Positions 1-64,000 of a stretch of DNA of 64,000 bases are shown piece by piece. Position 1 is the stretch's first letter. Each line of letters begins with the position of its first letter. The notes under the pieces are model-generated. The model did no database searches. It was given only the letters and a program-made list of their open reading frames with translations, and had not been told where the DNA came from. The translations under genes and the position numbers were made by a program. Source of the stretch: Amphiura filiformis (lineage: Eukaryota; Echinodermata; Ophiuroidea; Amphilepidida; Amphiuridae); NCBI RefSeq assembly GCF_039555335.1, contig NC_092628.1, forward strand, positions 68,780,706 through 68,844,705, in the 5' to 3' direction.

Positions 1-698
1 TGTCAGGAATTGATAGTAAAATGAACTTCAAGTTGCAAAGTAGGTCAATTGTATTTACATTAATTGGCTTTCAACATGTGTTATTGATTTCAGAAAAATA
101 TTTTACTTTATGACAATATTTTTCTTATGCATTTTAAAGATGCGCAAAGGATCATAATTTATGTTTGGTAGTGAATTTGTGAACATTATTTTCATTGTTA
201 AAAAGGAATTGTAAAAGGATGGTAAAAGCAATTTTTACACCCAAAATGTTTGGTCCACCATACAATGTACATTCACATTTCCTAATAATAAAAATTACAT
301 ATTATTAATCTAGAAGCTCTCTCGATTTTTTTAATTATTTCCTTAAATTTGTTTTATGGCCAAAAATAAGAAATATCCCAAAATTGGTAAAAAATGGAAA
401 ATATGCAAATTTTGACCTATTTCCATCCATATTTTGAAAAATAAGCAAAATTTCAAAATTAGTAGTAACTAGATTTTTGACATTTATATCTGTGTAAGTG
501 ATTTTGGACCTTTTTCAAAAATAAGTATTTTCTTTCTTCAAATTTTGAAAATACAGTATACTGATAATAGTAATACTGTAATATATTTGTCTTTACTACT
601 TTAAAAGATATATTCCCGCCAACCGGGATCCTGCATGAATGCAACACAAATTGTATCCTGTCAAGAACATTTTGTTTATGGGTGCAAACTTTGTAGTC
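1..698. other. AT-rich intronic sequence, nothing recognised
   Basis: Upstream of the first visible exon. Low-complexity A/T runs and no exon with acceptable splice sites. Probably the preceding intron of the large gene. Confidence 0.5.
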
Positions 699-960
699 CA
701 GTTTAATAGCTCAAACTGTAAGGTGCTTTACTATGGTGTGTGATGGTTCGAATCCCTGTAGTGTCAATCTCTGTTCTCATGGAAAAATACCTTACTGGTA
801 ATTGTCCCAGTCCAGCCATACAAAACTTGAGATGTTGATCCTGGCTGCGCTGGTTTATGTATGTCGATTAGGGCTTGCGCTGATCTCGAACTTCCCATCC
901 CTGGAATGGTTGATGGAATGATTTGCCATGACCTTGCAAGGGCTCTTGGCCCTGATTTCA
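699..960 (+). mobile_element. tRNA-derived SINE-like sequence
   Basis: TAGCTCAAACTGTAAGGTGC resembles a pol III A box region and GGTTCGAATCC (745-755) is a B box at normal distance; the 3' body has no tRNA character. It ends close to the branch/acceptor region of exon 1. The short open frames here have no protein features. Confidence 0.55.
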
Positions 961-1036
961 TTATAAACACAACATCAATTTTCAAATTTCTCTCTTCGCA
1001 TGATTACCCTTACTTAGCATTGTGCTTTTTTTTCAG

Positions 1037-1206
1037 ACAAGGAATGCATATGATTTTTGGCAACAACAAGACAGGATTCGGATCAGTGAGCTGATCAATA
1101 AATTCTGGTACTTTGCTCTGCCATCGCCTGCTAGCAGTCTATGTAAGCCTTCATATTGGGAGAGTATGCATGAAGAATACACTGATTTGATGCACAAACT
1201 TATCAG
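1037..1206 (+). CDS. First visible exon of the large gene
   Basis: A T-rich tract and CAG precede position 1037 and gtatgt follows 1206. The 170-nt exon is open in phase 0 and ends with two bases (AG). It encodes TRNAYDFWQQQDRIR, then aromatic residues and YWESMHEEYTDLMHKLI. The next exon at 10706 begins with A, which completes an Arg codon and continues in the only open frame, upstream of the Met that could otherwise be taken as the start. The phase match across 9.5 kb of repeats supports joining them. No further upstream exon is visible in 1-1036. Confidence 0.72.
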
Positions 1207-4200
1207 GTATGTAGATCAGATCGTATCATTGTTGCCTTGGTTTTCTTTAGTAGATTGTATTCACTTGATTTTTGAACAAAGAGTGTCTGCTAGAAATAAT
1301 CTGGGTGATATAGAATCAAGTTAATTAATTAAAATTGATATTTTGGTGTCTACTATAATAAAAATTGGAAAAAACAAACTAGTTCGCATCTGACGATTCT
1401 GTCAATCAAACTCCAGCAGAGTCTGTGATTAGTTAGTATTGCGTATCTCCCCTTGCGTATCTATGGTGGGGCCTTCATTAGTTTAAAAGCTATATTAACC
1501 AATCATAGGCTGTGAGGAATTTGATTGACAGGATCATTAGAAGATGACTAGTTTCTTTCTGGGGAATATGATTGATGGGATTGTCATATGGGAACTAAGT
1601 TTCTTTAATTTTGGCTTTTATTGTAGAATTATCTGATGTGAAATAGAATCAATTAATTTAAAATAGATATTGTATTGATGAATGTATTGTAGATACATAG
1701 GTTTTGCATAAAACTTGAAACAGAAGCAGTATGGGATGGAAACAATCCATTAACAAGGTAATTAATTGCTTTGTTTCAGTTCCACGTACTGTGTTAACCT
1801 ACTCTGTCAATAGTTTAAAGACTACTGAACAGAATTAAAACAATTAATTACTTTGTTTGCAATTGTGATTGCACAAACAAGGTAATTCTCGCGATTCCAA
1901 ATACAGCGCGCCACCTACGATCACGCCTGGCTGATCTACTTCACGCAGAGCATCATGGGTAAAAGTCGACATCCATGACGCGTCGACGATGATCGACCAA
2001 GGAAACGGAAACGAGTGTTGCTATCGATTACTCCAACCACTTTTGTTTATTTACGTTGATGATGATCAGCTGTTGATTCGACGATTTTTTTTCCATTTCT
2101 GCCTCCTTTTTAAAGTTAATTTCGACAGTCATGGTTTAGGCCTACCTCTGTGAATGTTCAGAGTGTTAGGCCTATTCCCACACAAAATAATGGGCATCAA
2201 TTAAACCCTTATTTTCAAACTTTTCCGAGGCGCTTGGGAAAATACTTTAGGCTCTCGTTTACAAGAAAAGAAAACACTTTCAGGTCTTTAAGCTTTGTTG
2301 TAAAGTAGGCCTATAATAGACTTGATTTAAAAAAAATATGATTGGGGATAGGCCTACTTAGACCCTCATGCATATATCCTTTTAAAAAACAAATTTTTAA
2401 GCCTTGTTTGTTTTAAGTAAACGGTAGACCTAAATCTCAATATTTAGAATAACGAAAATTCAATACATATTTTAACAGCATGGACAGCGTAAGGCATTTT
2501 TTTTAATGTGTTATTTTTTCTGCCTCCTTTTTAAAGTTAATTTCGACAGTCATGGTTTAGGCCTACCTCTGTGAATGTTCAGAGTGTTAGGCATATTCCC
2601 ACACAAAATAATGGGCATCAATTAAACCCTTATTTTCAAACTTTTCCGAACCCGATCCGAGGCGCTTGGGAAAATACTTTAGGCTCTCGTTTACAAGAAA
2701 AGAAAACACTGAAAAATATGATTGGGGATAGGCCTACTTAGACCCTCATGCATATCCTTAAAAAAACCAATTTTTAAACCTTGTTTGTTTTAAGTAAAGT
2801 AGGCCTAATTCTCAATATTTAGAATAACGAAATATTCAATACATATTTTAACATCATGAACAGCGTAAAGCATTTTTTTTTTAAATACGATTAAAACGTT
2901 TTGAATTTCAAATGTACTCTATTCCTATTCAACCATCTACGGTTAAAACTCGATGTCAAAAATGTTGATGTCTCTGTTCTCTGATCGACCATCTAAGCCT
3001 ATAAACCCGATGTCAAAATGTCAATTTTCGAGTTTGGGTAGGCCTATAATAGCAATGCTTTTGATGCAAGACAATTTCAAATAGGAAATTTAATCTAAAA
3101 CACAAATTCGTGCCTTTTTTTTTATTTCTTGTTTGGATAACCTTTCCCATAATTATTACCATGCGTGATATATGATCAAAATAAAAGCTTTTGGTTTCCA
3201 TAAATGTTTTGAACGCTGGTCTTATTTTTATTTTTATTATTTTTTTCCTAGGCCTATAGATGTTTTACATTTATAACCTTTTTACAAACTTTAATAGATA
3301 TGAATTAATTGTTTTAAAGCATTTTCGTGTGACATTTTGAAACGCTCTTTGTAGCATGATGTAGGCCTACTGTATGATCACGAAAGGTCGTAAATTTAGA
3401 AGCCATTTCCTTCTATACCGTATTGCCCTATAAACAAAACACTTTGGCCCCAATGTATAATGTCGGGAGAAAATATATACTTGCACTATTACAAAATTAA
3501 TAAACCTGTTAATTTTTAAAATAAACTCTCGTGGTGCAATTCTGTCAACAAAATTACATAGGCTTAAGAACCGGGGGCTGGGGGCTCAGCCCCCTCAATA
3601 AGCCTACCTTTCTGTATGAATAGGCACATTTTCATTTAGGCCTATATAATGGCCTCCAAACTACATTGTTAAGCATGTTAAGTTATCTTGTTTTTGTCAA
3701 AAAACATCAACTGCAAATTGTCCCTTATTGTACAGTATATTCTTCACCGTAAATCGGTGTGTGGGGGTGTGTGGGGGGGGGGGGGTCCCGGTTCGCCCCT
3801 TCAGTCTCAAATGAATTATTAAAGGGGAAAGATGAAATAAAGATGGTATGACATGCAAGAAAGCGGAAGTAAAAATAAAATATGAAAAAGAAACATGAAT
3901 TAATATTAAAATCGGGCATGACAATTGTCAAATTTAAACCTTAATTGTGACACGATCTGGTTCATGGGGGCCAAAGGAGGCATTTTTGAAAATTGTGTTA
4001 CTGTAATTATTATACATTACACGTATAATATAGGCTATTATTTTAAACCGAAAGCACCAAAGGTCTATCTAGCATACTTGGTTCTAAAGTTAAGAAGTTG
4101 TTTCATGCATATTTTCTTGATATGCCTTAAAATAATGATCTTTTAAAATTAATGTAGGCCTACTCTTTTGCAGTTTGAAACTTTCTTCATCTTTATTATA

Positions 4201-7200
4201 ATGCTAGAACTCTATGAGGTATTGTTGAACTTAGGCATTAAAGTCTCAAATTGAAATATTAACAAAAAATAAATGTTATTTTTATGCGGTAGGCTATGCC
4301 TACAAAGTGTTTTTTATTGTGATCGTAATTTTTTATTGTTTGATTGTAGCCTTATATAATTAAAAATACAAATTTAGGCTAAAATAAAATAAGGACAAAT
4401 CAAGCAATTACAATAATAACAAAAACGGCAAACCAATGTGATGCATGTGTAACAAAATTTGGGCCGAGTAATTAAGACAAAATTAGGGTATTTTTCGCAC
4501 GGAATTTTGACGGTTAATTTAGATAACAAATTAAAGGAACTGTATGAGTGTGACTGCAGTATGATTTTAAAGAGGACTAGCCTGTGTTTAGGGAGACGTA
4601 TGCTCCGCCAATCATTAAACTTGGTCATTTTCTGTGTGGTTTGCCTGAAAAACCTTAATGATCTCATCCCGCAAAAATATAGGGCTGCTAAAGGACATGT
4701 CTTGAGCTTTCCAAATTTTCTTGTTTATTTATCTTTTCAGTATGGTGTCAAATCCATCATTTCTGCAATCATGTAAAACCCTGCATTGTTAACGATCAGC
4801 TGTTTCTTGATGTGTATTATTTTTATGTTATTATAGTGTTATGTGCCCTGAAAAGTTTTTGGTAGTATGCGCCCTTAGTGTAAATTCGTAAGGTCATCAA
4901 CTTTGGTCACTAATTAATATTATTTTGTTTGGCTGAAAGTTTTATGATTGTTTTTGGTTGAGGATCATTAAAAATATTGATCTAATTGTGTATACAACCA
5001 ATTTATTTAATTAATAGCAATCAGTAGAATTTGATTATGCATTGTTTTGTTTTGATATTTTGAAAGTTTAGTAGTTTTGTTGTTTGGATAAGTTTTGTTG
5101 TTTGGATATGTCATTTATAAGGACATGATTATGGTAGGACTTAAAAATGTTCTACAAAGTGACAACATTGCTAAATTTAGAAACATTTTATTAAGGTCAT
5201 CACCTGATCTTAGTTTATCTATTATTTTGTGTTTTTACTTCCTCATAAATGTGTTGGAAGTGACAAATGTTGTTTTCATTTTGGAAGTTTACTTGTATTG
5301 CAAATTATTTGTGTTTCTTTCCTCAAAAATGCATGAGTTGTTCCAAGTTCAGTCAAGGTTTGTTTACATCAATACCCCAGTCATGCTTTAAGACATGTGC
5401 TATCCCATAATAATGTTCTCTGCCTGGAAACTGATTATGTAATGTAAGTTGACCTTTCCACTTTCCAGTTTCATGTTTGCTCTTATTTGCATAGGTCACC
5501 CATCTCTTTAACAAGGTCAATGCCGCTCAGTGCCTATGGTTATTATACGTTTTGGTGATAATTAAATTCGTAGTAGAGATCATTATAATTAGCATAATGC
5601 TCCCTTTGTTTTTGACCTGGTATGTTTGTCAGTCTAGCTCTGGTCTCCAACATGCCAGCTCCTTGCTAGACCACCTCCACCACTTTGTAAAATAAATATA
5701 TTGTTGTCAACAAATAGCTCTGTGTCATCTGTATTATTCTTCATTTTATCACCAAGTAGTATCGTTTTATATCAACATCAGTTTTTACAATGGAGAGTTT
5801 ATTAAAGAGATTACAGCAACTGGAAAGCAAAGTTAAAGAACTGGAAAATAAACTTGTGCATCAGCAGCCTTGCAAATGCAAGAATCCAAAGACAGTGAAT
5901 GTTTCTTCGACTTCAAGTGTTTCTGCCTCACCTGATAATACACCTGTACCAATAATTGCAACAAATGTTGAGGGAACTGTGAAATGGTTTAACGTGACTA
6001 AAGGGTATAGATTTGTTACCAGAACAGACAATGCAGAAGACATTTTTATTCATAAATCAGGAATTGCTAAACCGAACCCTAGACACAAGCGTGCCAGTGT
6101 TGGACAAGGTGAAATTATTGTCTTTGACATTATCAGTGTTTCAGGAAGGACTTCAGAAGCAGTAAATATAACTGGACGTGATGGCAATTGTGTCACTGGT
6201 AGTAAATTACCCACTAAACATGCCAAAACAATTCCTCCAAATGGATCATCAGTGTGCAAAAATATACAACTCTCAATATCAAGTTCACCAGTTGAAGTTC
6301 TACATGTAAGCACTTCACCCACCCCAGCTGTAGACAAGTGTACAGGTAGGCCCATGGATTCATCACAACAACTGAATTTGGACATATCAACTCCGCCATC
6401 TGGGATGCCCATCTCCTCTCGTACTCCGTGCAATTATATTTCTTCTAAGGCAAATGACTATCATCGTGAACCTGAACCACAACGTGTATCATCAGAATCT
6501 AAAACTCTATTCGGTCTGGAGGACATTTGTTTCACGATTTCCATCTTCGCCACTATAAATATATGCCAGAGACCAGTTAATAACATGCTGAACTATAAAA
6601 TATACAGAATTCATTTTTATACTGACTTTTGACTGAAAAATCGGACTATAAATTGCTTTTATTTGTGATATGAACTTGTGATATATACTTTTGTCTTGTT
6701 TGTGGAAAGAAAAGGTTTGTTTTGTTTGTTTATCTTAATGTCTGTTCAAAATAGTTTTGCAGCTTTGAAGTGATCCAAAATTTTACTTCAGATATGACCC
6801 TGTTTACATTTTGGATTTATCTTTGTTTATTTGTCTATGTGCACGAAAATGTTTTGGTGTAAAACCACGCTAAAACTAGCCAATTTATAGAGTGCGAATA
6901 TTTGCACTGTTTATTTATTTTTATTAATATCCAGAGGGACTTAAAAATCCCGGCCCACGCCTCCTCATTTTTCGGAACCTTATTCTTTTACAAAATGGTG
7001 TCAGAAGTGGGATGAAGTTTTTTTTTGGATAGTATTGTTTTGTTGTGTGGGATGGGTTGGCAAAATGTGTAAAGTGACATTGTTTTCATCGTTTTTATAC
7101 CTTTGGAAATATGTAGAAATTTATATGCTCATTTATTATTGTGTACTGGTTGGTGCTGTTATCATTTATATTATGTCATAACACTGATCGTTAACTCTTG

Positions 7201-10200
7201 TTTTGTTTAACCCATTTTTTTTAAAGTTACATGATGTGTAGCAGCCCAAATTTTGTCCCTTTTTGGTTGGTGTCAGCGTTTTTTATGCCGGGCGGCATCG
7301 CCTTTGTGGGGGCTCTGTAACAAAATTTGGGCGAGTAATTAAGACAAAATTAGGGTATTTTTCGCACGGAATTTTGACGGTTAATTTAGATAACAAATTA
7401 AAGGAACTGTATGAGTGTGACTGCAGTATGATTTTTAAAGAGGACTAGCCTGTGTTTAGGGAGACGTATGCTCCGCCAATCATTAAACTTGGTCATTTTC
7501 TGTGTGGTTTGCCTGAAAAACCTTAATGATCTCATCCCGCAAAAATATAGGGCTGCTAAAGGACATGTCTTGAGCTTTCCAAATTTTCTTGTTTATTTAT
7601 CTTTTCGTATGGTGTCAAATCCATCATTTCTGCAATCATGTAAAACCCTGCATTGTTAACGATCAGCTGTTTCTTGATGTGTATTATTTTTATGTTATTA
7701 TAGTGTTATGTGCCCTGAAAAGTTTTTGGTAGTGTGCGCCCTTAGTGTAAATTCGTAAGGTCATCAACTTTGGTCACTAATTAATATTATTTTGTTTGGC
7801 TGAAAGTTTTATGATTGTTTTTGGTTGAGGATCATTAAAATATTGATCTAATTGTGTATACAACCAATTTATTTAATTAATAGCAATCAGTAGAATTTGA
7901 TTATGCATTGTTTTGTTTTGATATTTTGAAAGTTTAGTAGTTTTGTTGTTTGGATAAGTTTTGTTGTTTGGATATGTCATTTATAAGGACATGATTATGG
8001 TAGGACTTAAAAATGTTCTACAAAGTGACAACATTGCTAAATTTAGAAACATTTTATTAAGGTCATCACCTGATCTTAGTTTATCTATTATTTTGTGTTT
8101 TTTACTTCCTCATAAATGTGTTGGAAGTGACAAATGTTGTTTTCATTTTGGAAGTTTACTTGTATTGCAAATTATTTGTGTTTCTTTCCTCAAAAATGCA
8201 TGAGTTGTTCCAAGTTCAGTCAAGGTTTGTTTACATCAATACCCCAGTCATGCTTTAAGACATGTGCTATCCCATAATAATGTTCTCTGCCTGGAAACTG
8301 ATTATGTAATGTAAGTTGACCTTTCCACTTTCCAGTTTCATGTTTGCTCTTATTTGCATAGGTCACCCATCTCTTTAACAAGGTCAATGCCGCTCAGTGC
8401 CTATGGTTATTATACGTTTTGGTGATAATTAAATTCGTAGTAGAGATCATTATAATTAGCATAATGCTCCCTTTGTTTTTGACCTGGTATGTTTGTCAGT
8501 CTAGCTCTGGTCTCCAACATGCCAGCTCCTTGCTAGACCACCTCCACCACTTTGTAAAATAAATATATTGTTGTCAACAAATAGCTCTGTGTCATCTGTA
8601 TTATTCTTCATTTTATCACCAAGTAGTATCGTTTTATATCAACATCAGTTTTTACAATGGAGAGTTTATTAAAGAGATTACAGCAACTGGAAAGCAAAGT
8701 TAAAGAACTGGAAAATAAACTTGTGCATCAGCAGCCTTGCAAATGCAAGAATCCAAAGACAGTGAATGTTTCTTCGACTTCAAGTGTTTCTGCCTCACCT
8801 GATAATACACCTGTACCAATAATTGCAACAAATGTTGAGGGAACTGTGAAATGGTTTAACGTGACTAAAGGGTACGGATTTGTTACCAGAACAGACAATG
8901 CAGAAGACATTTTTATTCATAAATCAGGAATTGCTAAACCGAACCCTAGACACAAGCGTGCCAGTGTTGGACAAGGTGAAATTATTGTCTTTGACATTAT
9001 CAGTGTTTCAGGAAGGACTTCAGAAGCAGTAAATATAACTGGACGTGATGGCAATTGTGTCACTGGTAGTAAATTACCCACTAAACATGCCAAAACAATT
9101 CCTCCAAATGGATCATCAGTGTGCAAAAATATACAACTCTCAATATCAAGTTCACCAGTTGAAGTTCTACATGTAAGCACTTCACCCACCCCAGCTGTAG
9201 ACAAGTGTACAGGTAGGCCCATGGATTCATCACAACAACTGAATTTGGACATATCAACTCCGCCATCTGGGATGCCCATCTCCTCTCGTACTCCGTGCAA
9301 TTATATTTCTTCTAAGGCAAATGACTATCATCGTGAACCTGAACCACAACGTGTATCATCAGAATCTAAAAACTCTATTCCGGTCTGGAGGACATTTGTT
9401 TCACGATTTCCATCTTCGCCACTATAAATATATGCCAGAGACCAGTTAATAACATGCTGAACTATAAAATATACAGAATTCATTTTTATACTGACTTTTG
9501 ACTGAAAAATCGGACTATAAATTGCTTTTATTTGTGATATGAACTTGTGATATATACTTTTGTCTTGTTTGTGGAAAGAAAAGGTTTGTTTTGTTTGTTT
9601 ATCTTAATGTCTGTTCAAAATAGTTTTGCAGCTTTGAAGTGATCCAAAATTTTACTTCAGATATGACCCTGTTTACATTTTGGATTTATCTTTGTTTATT
9701 TGTCTATGTGCACGAAAATGTTTTGGTGTAAAACCACGCTAAAACTAGCCAATTTATAGAGTGCGAATATTTGCACTGTTTATTTATTTTTATTAATATC
9801 CAGAGGGACTTAAAAATCCCGGCCCACGCCTCCTCATTTTTCGGAACCTTATTCTTTTACACATGTTTATAAGTAATGAGACATTAAGAATCTTTTTCAA
9901 ATTTACTTTCCCTTCGTGCAAAAAAACCCCATTTCTAGAAAATGTAGGCCGATTACAAAAACGCAACACCTATGGATGTTCTTAAGTATGCTGGTGTTAT
10001 ATTATTATCGTATTAAACAAACAATAAATTCAGAAAGAATTAAAACAATTTATTCTAATAATAACCAAAATAAAACCTATGCGTTTTCCATTAAAAAAGG
10101 ACAGGCCTAGGCCTACTTCGCATTGACTAGGCTCGCGCGTATCGGGCTGAAAAGCATTGTAAAGTTTAAAAACAAAAAAAAGGCGGTTTTAGAAAATGTA

Positions 10201-13200
10201 TAACAAAAAGGAAACACCTAGTATCAACATCAAGTTTGCGGGTTTTAGAAAAGGACATCTGTGAATATCAAACTGCAATATTTCACTTCAACACAGAAAT
10301 ATTTTTCAAAAAGTACTATAAAACATTGTGTTTTTAGAGTAATAATCACAAACATGGTCAGCTATGCATATGGTTGATGAAAAAGGATGTCGACCCCAGA
10401 CACGGGAAATGCCAATTTTCACTGCTGTCGTTGGTGGCGCGCTGTATTTGGAATCGCGTCAATTGCTTGCTTTCTCTGTTCTGAATGTTATTGTGTCAAG
10501 TAGTTTAAAACCAAAATGTAAAAGTAACATTTGTTATAAATTGAAAGAAATGGTTTCCCCCAAATTGGATAACTACAGCAGAGTTGGTTCTGCAATAGGC
10601 ACATTATTTTTACATCTGTTGGTCTGGAGTTTTATAATAAGGTTATTGAAAATGAAAAGACCAATGTAGTATTGATCATTACTTGTGATTGTGAATTCAA
10701 TACAGATACGACAAGAGCCAAGCCATGAGTACAGGTTCCTTGTTGTCTTCAGCATCCCGCAGACTTCTCAAGGAATTTGGGCTTCGTTTTGGAGTGGTAA
10801 GTGATTCCATATGTGTTCAGGGTTTATGTTGAAATATTAAACTTTTTCATCAGGATTTCATTGTTAGTGGAAAGATTGAGTTCATAAGGGAAATCTACTG
10901 ACAAACTTACTGTTTCTCCAGACACAATTCATCAGATATCCAGTACCTAAAGTGCCTTTCTTTGGATTCATTGTGTCATTGCCTTTCTGAAAATATATGG
11001 TCATTTTCACAGTAAAGGGTGTAACTTTTGATTTTTAGGGTCAAAATTTCAAACCACTTAAATATGTTTCTGTTTACTGAAATCATGCATAGGAGCAACT
11101 TAAATTCCAGTAAAATAATGTTTCAAGGCTTAAACCTTTTGATTTCTAATAAAAAATTTGACATTTCCATAACATTTTGGTTAAAATCTAAGAAAAAATG
11201 TATTTTACATAAGCTCAGAAAATTATGACATGAAAGCTGGAATACATGTGAAATCCCATTCCAAAGTAAGTCAACAGATATAAGTTACATTTTATACCAT
11301 GTTTTGCTATGTTTGTAATTGCAGTTTTGAAAATTTTAACATAAAGTGTCATTTACAATGAAAATTTCCCAACCTTAAACATATTTTTTAAGTTTTAATT
11401 GGGTTCCTAAAATAATTTGAATGTCTAACTTCATGTACAAATACTACTTGATAAAAGGAACCTCCCAGCCAAGTTTCACAGAAATTGGAGTTATATTTTA
11501 GAATTGGCAATTAAAGCGATTTGTGTTTCGGAGGCTTCAGTTAACAACACAGGTGATCATAAAAGTAAAATATTTGGCTAACTACTGCAAGATGACATGA
11601 AAAAATAGGTAAAAAATATCACAATTACCAATTTTCATGCTTTGCTTCTAAGTATTGAATTTTAGTTGTGACAAAAATTAAATTATCACAGCAAGTCATT
11701 TTTTTGTTTCGGAGGCTTCATGTTAACAATGGCTAAACACTGCAGAAGTAGTTTTTTTGAAAACAACACTGTTGGGATCATCTAAGCTGTTATTTTCTTG
11801 TGTGTATTGAATCAATGATTCTATGTGGCAGATATTGTAGATTTATAGCATGTTAACTTTTTCACCCATTTGTTTAGTATGGTGTTTTTTGCATGTGAAG
11901 CCTCCGAAACAGGCTTTTTGGGTATCAGTATATTTTTCAAACATTAACCATAACATCAACATTTTTTTAAATTTATGACATTCTGCACATATCAAGTAAC
12001 AATTACAATGCAGATATCAGTATGAAACACCAATTTAGATATGCATAGATGATAATTAATCTTATTGTTGTTTCGGAGGCTTCATTTGTTTCGGAGGCTT
12101 CAATTGTTAACGGAAAGTTTGTATTGGGTCCCATTTTCAAACGGTGATATATATCTCCACGATTTAAAAACAAGTGACTTGAGGATCTACTTTGCTACAT
12201 TTTGAAAAATAGATTGGATGAGCTCTTTTATTTATATTTGCCCAAGCTTGCTGAACAGTTTGTTTCGGAGGCTTCAAAAAAGTTAACGGAAAATCGGCTC
12301 TTTGAAGTCAAGATTTTATAAAAATTTTAAAAGCTTGCAAATCGACTAAGTTTTGTTACCCATTTCAAGTTAAGATATCAACTGTTATGAATCAAGAAGA
12401 AGTGAAGAAATAACCAAGAATTATGAACCAAAGCTATACCCACAAAGTTTGTTAACAATTGTTAACGGAAAATGAAGCCTCCGAAACGACAAATATCGAA
12501 GTCCGGTTCTCAAAAATACAGGGCTGTTCACAATTAAATCTAATGTGGCTGTGTTTACTGAACATATGACCATACTTTCAGGATAAAAACAATTATCCAT
12601 GAACTAGCTGAAGAAAACACAGGGTTTTACAAAAATGTTACTGTTTTTTATAGTTTTTCAAAATGGCAATATTAAGTACATTTAAGCCTGCTAAAACTGA
12701 ATGCAGTAACTCCCAAAGATGATTATGCTACCCAAGATAGCTGCTAACTAGATGACTTATGTGGCCAAAAATCATGGAATTCTGTGGCTTTATTAGAACA
12801 CTACGGATCAAAATGTTAAAAATCCAAAGTTACACCCTTTACCGTGAAAATGACCATATACTTTTATATATTATTATACTATTATCGTTATGTTTAGATA
12901 TACAATAAAAATCAATATCTAAATTACTGTCTCAAGGAAGGCACACCGTCTGTATAGTACAATAGACTTTTTGTCCATCTTTCAATACAGGGCGAGTTAT
13001 ATCGAAGAATTGCGTACTTGGTCTACCTTGCTGAAAAAGAGTAAGTGTATGAGGTTAATAATGATTAAATGCAGGCTGATTTGATGACACTTCCTCATGT
13101 GAATTTACATGTTCAAGGTGACAGATCAAATGTGATGAGATCAGATTCACTTATTCTATGATCAGCTCAGAAAACTAATAGACGGGACTCATAACATTGT

Positions 13201-16200
13201 GGATTGATATAGAATGACGTACACACAGCTCAGGCCAACACCTATGTGGGCGTAAGTTGGGACTTTATAATGCAGTAACAAAAACAAATAATTCTCCTTA
13301 TTACAAGCTGATCATAGTATACTAATAGGTTTTCCTTTAATAATGAATGCAATATAAGGATTTTACTGTCACCAAAAATCACCAAGGAGATGAAAACTGG
13401 AATACACCTATTATTGGGTTCAGAGTTCTAAAGTAGTATGTCAAATCAGTAGAAAAAGACCTTAATAAGGTCCGCACACATGTGTTTGTCCTAGTGATAA
13501 ATGGAAGCTGAGACCTTCAGAGTACTTGCTTGGGAGAATGAGTGGATAGACGCATAAGGTCCGCACACGTGTGTTTGTCCTATTGATAAATGGAAGCTGA
13601 GACCTTCAGAGTACTTGCTTGGGATAATGAGTGGATAGATAGATGCATAAGGTCCGCACATGAGTGTTTGTCTTATTGATAAATGCAACCTGGAAATCTG
13701 GTGTTTGGCTATGGACTATACCAATAGACATAGCCATGTATGATTACCCATTTATTATGCAATGAGATGAAACAACTAAATGTTGCATTAATTTGTATGA
13801 TAAAGTTCATCATACCTTATGGATCTGAAATAAGAGATGTATCCCAACAAACACAACATTTTCGTTATTAAAACATTTTTACCAAAACCCAAAATGTATC
13901 CCATTTTAAATGTTTTAAAAACATTCTAGAATTGCTGGGATTCAAAATGGTTTTATGTAGGCAAAAGTCTGTGCTTGTATTTTTATGTTAATTTCTTACA
14001 ACTTTTGAAATATTTACAGCATTATTTCTGAGCTTGGAATTTCAGCCAAATAAGTAGACATGTAAAAGATGGAGGATAATTTAAATTTGAAAAAAGAAAT
14101 TATAAAAGAATAAAAGAATCATGCTATATACTCAGAGAAATGCCACATACAATTAAATTGCTTTACACTTTGAAGCAATGTACTTTTTTGTAAACATTAA
14201 AAGGACAATGTTTATATCTTAAACATATCTACTATCTAGGTTAGTCTGTTTACTTGTGACTTGATTTGTCTTTTATGTGTGTATACACGTAGAGGCAAGA
14301 TAAAGGCTGGACAAAATAGCTACCCATAATCCTCTGCAAAATTGATTCAAGCACGACTTTAACAACTTATAATATTGTATGGGAAATAACCAGGTAGTTT
14401 TTACTTACATTGCAAAATGTGTAAATCAATTAATTATGTCCTGTGTATGAATTATTGTTTTATATTACCCGGTGGTTTATTATTACTCAAAAGCTGAAAT
14501 AGCTAAATAGCATAAAAAGTGAATCAAACTCATATTTCAACCATTAAAAATCTTAACATTGACCATGGCCTGTGTGTGAGACTAACATATGGCTGACTGA
14601 TTTCTCTATGGTTGATGAGTATTGTTCAAATCATCTGTGGCCTTGGCTTGTGTGTGAGTCTACAACATGTAGCATATGGCCGAATGATTATGCCATGGTT
14701 GATGGGAAATCATTCAAAGTTTAGTGTGTCTAGTGATTGATCTTATAATGAGATTAGGACTTAAGATTGTGTAATGTTATCTTGTGTAGTGTGTTTTGTG
14801 AAACATGGAAATAAATGTGATTGTGAGGACAACATGCTTGTGGATTCAGTCTTCAAATTTACAAGAAAAAATATGATAAAAAAATGAAAGAAAAGGAGCA
14901 GTTGTTATCTTGAACAAATTTTCATCTTTACCCAGAGCAGCCAGCACACATAAATGTTGAACCCCACCCTCCCCTCCCCCAAAAAATATAGTGTATCTGG
15001 CCAGATTCAGATGTTATCTTCTCTAGATTAACATGTATGAAAAACAATGCCAATTGATGAAAAAACCTCAGCATATTGTTTCCATCCATAGTCTGTCTCA
15101 TCTCCGTTGAGAGTAACGCCATGTTGGATTTTGCAGGGGCAGATTCAAATCACATGTGCTAAGCTAGTCATGCGAGGCGAATACACCCGGGGTATACACA
15201 CATGTAGAAGGGCACTTTGTCCATAGGTTGGCGATGCAACCACTTAAACACATTGATTTGAGTCTGCCACAGTGAAATCCAACATGGTGTTACTCTCATC
15301 TTAAGATGAGATGCACAATAGCACGCTTAATATAAAAAAATTTATGTGTGAAGTTGGCAACTTCACACCACATATGCTTCATTATATTTATGGAGATCTC
15401 CGTGCAAGGATAAGTTTGTCACATAATCCATGTATTATGATATTGTCATTTCAAGACTTATTACCTGAGGTATTTATCTCTCTTTCTCAGAGTTTGGGCC
15501 AGATAGTTTTTTTGTATGGTCATGTTAAAAACACTAAATTATCTTATACTTTTACATATCAATTGATTTCTTTACAGCAATTTTGAAAGTGAGGGATTAT
15601 ATGTGGAGCATGTCTGCAAACAGTTGGCTGGACTAAGGGACCTGCTGATGACTCAACATGCAAGATTCACCATGGTCAGAATGGAGGTAGGATATCATGC
15701 TATCTAACTCATTCACTGATCTCGTCATCTTGTTTTTGTGTATACTTTTTTCTGTGATGGATCAAAACATATTGATTGTGTAAGCATCATTGGGATGATA
15801 AAAATATCAAACACTGTATAGTATTTATTTTTTTCAACAGCATGGCTAATAGTAATAAAAACATTTAATATCAATCAACTGCTGAACTGTCCAGCATTTA
15901 TGTAACAATGATATAATATAATAATAACAAAACTCAGGGGGATGATGCCCATCTCTGCCTCCAAAGCATTAGTCCACACTAAAAAATGCTGAGTCATAAT
16001 ATCCTGTGTATCCAGTGTATGCATTGTAGCTCTCAGCTTCCCCATTCCCCAGTTGTTTAACTTGATTGTTATTGTTTTATTTATGCAATATTGTACTGTA
16101 TTATTTTTGTTATAGTTTGACATTCTGTGTGAGACTTTGACCAAGCTACACACTCTCTGTGGAGACTGGTTGCAGAGACTACTTCAAGATACACACAGCC

Positions 16201-19200
16201 CAGACCGAGTTGGTAAGAGCATACATACTCATGTTGAAAGAGAAAACAAGATATCCAAGTGTAGATTTTTAAACTTTACTTCCATCTACTACTGTCGACT
16301 GCTTTGAGAAATTTGATACTTTTTATTTGATACTTTTTTTTAAAAATATAAAAAAAAACACTAAATGTTATTTAGTTTGTTACATGTTTCAGCAGCACTT
16401 CAGTGATTTATATTTTGACACTTTGTCTTTGATATTTTATTCAGGATCTTTGGCCAAACTGTTATGCAACGTATTAGAATTAAGGGTCAACTTGACTGGC
16501 AAAAAGGAAACACCAGTAGAAGATTACATGCAGCAATACATTCAGGTAAAATGTTATTTTATGTACCCTATGATGTGAGTGAATTAGCTATTCGTTAGAA
16601 TTTACAACTCTGTCTAAAATGCGCCAAGCTCTGTCTAAAATGCGCCAATTATGAGACGATAAGCCAAATTTCTCACTTAAGATAGCACAAATTTCCCACA
16701 ATTTCTCTTATGTATATCCTCATTTAGAAAAGTAAAATTTGTTTTCAAATGCCTAATTTCCCAAGAAGGAGCCCCTGATTTGCCCACTTTCTAGGTTGAA
16801 ATTGTGTTATTCACTAATTCTAATAGTGTTTGAAACCATTCCCTGACCATGATATATGAAGCATGCATGTATCAATCAAAGTCTACACTCCCCTACTCAT
16901 GTGCTCACATGTGAGGAACTTATCATTTGGGCATACATGTTCCTCAATTTGAAAATATGTACAATTACTTTAGTTTAGTGTTGTACAAATACAAATAGGT
17001 TTTTACCAATATTTTAAGAAACTCTGATCAAACAATCTGATGTAACAGTATTGTGTAGCATGTGTGTACTCAGTGTGTCTAGACAAACTTGCTTAGGTCC
17101 AAGGTCAAAAGTACACATGTACTATATTATCGTTTGTGAATTTACCGTAAAAGTTGTATGATTTTCACAAAATCTGTTTTCACACTGCAGTAATTAAAAA
17201 TATTTACTGTTTTTTTATATTGCTTATTCCAAGTTTTGATGCATGATTTTGCAGAATGAATAAACATTTTTATGAATTTTTAATTTTATGATAATGAAGA
17301 ATAGATTTCGGAAAAAAACATTACAATACTTACTTGGCTAATTTATACATGATCCACTTGCAGTTTTTCATTTTTCATGTTGCAAATTTAAGTTAGTTTG
17401 AAAATTTAAATTATGAAGATTAGTGTGAGAGTATCTTTCATAACAGGATTCAGTTGAAAAGTAGATTTTCATTTTGGCTTATGTTGTATTGTATGTTAAC
17501 ATTTAGAATTAACTGTATATTTGTGACGTGTCATGTCAAAAGCAGACACTTTTGGGCAGGTTATCAATTTTGAGGTTTTTACATATCTTAAATATAGAGA
17601 TATTTTGCTCCACAACGCCGTTTTCCCCAATGAAATAGGCCATTCCTAAGCGAAGATATTGAATTCGTAAGTTATGGTATTATAAAATTGGAAATTGAGA
17701 TATCGGCCTTTAAAAATATTATTGACAATGTTAAGAGCATGAGAGTAGGAATTATCTTGAAAAATGTCTCAAAAAATACCAGATGCCAGTTATATTCCAG
17801 TCTGAAACTATCAGACAATATTTTAAACAATAACATCACCAATTCGCAACAAACCCAAATTGTGAAAAAATCACCCCGGACAGATTTTTGGCTATTTCTC
17901 CATTTACGATCCTGCCCAAAAGTGTCTGCTTTTGACATGACACGTCACATTTATTCAAAATTATGATCATGGAATAATGAGGTGGTATTTTGATAGTTCT
18001 CACCACGTCTTGTATTTATGACTTATTAGAAGCCTTTATTGTTTTCCCTTTTTATAGGAGAGTTTAAAGCATGCCTATCATAGCCAGAAGTTGAGATTGA
18101 CCACTGAGCTGAATTTGAATGCTTACACTTCTCCAGTATCTGCAGAGATGGTAAGATCATCTTTTATTATTATCTGTACAGTACCTTTTCAAATCAACAT
18201 TGGAAACATTTGGAAAATCAGGTTATGTGCACCAGGTGCATACACAGCGTAATAAAGCATATGCGATCATAAGGTGTAAATTCACATCAAAGTAATAGCC
18301 AGTGACACACATTATGCAATGCGCAAAAGCGCAACTACAGGTAAATTAAGACATTCTTGTCCAAGCGGGAACAAGCATGTTGCGTCCATGTAGCGTACTA
18401 AGCGTGTACGTAATGTACTTAAGGTGCATGTATGCTTTCTTCTGTACCGCGATATCTGCACGTGTGTTTATTGCAGAGCTACTAGCGTTCATAATGTTCG
18501 AGATTGGCCAAGAATTACTTAATTTACCTGTAGCGTAAGAGCTGTGCCCATTATCTGTGTGATGATCTGGAATGTTATTATATACTGGGTCATCATAAAC
18601 AAATGGCAGCTGTCTTTGGAAAACTTTGATTTGAAAATATCTATAGTGCTTAAGAAAAGTAGTTCTGTTGTATACATGGGATATGCGAATCAGATCACTT
18701 GCATGAAGGTTATATCAGAACCCAACTAGGTTAGTAGTGAGGCAACTAGACCAATAATGTATTTTGTTTCTTGTGCAGGTAAATAAACTGATCATTAGTA
18801 TCCGAGATGAAGTAACAAGATGTACACAGTGCTACAATGAAGTTTTTAGCAGGTTAGTAAGAGTATTGTATGCTATATCAAAATTATTGTTATTCATTTA
18901 GGGATTCAATCACGTTTCACCGTTGTTCATCACCGATTAACAACTCGCGTTCGGCGTGTCTGCATGGTTTACTTCAGTAAACCACGCAGACGACGCGGAC
19001 GCAAACAACGAAACCAAGCTAAATATCGTCTAATTCTCATGATGCCTTCATTTGGAATATCCGTTTGTTATTGCCACTCGACTTTAACATCGGTGATTCC
19101 TATGTTGATAGCCTATCTGCAATAAAACAAAACAATGAAGCGGTTTAGCTGCTACTTTAATAACATTAAGAAAGTGTTTACGCATAAGTTCCAGTCATGA

Positions 19201-22200
19201 CGAATTTTACGCCCTTACGGGTAACACGTATGCGTAACCCTGTGTTCGCGTATAGGCTACTGGAAAAGTGTGGATTAATGACGGATAAACAATGCTTGGC
19301 TCCTGTATAAAGGAATAGGAAGAGTTGTTGAATCATTGTTGGTGTTCATGAAAAAACCTGCCTCTTCCAAATGCACCATTGGATCCACTTGAAATGACAA
19401 GATGTTTAAATATAAAGTATAAGTCATTTCAAGTGCATCCAATTCAAAAGGCAGGCATTTAACAACAAAAAAAAAACAGCGGATGGAGAACAATCATTTT
19501 GATATAGCCTGTTAGCTCTTGTGAAAATAAAACTACTGTTATGTTTGCTCTACTCAAGTCCGTTTTCTTATGTATTAGATAATTAGGAAGGAAAAAAGAA
19601 GTTGTTTTAGAATCAATATTGAGTTGGAAAAAAAACTGGCATATCATTTTTTGCTCAATTTTTTAACAACTGCAAAAGGTCCAAAATTGACAGAGCACTT
19701 ACATGTAGTGCTAAGTGGCAAATTTTATTTCACATAGCTAAGTGCATACATAGCTTTTTAGACTATATTTTCTGTTCTGATATTGATTTTTAGTTAAAAT
19801 ACCATTGAAGTGGAATATTGCTTGTACTAAATCCAAATGCTTGCTTGTATTATTGTACAAAAGAAATCTTGATGTTGTGTGTAGCCAAATGAAGATTAAT
19901 GCAGTACAACAATGTTACATAGTGCTGAAGTTCATTATCAGTGGTACAAACACAGAATTAATTTGTATATTCCTTATTTTTGTTGTTCTAGGTTTAATTT
20001 AGATGTAGGTGAACTAGCTATAGTTACATTGTATGATCTCTTGATGGTAGATGTCCTTATGGTGTGCCAACTTGCTGCCGAACAAGAACAGGTAGGTATA
20101 GGTTTGTCTGTTGGGTGTCTGTCTGTCTGTCTGTCTGTCTGCCTGCCTAAACTTCTTCCCCTTCTCTATATTCAGAATCAAAATAACGCCAGAACACCTT
20201 GCACATCTTAACACTAACCCAATCATAACCTTGAATCCTAATATAAACTGTACCTACATTACAAATCCACCTTTATATTGAGAGCATATCTCAAACCTTA
20301 ATCCTAACTCTAAAACACAAGGTTATGGATGCTAGTATGGAGTTATGCCAAATAATTATTCCAGTCTCCCAATTTCCTTCCATAACTTACGTTCTCGTCA
20401 TTTTTTTCTGTTCAATCTCCCAATCCACCAACCTCCACAATGTAAGTCGTGAGAACTTTGTTAAATTTGTACTTTCTCGATAAGATCTCATTTGTTGGAT
20501 TTCTTTCAGGATTTGGGTCATATAGACCAAGACTTACTAGCTCTAGCATATAGACTTAGCCAACTTGATCAAGAATGGAATTCATACATTCTACCACAGT
20601 AAGTATGAAAGAATACAGTAGTTTGATTACTTGAAATATTCAATTTTCAGCCTCTTTGATTTCCTGATTTTCCCCTGAAAGATCACTGCAGGGTTTGCAA
20701 ACAGTAATGAAGTAGCTCTTAGAAATAAATATGATAATGATTCTGGCTTATAATAGGTAGATCAGTTCTTGAAATTGATGCTAAAAATAGACAATTCCCA
20801 TCAAGTAATTGCCAAACATCAGCTAGTGCCATGAATCGGCTCTTATTACTGCTATGCTGTTAGTTGAATGGTGCTTTGACAAATATTACGTACTTCAAAG
20901 AAATCTGACACAAGTAACCCTTTCAGGATTTTTTGTGGCCAAATTTATGCATTTGTAATTATTTTCAGCCTGTTTTGAGATATTTTAGCCCAATTTCACA
21001 CTGTTTTTCAGGATTTTCTACTTTTTTTCAGGATATTTCTCATGCTTTGAATCACATCCCTGATGTATCCTATACCTTTTAATTTTGATTATTCCCTGCC
21101 CGCACTTCTTATCATAGTATCTGATATGTGTTGATGTTTTGTTTATTCCAGTGCTCAACAGTGGCGTCAGCCCCTGATGGAACAGACAAGGTTATGGTTA
21201 CACCATCTAACAAGAGATTTAACAACCATGGTTCTAAACAGTACTAACAGTGATAAGGTAATACAACTATATTGTGTCAGTCATAAATAAGAGTAAATGA
21301 TATAGATAGTTGTATCACAAAAGTATATTAAGTGACTGTTGAGAACAACTTTGAAAATTAGTTGCAAGGCTTGATGTTTGGAAGTGAAGAATAGTTTGTG
21401 AACAAAATTGAAGGATTTAACTTCATAAGAAGTTAGTCAGTGTAGTATAAGAAACACTTTTTAATCAAATGTATTTCATTTCATGAAAGGGCTTTGGCCC
21501 ATAAAAGACTTGAGCAAGGTGCATATTGTGTCAAGCAACCTGTAACAAAACTCAATCATCTCAATAGTGAACCTACAAGAGCTTATATTAGTAGAAAAGT
21601 GCATACTTATCACACCTATTTGGGATGAAATGTAACATGCATTGAAAAATGTGATCTCTCTTGTAAAAATAGTTTTTTTATTTGTCATCTGCAGTTCACA
21701 ACGATAGCTTTACCCATGGAATCGGCTCGTTTGCTGTCCAACCCATCATCCATGGCCCCACATTCATCTCAGAGAATCTGCCAATCTCCATGGTCTGCAT
21801 TCAGTAGTTTCCAAACCAAAGAGCCTCAGCAGCAAGCTGATGTGCCAGTGACATCCAATTCACCACAGCAAGTAAGTAGCAGGTTTGTTTACTTTCACAA
21901 AGCCTTACAATCGATCTTACAATTGATTTACCACAAGTAATCCCCTATTAAATCAAGCATCTGATCGATCGTAAGTCCTTGTAAAACAGGCTCTGAAATG
22001 AAATCAACATTCCAAATGAAGTTGAGAATATTAATATTATCTGTAACAAAACAGATTGGGATTTTAAATGAAAGGGTGAGAATAAATCCTGATTTTGTGT
22101 TTGCAGTACATTCCACAGGAGAGTGGAAGGGCCTAGAGAGAGACAGTAGTATCCTTAGAAGGGTTCAGGCAGTCAACATGTTTATCGAGAAAAATATTGA

Positions 22201-25200
22201 TCTCTATTTAGAAAGTAGACATGCCCAAATGAATACCCTATTATAATATGATACTTTTATTAACTTGTCACAGATGGCATCCCCTGATGAAGCTGGCGAT
22301 GCTCCACACAGACAACAAGAAGTGGAAATTGAAGCAGAGATTCACAGACAGCCACTGCCTTCACCTAGTACTAACATGCAAAGTCAAGCACCAGTTTTGG
22401 AAACCAATCCAAGTGAATTACTGGCACAAGATGAAGAACAACAGAAAGCTATGCTGAAGGAAGAACTTCTCCATGGAAGGAAAACCAAATTAAATCGGAC
22501 TTCATCTGCTCCAGATCTGACATGGATTGGACAAGAAAGCAGTATAGATAAAAGTTGCCAGGCTTCATCAAATACAAAGTTGACTCGGTCAGATAGTGCA
22601 CAAACAACATCCACAGATGAAAGCTTACAAGTAACAACATCTGCAGATGAGAGCTTACAAGTAATTGCTCGTCCGAGTAGACCCAATGTACATACATTCA
22701 CCAGCAGTGGAGATTCAGGTTTTGGAAGGGACAGATACAGCTCACAGGAAGATTTTGATCAAGATACTATGCTGACAGAATCAGGAGATAAAACTTTAGC
22801 ACAAAGAAGCTTGCATGGCAGGAGAACATTAAGAGACACTGAACAAAAGGAGCATTGTGATATTGCTGATAATGTAGGCATTTGTGAGCAAGTAGATAAT
22901 GAAGATGAAATCGGGGCCAAATATGAGATGAATAATAACAGTAAAGATACATCTCTTGAGAGTAAAGATGCATCTCTTGAGAACACAACCATAGATGATG
23001 AGCAATGTATAGGACTAGATTCATCCAGTGGCAAAAACCAAAGTATATCATGTGATTTGACACATGATGTGTCACCTGATGTTCTTTCAGATTTAAAGGA
23101 AAACAAACAGATGGACATTTCAAACAGTCATCCAGAAATTGTATCAACTGTAGCACCTGTTGTGGAAAATGAAATTTGTGATCAACAGGAGTCTAATGAA
23201 ACAAAACATACTATGGATTATGGAAAAACAAAACAGAACATTGATGTCACGCAAACCGAGGGCTTACAAATCAATTCTGAAATTGACAAAAAACAAAGTA
23301 CTACTGACCATTTCAAATCCATTCCAGCAAGTGAAGAACCTGTGAGTTGGTTAGACAGAGAACTGTTACGCACTGGAATATCTCCTATTAATGACGATGA
23401 CATTGCTATTAGTAAAATAGAAGAGGATATTACCCCAGTTCATGAATCCAAGACGGAATCGGTGGTACCTGAGATATGTCAAGATAAAGTCTTAGATGAT
23501 AAATCTGCAAGCCAAATTACAGGAGAATATCTGTCATGTCCTGATGCAGCTAATACCAGCAACTCTGTAGAGTGTCAAACTGATGAAGTATCTACTGATA
23601 CTTGTAAACTATTGGGTGTAAAAGAAGTTACGCCTCATGTCCATTCATCAACAGTAAATGCAGCTGATTCACCATTGAAAACAATTGTAGAAGAAGGGAG
23701 TACAATGCCAAGTGATCAAGAGACTGAAACAAGAACTGAACTTAAAAGCACATCCCCTCCAGCATTTTCAAATTCACTTCGCCATGCAGCTTCAGATTTA
23801 TCATCGCACATTCCAAGTACTGGGGCATTTTTAAGTGACCAAGTTTTGCAGAGTCCCGCTGTCAGACCTAAATATTACCCACAAAGACATTCAATACCAG
23901 GCCCTCAACATCACATGCCTAGAATTGATGGCACTGCCCAACCTCAGCAGCCTACTACCTCACTGTGCATCACCCCGTCCTCACATTCCACACCTATTCA
24001 ACACCAACGCTTTCACTCAACAACTCAAAGTCTTGAAGACAGTATCACAGCCAGTCTGGTGATGTCAGACCAGTCTGAAGAGGAAGAGCATCCGTATCTT
24101 GCAGTGTCCTGTAGTATAGTTGATGTCCTTGTCATGGTACAGCAGATGGTGTCATTCGTCTCGGAGCTTTGTCTTATTCTTTGCCCACTACCAGGGATGT
24201 CACAGGATACACAGGATATGGATGTGCCAGGACCACTGGGAGAGGCATATAGTGTGGTGGTGTGTCGAGATAGAGCTAGGAGAATGAGAGGAGAATTGCT
24301 GAACAGTATCACACAGGTAAGGTGGTAGTATTAAAGTAATTTAAAAATACCTAAGAGGAAGAAGGGTCCAACTCAAGGTTCAACTCCATGGAGTTCAGCC
24401 TTTTTTTCATGGAAACCATGATTAAGTGTTCTTGGAAGACTATTTAGAGAGTGGATTTGAGCTCTTCTTTCACACACAAGGAAGGACTGTCTGCTAGCAA
24501 TAAAATGCTGGGTCTAACTCATTTTTGTAAAATGGGAGAGTTGGACCCTTCTTCCACTTAGGTATTCAATTGAATCAGGGTTGTCAGTACAGTGCTCCAC
24601 TCTTTTGCTTTGTTGTCTACATTGGTTCGCTTTAAGTTCGGTAGTGACATCAATGTTTTTTAGCAGTTGCACTGACAAACAGCCCATATACGCTCTGCGT
24701 GATTAACTTTATTTGCAATGATACTGCATACTTCACTACCAAACTTGAGGCAAATCAAAATATAGAGCAATGTGTGCTTGAGTACTAGTCTAATCAATTT
24801 GCTCTTGTGAAAATAACACATGACATTCTAGTGGACAAATGCTTTTGTACTGTTTGTTCCAATTTACCTTTATGAAAACTCTGGAAGTTTATCCTTACCA
24901 CAGTTAAATAAATGTCCTACCTCAGTGTTATATGACATGAACCCTCCTATAACCAAACCCTCATATAACCATTGGAAGTGTTGACAGTGTATGTAGTTTT
25001 AGTCATTTTACAAGTGTATTTATCATCTGTTGATGTTTGTATTTCAGACTATGGCAAATACAATGGGATTATATGTACAGAATATCCTGGCAATAGATGC
25101 ATGTGCCACTCCACATGAAGATGCTACTAGACTTCTGTCAAGACAGGTGAGATAAAGGACATGATTGCTTGAGTCAACTAGTGGTATCAAAACATTAATC

Positions 25201-28200
25201 TTTTACACATAAGAAATTTTGTTTTGAGTGCGAGTAGACGTCTGGAGAAATGTGGGAAATTGTCAGTTTGTCAGGGCCTTATGTGCAAATCATGCATCAC
25301 TTGTGTATGGCATGCTATAGAACCCATTGAGCACCCAAATGATATGTATCATGATTTGATCTACTGAGGCCCAAGTTGTAAATTTCGTAAAAATTGAGTT
25401 ATTACCAGTTCTGCCTTGCTCAGTACATATTGATGTTGAAATCTGCACATCCCTGGCATGGCTAGTTACAAAGTTATGAACATGTTTTATTCATTTTCTT
25501 GAGTTTTTAAATTTTTTTTTGGCTCCATGCATTTGCATATATCTTAATTCCATTTTTGTTATCTTTGGTCTGATTGGATCAGATTATGTCACATATCATA
25601 TGTTTTATGTTCATCTATAGAACTCGAATCATAGAGTGACTTAGGTTCAGATGGCTAATATAGCGCCTTGGTGTGACAACAGCAAGAGCCCATTCCTGAA
25701 AAAGTGTTAAAGTTTTAGTTTACTTAAGTTGTTTGATCCATACTGGATTAGCCAATTAGAGGATGGTTGCTAGACTGAAGCGTTTTGAAGGTACTAGCTT
25801 TTGAATGACTCTAGTTTTACTGTCTGACCTATGATGTAACACGAAATCTTATATTTCATTTAGATTAATGAAGATTTGGAAGAAAGAAAACGTCTAACTC
25901 AGCTTGGAAGGTGTCGTCATGACAGAGCAGGCACAAACTGCAATTTGTATTTATTTAAAGATGCTGTTTTTCTTTGTGATCGCTTTGAGCCAATCACCCA
26001 AGAGGTATGATTTATGCAGTCAATTTGACCATCTAAGAGGCTAGAAATACACAGTTTTTAATTGTTATGAAAAATATCTCTTACCATGGTTTATATATAA
26101 CATAATTATGATGTATGTATCAATTGACAAAAAAAAGTTGTCACCTTTAAATAAACAAGCTATGTTTTATATAAAGGAGACTTTTTAAAGTCTCCTTTAT
26201 ATCGATATAATGAGATCTTTTAAAAAAGATCGCATTCTCTCCCTTCCTCATCTCTTTACCTTGTTCTCTTTCCTCTCTCTTCCTTCCTCCATTTTCATTT
26301 AATATGACCATATATATATAATGCTTGTCTACAGATGTGTGTGAGAATCAACAATACATGGTGTCTTTCTTGCCTGGTGCCTCATTTTCAAGGGCTCCTC
26401 CCCAAAGGTAAGCAGTAATAGTAATGACTTGTTTCAATCAGTTAGTGGTTATATACCAACTCTGACCTAACATACAGGGTATGGATATATGACTTTCAAT
26501 AATGTCATCTATATTGAGAATAGAAATGAGTTGAATGTCAACAGTATTCGATTTCAGGTTTGTTTTTTTCATATCAGTTACTAGTCTGTAAACAATAAGA
26601 AACAAAAGAATTTGAGCACTTTTCTACCAATAACTTGAAAATAAGAAACAAAGAATTTAAACATTTTTTCTACCAATAACTTTCCTGGTATTTGACTGTG
26701 GGACTAAGTAGACTTTCAAATCCTTGAAAGTACTTATTAAAAAGAGGGTTATTTAATCAATAAATAACAGTGGAACTATGATAATCTCTATTTAATCCTG
26801 TGTAAGGCAGAGAACTTATTGGCCCATTACTCGAATAGCAATTTGTAAAAATATCATGGTATAATTTACAAAATTATCCATATCTTGAAAGTATTGATGC
26901 TATTTATATAATTTTGGTATTGTCTAGTGCTTACATTTTTATTCAAACCAAGAAATGTCAAAAATGCAACTTGTTCCTGGTTTTGTCAGAGCGGGTCATA
27001 TAAGTTATGTATAATACAAACAATGGTTATATGAGGAATGCATTTAAGAATTGGGAACAATTTGACCAGCCTGAAGGAGGATATAGCCAGACAAAAATGC
27101 ATTGTTATGTGCTTAAAGGAAGGTGACCTGATATATTTGGAAAATCAAATTCTTTAAAACTTATGTATAACATAAAATGTCATCCCTTTCAAGCACTCAT
27201 GCAAAAAGAACATGTAAATGTTTTTTGTAAATGGAATTACCGACATTTATACAGCGTGATATTGGTCTACAGTGTTTTAATTAATGATAATCATCATGAT
27301 CATGTAATATATTGATTTCAAGTGAAAGGCTATATTTTTCTCATAAACATATTGAAATTAGAAGTTCCAACTCAGTGTATTTCCGAAGATATCATCAAAA
27401 AACTGCCTAATTAGTCTCAAATGTGGTATACTATATTTGAGACTAATTCGACAGTTTTTTGATGATTTCTTCAGAAATATACCGATTTGGAAAGCCAAAT
27501 TTCAATATGTTTATGAGAAAAATATGAGCTTTCATCTGATACCAAAATCAGCATTTTGATGAGGTAAAGTGGGGAATGAGATTGTCAATCAGGTTACCCT
27601 TTAATTGAATTTTATACAAAATTAAAAAAATTACACTTAAACATTGTGTCATGTTATGTAAGATTTTGTGTACTCAAGTGCCATTCACATTTTTAAAACA
27701 ATGTTTATTTTATTTTTGTTTGATAGATCTACTTGAAGAGGGTTCAGAAATACTTGGTGATTTACCCTTTGACCTGACCCCACACAGTGATCCTGAGTAC
27801 ATTGCTACTGTCATGGAAACTCAAATCAAGCTACTTGCTCACAAGGTGAGAAAATAAATGTTATATGTTGACACTATGTCACTATGATTACAAGTCTGTA
27901 AACCAATTTTACTTTGTCATTGTACCCTCATTAGAGTTCACTTTAATACTTTATGTATAATATAAATGGTATGTGCACCAAAACACTCCCCAGGAGCTAT
28001 TGGCACAATAATTGTGACCAAAGCACAGCTAAGTATATTGGTCAATATTGATAATGATGTACGTACGATGTTATTGCAGCAGTCACATTGCATACATGAC
28101 AGTTTTTCGTCATAATTTCTTTCAGTTAAACCTATTCCTTGCACAAGGTCTGGAGGTACTCATGAGTAATGAGATGCCAGGATGCTGTATGGCTGTAAGA

Positions 28201-31200
28201 CTCAAGCCTATTACAGAATGTCTTACAAATCATCTTGGTGCACTCAAAAAGTGGCTCTACCCAACATGTTACCAGCTCTTCACTAATTCTTTGTGGCATT
28301 TCATGATCCAGGTAGGTTTTGCTGGAATCTAGAAGGATTTCAGAATTAGCAGTTGATGATGATAAAGTTCAATTTTCAAATTTGCCTCCTTTGGTCTGGG
28401 TGCATCAGAGTGTGTCACATATTTCCCTTTGTACATGTTAAGTTCTTTCAAAATTCCATTAAACTTTTACTTACAGTCTATGAGATAATTTTATTGTTGC
28501 AAGGCAATAAAATGCAAAAAATGGACTTTATCTTGAATATCAATTTAACTGACTAAGTTTTGTTTGATCACATCATGTGCTTTAACGTTTGAACAAAATC
28601 TGACTATACCATATTTCATACTGATGTGGCAGTGATATCAGTGCGCATTTCATTGGGGGAAGCTTCAAATTACAGGTGTTTGCTCAAAGCACTGGCGTAC
28701 ACATGCATGCGCTTAAAGATGGAAAATGGTGTAACACATCTGAAAGAGTTAAGTTATGAGGTGATGATCATTATTCAGGTCGATTGAAGTTACTTGAGCC
28801 AAAGTGTACCATATTGAAGTGAATATAATTATATCAAAACATCTCAATGTCAGGAATGCCTGTTTATTCTAGATTGATTTTTATAAGTAAAGAGATGTAT
28901 AAAAGACTTACACCTTGATTGACACATTCCATATATTTCTTTCTGAATAGAACTTTGAAAGTCAAGTGCAGCGTCTGGTGAGGTAGGTACAATGAGGCAG
29001 CTGACCAACAAGCACTATTACTTCTGCAAGGACTCACAGTATGTATACATTAATCAGTCATAATAAATAACTGAGCATGCGCATTGGCTGTTGTAATGTA
29101 TAATGTTCATTCAGTTATAGCATTCTTAGAGCAGTTGCACCAAATTTCTCAGCAAAAACTAAAAATTAATCATTTTTTCAAGTATAAAGAAGATATGTGA
29201 TAAGTGCAACATTGATATTAGCAAAATACTTTGGTGTATGTTGTACTTTTAGACTTTGGATTACCTATAGGCTCTAAATAATATGAACTGATCAGGACTT
29301 GCTGACGTGCTCATCCTGAGGGACTAGGTCATTCCTGGGTCACTCAACGCTCTTATTCAGCCAATGAGGTACCAATATTTCATGACATTATTCAATTAGC
29401 CTATCAGAACTGTATTTCTGTGTTTACGATGTACACATGCAAATACGTCATGGAGTACAAAAGAATGCTGATAAATAGTATTGTAAATTTAAACATTTTG
29501 TATCTTATAATGAGCACCCAATTTGGAATCAATCTGGTAAATATTTCTTACATTTGTTTGTATCGTTATTTTTCAGCACTTGATAGAGTATCTTCACAAT
29601 GCTGGCCAAGGACTTGGTATAGATGACTTGGTAGAGCCTGCGGTAAGTATGAAATATGAAGACCAAACACATAAATACATGCATACAAAAGCTTGATTGA
29701 AGTGCAACAAAGGTAGTAATGAATCCTAGCCATGTGTTTTATTACAGAATGACCATTTAAACTAATTAAATAGGTAGGCATGCTGGCAATGACAAAAACT
29801 ATCCAATATTTGATGATTTTAATTTGATTCCAACCATTATTTATATTATTTATTATTTTTTGCACCATTATTTCATATCCCTGGTTAGGCCTATTGCACC
29901 AAGGAAGTAAATACTGCTATTCTTTCTGACCACTGTCAGCAAAATTATTTTTTATAAAAGAGAAACAAAAGAACAACAGCAATTACATGTTTTATCAATT
30001 TTCTGAATGGATTGGGAATTTATTTGCTCACAACCAATAACTTCATTATGTTAACATAGCTCAAAGCATTGTGTCACCTTAATATTATTATTATTGTTAA
30101 TAATTTACAGGAAGCAGTACTGCAATTGTTGCAACTGTTTACACTGCAAACAAAGAGATTGATACAACTCCACAAAAAGCTTTTTAAAGAGGTATGTCAT
30201 TTATTACACTACTGATGTAATGCATTGTTTAATATGTCAAAGTGGGTCCAAGATAATAAGCAGATATCAGGTATCTGGGTTTATTCAAAATATTTCTTTT
30301 CATAAAGTAATATCATGTACTTTGTATGAAAGACTATCTATAGTCCAATTGGATTCCTTAAGGCATGACATCAGTGTGTGTTCCAGTGGGTGCAGTATTA
30401 GATCTTGTGTGTTGACTCATAGAACTGCAGAGTTTACATGTAGGTGTGTAAAGGTGTTGCATCTGTATACAAAAGTAACTATGACAAAGTACTGACATCA
30501 CAGCTTCAAGGAAGTCAAAATGGACTATAACATTCTCTGTTTACAAATATATCTGCGGATGGTTTGATAGCAAGTTAAACACACAGGCAATAAGCAATCA
30601 CTCTGATTGGCTGATCAACGGTCTTGACAACAAGGCGCTTGACAACAAGGGAACAGACCTTGCCACTTCTACTCAAACGCCGATCCCCAGCGTAGCTGGA
30701 CCACAGAAGAAATAAACAATTAATTTTAGCTATTTAATATTTGTGTAATGTGTTATTTGACTAAACCAGTTTAATTTACTAATATTTCATCCATTTGATT
30801 GGAGGACTCCCATCAGATCTGAACATCTGATCCACTTTCCCAGGAAACTGACTTCCGGTTGTTTGTAGTCTCTTTTCCAGATTTCAAAAATGGGTCATAT
30901 ATGTGACTTGGGAAATAAGTGCCTTCTTCTCTTTTTATGGTCTTTGTCGCCTTCTAGCTTACAGAGGACCTCAGTGGAATTTGTATGGAGGAAAACAAAA
31001 TATTTAAGTCGCTCAAAGTGGTTTCTCTGTTTACAAAACACTCCAACTGGTTTTGTCAAGCATAAATTGTTATTTGATTTGAAGAACAAACCTAATTGAT
31101 CAATTCACTGTTACTTACACTCCATTAAATGTGTGCGAACTTGTCAATAGTAGTATTTTTGTTGCCAGTGGGTATTGTCATGACTTGAATCAATCTTAAT

Positions 31201-32976
31201 GCAATTTGTCTTTCTTTTTTCCCCATTAACAGAGAGCTGATGTTGAAAGTAAAACAGACCCATTGGCAGGTGGTCTTACTAAAGTGATGTCAAGGGAAAA
31301 GCTGTATAAGATGTTCCATGAATTGCACAAGAAACGCAAGTGTTTCACTGGCTTGTGTCTAATAGAATGGATTCAGGACAACTGCATTGATCAAGGTCAG
31401 ATTACACTCATTTAGTCGCACAATATTTTATATGGTATGCTTGTTTTTCTTCTTGCATCTTGACCATGAGAAATTGAGTTTCAAAGTGTCTTCCATGCAC
31501 ACACAGTGATCTGATGAGACCAAAAATATTTGCAACATATGATAATGCCATTTATGCCAGAATTTAAGCTATGTCCATGCAATGATTAGTGTTAGGTGGA
31601 TAATCCATCATAATCATCATAAGTAACTCATCATAAAGCTACTAGCAGTCTGAACCTAACATTACTTTTCTATGAGTTCTTGTTATCAATTTAAGTTTCC
31701 TTGTGAATCCAACCCATCATAAGTTATGATGTGTTTATGATGTGTCGGAAGTGTTAGTGAAATTCTCCTTTAATTTTGTTAACAATCCTAATATTATTTT
31801 GATACTACAGATGAAGTTGTTGTGAACAGTCATGAGCAGGCAGCAGACATTGCAGAGAAACTTCTTGATATTGGAGTGATAAGCCCTGTTACAAGAACAG
31901 GAGACACACCACTTATTAAGCCAGGTAAAGAACACATATGGAGTAATGATATTCAGTAGTCAAATCAGGGTGGAAATCAAAAACAGGTACAGTCATGGGT
32001 AAGTTTATTTTCACGCTTGTAAAGTATCAAATGTGCCCACCCATGGGTGATTAACAGTTTTGATTGGTTGGAGTAATGTGAAAGTTGGGCCAATAGTTTT
32101 GTAGTGGAAAATGTCAATTTAAAATTACCGATCAGACTGGCTCATGTCAAACTGTTATGTACAGACTTGTCTTAGGATCAGAGGTGGAAATTATGGCATT
32201 TGGTATAACCCAGTTCTTTTGATAATAGATCGGATGAGCTCTGTGGTGTGGACTGTAGGATGAGGCAAGTTGTAAAGCATGTTAAATGACAGGAAATTTA
32301 GTAAGAGAATTTTTTTTTTGCATTTTTGCAAAATTTTTAATTATCTTAGAAACTTATGTTACAATGATATTTTACCATTTTGTATGCATTTTATTTTTCT
32401 GTAGGTGACTATTACCCCAGCAGTCGATCCCACTCAAACAGTCAGTCTGAGGGTGGCACAGATGTGGAATTCCCACCTGTAACACTGCATAGTGTTACCA
32501 ACAGTGGCTACTGGCTTGGTTCCGACACCTCTGACACAGAAGCATACAGGACCAGTTCCCATCATGCAGCATCTCATGTGAATAGAGCCACTCCATATTC
32601 CTCACCTGTGGAAACCATTTCAAGAAGTAGCTCGGTATCCAGTGTGTGCATCTTCCGTCCGGACAGCAGACACTTTTATTGTTTCACTGACATTGATGAT
32701 GAGGTATTTTATGGGATTGATACACGAGTCATATCACCAACTCCATCTACATCTGTGGATACAGAAAGTTCGCATTTGCGTAGTTTCTATGATGACAAGC
32801 ATCTGAAAATGATGTCAGTAGCACCAGAGTTTGTTTTGGGAATCATCTATGCAAGAAGAAAGAAGAACCAAGAGGCTGCAAAATATGTGCACGGTCTACC
32901 TGCCAGTGTTGTGTCAGGTGTGGAGAAGTCATTGCCATCATTTTGGTTTTGTCTCTCAGCCTGTAATGATACATGA
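1037..32976 (+). CDS. Large DEP-domain gene, 5'-truncated by the window, 24 visible exons
   Basis: Exons joined by eye: 1037-1206, 10706-10796, 12991-13040, 15578-15686, 16116-16212, 16445-16545, 18058-18150, 18779-18852, 19992-20091, 20510-20598, 21152-21257, 21695-21871, 22274-24316, 25048-25146, 25864-26004, 26335-26407, 27727-27845, 28126-28311, 28951-29038, 29577-29642, 30111-30191, 31233-31395, 31811-31924, 32405-32976. Every border has AG before and GT after, and all phases fit, giving 1,665 codons plus stop if a 4-bp duplication in the 28951 exon is discounted. Visible residues 1-419 are mostly helical, 420-1040 low-complexity Ser/Thr/Asp/Glu, 1041-1383 helical again, about 1395-1475 a DEP domain, and the tail is Ser-rich. 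There is no signal peptide or membrane segment, so an intracellular scaffold or trafficking role is a guess. I do not recognise the family firmly; some spacing recalls CCDC142-like proteins, but this is weak. The N-terminus lies upstream of the window. Confidence 0.85.
1377..1553. mobile_element. MITE, family also present at 45421-45612
   Basis: The ends are inverted (AAACTAGTT...ATTCTGTCAATCAAACTCC against GAGGAATTTGATTGACAGG...GACTAGTTT). An internal AACCAATCA/TGATTGGTTAGTA pair is shared with the copy at 45421. Confidence 0.75.
1890..1915. repeat. CpG-rich 26-bp segment, inverted copy at 10433-10458
   Basis: CGCGATTCCAAATACAGCGC plus GCCACC recurs in reverse at 10433-10458, and GTCGACATCC-like sequence follows on the inner side of both copies. 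The patch is CpG-rich in an otherwise CpG-poor intron. The two copies may be ends of a large element or two oppositely oriented members of one family. Confidence 0.6.
2098..2882. repeat. Tandem duplication of about 400 bp
   Basis: Copy 1 (2098-2507) and copy 2 (2518-2882) both begin TGCCTCCTTTTTAAAGTTAA and share most of their length, ending near ACAGCGTAA-GCATTTTTT. Copy 2 lacks a stretch after AAAACACT and has a CCCGATCCGA insertion. Rich in TAGGCCTA words. Confidence 0.85.
2883..4443. other. Intron 1 sequence, no gene
   Basis: AT-rich with TAGGCCTA words, a GGGGGCTCAGCCCCC hairpin near 3575 and a poly-G run at about 3773-3785. The small reading frames show no domain. Confidence 0.5.
4448..6992 (+). 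repeat. 5' LTR of the cold-shock-domain element
   Basis: Starts TGTAAC, ends TTTTACA. It contains the reading frame at 5790-6632 and an AATAAA-containing stretch near 5692, 100 bp before that frame. Small differences from the other LTR include ggccgag versus ggcgag near the start and single-base length changes in homopolymers. Confidence 0.9.
5790..6632 (+). CDS. Y-box-type cold-shock-domain ORF in the 5' LTR (variant copy)
   Basis: A 280-codon frame. Residues 1-25 form a Leu/Lys/Glu heptad coiled coil (LLKRLQQLESKVKELENKL), then a CKC motif, a Ser/Thr linker and a cold-shock domain at 61-140. Compared with the 3' copy, RNP1 reads KGYRFV instead of KGYGFV (G74R), and single-base differences near 6503 and 6513 replace the last residues with an unrelated 40-residue tail. 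The Gly-to-Arg change hits the nucleic-acid-binding strand, so this copy may be impaired. Confidence 0.75.
   Translation: MESLLKRLQQLESKVKELENKLVHQQPCKCKNPKTVNVSSTSSVSASPDNTPVPIIATNVEGTVKWFNVTKGYRFVTRTDNAEDIFIHKSGIAKPNPRHKRASVGQGEIIVFDIISVSGRTSEAVNITGRDGNCVTGSKLPTKHAKTIPPNGSSVCKNIQLSISSSPVEVLHVSTSPTPAVDKCTGRPMDSSQQLNLDISTPPSGMPISSRTPCNYISSKANDYHREPEPQRVSSESKTLFGLEDICFTISIFATINICQRPVNNMLNYKIYRIHFYTDF
6993..7315 (+). other. Interior of the LTR element, no coding sequence
   Basis: It holds the primer-binding site, T-rich sequence and, just before the 3' LTR, a short G-rich purine stretch that may act as the polypurine tract. A second partial PBS-like word (GGTTGGTGTCAGCG) occurs near 7265. No frame of note lies wholly inside it. 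Confidence 0.8.
6996..7013 (+). promoter_or_regulatory. Primer-binding site complementary to tRNA-Leu(CAA)
   Basis: TGGTGTCAGAAGTGGGAT begins three bases after the 5' LTR. Its reverse complement, ATCCCACTTCTGACACCA, is the T-arm/acceptor end of animal tRNA-Leu(CAA) with CCA. Leu primers are used by some Ty3/gypsy elements (established); lineage assignment here is not possible without the pol region. Confidence 0.88.
7316..9861 (+). repeat. 3' LTR of the cold-shock-domain element
   Basis: Nearly identical partner of the 5' LTR, followed by the CATG target duplication. Its cold-shock reading frame (8657-9427) keeps all consensus residues. Confidence 0.9.
8657..9427 (+). CDS. Y-box-type cold-shock-domain ORF in the 3' LTR (intact copy)
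   Basis: A 256-codon frame: coiled coil 1-25, CKC at 28-30, linker, then a cold-shock domain with GTVKWFNV, RNP1 KGYGFV, RNP2 DIFIH, NPR and SVGQGE, and EAVNITG-DG after it. The NPR...SVG-GE and EA-N-TG features place it with animal Y-box (YBX) proteins rather than LIN28 or bacterial Csp. It lacks the YBX basic/aromatic islands; the tail is Ser/Thr/Pro-rich. Cold-shock domains bind single-stranded RNA or DNA; a role in packaging or regulating element RNA is inference. There are no introns, as expected for a gene carried through RNA. Confidence 0.82.
   Translation: MESLLKRLQQLESKVKELENKLVHQQPCKCKNPKTVNVSSTSSVSASPDNTPVPIIATNVEGTVKWFNVTKGYGFVTRTDNAEDIFIHKSGIAKPNPRHKRASVGQGEIIVFDIISVSGRTSEAVNITGRDGNCVTGSKLPTKHAKTIPPNGSSVCKNIQLSISSSPVEVLHVSTSPTPAVDKCTGRPMDSSQQLNLDISTPPSGMPISSRTPCNYISSKANDYHREPEPQRVSSESKNSIPVWRTFVSRFPSSPL
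9866..10705. other. Intron 1 sequence between the LTR element and exon 2
   Basis: Contains two related stretches around TCTAGAAAATGTA / TTTAGAAAATGTA (9937 and 10190) and the inverted CpG-rich segment. No coding exon seen. Confidence 0.5.
10706..10796 (+). CDS. Exon 2 of the large gene
   Basis: The acceptor is ttcaatacag and the donor gtaagt; 91 nt, ending in phase 0. It encodes YDKSQAMSTGSLLSSAS followed by RRLLKEFGLRFGV. If exon 1 were not used, the Met codon at 10725 is the first in-frame start after a TGA and could serve as an alternative translation start. The exon lies just downstream of the repeat-rich part of intron 1. Confidence 0.8.
10998..12855. mobile_element. Non-autonomous DNA element with seven internal 15-bp motifs
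   Basis: Terminal inverted repeats of about 40 bp: TGGTCATTTTCACAGTAAAG and GGTGTAACTTTTGATTTTTA on the left, the near-complement on the right, flanked by TATA. Inside, GTTTCGGAGGCTTCA occurs at 11524, 11706, 12070, 12088 and 12262, and inverted at 11896 and 12473, often next to GTTAAC. No transposase frame. Regular motif copies of this kind resemble transposase-binding sites. Confidence 0.78.
12991..18852 (+). CDS. Exons 3-8 of the large gene (N-terminal helical region)
   Basis: Exons 12991-13040, 15578-15686, 16116-16212, 16445-16545, 18058-18150 and 18779-18852. Recognisable stretches are GELYRRIAYLVYLAEK, EGLYVEHVCKQLAGLRDLL, ILCETLTKLHTLCGDWLQR, KKETPVEDYMQQYIQ and IRDEVTRCTQCYNEVF. They are amphipathic and Leu-rich, as in alpha-helical scaffold or tethering proteins, with no catalytic motif. 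The phases are 0/2, 2/0, 0/0, 0/1, 1/0, 0/0 and 0/2. The introns carry MITEs at 15097-15311, 17523-17948 and 18329-18540. Confidence 0.82.
13467..13685. repeat. Short tandem repeat, about 89-93 bp, 2.4 copies
   Basis: AAGGTCCGCACA begins copies at 13467, 13556 and 13649; each continues through TTTGTCCTA-TGATAAATG and, in the first two, GAGTACTTGCTTGGGA. Located in the intron after exon 3. Confidence 0.85.
15097..15311. mobile_element. MITE, palindromic
   Basis: GAGAGTAACGCCATGTTGGA near 15109 is matched inverted by TCCAACATGGTGTTACTCTC near 15280, and the homology extends about 60 bp on each side. Central part unpaired. Confidence 0.75.
17523..17948. mobile_element. MITE with perfect 38-bp terminal inverted repeats
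   Basis: 17523-17560 (GTGACGTGTCATGTCAAAAG...) and 17911-17948 are exact reverse complements. ATTT flanks both sides. The interior contains no protein signature. It sits in the intron before exon 7. Confidence 0.88.
18329..18540. mobile_element. MITE-like inverted repeat
   Basis: GCTACAGGTAAATTAAG-type ends pair across the segment (CAACTACAGGTAAATTAAGA on the left, CTTAATTTACCTGTAGCG on the right). CpG-containing interior. Confidence 0.65.
18898..19460. other. Intronic stretch with short inverted repeats
   Basis: A CpG-rich 120-bp patch begins near 18910 (GGTTTACTTCAGTAAACC palindrome at 18968). Near 19375-19435 TCATTTCAAGTG pairs with CACTTGAAATGA. No coding sequence recognised. Confidence 0.45.
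19992..21871 (+). CDS. Exons 9-12 of the large gene
   Basis: Exons 19992-20091 (FNLDVGELAIVTLYDLLMVD), 20510-20598 (DLGHIDQDLLALAYRLSQL, then a Trp), 21152-21257 (AQQWRQPLMEQTRLWLHHL) and 21695-21871 (Pro/Ser/Gln-rich, ending PQQ). All keep the frame. The region changes here from helical to disordered. The intron after exon 9 opens with a (CTGT)n microsatellite. Confidence 0.84.
20107..20150 (+). repeat. (CTGT)n / (CTGC)n microsatellite
   Basis: TCTG repeated about seven times followed by CCTG units, directly after the donor of exon 9. Confidence 0.9.
22274..24316 (+). CDS. Exon 13: 681-codon, mainly disordered exon
   Basis: One 2,043-nt exon, acceptor cttgtcacag, donor gtaaggt. It is far longer than the other exons (50-190 nt apart from the last). 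The first 600 residues are rich in Ser, Thr, Asp, Glu and Gln with no fold expected. They contain SSAPDLTWIG and SGDSGFGRDRYSSQEDF, which look like short docking or phosphorylation segments, and two short internal duplications (DESLQV twice; SKD-SLE-type twice). After residue 600 an ordered part begins near HPYLAVSCSIVDVLVMVQQM and goes on into exon 14. Such exons typically evolve fast. Confidence 0.9.
24348..24565. mobile_element. MITE, family also at 40083-40675
   Basis: TACCTAAGAGGAAGAAGGGT on the left, complement ACCCTTCTTCCACTTAGGTA on the right. The interior includes a CTCCATGGAG palindrome and CACACAAGGA, shared with the copy at 40480-40675. Confidence 0.8.
25048..28311 (+). CDS. Exons 14-18 of the large gene (second helical region)
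   Basis: Exons 25048-25146, 25864-26004, 26335-26407, 27727-27845 and 28126-28311. They encode TMANTMGLYVQNILAID; a segment with several Cys and charged residues ending FLCDRFEPITQE; VRINNTWCLSCLVPHFQG; DLPFDLTPHSDPEYIATVM; and LFLAQGLEVLMSNEMPGCC followed by two Trp-containing helices. Phases agree throughout. The PEY-plus-helix stretch is the part that faintly recalls CCDC142-like proteins. A TTAA-flanked element (27117-27600) sits in the intron before the 27727 exon. Confidence 0.84.
26165..26215. other. Strong hairpin pair in the intron before exon 16
   Basis: ATATAAAGGAGACTTT is followed after two bases by its complement AAAGTCTCCTTTATAT; right after it GATCTTTT pairs with AAAAGATC. Likely a small foldback element; no RNA family recognised. 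Confidence 0.6.
27117..27600. mobile_element. TTAA-flanked palindromic DNA element
   Basis: TTAA at 27113-27116 and at 27601-27604. The ends AGGAAGGTGACCTGAT and ATCAGGTTACCCT are approximate inverses; the core 27325-27540 is a long imperfect palindrome (CTCATAAACATATTGAAATT with its complement). TTAA duplication is the hallmark of piggyBac-type transposition, but no transposase is present, so this is a non-autonomous candidate. Confidence 0.65.
28951..29038 (+). CDS. Exon 19 with an apparent 4-bp frameshifting duplication
   Basis: Acceptor ttctgaatag, donor gtatgt. The frame opens as NFESQVQRLVR, then hits TAG at 28984-28986. At 28982-28989 the bases GGTAGGTA are a tandem 4-mer. With one copy discounted the frame stays open to the donor and enters the next exon in the right phase. 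The shifted part is Leu/Gln-rich like its neighbours. This is either a consensus error or a true loss-of-function allele. Using the internal gtaggt as a donor fails, because the following exon would then read into TGA. Confidence 0.72.
29577..30191 (+). CDS. Exons 20-21 of the large gene
   Basis: Exons 29577-29642 (HLIEYLHNAGQGLGIDDLVE) and 30111-30191 (EAVLQLLQLFTLQTKRLIQL, then HKKLFKE). Both start and end in phase 0. They form Leu-heptad-like helices immediately before the DEP domain. Splice sites are tttttcag/gtaagt and atttacag/gtatgt. Confidence 0.85.
31233..31924 (+). CDS. Exons 22-23: DEP domain of the large gene
   Basis: Exons 31233-31395 and 31811-31924. The motif KCFTGLCLIEWIQDN fits the DEP signature (F-x-G-x-x-x-x-x-W-[LI]), and SHEQAADIAEKLLDIGVIS fits its second and third helices (A...L...G-[LIV]-I). 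DEP domains are roughly 80-residue winged-helix folds that usually bind membranes or GPCR/Wnt pathway partners. The domain covers about residues 1395-1475 of the visible protein and is split by a phase-1 intron, with a Gly/Asp codon across the border. Confidence 0.85.
32405..32976 (+). CDS. Last coding exon 24, ending inside a tandem repeat
   Basis: Acceptor tttttctgtag; the first two bases complete a Gly codon. It encodes GDYYPSSRSHSNSQSEGG, then Ser/Thr-rich sequence with several RSSS-type sites, a conserved-looking stretch (VCIFRPDSRHFYCFTDIDDE) and YDDKHLKMMSV. The last 32 residues, from KYVHGLPASVV to NDT, are encoded by the first unit of the 111-bp array starting near 32881. The C-terminus may therefore be native, with the repeat grown from it, or a late acquisition. 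Confidence 0.85.
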
Positions 32977-34470
32977 TTCACTCATTTGGTATAATATGTG
33001 CACGGTCTACCTGCCAGTGTTGTGTCAGGTGTGGAGAAGTCATTGCCATCATTTTGGTTTTGTCTCTCAGCCTGTAATGATACATGATTCACTCATTTGG
33101 TATAATATGTGCACGGTCTACCTGCCAGTGTTGTGTCAGGTGTGGAGAAGGCATTGCCAGCATTTTGGTTTTGTCTCTCGGCCTGTCAGGGCAGCGAAAA
33201 ATAATTTCCTTTCTGGGAACGTGAACTGTTGTTTGAAATATTTTCTGCGAGCGTGGAGCCGGAGCGCGAGTATGAACACAATTATTAAACAGGTGGGGTC
33301 CAGGGGCAAAGCCCCAGCGCCGTCTTAGAATTNATTTGCGCGAAGCGCACAAAAACTGGCACTTTTTGTTTTAAAATGACCAAATATGGGGTTAATTTTG
33401 GTTAGAAACCCATATACAGGCGTCAATTTTGTGGGGATGATTGTATGGACCATCCCCTAACAATATATTGGGGGGATTTATGCCCCCTCCCACCCCGGAT
33501 CTACCCCTATGTCATTAGCTGAAAATGACTGTTTGGAGTTATTACTCATTGGAGTCATAGTGTTACACCCAAATTGTAAAGTGCGCACATTTTGTTGATT
33601 TGTAGCTTGAGATTACAAAATTGAATACTTAACATTCGTAAGTGCATGAGCGTGCAAAATTTTGGAATGTACATGCCTTCTTGTACATTTTACTCCGAAT
33701 TTTACCCTCGAATTTTTTGATCCCCTCTATTAAGGACTGAATTTTTTTTGATCCCCCCTTTTTAGGACCCAAAATCCTAGTTGTTGAACATTAATTTAGT
33801 TCCAAAGATGTGAACAGTTGAAGTTTTTCCAAAACAATATGCAACAAAAAAAATAATTTCCCTTGGCAAATTAATGAAAAACCTGCTTTTCTGGGGAACG
33901 AATCCTACTTATGCTATATTCATTCCTGTCACTGGCGTTTAGTTTTATTTATCAGTTATCGTCGCAGAAAGTTCGCAGAAAATATTTCACGAGTGATCGT
34001 GTTCACAGGAATATTTTCAGAGCTTCAGAAAATGATATTAAAGATTATTTTTCCCGTCTTGATTTTTTTCTGCGACTCTGAATTTTTTTCTGGGAACGCC
34101 GGTACCACGATACCGGTGATTTCATAGCCCTGCGGCCTGTAATGATACATGATTCACTCATTTGGTATAATATGTGCACGGTCTACCTGCCAGTGTTGTG
34201 TCAGGTGTGGAGAAGGCATTGCCAGCATTTTGGTTTTGTCTCTCAGCCTGTAATGATACATGATTCACTCATTTGGTATAATATGTGCACGGTCTACCTG
34301 CCAGTGTTGTGGAGAAGTCATTGCCATCATTTTGGTTTTGTCTCTCAGCCTGTAATGATACATGATTCACTCATTTGGTATAATATGTGCACGGTCTACC
34401 TGCCAGTGTTGTGGAGAAGGCATTGCCAGCATTTTGGTTTTGTCTCTCAGCCTGTAATGATACATGAGGA
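32881..34470 (+). repeat. 111-bp tandem array (six units) over the large gene's stop codon
   Basis: TGTGCACGGTCTACCTGCCA starts units at 32886, 32997, 33108, 34173, 34284 and 34386 (steps of 111, 111, [insertion], 111, 102). Unit 3 is split by a hAT-like element. Unit 5 has a 9-bp deletion. Two unit types alternate (AGTCATTGCCATC and AGGCATTGCCAGC). Because 111 is a multiple of three, a second frame stays open through all units and gives a 37-residue periodic frame, probably untranslated. The gene's own frame ends at TGA in unit 1. Confidence 0.93.
33187..34132. mobile_element. hAT-like non-autonomous element with 8-bp target duplication
   Basis: Begins CAGGGC and ends GCCCTG. CGGCCTGT occurs on both sides (33179-33186 and 34133-34140), exactly where array unit 3 is interrupted. 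GGGAACG and its surroundings recur subterminally near both ends (TTTCTGGGAACG at about 33210 and 34088). There is no transposase frame; one unresolved base (N) lies at 33333. The 8-bp duplication and CAGGG ends fit the hAT superfamily. Confidence 0.88.
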
Positions 34471-34632
34471 ATCACCCGTTTAATATAATAATGTGAATTT
34501 CAGTACTTGTGTGTTTTGTCTTGGGAATCTTGAAGTTTGGTGAAATCTTCAAACCACAGATTGCCAAAGTCCTGCACAGATTGTTAAAGTCCTGCAGGAT
34601 TAAGCACAATGTACTAATTGTTCCAGGAATAC

Positions 34633-34847
34633 GGCCAAACAAAAAAAAAGGTTCGTCTCAAAGCTTGTGCGTGCATTTGTAAAATCGCGAGATTTGAAAA
34701 AAAAAAGAAATGCAGACATTTTTTTTATTTAAAAAAAAAAAAAAAAATTTTAAATAGTTTTTGCCGGACAAATTCGGCGAAAATCAGACTTTTTTTCTCA
34801 AAATACCACTCGTGAGCTTTGAGACTAACCTTTTTTTTTGTTTGGCC
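34633..34847. mobile_element. MITE with GGCCAAAC ends, flanked by about 30-bp direct repeats
   Basis: GGCCAAACAAAAAAAAAGGT opens it and the complement closes it; the inverted match goes on through GTCTCAAAGCT. On both sides lies the direct repeat TAAGCACAATGTACTAATTG + TTCC (34601-34624 and 34848-34871), with a further shared AATAC. Confidence 0.8.
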
Positions 34848-34880
34848 TAAGCACAATGTACTAATTGTTCCTAATACAAG

Positions 34881-35310
34881 GGAGAGCGTGGCGCAATGGT
34901 AACTTAGGGTACTTGCCTTTAGTGCATGAGGTCCCGGGTTCGATTCCCGGCGGTGGTGATTTGCTGGGATATTGACTTGGAAAAAAAAAGTCTGAAATTA
35001 ATTAGCAACTTCAGTAGATTAAATTCAGACTTCCGCTCTCCCCATGGTTCATTTAGAATTGGGTAAATGAATCATAAAAGTACTCCGTCCTTAGGAGGGG
35101 ACGTTAAGCCGTCGGTCCCGTGTACAGAGAGCCATACCTGTACATGTATCTCGCAGCCAGTTTCGAAAAGAGTAGGGTGTTAACCCCTGACTGTTCCCAA
35201 CCCGTCCCGGTGTTCAAATGGACCCCAATGGAAATAAGCTTCAATAGAGGCTTTCTTGGGTTATCAGGGTTGTCAAAACCTGAACAAATCAAATCAAAAA
35301 CCCCCGTGAC
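34881..35310 (+). mobile_element. tRNA-derived SINE
   Basis: The head (34881-34957) has A box TGGCGCAATGGT and B box GGTTCGATTCC; no proper acceptor stem and a degenerate anticodon region, so not a functional tRNA. The body contains GGAGGGGACGTTAAGCCGTC and GGTCCCGTGTA, a block I associate with conserved SINE bodies in marine invertebrates (memory, not checked). It ends near CAAATCAAATCAAA, a plausible tail. Confidence 0.8.
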
Positions 35311-35951
35311 ATTTTCAACATGTCATTATGTTGAACTTTCATTTTCTCTGATATCAAGTGTTGAGAACATGTGATTCTCTTCCTTGTAAGTTTGCCATTT
35401 GGCAGGGAAAAATGTGCATTTGATTTTACTTTATACTGTTTTGTACCCTTCTTATAATTTCTATAGTTGATACTTTTATACCTTCTGTTATTTTTATTAA
35501 CATCTTGGGCTGAACAAAATAGGCATAATATGAAAAATATATCTTATCGCAGTGTTCCATGCTGTATTCCTCTTCAACCATGCATCTTAGTTACATGTTA
35601 TTGTTGAATATGGGTTATATGAGCTCTTTCCACAATATCAGAAGTAGTAGAAAAAACACAATGTTATCCCTTCTGATTATTCTACATTGGCAAGTAGTTA
35701 TTACTTTTAGGTGAACATTATTGAGCTACACTATGTAAAATAGTGAGATTTTTTTGTCTCATCACTAACACATTTAATTGTGAGCTCAATTTCTCTACAT
35801 CATGCATGAAGTGTGTTGCATCAAAATCAGGACAGACCACTGAAGTCAAGGTGTCTGGCATTAGTGTATAAAAACAGTCAGAGTACACAATGTAATACTG
35901 ATGATGACCTGTATCAATCGGCCAAACTTGTTGGGGTTAACACACTCTCAT

Positions 35952-36268
35952 GCTATTCGCTGGCGAAATGATGTAATAATCGGATTAACTACCATAGCAA
36001 TAGGTGAAAACAATTTGTGATTATATCGTGCTTCACTACAAGCAGGTTGTACTCATCACCTGTGTATGTCTGCAATCATAGATTGAATACAATACTGGTC
36101 TTTTCAAAGATACTAATCTGACAGGTGCGAATGATTAGCATGATATGGTTCAATGCAGAGGTACCGCATGAACGTACTAGTGCAGGGCGATATAATCAAA
36201 AATTGTTTTCACCAATTGTTATGGTAGTGAATCCGATTATTACATCACTTTGCCAGCGTATAATAGCT
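35952..36268. mobile_element. MITE, about 315 bp
   Basis: Long imperfect terminal inverted repeats: GATGTAATAATCGGATTAAC and GGTGAAAACAATTTGTGATT on the left match inverted on the right over about 70 bp each. It lies in or after the 3'UTR of the large gene. Confidence 0.85.
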
Positions 36269-38127
36269 GAAACCTGCTATCATGTTGGTATTTTTAGTGT
36301 TTTTATTTGTTTATGTTTACATGAATTTTGCCATTTATATTATTTACTGTATTATTATTATTATGGTGTAGATTTTCCAGTTGGCTGCTTTTACTTGTTT
36401 TTGAAGCAGATATTTCTATTAAATGTTATATTGATGACCATTTTATGTCAAATAAAAATGTGCTAATTTGTATTGCACTATAATATGTATTTTAACTATT
36501 AGTAATATCTTATTGAAGTTGTAAAGATTATTTATATTAATATTATATTATTGTAGAGATATATCTGGTAATTTTGTTACTTTTATTTCATCATTCCATT
36601 ATTTTAGCAACATTCACATTTTAGTGCAGTGAGTGATTTCTTACTATGATTCATAGAAAATTGTGATATGAAAATGTCAATAAAAAGTTATATGGCCTAA
36701 TGTTTTGAGTTTATATTGATACTGCATAATCATCCCAATCATCTTTGTTGTCAACAATAAGCCTTGACCACCTTTAGCTTGGACCTACACATGCTGAACT
36801 GATAAATAATATACATTTTGATTTATATAACATCATTCCAGAGGATTCAAAGCGCTGTAATTTCACTGCCATGGTGAATCATCATAATCTGATTGCATCA
36901 ACTAGGCCGCAGCCGAACCCGGCGCAAACCTATCCGCACTTAGATTGTAACATCAACCTATTATTTGTGCAACTCCCCAAATTCCATTGGGTGAAGTTTT
37001 TTTTGATAACCAAACAAATAATTTTCATAGCCTATATGTTATTAAGAAGCCTTGTTATGTCTTATCTGAAACCTTTGTAAAATACATATAGGTAATCCCT
37101 AATGTGTGACATATAGAAGTATCCCTATATGAACTTATTGTATTGGGACTCGATCAGCCAAGGCTGAAGACATCATTTTGAAGTTTTGGTAATATTAGTT
37201 AATCAATAGGTCTAATTTTACTACAGAGGCTTAAAGGATATGGTTGTGGCAGTAACCTGGGATGAATTTGATTTCTATATTGCTTTTATTGGATTTGGCT
37301 GTAATCAATCAACAGTATGATGCATTACATTTTTATAAACATACTTCCTGTGTATATGATTTTAAGATGTGCAATATTTGCTGAATAATTAATCTTTATA
37401 TTATCATTACTATTCCATATTAATGCATATAATTTTGAATCCAGTATGGCAGATTTACATGTGTGTGAAAATTATATATTTTGTCATACTGGTTCAGAGA
37501 AATGTAGGTTTGTCTTAAATACAGATGTTGGGCAGAGACACGCAGGTAAAGTAGGTACAAAAAGCAAACCTTAGATGATACATGTCATTTATTTGCTGCT
37601 AATTATTTGATGGTGACCCTATTGAAATCAGCCAATGAGCAGCTGCCTTATATCCATTTATATCTATTTAGCATGAGTTGAAATTGGCTGAAGGATTTTG
37701 AATAAAAATGTTAGTGACTTAAAAGCGGACACTATCAGTATTTGTGTTCACTGTCTTTTGAGAATTTTGCTGCATGAAATGAAGTATTTGTCAACGATCA
37801 AATTTGGGAAACAATTTTTCATTGAGAATGGCAATTCATGTGCCAAATGTCATTTTCACTGTGCTGAAACCCCATTCTCAGGATGAACACTAGTCATTGT
37901 TACCATCATTGTTATTATTATCATCATCATCTTTATTATCCTCCATTGGCTGCAAGTGGGGTCACCATAGCTTCTTTACGCTTCTTGCGTGTGCTGAAAC
38001 AGTTATGTATTTGTTAATATGCTGTAAAGATATAAGTTGTATACTTGCCTATGCATATATGATTAAAAAGAATGCAAATAGAATAGAATGCAATTGTATG
38101 CATTTACTTCCATAATAGTACTAATAG
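36269..38127. other. Region downstream of the large gene, no gene
   Basis: AT-rich. AATAAA hexamers are frequent (for example near 36679); one may end the large gene's transcript, but I cannot choose. No coding exon seen on either strand. Confidence 0.4.
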
Positions 38128-38844
38128 TAGGGTGGCCACAATGCTAGCTATTGTGTGTACCCCTGCCCACATACACAAATGTATGGTGGAAATTGTAACA
38201 GATTCTGCAGCAGTTGGAAAACTTTTGGGCATTTTGAATTCCATATAATTTGTCTCCTAGTAACTTCTGTGCAAACCCGACTACTAAATTAGAAAGAAAA
38301 TTTTCTGCTCGTAATGAAGGTGAATATAGCATTTTGTATGCGGTCACGCATAAAAAGTTACGCACAAAATAAATTTTTGTCATCAAATAAAACTATTTTC
38401 CCAAAGATGTACAATTATGCTATATTCAGTTTTACAATCTAGACCCTCAGAGCAAAATCCTGTGCAAAAATCAGACAATTTGGTTGTGTAGTTTAGGAAA
38501 TACAGGCCTTTGAAGGTCATAATTGGCACATAATAGCGCCCTCAATGGTGAAAATCACACATATTTACCTTAAAAGTCCTGGCAAAAGAGTTATTTGGGT
38601 GATTTCAGCCATTTTAAAAATGTTGTAAAGAAGCAAATATAGCAATTATGACCCTGGATTTTTAATATTTGCATAAATGAACATTAAATAAACAAAAACA
38701 ATACATCTCATGCCTTCATTCCCACAATTATCGCTTCATGAATATGCAAATTTATGACTAAATCAGGATTTTCCTAAAAATGGGGTAAAAATGGCCAATT
38801 TTGTAATTCCAGGGGTGGGTTTGAAATTTTCATGTGACCACCCT
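38128..38844. mobile_element. hAT-like element, 8-bp target duplication
   Basis: ACTAATAG at 38120-38127 and 38845-38852. Ends TAGGGTGGCCACA and TGTGACCACCCT are inverted. 717 bp, no transposase frame. Confidence 0.75.
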
Positions 38845-38852
38845 ACTAATAG

Positions 38853-40082
38853 GTAAGCAAAGTTTTTAATTTACGATGGACGATATGAAAAGGGCTGACA
38901 TTACAATAAAATAATGTTAAAAGGCTGACAGTACTTCACAAAGTAAGATTTAGTAGAGTAATCTGGCTACCATGTGTCACGTTATTGTTTGATTTGATTA
39001 TCTACCTTTGTTCAACATTCTTCAGCACTAACTCAAGCTGTGCCATCTTAAAGGTAATGATGTTGAGTTTGAAGTTTTATGGTGACAACATCTGATTGAA
39101 ATTGTATTAACATTAGGCCAAAAAAAGAAACAAGTTTGTTTCCTGTATCGTGCATTGCTTTCTGGTGACTGTTTTTTGCATGTTGCTTTTTTTTGTTATA
39201 AAATTTGTGTTCATAAATCATTAAAATCAGAAAAAAGGAAAAAAAGAAGCTAGAACTAATTATTACTTCTTTTTTTTTAAATTTACAATTAAAAGTTTAA
39301 ACAGGAATGATTCTGTTACAATTTGTAAATCAAACTTTTGAATTTTTTCTGTTTTAATTTTTAATTAATGTTAAAAGGGTGTGTTGTTTGTGTGTTTTTC
39401 TTTTTGTATTTTTTAAATAAAATAAATACAGCATTGTTTGTTGCAGTTTTTGTTTTTAAACAAATGAAAATATAAAAAAAATAGTATTGCGCATTGCACT
39501 TGCTACTGGAAACAAACATGGTTTTTTTTTTGCCTTAACACATATATTTTGATATTAGTTTAGAAAAAATGATGAAATTAAATTTACTGACCTTGATTTT
39601 ATGAATTCAAATTGAATATAACATGTGGAATAATACTGTCTGTATTAAAGTGTACTAACAATCAAGAGAAAGGGTATTTATTAAATATATATATATATAT
39701 ATTCCTGGTCAAAAAACTGCAGAGTCACTTGAGGACTAGTGCATGTGGTTTTTTCACATCATTGATGAACCATTGTCAATTTGCAGATTTAAAAGGTACA
39801 AGTTGCATAGAAATATCTTGGTGCAAATGAGATATGTAAGCCCTTGCAGTTTTGATTTTCAAAGAGGATGCAATAAAAACAAGGTGGTGAGTTTGATCAG
39901 GGCTAGTTAATTTATTTGTCCAGTATATATTAATATTGATAGAGTAACTTATTCTGAGGGGCTGGGGTGAGGAAACAATAAATGATTAGATATAGATTTA
40001 TTAGAAAGAGAGAAAATTATATGTAACTTTCAAAATAAAATCCTCTTTGTGCATAGAAAATTGATTTAGAAAATGAATTGAA
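38853..40082. other. AT-rich intergenic stretch, nothing recognised
   Basis: Contains long T and A runs around 39180-39540 and a (AT)n run at 39687-39702. No exon or element boundaries that I can defend. Confidence 0.5.
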
Positions 40083-40675
40083 TACCTGAGAGGAAGAAGG
40101 GCCCAACTCCATCAAAACTGTTTTTGAGATATTAAGAAAAAACTTAATATTTGGAAAAGTTTTATAGACAGAATGTTTTCGTCTTCGGGGGACCTTTAAT
40201 ACATTAACATACAATATTACGTACATTCGAAATTATATATGATTTCTCCATGGCAATGGTACAGGTCTTAATACAAGCTTGAGTTGGGCCCTTCTTCTAC
40301 TAATATACTGCAAGTGCCAGTTCCGTAAGCAGATGTGTTATAAATAGCTACAGAAATTTGATAATTATCCATTAATTGCACAAGTAGAAACATGTAATAT
40401 GTTAGCAAGAAAGTTTATTGTAATGAAAAGCAGATTTCATGGATGAACAAAATTCCTCTTGAACCCAATATTTTTGGAAGAAGGGCCCAACTCCATGGAG
40501 TTAGCCTTTCTTCCATGAAAACCATGATTTTAAAAGTGTATGTGGAAGACTATTTAGAGAGTGGATTTTGGCTCATCTTTCACACACAAGGAAGAACAGT
40601 CTGCTGGCAATAATATGCTGGGTCTAACTCACTTTTGTAATAAATTGGAGTCGGGCCCTTCTTCCACTCAGGTAT
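40083..40675. mobile_element. Composite of two MITEs of the 24348 family
   Basis: The outer ends TACCTGAGAGGAAGAAGG and CTTCTTCCACTCAGGTA pair. A second copy starts inside at about 40480 (GAAGAAGGGCCCAACTCCAT) and matches 24361-24565 closely, suggesting insertion of one copy into or next to another. Confidence 0.75.
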
Positions 40676-41145
40676 TCAATTGTTTGCCTTCAAATTTTGA
40701 CATTTGTCCCTTGTATGGAAAGAATGGGTACAACGGTCAGTGTAATTAATATGTATTGACAATCGAATATTGAAACAGTATGTCCAACTTGCAGAATCTG
40801 AAAATGTATATTCAACTTGCTGCATATAGATCTAGGCATATTCTTATTGACTATTAAAGCAGCTGATGTATGTTTGTAAAGGCTGATGCATGTCATCTGA
40901 ATAGGCAAAAACTGTCTTGTGCAAGCGTGATGAGACTGTAATTATTAAAAATGGCATAATGGGGTAAATTGGTGAAGGGGACAGTACCATGATTATGTTA
41001 TTATTCAGATCAAAGAATGAACCACTGTCATTGCATTCTTCGATGAATTTTAGGCAGCTTTTTCGCTACATCCGTAGCCATGACTGAATACTAGAAGTAA
41101 ATGTGCAACACTTGATTACAACTGAGACTGCTATAGGAATTCACT

Positions 41146-41323
41146 AATTTTGTGTTCATCATGGAACTCTGGGTACGCCAGCAACTTCGCTGGTAGCAAC
41201 AGGAGAGCATATGGCGCAGCTGCAACATTCTCAGTACTGACCAATCGCGTTTGTTCGTGTCTGCGCCCTACGCTGTATACGCCACATGTACACAGTGGGA
41301 AAGTTCTACGATGAACACAAATT
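41146..41323. mobile_element. MITE, palindromic
   Basis: AATTTTGTGTTCATCATGGA at the left pairs with GTTCTACGATGAACACAAAT at the right; CpG-containing interior. Confidence 0.7.
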
Positions 41324-41358
41324 AAATAGTTTTCTATAGTAGTATGATATGTGCATTA

Positions 41359-42597
41359 GGGACCGTTCATTATTTATAGGGGAGGGGGGGCCGGGAGGAT
41401 TTCAAAATTGAGTTCATAAAGTTACACAACCCCCCCTATTAGCAGCATCTAAAATTACATAACCCCCCCTATTGCCACCAAAAATAAAACGTAACCCCCC
41501 CCCCCCCCCACACATCAAGAAATACATTTTGCTGGTACTGGTATACCATGGCCGGTTCACCTTTTGATGGCCCCTGGGCATGGCAACATGATTGCCACCT
41601 CTGGCTCTTCGTATAGAGACACCCCTCTCCCCACAATTGTAATCCAAGTTTTTTCCAAGCTGTCCCCAGAAAATATGCTATTTCAATGCTAAAATTCAAA
41701 GAGAGATGTATCGGAGTCACCGAGCCAAAATTTCCGGGGCAATGAATTTCCTAATCGTCCCACTGATCTGATACTAAAAGAACATTACCTGGACAAATAT
41801 GCCCAAAGCACGCGAAAACAAAAATGCTAAAATGAACAAAATTGAGGACAAAATGTGCCCTGAAATCATTCCAAAGGATGATGCATATAGGGCTTTCACA
41901 GTATACAAGTTTTATGCACTTTCCAAGCATCAGAGGAGCTGCCCTAGCACTCATATTTATGATTTACATTAAAGAATGGATGGAATTATAACTCTCATTT
42001 TTGAGATTCGTGTCTCGCAGATCTACTCACAGAATGGTTTTTCTGAGATAAATGCGCGCAAAGCACGCGGCAATTTGGCATTTTGATACTAAAAAAATGG
42101 GGTTAATTTAGCGTCTAAATTAGACCAAAAGGAAGATGCAATCATAAGTTTTGTCACAATACATCTGTCGTCTGAGCAGGGGAGGGAACTGACTTGCCAC
42201 TCTGCCATATGGCTAATGTGCTGATGAACAGTGGCGTAGATTTCTTTTTGACATGAGGTGGTTGGAAAGATTTCTTGAAGTATTATGTGAATCCAGCACC
42301 TTTTGGTGAGAGAATAAGTTTATGACACAAATGCGTGCGAAGCGCACAAAAATGTTGCCGAATTGAAGCTAAACTCAAAATATGGTGTAGACATTTTTGT
42401 GGCTAAAATGGCCAAATATGAGGTAAAAATTGTAGTGAATCATAATCATAGTAAATAATTTAATATTAAATTTCACCTGACCCCCCCTGTCAGGAAATAT
42501 AAAATCACATAACCCCCCCTGTTTGTTAAAGTGAAAATCACATAGCCCCCCTACATTTTTCCCGGCCCCCCCTCCCCTGTAAATAATGAGCGGTCCC
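41359..42597. mobile_element. Harbinger-like non-autonomous element with TTA duplication
   Basis: TTA at 41356-41358 and 42598-42600. Inverted ends of about 40 bp: GGGACCGTTCATTATTTATA followed by GGGGAGGGGGGGCCGGGA on the left and the complement on the right. C-rich runs in the subterminal parts (ACATAACCCCCCCT repeated inverted-wise). The interior shares GCGAAGCGCACAAAAA with the hAT-like element at 33187. The 3-bp TTA/TWA duplication is typical of PIF/Harbinger; no transposase frame here. Confidence 0.78.
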
Positions 42598-43588
42598 TTA
42601 CAGTAAGCTATTTGGATGAAAAAATTGAATTTTGCCCTGATTCTGAATTGGTTAAAGTGTATAGCCCATATAAGTGTTATAGGCAAAATAACCAATTCTC
42701 GATCATGAGAGGATGTACCTTCTGTATCGGCATATTTTTCATAGAATAACACAATTGCGCGACCTACATGATCGAACCTTGACCTTGCCTAGCAATGACC
42801 GTGTGATTGGTCAATTCTCAAAAGCTGTGTTTTGCGCCGTGAGCACTGGTCTTGCGTAGTATGCTCGACGCCAATACTTGTGCGTACCCAAGTTGGCTCT
42901 CATGGTCGAGAATTAAATAGTTTGCATAGGCAAACAGCTGCTGGTAGATTTAGGATAGACTATTTTGAAGTTTTAGGCTTTCCTGAAGTTTTAAAAGCAC
43001 ATTTCAGACTATAATGTTTATCAAGTTGAGTATGGTGACTATCAACAAGTAATATTTTGTATCTCTATGGCTGCAAATTTATAGTGAACAAATCTGTACA
43101 TTCAATTGCTATACATGTTCAAATAATTATTGCTGATATCATTCAAAGTACAATTGAATTAAATATATTTTTATATATTTTGTAATAGCACATATAATAT
43201 TGAATTTAAGTGATAAATAAATTGATCACTCAAAACTATATTTATGGTGAGATTTTGTTTGATTTGTGTTTCCATTTAATTTCTACTTTCCAGTGCTTTA
43301 TATCTTTCATGTAGTAGTTACCGGGTATTATGCCGTAGTATATGCTATTATACAATCAGATCATCATTGCATGGTTTTGAGATCACTGCGGGCCTATAAT
43401 TTTAACCATGTCCCGAATATAAACCAGTCAATATTTGTTTTATATACCAAATGGATGTACGTGGATGTTGCGATTGCGCAATCTGATCGGGACGCATGTG
43501 ACAGGTCAATATTCGTTTCCATGACCGGTCATAGTTCATATTGAGGGCATAGCTAATTCAATGACTGCACTTTTTATATCACTGGCCC

Positions 43589-43767
43589 TACAGTTTGTCC
43601 ACCTTGAAGTACGAAGTAAAGGTACGCACATCTTGCGTAAGCATATTGTGCGTCACTCATGCATTTGTGTGCACCTAGCAGTGTGTTAATTCCTTTTGAC
43701 ATTACAGCGCGCAGAAACTGCGGTATTTACTGCTTACTTTACTTCGTACATCAGTGGACAAACTGCA
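43589..43767. mobile_element. MITE, about 180 bp
   Basis: TACAGTTTGTCCACCTTGAA with GTACGAAGTAAAG-like sequence at the left is matched inverted at the right (CTTTACTTCGTACATCAGTG, GACAAACTGCA). Confidence 0.78.
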
Positions 43768-44221
43768 GCAGATTTTCTTGGTCAGGAATCCTTGTAGGCT
43801 ACAGGGTGTATCAAAATGATTGGTACTGATTAATATCCAGTGAGTATGGCCAAGACTGCCACATCAAAATGCAGTCAAATATCCACCTTATTTTTAGATT
43901 TATGTAATAAAATGTCATAAAACTATAAAATTGTAGCCATTTCAAGAGGATCTAATGTTGAATGTGGAAGACGTGGGCGTTTCATTAGACAACAAAACTG
44001 ATGGGTACCAATTACCAGTTAGTGCTTTAAGGAAAATACCCAAATTAAAAAGTTGCAGTTTACATGGATCAGTGGCTTTTATTGAAGTATTGTAGCATGT
44101 AAAGTTTTTCCACTTGCGCTGACTTCAAATCAATACTAATAGCTGCAATTTTTAAATTCAGGTATGTTTCTTTCAAAACACTGCTGTGTAGTTAATATTG
44201 ATATAAAATTGGATTACTTGA

Positions 44222-44340
44222 GCCCATATTTATTGGTCAAGCTATGAGTTTTAAAATATTGGACGAGACGTAGTCTAATTCAATATTTTAAAACTCGTAG
44301 TGAGACCAATTAATATTGGGTGTAAAGCATCCAAATTTAT
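44222..44340. repeat. Foldback repeat
   Basis: GAGTTTTAAAATATTG pairs with CAATATTTTAAAACTC, and TTATTGGTC with GACCAATTAA outside it. Confidence 0.7.
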
Positions 44341-45420
44341 CATTATTATGTGTTGGATCCAATATTTTCACACACTTGGATTAACATAAGAATGAACAAA
44401 ATTATATTATCAAAATGCACGTAAATAAATCGTCTTTCTTTCTATGTTAAAATATTGCGAAAACGATTATTAGTTATGAAACTGGGCTATGAAGCTATAT
44501 AGGTGTATTTATAACGACAGCGTTACTTTTTGTGCAGTCTTTAGATCGTATTTGCATCTAGAAGAGCATCGGAGACATTTTAAAGTTGTTTTTCAATTAA
44601 AATAACAAAATTGAAAAGCACTTAGCCTTGGACATTTTTGAATAAAGATTTGGTGGACAAGCACTCAGCCTGAAAAACAAGCTAATTAAATCAATAATCA
44701 CAGAATCAAATGTCACTAACAAACCCAGATAAATCACAAATTTGGGTCATGTAAACTGTATACAACAATATTTTATTCATGATTATATCAAAGTCTACAG
44801 TACTGGTTATATGCTACATGTATGTTTCCAATCATACTGCACAAAACAAGTAATATGAAAGACACATTTTATTGATATTATATAAATTTGATACATAATT
44901 CTATTATTCAAGGTGCAATAACATTAATTGATACACAAGTTAACCTGTATTAAAACGTACATAAACTAAAAAGTGCACTTATATATTATTGTGCATGCAT
45001 ACAACATTAAAATACTTTTTTAAAGAAGTACACTTAATAATGAGTAATGAATCTGGTACCGAAAGTTGTACCAGTTGTATTGTATGTAACTGCACTGACA
45101 GTTGGGTCAAATTCTCAAGTATCTATTGAGGAACAATTTTACAAAAGCTCGACAAATACAAATGTCAGGTCGATTGTTTTCAGATGGAGCTGATAAGTTT
45201 TTCTTATTACAAGTCAATATTAAAGAAAAACTCTTCATTCCTGCTCCTGTATCCTGTTGAGATCAGTAAAATCATTCATATCAAGATTATCTCAAGATGA
45301 CACTCAAATGCAGGCCCGGAATGCGGGTCACATTGAAACCCATTTTGTGATCTTAAACCCAGATTTCAGTTTTGAATTTGGAAAGAAAGCCATTTTCAAA
45401 CTATAAGGCCAGCAATAAAA

Positions 45421-45612
45421 AAACTAATTCATGTCTGATAATCCTGTCTATCAAATTCCCCACTGCCTATGATTGGTTAGTATCGCGTAACTAATGCAGG
45501 CACTGCCCTAGTATTGCGTAGCTAACAAAGGCACCGCTCTAATTATTCATCACTAACCAATCACAGGCTGTGCTGGAGTTGGATTGACAGAATCATCAGA
45601 CACAAACTAGTT
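45421..45612. mobile_element. MITE, second copy of the 1377 family
   Basis: AAACTAATTCATGTCTGATA...TGTCTATCAAATTCC on the left and GGATTGACAGAATCATCAGA...AAACTAGTTT on the right; same internal TGATTGGTTAGTA/TCACTAACCAATCA pair as at 1430-1510. Confidence 0.75.
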
Positions 45613-46026
45613 TTTTTATTTCCAACATTTATTATAACAATGCTAACATAATGGGGCAGCTTGATTAGCAGCTACCCCAGACTATGGCCGGATAATCGGT
45701 GCTACGAAAATGTGACAATCCGGTCATTGACAATGCAAAGGCACTATTTTAAATCATGGTCATGGGGTTCAAAATATCTATGCATGATCTAAATCCAGTG
45801 TGGGTAGCCAGAATTTTGGCAAGGGGGTCAATGGGACTTTCAGGGGGAAATTTAGATGAAAATTGTCAAAAAAGGCCTACAAATCTAAATCATGATATTC
45901 CACAGCAGGGTGAAGTTGGCTACACTCACCACTTTCTGAATGATGGGAGATGCAATAGATCCCTGCTTAATAGCTTTTGTTTTATTTATTTTAAAACAAC
46001 ATTGGACCATCCTCCTTCAGGCATTT

Positions 46027-46661
46027 GGCTAATGAAATGAAATGATTAGTTTCTCGTCACATTTTTTAAAGTGAAATATGAGGTCATGATTTCATTATTC
46101 ATTATTTTGGACAATTTCATTATTGTCAAAAGTTTCATTTATATGGCTATTACCTATATTGTTGATAAAAGACCATCTCAAAACAGGTATTAATGCTTAG
46201 ATCATCATTACAGACATTTTGCAACAGATTGAGAAATGATTTGAATTTGTTTTAAAATTTAATTTTTTTTTGCAATTTTTGTAATCACCAGTAGAAACAT
46301 GATGAGGTAATCCTTAATTTTTCATTATTTACCACATCCTCTACCCCTACAACTAAGAAAAACTGCTGATTATGATCAGCAGGGGATGTCAGACATTTTG
46401 AGATTACTGAACATGTTCTTCAGGACTGTTATTGAAAATAAAGACGAATTTCATAGTTCTAGTCCAATAAAACAGCACTTACTGTGGACGTTTCGGAATC
46501 TGTCAGATTCCTTTATCAACACTGATGTTGTTTTTGAGAGTTTCAATTTTGATTATTTCCATCTCAATTTCAGATAATTATGAAGATAATGAAAGTTTTG
46601 GTCAAATTGAAAAAGTTATGAGGGCGGGTGACGGGAAACTAATAATTTCATTTCATTAGCC
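46027..46661. mobile_element. DNA element with 36-bp terminal inverted repeats
   Basis: GGCTAATGAAATGAAATGAT plus TAGTTTCTCGTCAC at the left; complement (GTGACGGGAAACTAATAATT...TTAGCC) at the right. 635 bp. The frame inside at 46386-46577 shows no domain. Confidence 0.78.
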
Positions 46662-47311
46662 TTAGTAGTACTTATTTTTCCCTTCAATTTTACAGCTATA
46701 GCTTCATGCATAATATGATGATTAGCCCATTTCCCACAATTTTTATAATTTTATTTCCTAAAAGATATGATGAGTAGGTGATTCCACCAGATTGTATATA
46801 TCTGATAGTAATATTTGCTGGTACACTTATTTTATGGGCTTACTAATAATTAATGAATTATTACCCCATACCTGGATGATGTTGGTATACCTTATACAGG
46901 TTTCAAAGAACGCAACAGTTTCCCCAATTTTAAACATGAGTAATATGCAAGTAGTGAATCACAACAAAAGGTACAACATATGCTTGAGTTACAACAAAAT
47001 TCATATCAAATACATATTATTAATGATATGTCCTGAAAAAAAAAATCTGCTGATATATATAAAATCTTCATATAGATGTATTTGTTATGAAGTGTTTGTT
47101 CACTGCATGATTACCCATGTGGAAAAAAATTGGAACCCGAATCATTTTCCTGAATTTCAAATAATTGGTAACAATGATGATGGCAAAAAAGATGACAGAA
47201 AAACCTATTCATGGCTTGATTTTTGATTTATAAAACCTTTCTTTTCATAAGATACTGCATATTTATGAATATTATGAATCATCCAGGTAGATAAATAGTT
47301 GGACTAAATTT
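46662..47311. other. AT-rich stretch, no gene supported
   Basis: The 144-codon plus-strand frame at 46792-47226 is Ile/Tyr/Asn/Lys-rich as expected from composition, lacks domains and has no splice context; I do not call it. Confidence 0.5.
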
Positions 47312-47459
47312 ATAATTCTGTTCAACTGGACTTACTGTTTTAGATGGCTACAGTATCATGTCATATCCAAGATGCATCATCAGGCCAATTCAAGATCAGT
47401 AGGCCTGATGACGTGATACTGTAGGCATCTAAACAGCGAGTTCAGTTGAACAGAATTAT
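47312..47459. repeat. Foldback MITE
   Basis: ATAATTCTGTTCAACTGGAC at the left pairs with GTTCAGTTGAACAGAATTAT at the right, with further pairing around CAGTATCA-GTCAT. Confidence 0.78.
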
Positions 47460-48459
47460 CACATTGAATCAAAAGACAGTCATTATAGTCACTTAAGCCA
47501 TTTTCTGATGAGCCTTTGTGGTACATATTGTAACATCATTTGAAATCATTCATGCAATTTAGATATACTTTTAAACAAAATAAACTTATTTGACAAATTG
47601 TTCACTTCTACACTAGGTAACAAAAATATAACTGGAAATGAAATGTAAATCATTTCAATGACAATATTTACACCAACTGATATAGCTACTAAATAGAACA
47701 TGATTAATGATCAATTGAAAACAAAAGAAAGACAAGATCTGAAAATAAGCACAATTTTTCCTGTTTTTTTGTATAATATTGTGCAATTTTGTTGATACTT
47801 ATCGAGTTATCTCCTATGTGCACTTAACTGTATTCCGATACTAACATAAAATTATTTTTCAAGAGTCAAGGTCTACCTCAATGTTTTATACCACTGAAGC
47901 ATCAAAATTACTCATTTGTAAGCACTTTAACAACATATTCAATAATGTCAATGATGCATGCAAATGAGCAACATAAAATGTATAGCTACATAAAAGATGG
48001 TTAGTATGATGATTAAACCTAGCATAAATGTGCGAATAATAATCTGCTTTTATTCAGACAAGATTCTATAATTCATATTTTATCTTTTATCATGAGTCAA
48101 ATCAAATATACACTATCAACATATGGCTTAACTGCACAATGGATGCTAGTCCTTCTTGTCTAACATATCCAAATAACTTTCAATATCCAAGTCCACTTTT
48201 ACAGATGTGAATGCACAAATTCAACAGTCTCTACCATTTTTCTGTAAAGCAAGAAATTTCAATAAGGTTTTTATTTTTTGCTCTTTATGCAGTTAAATTT
48301 GCAAAAATATTTGTGACCCATATGGTTGAAAATGTTGCATTTGAAACCTCATATAAACCAAACCACAAAATGGTTCAGAACTGCAGAAATTGTGTGGTTA
48401 ATTACAAATGGGATCAAATAAGGCCAAATACGGTATATCTGTCTGTTCAGGATTTGAGC

Positions 48460-48622
48460 TATTCCAATTAAAATCCATACATCGATTATGGAAAACATGA
48501 CCTTAATCTTCAACACAGGGAGTGTGAATTTCAAATGGGGTTACCAGAATAGATGACTCCATTTGCAATCTACACCCCTGTCATGTCTTCCATAGGGTGT
48601 ATGGATTTCAACTGGAATAGTC
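48460..48622. mobile_element. MITE related to 58502-58773
   Basis: CTATTCCAATTAAAATCCAT and ATGGATTTCAACTGGAATAG are inverted ends; the interior CTCCATTTG and TTCCA-type words are shared with the 58502 copy. Confidence 0.65.
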
Positions 48623-50803
48623 AGTTAAAGGAGTATTTCGTGATCCTATCATCCTCTTTTTATGACTTTTTTCAGTAGATATCCACGAAAACAGCTTTTT
48701 CCCAAATTTTTGGTTGATTCCGATTTTGTGTTTGCGAGTTATGCATGATTATGTGTATTGCGCTGCTCCATACACAATGTGTTGTAATTTTATACCAGAA
48801 CGTAATTCAAATTTGACGATATTTTTGCTAAACTAATTAATCTGCAAGAAATTTGTTGTACATGAACATTATGTAGCCAGTGGTTTCCAGTGGAAATAAA
48901 ATCTCAACTTTTTTTGAGAAAAGTGGGAGGATGATGCTGTGGATCATAAAATGCCCTTTTAATTGACTGGACAAGTAAGATGGGGTGTAATGTATAACCA
49001 AGTACATGACTTGCTGTACAACCTCTACCACCAATTGCCTTGTGCACATAATGCAGATTATCTTAAAATGTAACACAAATACAAGTTGCATTACTTTTGT
49101 AATAGAGACTTTGAAAAAGAATTCTTACCCAACTTTACATGTGTAATTCTGTTTACTATAGTTTGATGAGTTCTCGTCTTGTTACATCTTAAAGGCATAC
49201 ATTGCATTTTTCAGAAAGAATATATTCAGCACTTAGTTTCTATATTTGCATACATTATTAATCTTAAATAATATACACATCATATCTATAATTCATATAT
49301 TTGTTTGCTTGCAGGGTTTAGACAATGAAATTAATATTGGTCATTTTATGTGAATATCTTTTGTTTCATTGTATGTTGTGTGTTACAGAAATCAAATATA
49401 TTTGGTCCAGCCAAACAACAGAAAAATTCAAAAATCACAGCGAAACAGTGATGATAGAAAATAATTTTGACATAATTTTGTATTTTTCAGAAATATGATA
49501 CCAATGATGAATACCTTGTCAGCTGACATTTTATGTACAATATTAATTAACAAAATATCAATATTAAGCTACTTCTATATCTATGTACATTACTGTTAAA
49601 TTAATTCCCATAATGTACCACCATATTGGCATTAGTATCCTAGTCAAATTCACCTGTAACCTATAAACCCTGTGGCAAAGTGCCTAAACCCAAAATGAGA
49701 TGAGTCTAAAACTAAGTCTGCACTGGGATTCAAGATTCCCTTGGAACATTGATGACCTTGTAATATGTTTCGACTTGTGCATTGCAAAAATATTTTATGA
49801 CGTTATATTGCAGGTAAGATGCATCAAACATTGCCTTCCGATACACTACTTGCAATCACAGGGTGGCCATTCCTCCTCCATTTAACAAACTAAACTATAG
49901 ATGTCCACAGTCTTGTAACTGCCTAAGGTGACTCCGAATGCATTTAAAAGTTAGTTCTCCATAGATACATGTATGTATAGGATGTGTCCACTTTTGGAAC
50001 ATGGAACTGGATCCATGGCTTGATGATTAAAATATGTGATCATGTATTGTTTGAACTGTGTGTCTGTGATTCATACATTATACCTATAGTGATGTGGGGG
50101 GTGTATGGGGGTATGCATGCATTTATAAATATCGGCAAATAAGGACACACACATGAAAAACCTCTGTGTAACTGCGATTCTTGGATTGTGTGTTTAGATC
50201 TAATACAGCATAAGAATATGTTATAGCATTGGCCATGGTTAATTTGCAGGTGCAGTGTCAGTCTGCACTTGGACAGTGAAAACTTAACCAAATCCACAGT
50301 TAGGCCAAAAGAAAATCCCAAATGTTTGTCCCCAATTGGATAGTAAAAATAGGGTGGGTGGACATCCTCATTTGCCGGTGTTTACACATGGGTTGGGGTG
50401 TGTGTGAGGGTATAGGGTGTGCAGGTACACAAATACATAGCTACAATTTCATCAAAGTTTATAAGCAACCTTAAAATAAAGCACTTTGTTAATACTTTAT
50501 CTGACTTTCTATCCACAAAAGGTTAAAGTAGAAATATGCACACTATATATCCAGCACATGTTGTGTTAATGCTGCACTGAATGCACCCCAATATTTTTAT
50601 AATAGTTCAGCCAGATCATTTATTTCATTTGACTAAATGGTACCAATAGTCTTGCCTATATCCTTTGATAAAACTATATCTACTACATGTCAACCACATT
50701 GAATGATATTGAGGTTACAATAACATTACCATGGCTTATGTATTAGAAAAAACACAATACAAAGCTAATTCATCATTCACAGTATAAAATAATACATATA
50801 GAT
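48623..50803. other. Region downstream of MORN4, probably 3'UTR or intergenic
   Basis: AT-rich; no exon seen. On the minus strand this directly follows the MORN4 stop codon; several AATAAA words (TTTATT on plus) exist but none can be singled out. Confidence 0.4.
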
Positions 50804-60970
<10,167 letters not shown>

Positions 60971-62042
60971 GTATTATATGCTGGGCTCTGATACAAATCT
61001 GTGGTAGCAAAGGAACAGACAAAAACATGAAGAAATAATTAGTATCATTGTAAGACTGTTTATAATGGCAACTATCAATATTATTGCACTTTCAGTGATA
61101 ATGCTTACTTGCAGACACGGCTGGACACATTGGGTAACTTAGGCGTACCCATTAAAGTGGGGTATTTGTAGGGACATTTTCCTTTCCAATATTAAAAAGA
61201 AATATACACAAAATAATGGGACATGTTGCTATAATTGTGGGAAATTTGGGCCAAAAACATCTTGATGGGACATGATGGATCTGGACCATCTCTCAAGAGT
61301 ATGTCTAACGGAGTACTTATTAAAAGTGAATCCAGACACTTCTTTATTTTATCGGTACATATTTTTTGTTCAAAGATGAGTAAATGTTTGGAGAGTTTGA
61401 TGCATGTTGTAGTTTATTAGGGAACAAACTAAAAGTTCAATTGTCTTATAAAGGAGTCAGTTTACGATTGCAAAAAACTAATTCAAATTTTGGTCGAAGT
61501 TATTCTTTTGAGGTTGTAATTTTCAATATTTCACACTTATGTTACAAGGAGGGAGAGGTGAGCCCCCTAACAAAACCATTTGCATTTCTAAGATGTCATC
61601 AAGCTTCTGGGTTGTTAGTCATTTTTACAATGTATTGGCAAATTATACAACTTTATTTCAAAATCATTTATTGCTTGCAATTTATTGTAATATGCAGGAC
61701 TACTTGCACCTTCTTTATATGAAATATTTCTTCTTTAAAAAATTAAAACAGCAGAGAGAAAGATGAGTGGCGCAATTTTACGACGTGTTATCAACTTCTC
61801 GTCAATCAGTAGAGATTTGAAATTTGATCAAGATCTCAAAATTACTCAACTGTGTTGAGTGAACGCTCTATAATGCAAAGTGTGTTTTGACATTTAAACA
61901 CCTTGCATTTTTCCATCTAAGTAACTCAACATGCTCAGTAGTTATTTAATATTTACAAAGTTTAGGTTATTTCTGACATTGCTTGATAATATTATATTTG
62001 AAGTACATTAATTTAACAAAGTCTGCTTTTCATTTACTCCAT
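60971..62042. other. Upstream of MORN4, no gene recognised
   Basis: On the minus strand this should include the 5'UTR and promoter, but I find no convincing TATA box or CpG island. Plus-strand frames at 61235-61766 have no domains. Confidence 0.4.
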
Positions 62043-62893
62043 ACTCGGCAGAGGGGTTTGACTCCCACCCTTTTTATTTTACCCCCACCCTTTTTATTGA
62101 GGCACCCTTTATACTGAAAATTCCTGACCCCCACGCTTTTTACTGAGGCACCCTTTATACTGAAAATTCTTGACCCCCACCACTTTTTGCTTTTTCCGCT
62201 ATTTGTAAACTGACAAAGTTGCACGCAATTTGGTTCGAAGTATCAAGTACGCCGAATTCTGCACCTATTTCACATGTGCGAGTCCGATGTTTTTCTCTCC
62301 AATAAGTTAATTGATACATTACGTGAACAATGCAAATTATATGTGAAAAACTACTACTGCACTGTAAAATAAGCATTTTAATGAATAACTGTACTTTTAT
62401 GGTGTTCAAATGTTGTTCTTGTCATGAAACTTGATGTACGCTGTGTTCAGCGACTATATCCTACTTCTTCCGTGTTGCTTCGCTCAATCAATTATGCATG
62501 TTAATGCGTCACTCATATACGATCAATGTAAAGAAAAATAACACGTCATGGAAAATCGGACATTTGCATATGACGTAGGTGTTTTGGCAGCGCTTCCGGG
62601 GGGAGGATATTGTGTACATTGCACTGGATTCACGTAAACAAGCGCGAGCCTGCATCAAATGGAATTTTATCTTGCGACATAGTGTGCAAGTTTTGGTGAT
62701 TTTTCTTGGAACTATGATTATTTTATCATTCAATAAAAATATACTGTAAGTTGGAAGAAGCCCCACGCTTTTTATTTTAATCCCACGCTTTATATCAGTC
62801 CACGCTTTTTACCCAAAAAGTTTAAGCCCCCACGCTTTCACCAATTTTCAGAATTTCGAACCGGCACGCATTATAAAGCGTGGACTGCCGAGT
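62043..62893. mobile_element. DNA element with ACTCGGCAG ends and repeated CCCACGCTTTT words
   Basis: ACTCGGCAG at 62043 and CTGCCGAGT at 62885. CCCAC[CG]CTTTT(T) occurs many times near both ends, and a 47-bp direct repeat (GAGGCACCCTTTATACTGAA...) lies near 62098 and 62146. The interior has a CpG-containing region. No transposase frame. Confidence 0.7.
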
Positions 62894-64000
62894 GTGTACT
62901 CACTGCATGTTTTTATTGCCCTCTCTTAGTCTCTTGAAGTAAAGTTACATCCTAGTATCACCCTCCATCTCAAGAACCACTATGGACCACAATGGCCTCA
63001 TACCAATGGCATAGTTCAATAACCGCAATTAAACAATCATAGTGTAAAATTGACCTCAAGTTGCAGAGTATGAGTTTTGTACCCAAAATTGCAAAGGTTA
63101 TTCAATGAATGTACAAATGTATTGGGGTTGGAGAACTTTGCCTTGATATATGAGCATGTTGTGGATCCTAGTGTATAATGTGCATGTTTGTACTTGCTTG
63201 AAGGCATTTCAAAATATCTAAAATGGTGTCATGATTTTATATCTATCTTTTTTTTCATTTCGAAGTAATTTTTCTCACTTATCATCAAAATGTAAGCTTG
63301 GTGGTTAAATAATCAATAGTCAGTTGGTTACATGTGGCGTTGTGGTTGGCTTGAGTAGGCCTCACCATCATGACCATTATTTCAAACATTTTGTTGGGAC
63401 CTCATGGTCCAGACATGATGCAATGAGCCGTCAAGTGATTGTGGTCAATTATTAGTCTTAGAGGCACTAAACACTGGCCAATTATATGCAAGCCTTAGCC
63501 CTGGGACTAAGGATAGAAATATACATGACTGATTACAAATAGAATACTTCAACAAAACATATAGCATATCTAAATAATGTTGACTTTGAAGATCAGGATA
63601 TTGATGTGAATGTTGAATAGTTAAACTCTTTGTAATTGGCAACTGTTAATTATAGCTAATTAAACTTGATTACAGCATTTTGTCTAATTTTGATAAAAAC
63701 AATTAATAAATATTTGAAGTAATTTTCCCCTATTGTAACCAAACCCAAACTACCGGCATATTATACCCCTAATATTACATCAGTCTGTTTGACATCATTG
63801 AATAGACATATTACACATGTTCAATTGAACAAAATAATATTTCAATTTTTTGTCATAAACTTGACCAAAATTGAACAAAACATGTTGAAATAATATCACC
63901 AACCATCTTCTCACTTGTAATTTAGAGATGTGCAATCTAGCAAGAGAGAGCCCTAGCTAGCCTGCCGGATACAGAGCTTGTATTGTGAATTGACTATTCA
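62894..64000. other. No feature recognised
   Basis: AT-rich sequence without exon, repeat or element boundaries that I can support. Confidence 0.5.

Follow-up and report, generated by a model that had tools for sequence, protein, structure and literature searches.

A young LTR element whose long terminal repeats hold a frame with a Y-box-like cold-shock domain

We analyzed a 64-kb stretch of DNA, probably from an animal (the window), and found that positions 4448-9861 are an LTR element of 5414 bp, inserted recently, in which both LTRs carry an open frame with a cold-shock domain and no long frame lies between them. The best reading of these data is a non-autonomous LTR element that encodes its own RNA-binding protein.

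Anatomy and recent insertion of the element

The preliminary description had listed the LTR hallmarks of the element: termini of TG...CA, a CATG target duplication, a primer site three bases in and a G-rich stretch before the second unit. Its coordinates, 4448-9861, proved exact, and these features were recovered, the G-rich stretch as a weak candidate. The features are as follows.

4444..4447, no strand: left copy of the target site duplication, CATG (flank sequence)
4448..6992, plus strand: 5' LTR, 2545 bp, TG...CA (LTR alignment)
6993..7315, plus strand: internal domain, 323 bp, without an ORF of at least 80 aa (ORF list and LTR alignment)
6996..7013, plus strand: primer binding site, 18 nt, three bases inside the LTR (sequence)
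7244..7332, plus strand: perfect inverted repeat with arms of 13 nt at 7244-7256 and 7320-7332 (repeat search)
7306..7312, plus strand: short G-rich plus-strand primer candidate, GTGGGGG (sequence)
7316..9861, plus strand: 3' LTR, 2546 bp (LTR alignment)
9862..9865, no strand: right copy of the target site duplication, CATG (flank sequence)

The LTRs begin with TGTAAC and end with TTTACA, and the 4-bp CATG/CATG duplication falls within the 4-6 bp expected of LTR retrotransposons. Directly 3' of the first LTR stands AAA and then TGGTGTCAGAAGTGGGAT (6996-7013), a primer site presumably of the tRNA-Leu(CAA) type. The polypurine candidate GTGGGGG is weak; it is interrupted by one T and ends three bases ahead of the second LTR.

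The insertion is young. Aligned end to end, the two LTRs are 99.6% identical. Their 10 aligned differences comprise 7 single-base indels, 1 isolated substitution and 1 adjacent pair of substitutions. Some of the indels may be assembly errors, since 6 of the 7 are length changes of a single-base run, 2 of these merely CC/C.

Gag and pol, as an autonomous LTR retrotransposon would have them, were not found, there being no ORF of at least 80 aa in the 323-bp internal domain. The element therefore depends on enzymes from elsewhere, and its classification in the preliminary description as a non-autonomous LTR retrotransposon is supported. Between the arms of the inverted repeat at 7244-7332 lie the G-run and the first bases of the 3' LTR, and an equally close pair occurred in 2 of 200 Markov sequences. 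A structured internal domain was not supported (z -0.90; 13 of 100 shuffles equally good). A search of 4448-7330 with E up to 1 returned one Rfam match to an RNA gene, far under the gathering score; neither this search nor that of the window at gathering scores matched a tRNA or 5S RNA in the element.

The cold-shock-domain frame

Each LTR holds one copy of the frame.

5790..6632, plus strand: cold-shock-domain frame of the 5' LTR, 280 aa (ORF list, Pfam and LTR alignment)
8657..9427, plus strand: 256-aa frame of the 3' LTR with predicted N-terminal helix, Y-box-type cold-shock domain and tail (ORF, Pfam, PDB and AlphaFold)

The preliminary description had reported a frame with a coiled coil and a cold-shock domain in each LTR. 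Frame and domain were present in both; of the coiled coil, a helix was predicted, and for the protein of the second LTR only. In the 5' LTR copy, Arg replaces the Gly of KGYGFV and the C-terminus is altered, changes that may be either real or assembly errors.

The 256-aa frame (8657-9427) appears to be genuinely coding. By codon position, its GC content is 0.46/0.47/0.27, a contrast of 0.198 that exceeds 345 of 355 slices from positions 10000-64000; the remaining 10 slices, which reach this value, all overlap an exon-like ORF at 22247-24328. Upstream of the frame in the same LTR, 0 of 7 slices reached this contrast (maximum 0.109). Among 500 LTRs simulated with a first-order Markov model, the longest ATG frame was 179 aa (mean 75).

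The encoded protein is laid out as a helix (residues 2-23), a cold-shock domain (approximately 55-140) and a tail of 116 residues. The domain is a real cold-shock domain of the Y-box type, nearest to those of animal Y-box proteins as judged by bit scores and identities. Pfam matched it at 53.7 bits (1.9e-14), and in the PDB the animal Y-box proteins were best at 87.6 bits with YBX1 on top, compared to 46.3 for the next protein and 24.9 for LIN28; the earlier assignment to a YBX-like domain is borne out by these scores. Identity was 52% to YBX1 and 49% to YBX2, and the domain has the NPR...SVG.GE stretch in common with YBX, a stretch absent from every non-YBX row of the alignment. In the motifs KWFN, GYGFV and DIFIH, the residues W, F, F and H, which have a role in RNA binding, are retained in the 3' LTR copy. 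Sites common to YBX1 and two bacterial Csp sequences (the latter entered by hand) were kept at 18 of 26, compared to 26 of 59 for the others (one-sided p = 0.028).

AlphaFold gave low confidence for the whole protein (mean pLDDT 56.8), with block means of 91-95 at residues 61-90 and of 83 and 81 for the helix at 2-23. The tail is 41% Ser/Thr/Pro with 12 Lys+Arg and 8 Asp+Glu, and has no predicted fold. YBX proteins carry a C-terminal basic/acidic tail, and repeats of this type are absent from the 116 residues. The element protein resembles animal YBX1 and YBX2 in its cold-shock domain, including NPR...SVG.GE, but differs from them in its helix and Ser/Thr/Pro-rich tail, neither with a detected relative, and in the missing basic/acidic tail.

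Searches for relatives led back to the domain. The whole frame gave 8 matches among 549 candidates in the protein database, with best local alignments covering 11-32% of the query and the likeness located at the cold-shock domain, while residues 128-256 had 0 relatives among 35 candidates and residues 1-60 had 0 among 3. At least 587 of at least 594 stretches were confirmed in bacterial and archaeal genome contigs, and 7 of 11 stretches matched in viral contigs, where the start of the LTR had no match. The best 80 of the at least 587 bacterial and archaeal matches and the 7 viral ones each overlap the cold-shock domain; a few of those listed extend past it, with low identity there. NCBIfam and PHROGs returned cold-shock families only, among them one weak row for the effector model of retron Se72, which scored 20.7 bits against a cut-off of 82. 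Ten ORFs elsewhere in the window had no Pfam match above the family cut-off, although a repetitive one among them gave weak matches below it; the longest ORF had no PDB match.

Position of the frame and rival explanations

Candidate promoter and poly(A) signals lie upstream of the frame in both LTRs.

5631..5712, plus strand: proposed R of the 5' LTR, with TCAGTC at 5629 (A at 5631), AATAAA at 5691 and then a GT-rich stretch (motifs; limits inferred)
8498..8579, plus strand: proposed R of the 3' LTR, with TCAGTC at 8496 (A at 8498) and AATAAA at 8558 (motifs; limits inferred)

The AATAAA sits 60 nt past the A of the initiator-like TCAGTC and is followed by the GT-rich stretch. With a start at the proposed R the leader would measure about 160 nt and contain 1 upstream ATG; with a start at the LTR end it would measure about 1690 nt and contain 41. 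Because these promoter-like and poly(A) signals and the short leader favor a start near 5631, we favor placement of the frame in U5, as the first ORF of the element RNA. Such motifs are common by chance: the loose initiator pattern is matched 10 times in the LTR, with TCAGT accounting for 3 of these matches. The frame itself also contains another AATAAA, at 8714, which could truncate the RNA. Under the U5 model the translated copy would be that of the 5' LTR, with its altered motif residue and C-terminus. The frame could instead lie in U3, with a start near 9836/6967 and expression through a spliced RNA or from its own promoter within the LTR. We consider this unlikely: a TTAAAA box at 9810 does stand 26 nt ahead of the A of TCATTT (9834), and MMTV Sag is described as encoded in U3 and able to use a second U3 promoter (PMC9412291), but no AATAAA or ATTAAA occurs in the LTR after the one at 8714, which leaves over 1.1 kb to the LTR end, and the long leader with its 41 ATGs would have to be spliced.

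Two other explanations were weighed. The frame could be a passenger that derives from a processed mRNA or a gene piece of Y-box-like type, landed in an LTR and spread by hitch-hiking without use to the element, which we regard as possible but doubtful. The non-autonomous elements Helenus and Ajax carry host-derived LTR sequence that probably does not code for a functional product (PMC10886601); the 5' LTR copy is altered; and the domain alone stays open in 15% of neutral simulations. However, all 256 codons are open despite a domain that is only 52% identical to YBX1, and neutral divergence on this branch kept them stop-free in 1 of 1000 simulations (119 of 1000 at a quarter of the divergence), on the assumption that the divergence arose inside the element. 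The preferential keeping of shared sites described above likewise speaks against a passenger. No exact repeat of at least 11 nt closely brackets the frame, and the longest A-run within 173 nt 3' of the stop is 5, so that no nested insertion is visible and a nested processed-gene insertion was rejected. That a host gene segment of 2.5 kb was duplicated locally, with no transposon involved, is highly improbable. Such a duplication would fit two direct copies with no third LTR copy in the 64-kb window, but not the TG...CA ends, the CATG flanks, the primer site three bases in or the G-run ahead of the second copy; the one-off segmental duplication that the preliminary description had set against its own reading is disfavored by the primer site, ends and target duplication.

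Known systems and proposed role of the protein

We found no precedent for an LTR element with a cold-shock domain in its LTR in open-access full texts, a search that may miss Repbase and subscription papers. To our knowledge, Sag of MMTV is not a cold-shock protein. LARDs are large non-autonomous LTR elements with multi-kb LTRs, no gag-pol and a long internal domain; the present element is like them in the first respects and differs in an internal domain of 323 bp. Among plant LTR elements, maize Bs1 is similar in that it has taken up additional coding sequence, and its captured pieces are located in the element body.

LTR-encoded proteins are already known, as MMTV Sag lies in U3 of the LTR (PMC9412291). 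Sag/Naf resembles our frame in being a protein frame in an LTR, hence two per insertion, with a possible promoter of its own, but Sag belongs to U3 of a full retrovirus (PMC9412291), whereas here an RNA-binding domain lies probably in U5 without gag/pol. The Cassandra, Helenus and Ajax TRIMs (TRIMp3) are likewise non-autonomous, with a short internal domain holding a PBS and a PPT (a weak candidate in our element) and with LTR sequence derived from host genes, as is proposed here, and animal Helenus has 4-bp target duplications; in contrast, their sequences are tRNA- or 5S-derived in elements of 311-1263 bp (PMC10886601), and ours is 5.4 kb with a protein frame. TRIMs are defined as under about 1 kb with terminal repeats of 100-250 bp (PMC6934838), compared to 5414 bp and LTRs of 2.5 kb here. 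The plant element Retrosat2 shares an extra ORF and long LTRs, but is autonomous, with ORF0 upstream of the gag-pol ORF (PMC3485330). Host YBX1 has been reported with LINE-1 RNPs (PMC3475670) and YB-1 in Staufen1-HIV-1 RNPs (PMC3486646). CSDE1 appears in a list in PMC4441479, cold-shock genes and LTR elements are mentioned separately in PMC11453091 and PMC12803021, and the excerpt of PMC5035971 does not mention YB-1.

We propose a recent non-autonomous LTR retrotransposon whose sole gene, in its LTRs and placed in U5, encodes an RNA-binding protein that chaperones the element's own RNA while the enzymes are borrowed; we regard this as somewhat probable, on an evidence base of one insertion with no second in the window. 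The domain may have been captured from a Y-box mRNA, and the one gene would encode a protein made up of a helix at the N-terminus, a Y-box cold-shock domain that has diverged, and a tail for which no fold is predicted. Transcription would most likely begin near 5631, making the frame U5 and the first ORF, and once expressed the protein could bind and coat or chaperone the element RNA in the cytoplasm, to the benefit of its mobility. For reverse transcription and integration the RNA would then rely on the enzymes of an autonomous LTR element not seen here.

CATC, which we take to be a YB-1-type motif, occurs 18 times in the sense strand compared to 9.5 expected (Markov). Since 34 of 212 counts from other slices of the window reach 18, this enrichment was rejected as a sign of self-binding and gives no evidence for special binding sites. 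Three related motifs are also above the Markov null, the window control having been applied to CATC only.

Non-autonomous LTR elements are commonly regarded as empty parasites. If the proposed reading is true, such an element can furnish part of its own ribonucleoprotein through an RNA-binding protein placed in the LTR, and it would offer a direct test of a Y-box protein's effect on retroelement RNA. More tentatively, it could represent a new class of non-autonomous LTR retrotransposon whose LTR would double as a gene, with a promoter in U3/R and a Y-box-derived RNA-binding protein in U5 that shields and chaperones the element RNA until it is taken up by the reverse transcriptase and integrase of another element. 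Each solo LTR would then be a ready-made intronless Y-box gene open to recruitment by the host.

Anatomy and age of the element

The segment at 4448-9861 is an LTR retrotransposon insertion. The preliminary description had attributed LTR hallmarks to its two 2.5-kb units, and these were borne out, as the units are 99.6% identical in full-length alignment, begin with TGTAAC and end with TTTACA (TG...CA ends), and each carry CATG on the outer side.

Features of the element
4448-6992, 5' LTR, 2545 bp
6993-7315, internal domain, 323 bp
7316-9861, 3' LTR, 2546 bp
8657-9427, + strand, cold-shock-domain frame of 256 aa with an ATG start, inside the 3' LTR

The LTRs differ by 1 isolated substitution, 1 adjacent substitution pair of the type expected from CpG decay, and 7 single-base indels, and the insertion is therefore young. 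Six of the 7 indels alter the length of a single-base run, and part of these may be assembly errors. The internal domain opens with AAA followed by TGGTGTCAGAAGTGGGAT, which matches what we take to be the 3' end of tRNA-Leu(CAA). A weak polypurine tract, GTGGGGG, lies at 7306-7312, three bases ahead of the 3' LTR. No ORF of 80 aa was found in the internal domain; gag and pol must therefore be supplied from elsewhere. A perfect 13-nt inverted repeat (arms 7244-7256 and 7320-7332) encloses the G-run and the first bases of the 3' LTR, with one arm late in the internal domain and the other inside the LTR. An inverted pair this close was seen in 2 of the 200 simulated sequences. The arms pair in the predicted fold of the internal region, and the energy of that fold was not unusual.

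Other repeats were observed in the window. A tandem array at 51291-53962 consists of a 91-bp unit repeated about 29 times (95% matches). Two further arrays, at 32882-33186 and 34135-34495 (units of 111 and 102 bp, respectively), share some pieces up to 99% alike, and the former begins within an exon-like frame at 32368-32976. Inverted repeats of 48 nt at 10990-11037 and 12817-12864 (94% complementary, 1.8 kb apart) are possible DNA transposon ends; a target duplication was not clearly present by eye. A tRNA-like sequence at 34893-34958 (+), scoring 31.3 bits in Rfam (cut-off 29) and not called by ARAGORN, is perhaps a SINE head. Dispersed repeat pairs were present at 24381-24572/40488-40682 (86% identity), 1354-1558/45417-45636 (73%), and 3942-4065/56472-56593 (76%).

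The cold-shock-domain frame

The start context of the 256-aa frame is strong (ACAATGG). Among 500 Markov controls of LTR composition, the longest ATG frame was 179 aa (mean 75). GC per codon position was 0.46, 0.47, and 0.27, and the contrast between positions was 0.198. Among 355 equal-length slices from 10000-64000, 10 reached this value, and each of them overlaps the exon-like ORF at 22247-24328; of 7 slices taken from the 3' LTR upstream of the frame, none did. Because such contrast is rare among slices, the coding signature of the frame is real. The ORF at 22247-24328 (+) is open for 693 codons and shows a strong codon-position signal; it appears to be a large exon and had no match in Pfam or the PDB.

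The cold-shock domain was recognized by Pfam at 53.7 bits (cut-off 27). The top eight PDB matches were YBX1 and YBX2 (87.6 to 78.4 bits), followed by a nucleic acid binding protein at 46.3 bits; LIN28 reached 24.9 bits at most. Identity over the domain was 52% to YBX1, 49% to YBX2, and 31-39% to four database proteins. Against manually entered sequences, it was 34% for LIN28A and 34-36% for two bacterial Csp proteins. The NPR...SVG.GE stretch was common, in the same alignment, to the frame protein and YBX only. The domain is thus YBX-like, as initially proposed, and its Y-box type suggests that the host is an animal. An AlphaFold model built from a 9-row alignment had a mean pLDDT of 56.8, with block means of 91-95 at residues 61-90, the confident part of the domain, a fairly confident helix at residues 2-23, and low confidence elsewhere. 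Residues 1-60 and 128-256 had zero relatives in the protein database.

Tests of selection were indirect, as there is one insertion only. When the whole YBX1 divergence was placed on this branch, neutral simulation left 256 codons stop-free in 1 of 1000 runs; at a quarter of that divergence, it did so in 119 of 1000. The cold-shock domain alone stayed open in 15%. Deeply shared sites were retained in 18 of 26 cases versus 26 of 59 for other sites (one-sided p = 0.028). The simulations and site retention lean towards selection on the frame, short of proof. The cold-shock domain may have diverged before capture.

Position of the frame within the LTR

The mode of expression of the frame is set by its position in the LTR. 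An initiator-like TCAGTC has its A at 5631/8498, with AATAAA 60 nt downstream of that A and then a GT-rich stretch; from this layout we infer an R of about 82 nt and a frame in U5. The frame would then be the first ORF of the element RNA, behind a 160-nt leader with one upstream ATG. Alternatively, transcription could start near the LTR end, at the A of TCATTT, placing the frame in U3. TTAAAA lies 26 nt upstream of that A; however, about 1690 nt with 41 ATGs would precede the frame, and the 1.1 kb upstream of this start has no AATAAA or ATTAAA. Chance alone often produces motifs of the TCAGTC, AATAAA, and TTAAAA type, and the frame itself contains a second AATAAA. On these sequence motifs, the frame probably belongs to U5, and a place in U3 is the less probable arrangement.

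Known elements and a proposed role

A protein coded in an LTR is already known from MMTV, whose Sag lies in U3 (PMC9412291). Non-autonomous elements carrying small-RNA-gene sequence in the LTR are also known (PMC10886601). The present element is excluded from TRIMs by its size and from RNA-gene-bearing TRIMs by its content. In searches of an open-access full-text library, no paper describing an element with a cold-shock or Y-box domain was found.

The count of CATC motifs, considered as a sign of self-binding, lost its support after a control. Host YBX1 has been reported with LINE-1 RNPs (PMC3475670) and YB-1 in Staufen1-HIV-1 RNPs (PMC3486646). We propose that the frame protein could coat the RNA of its own element.
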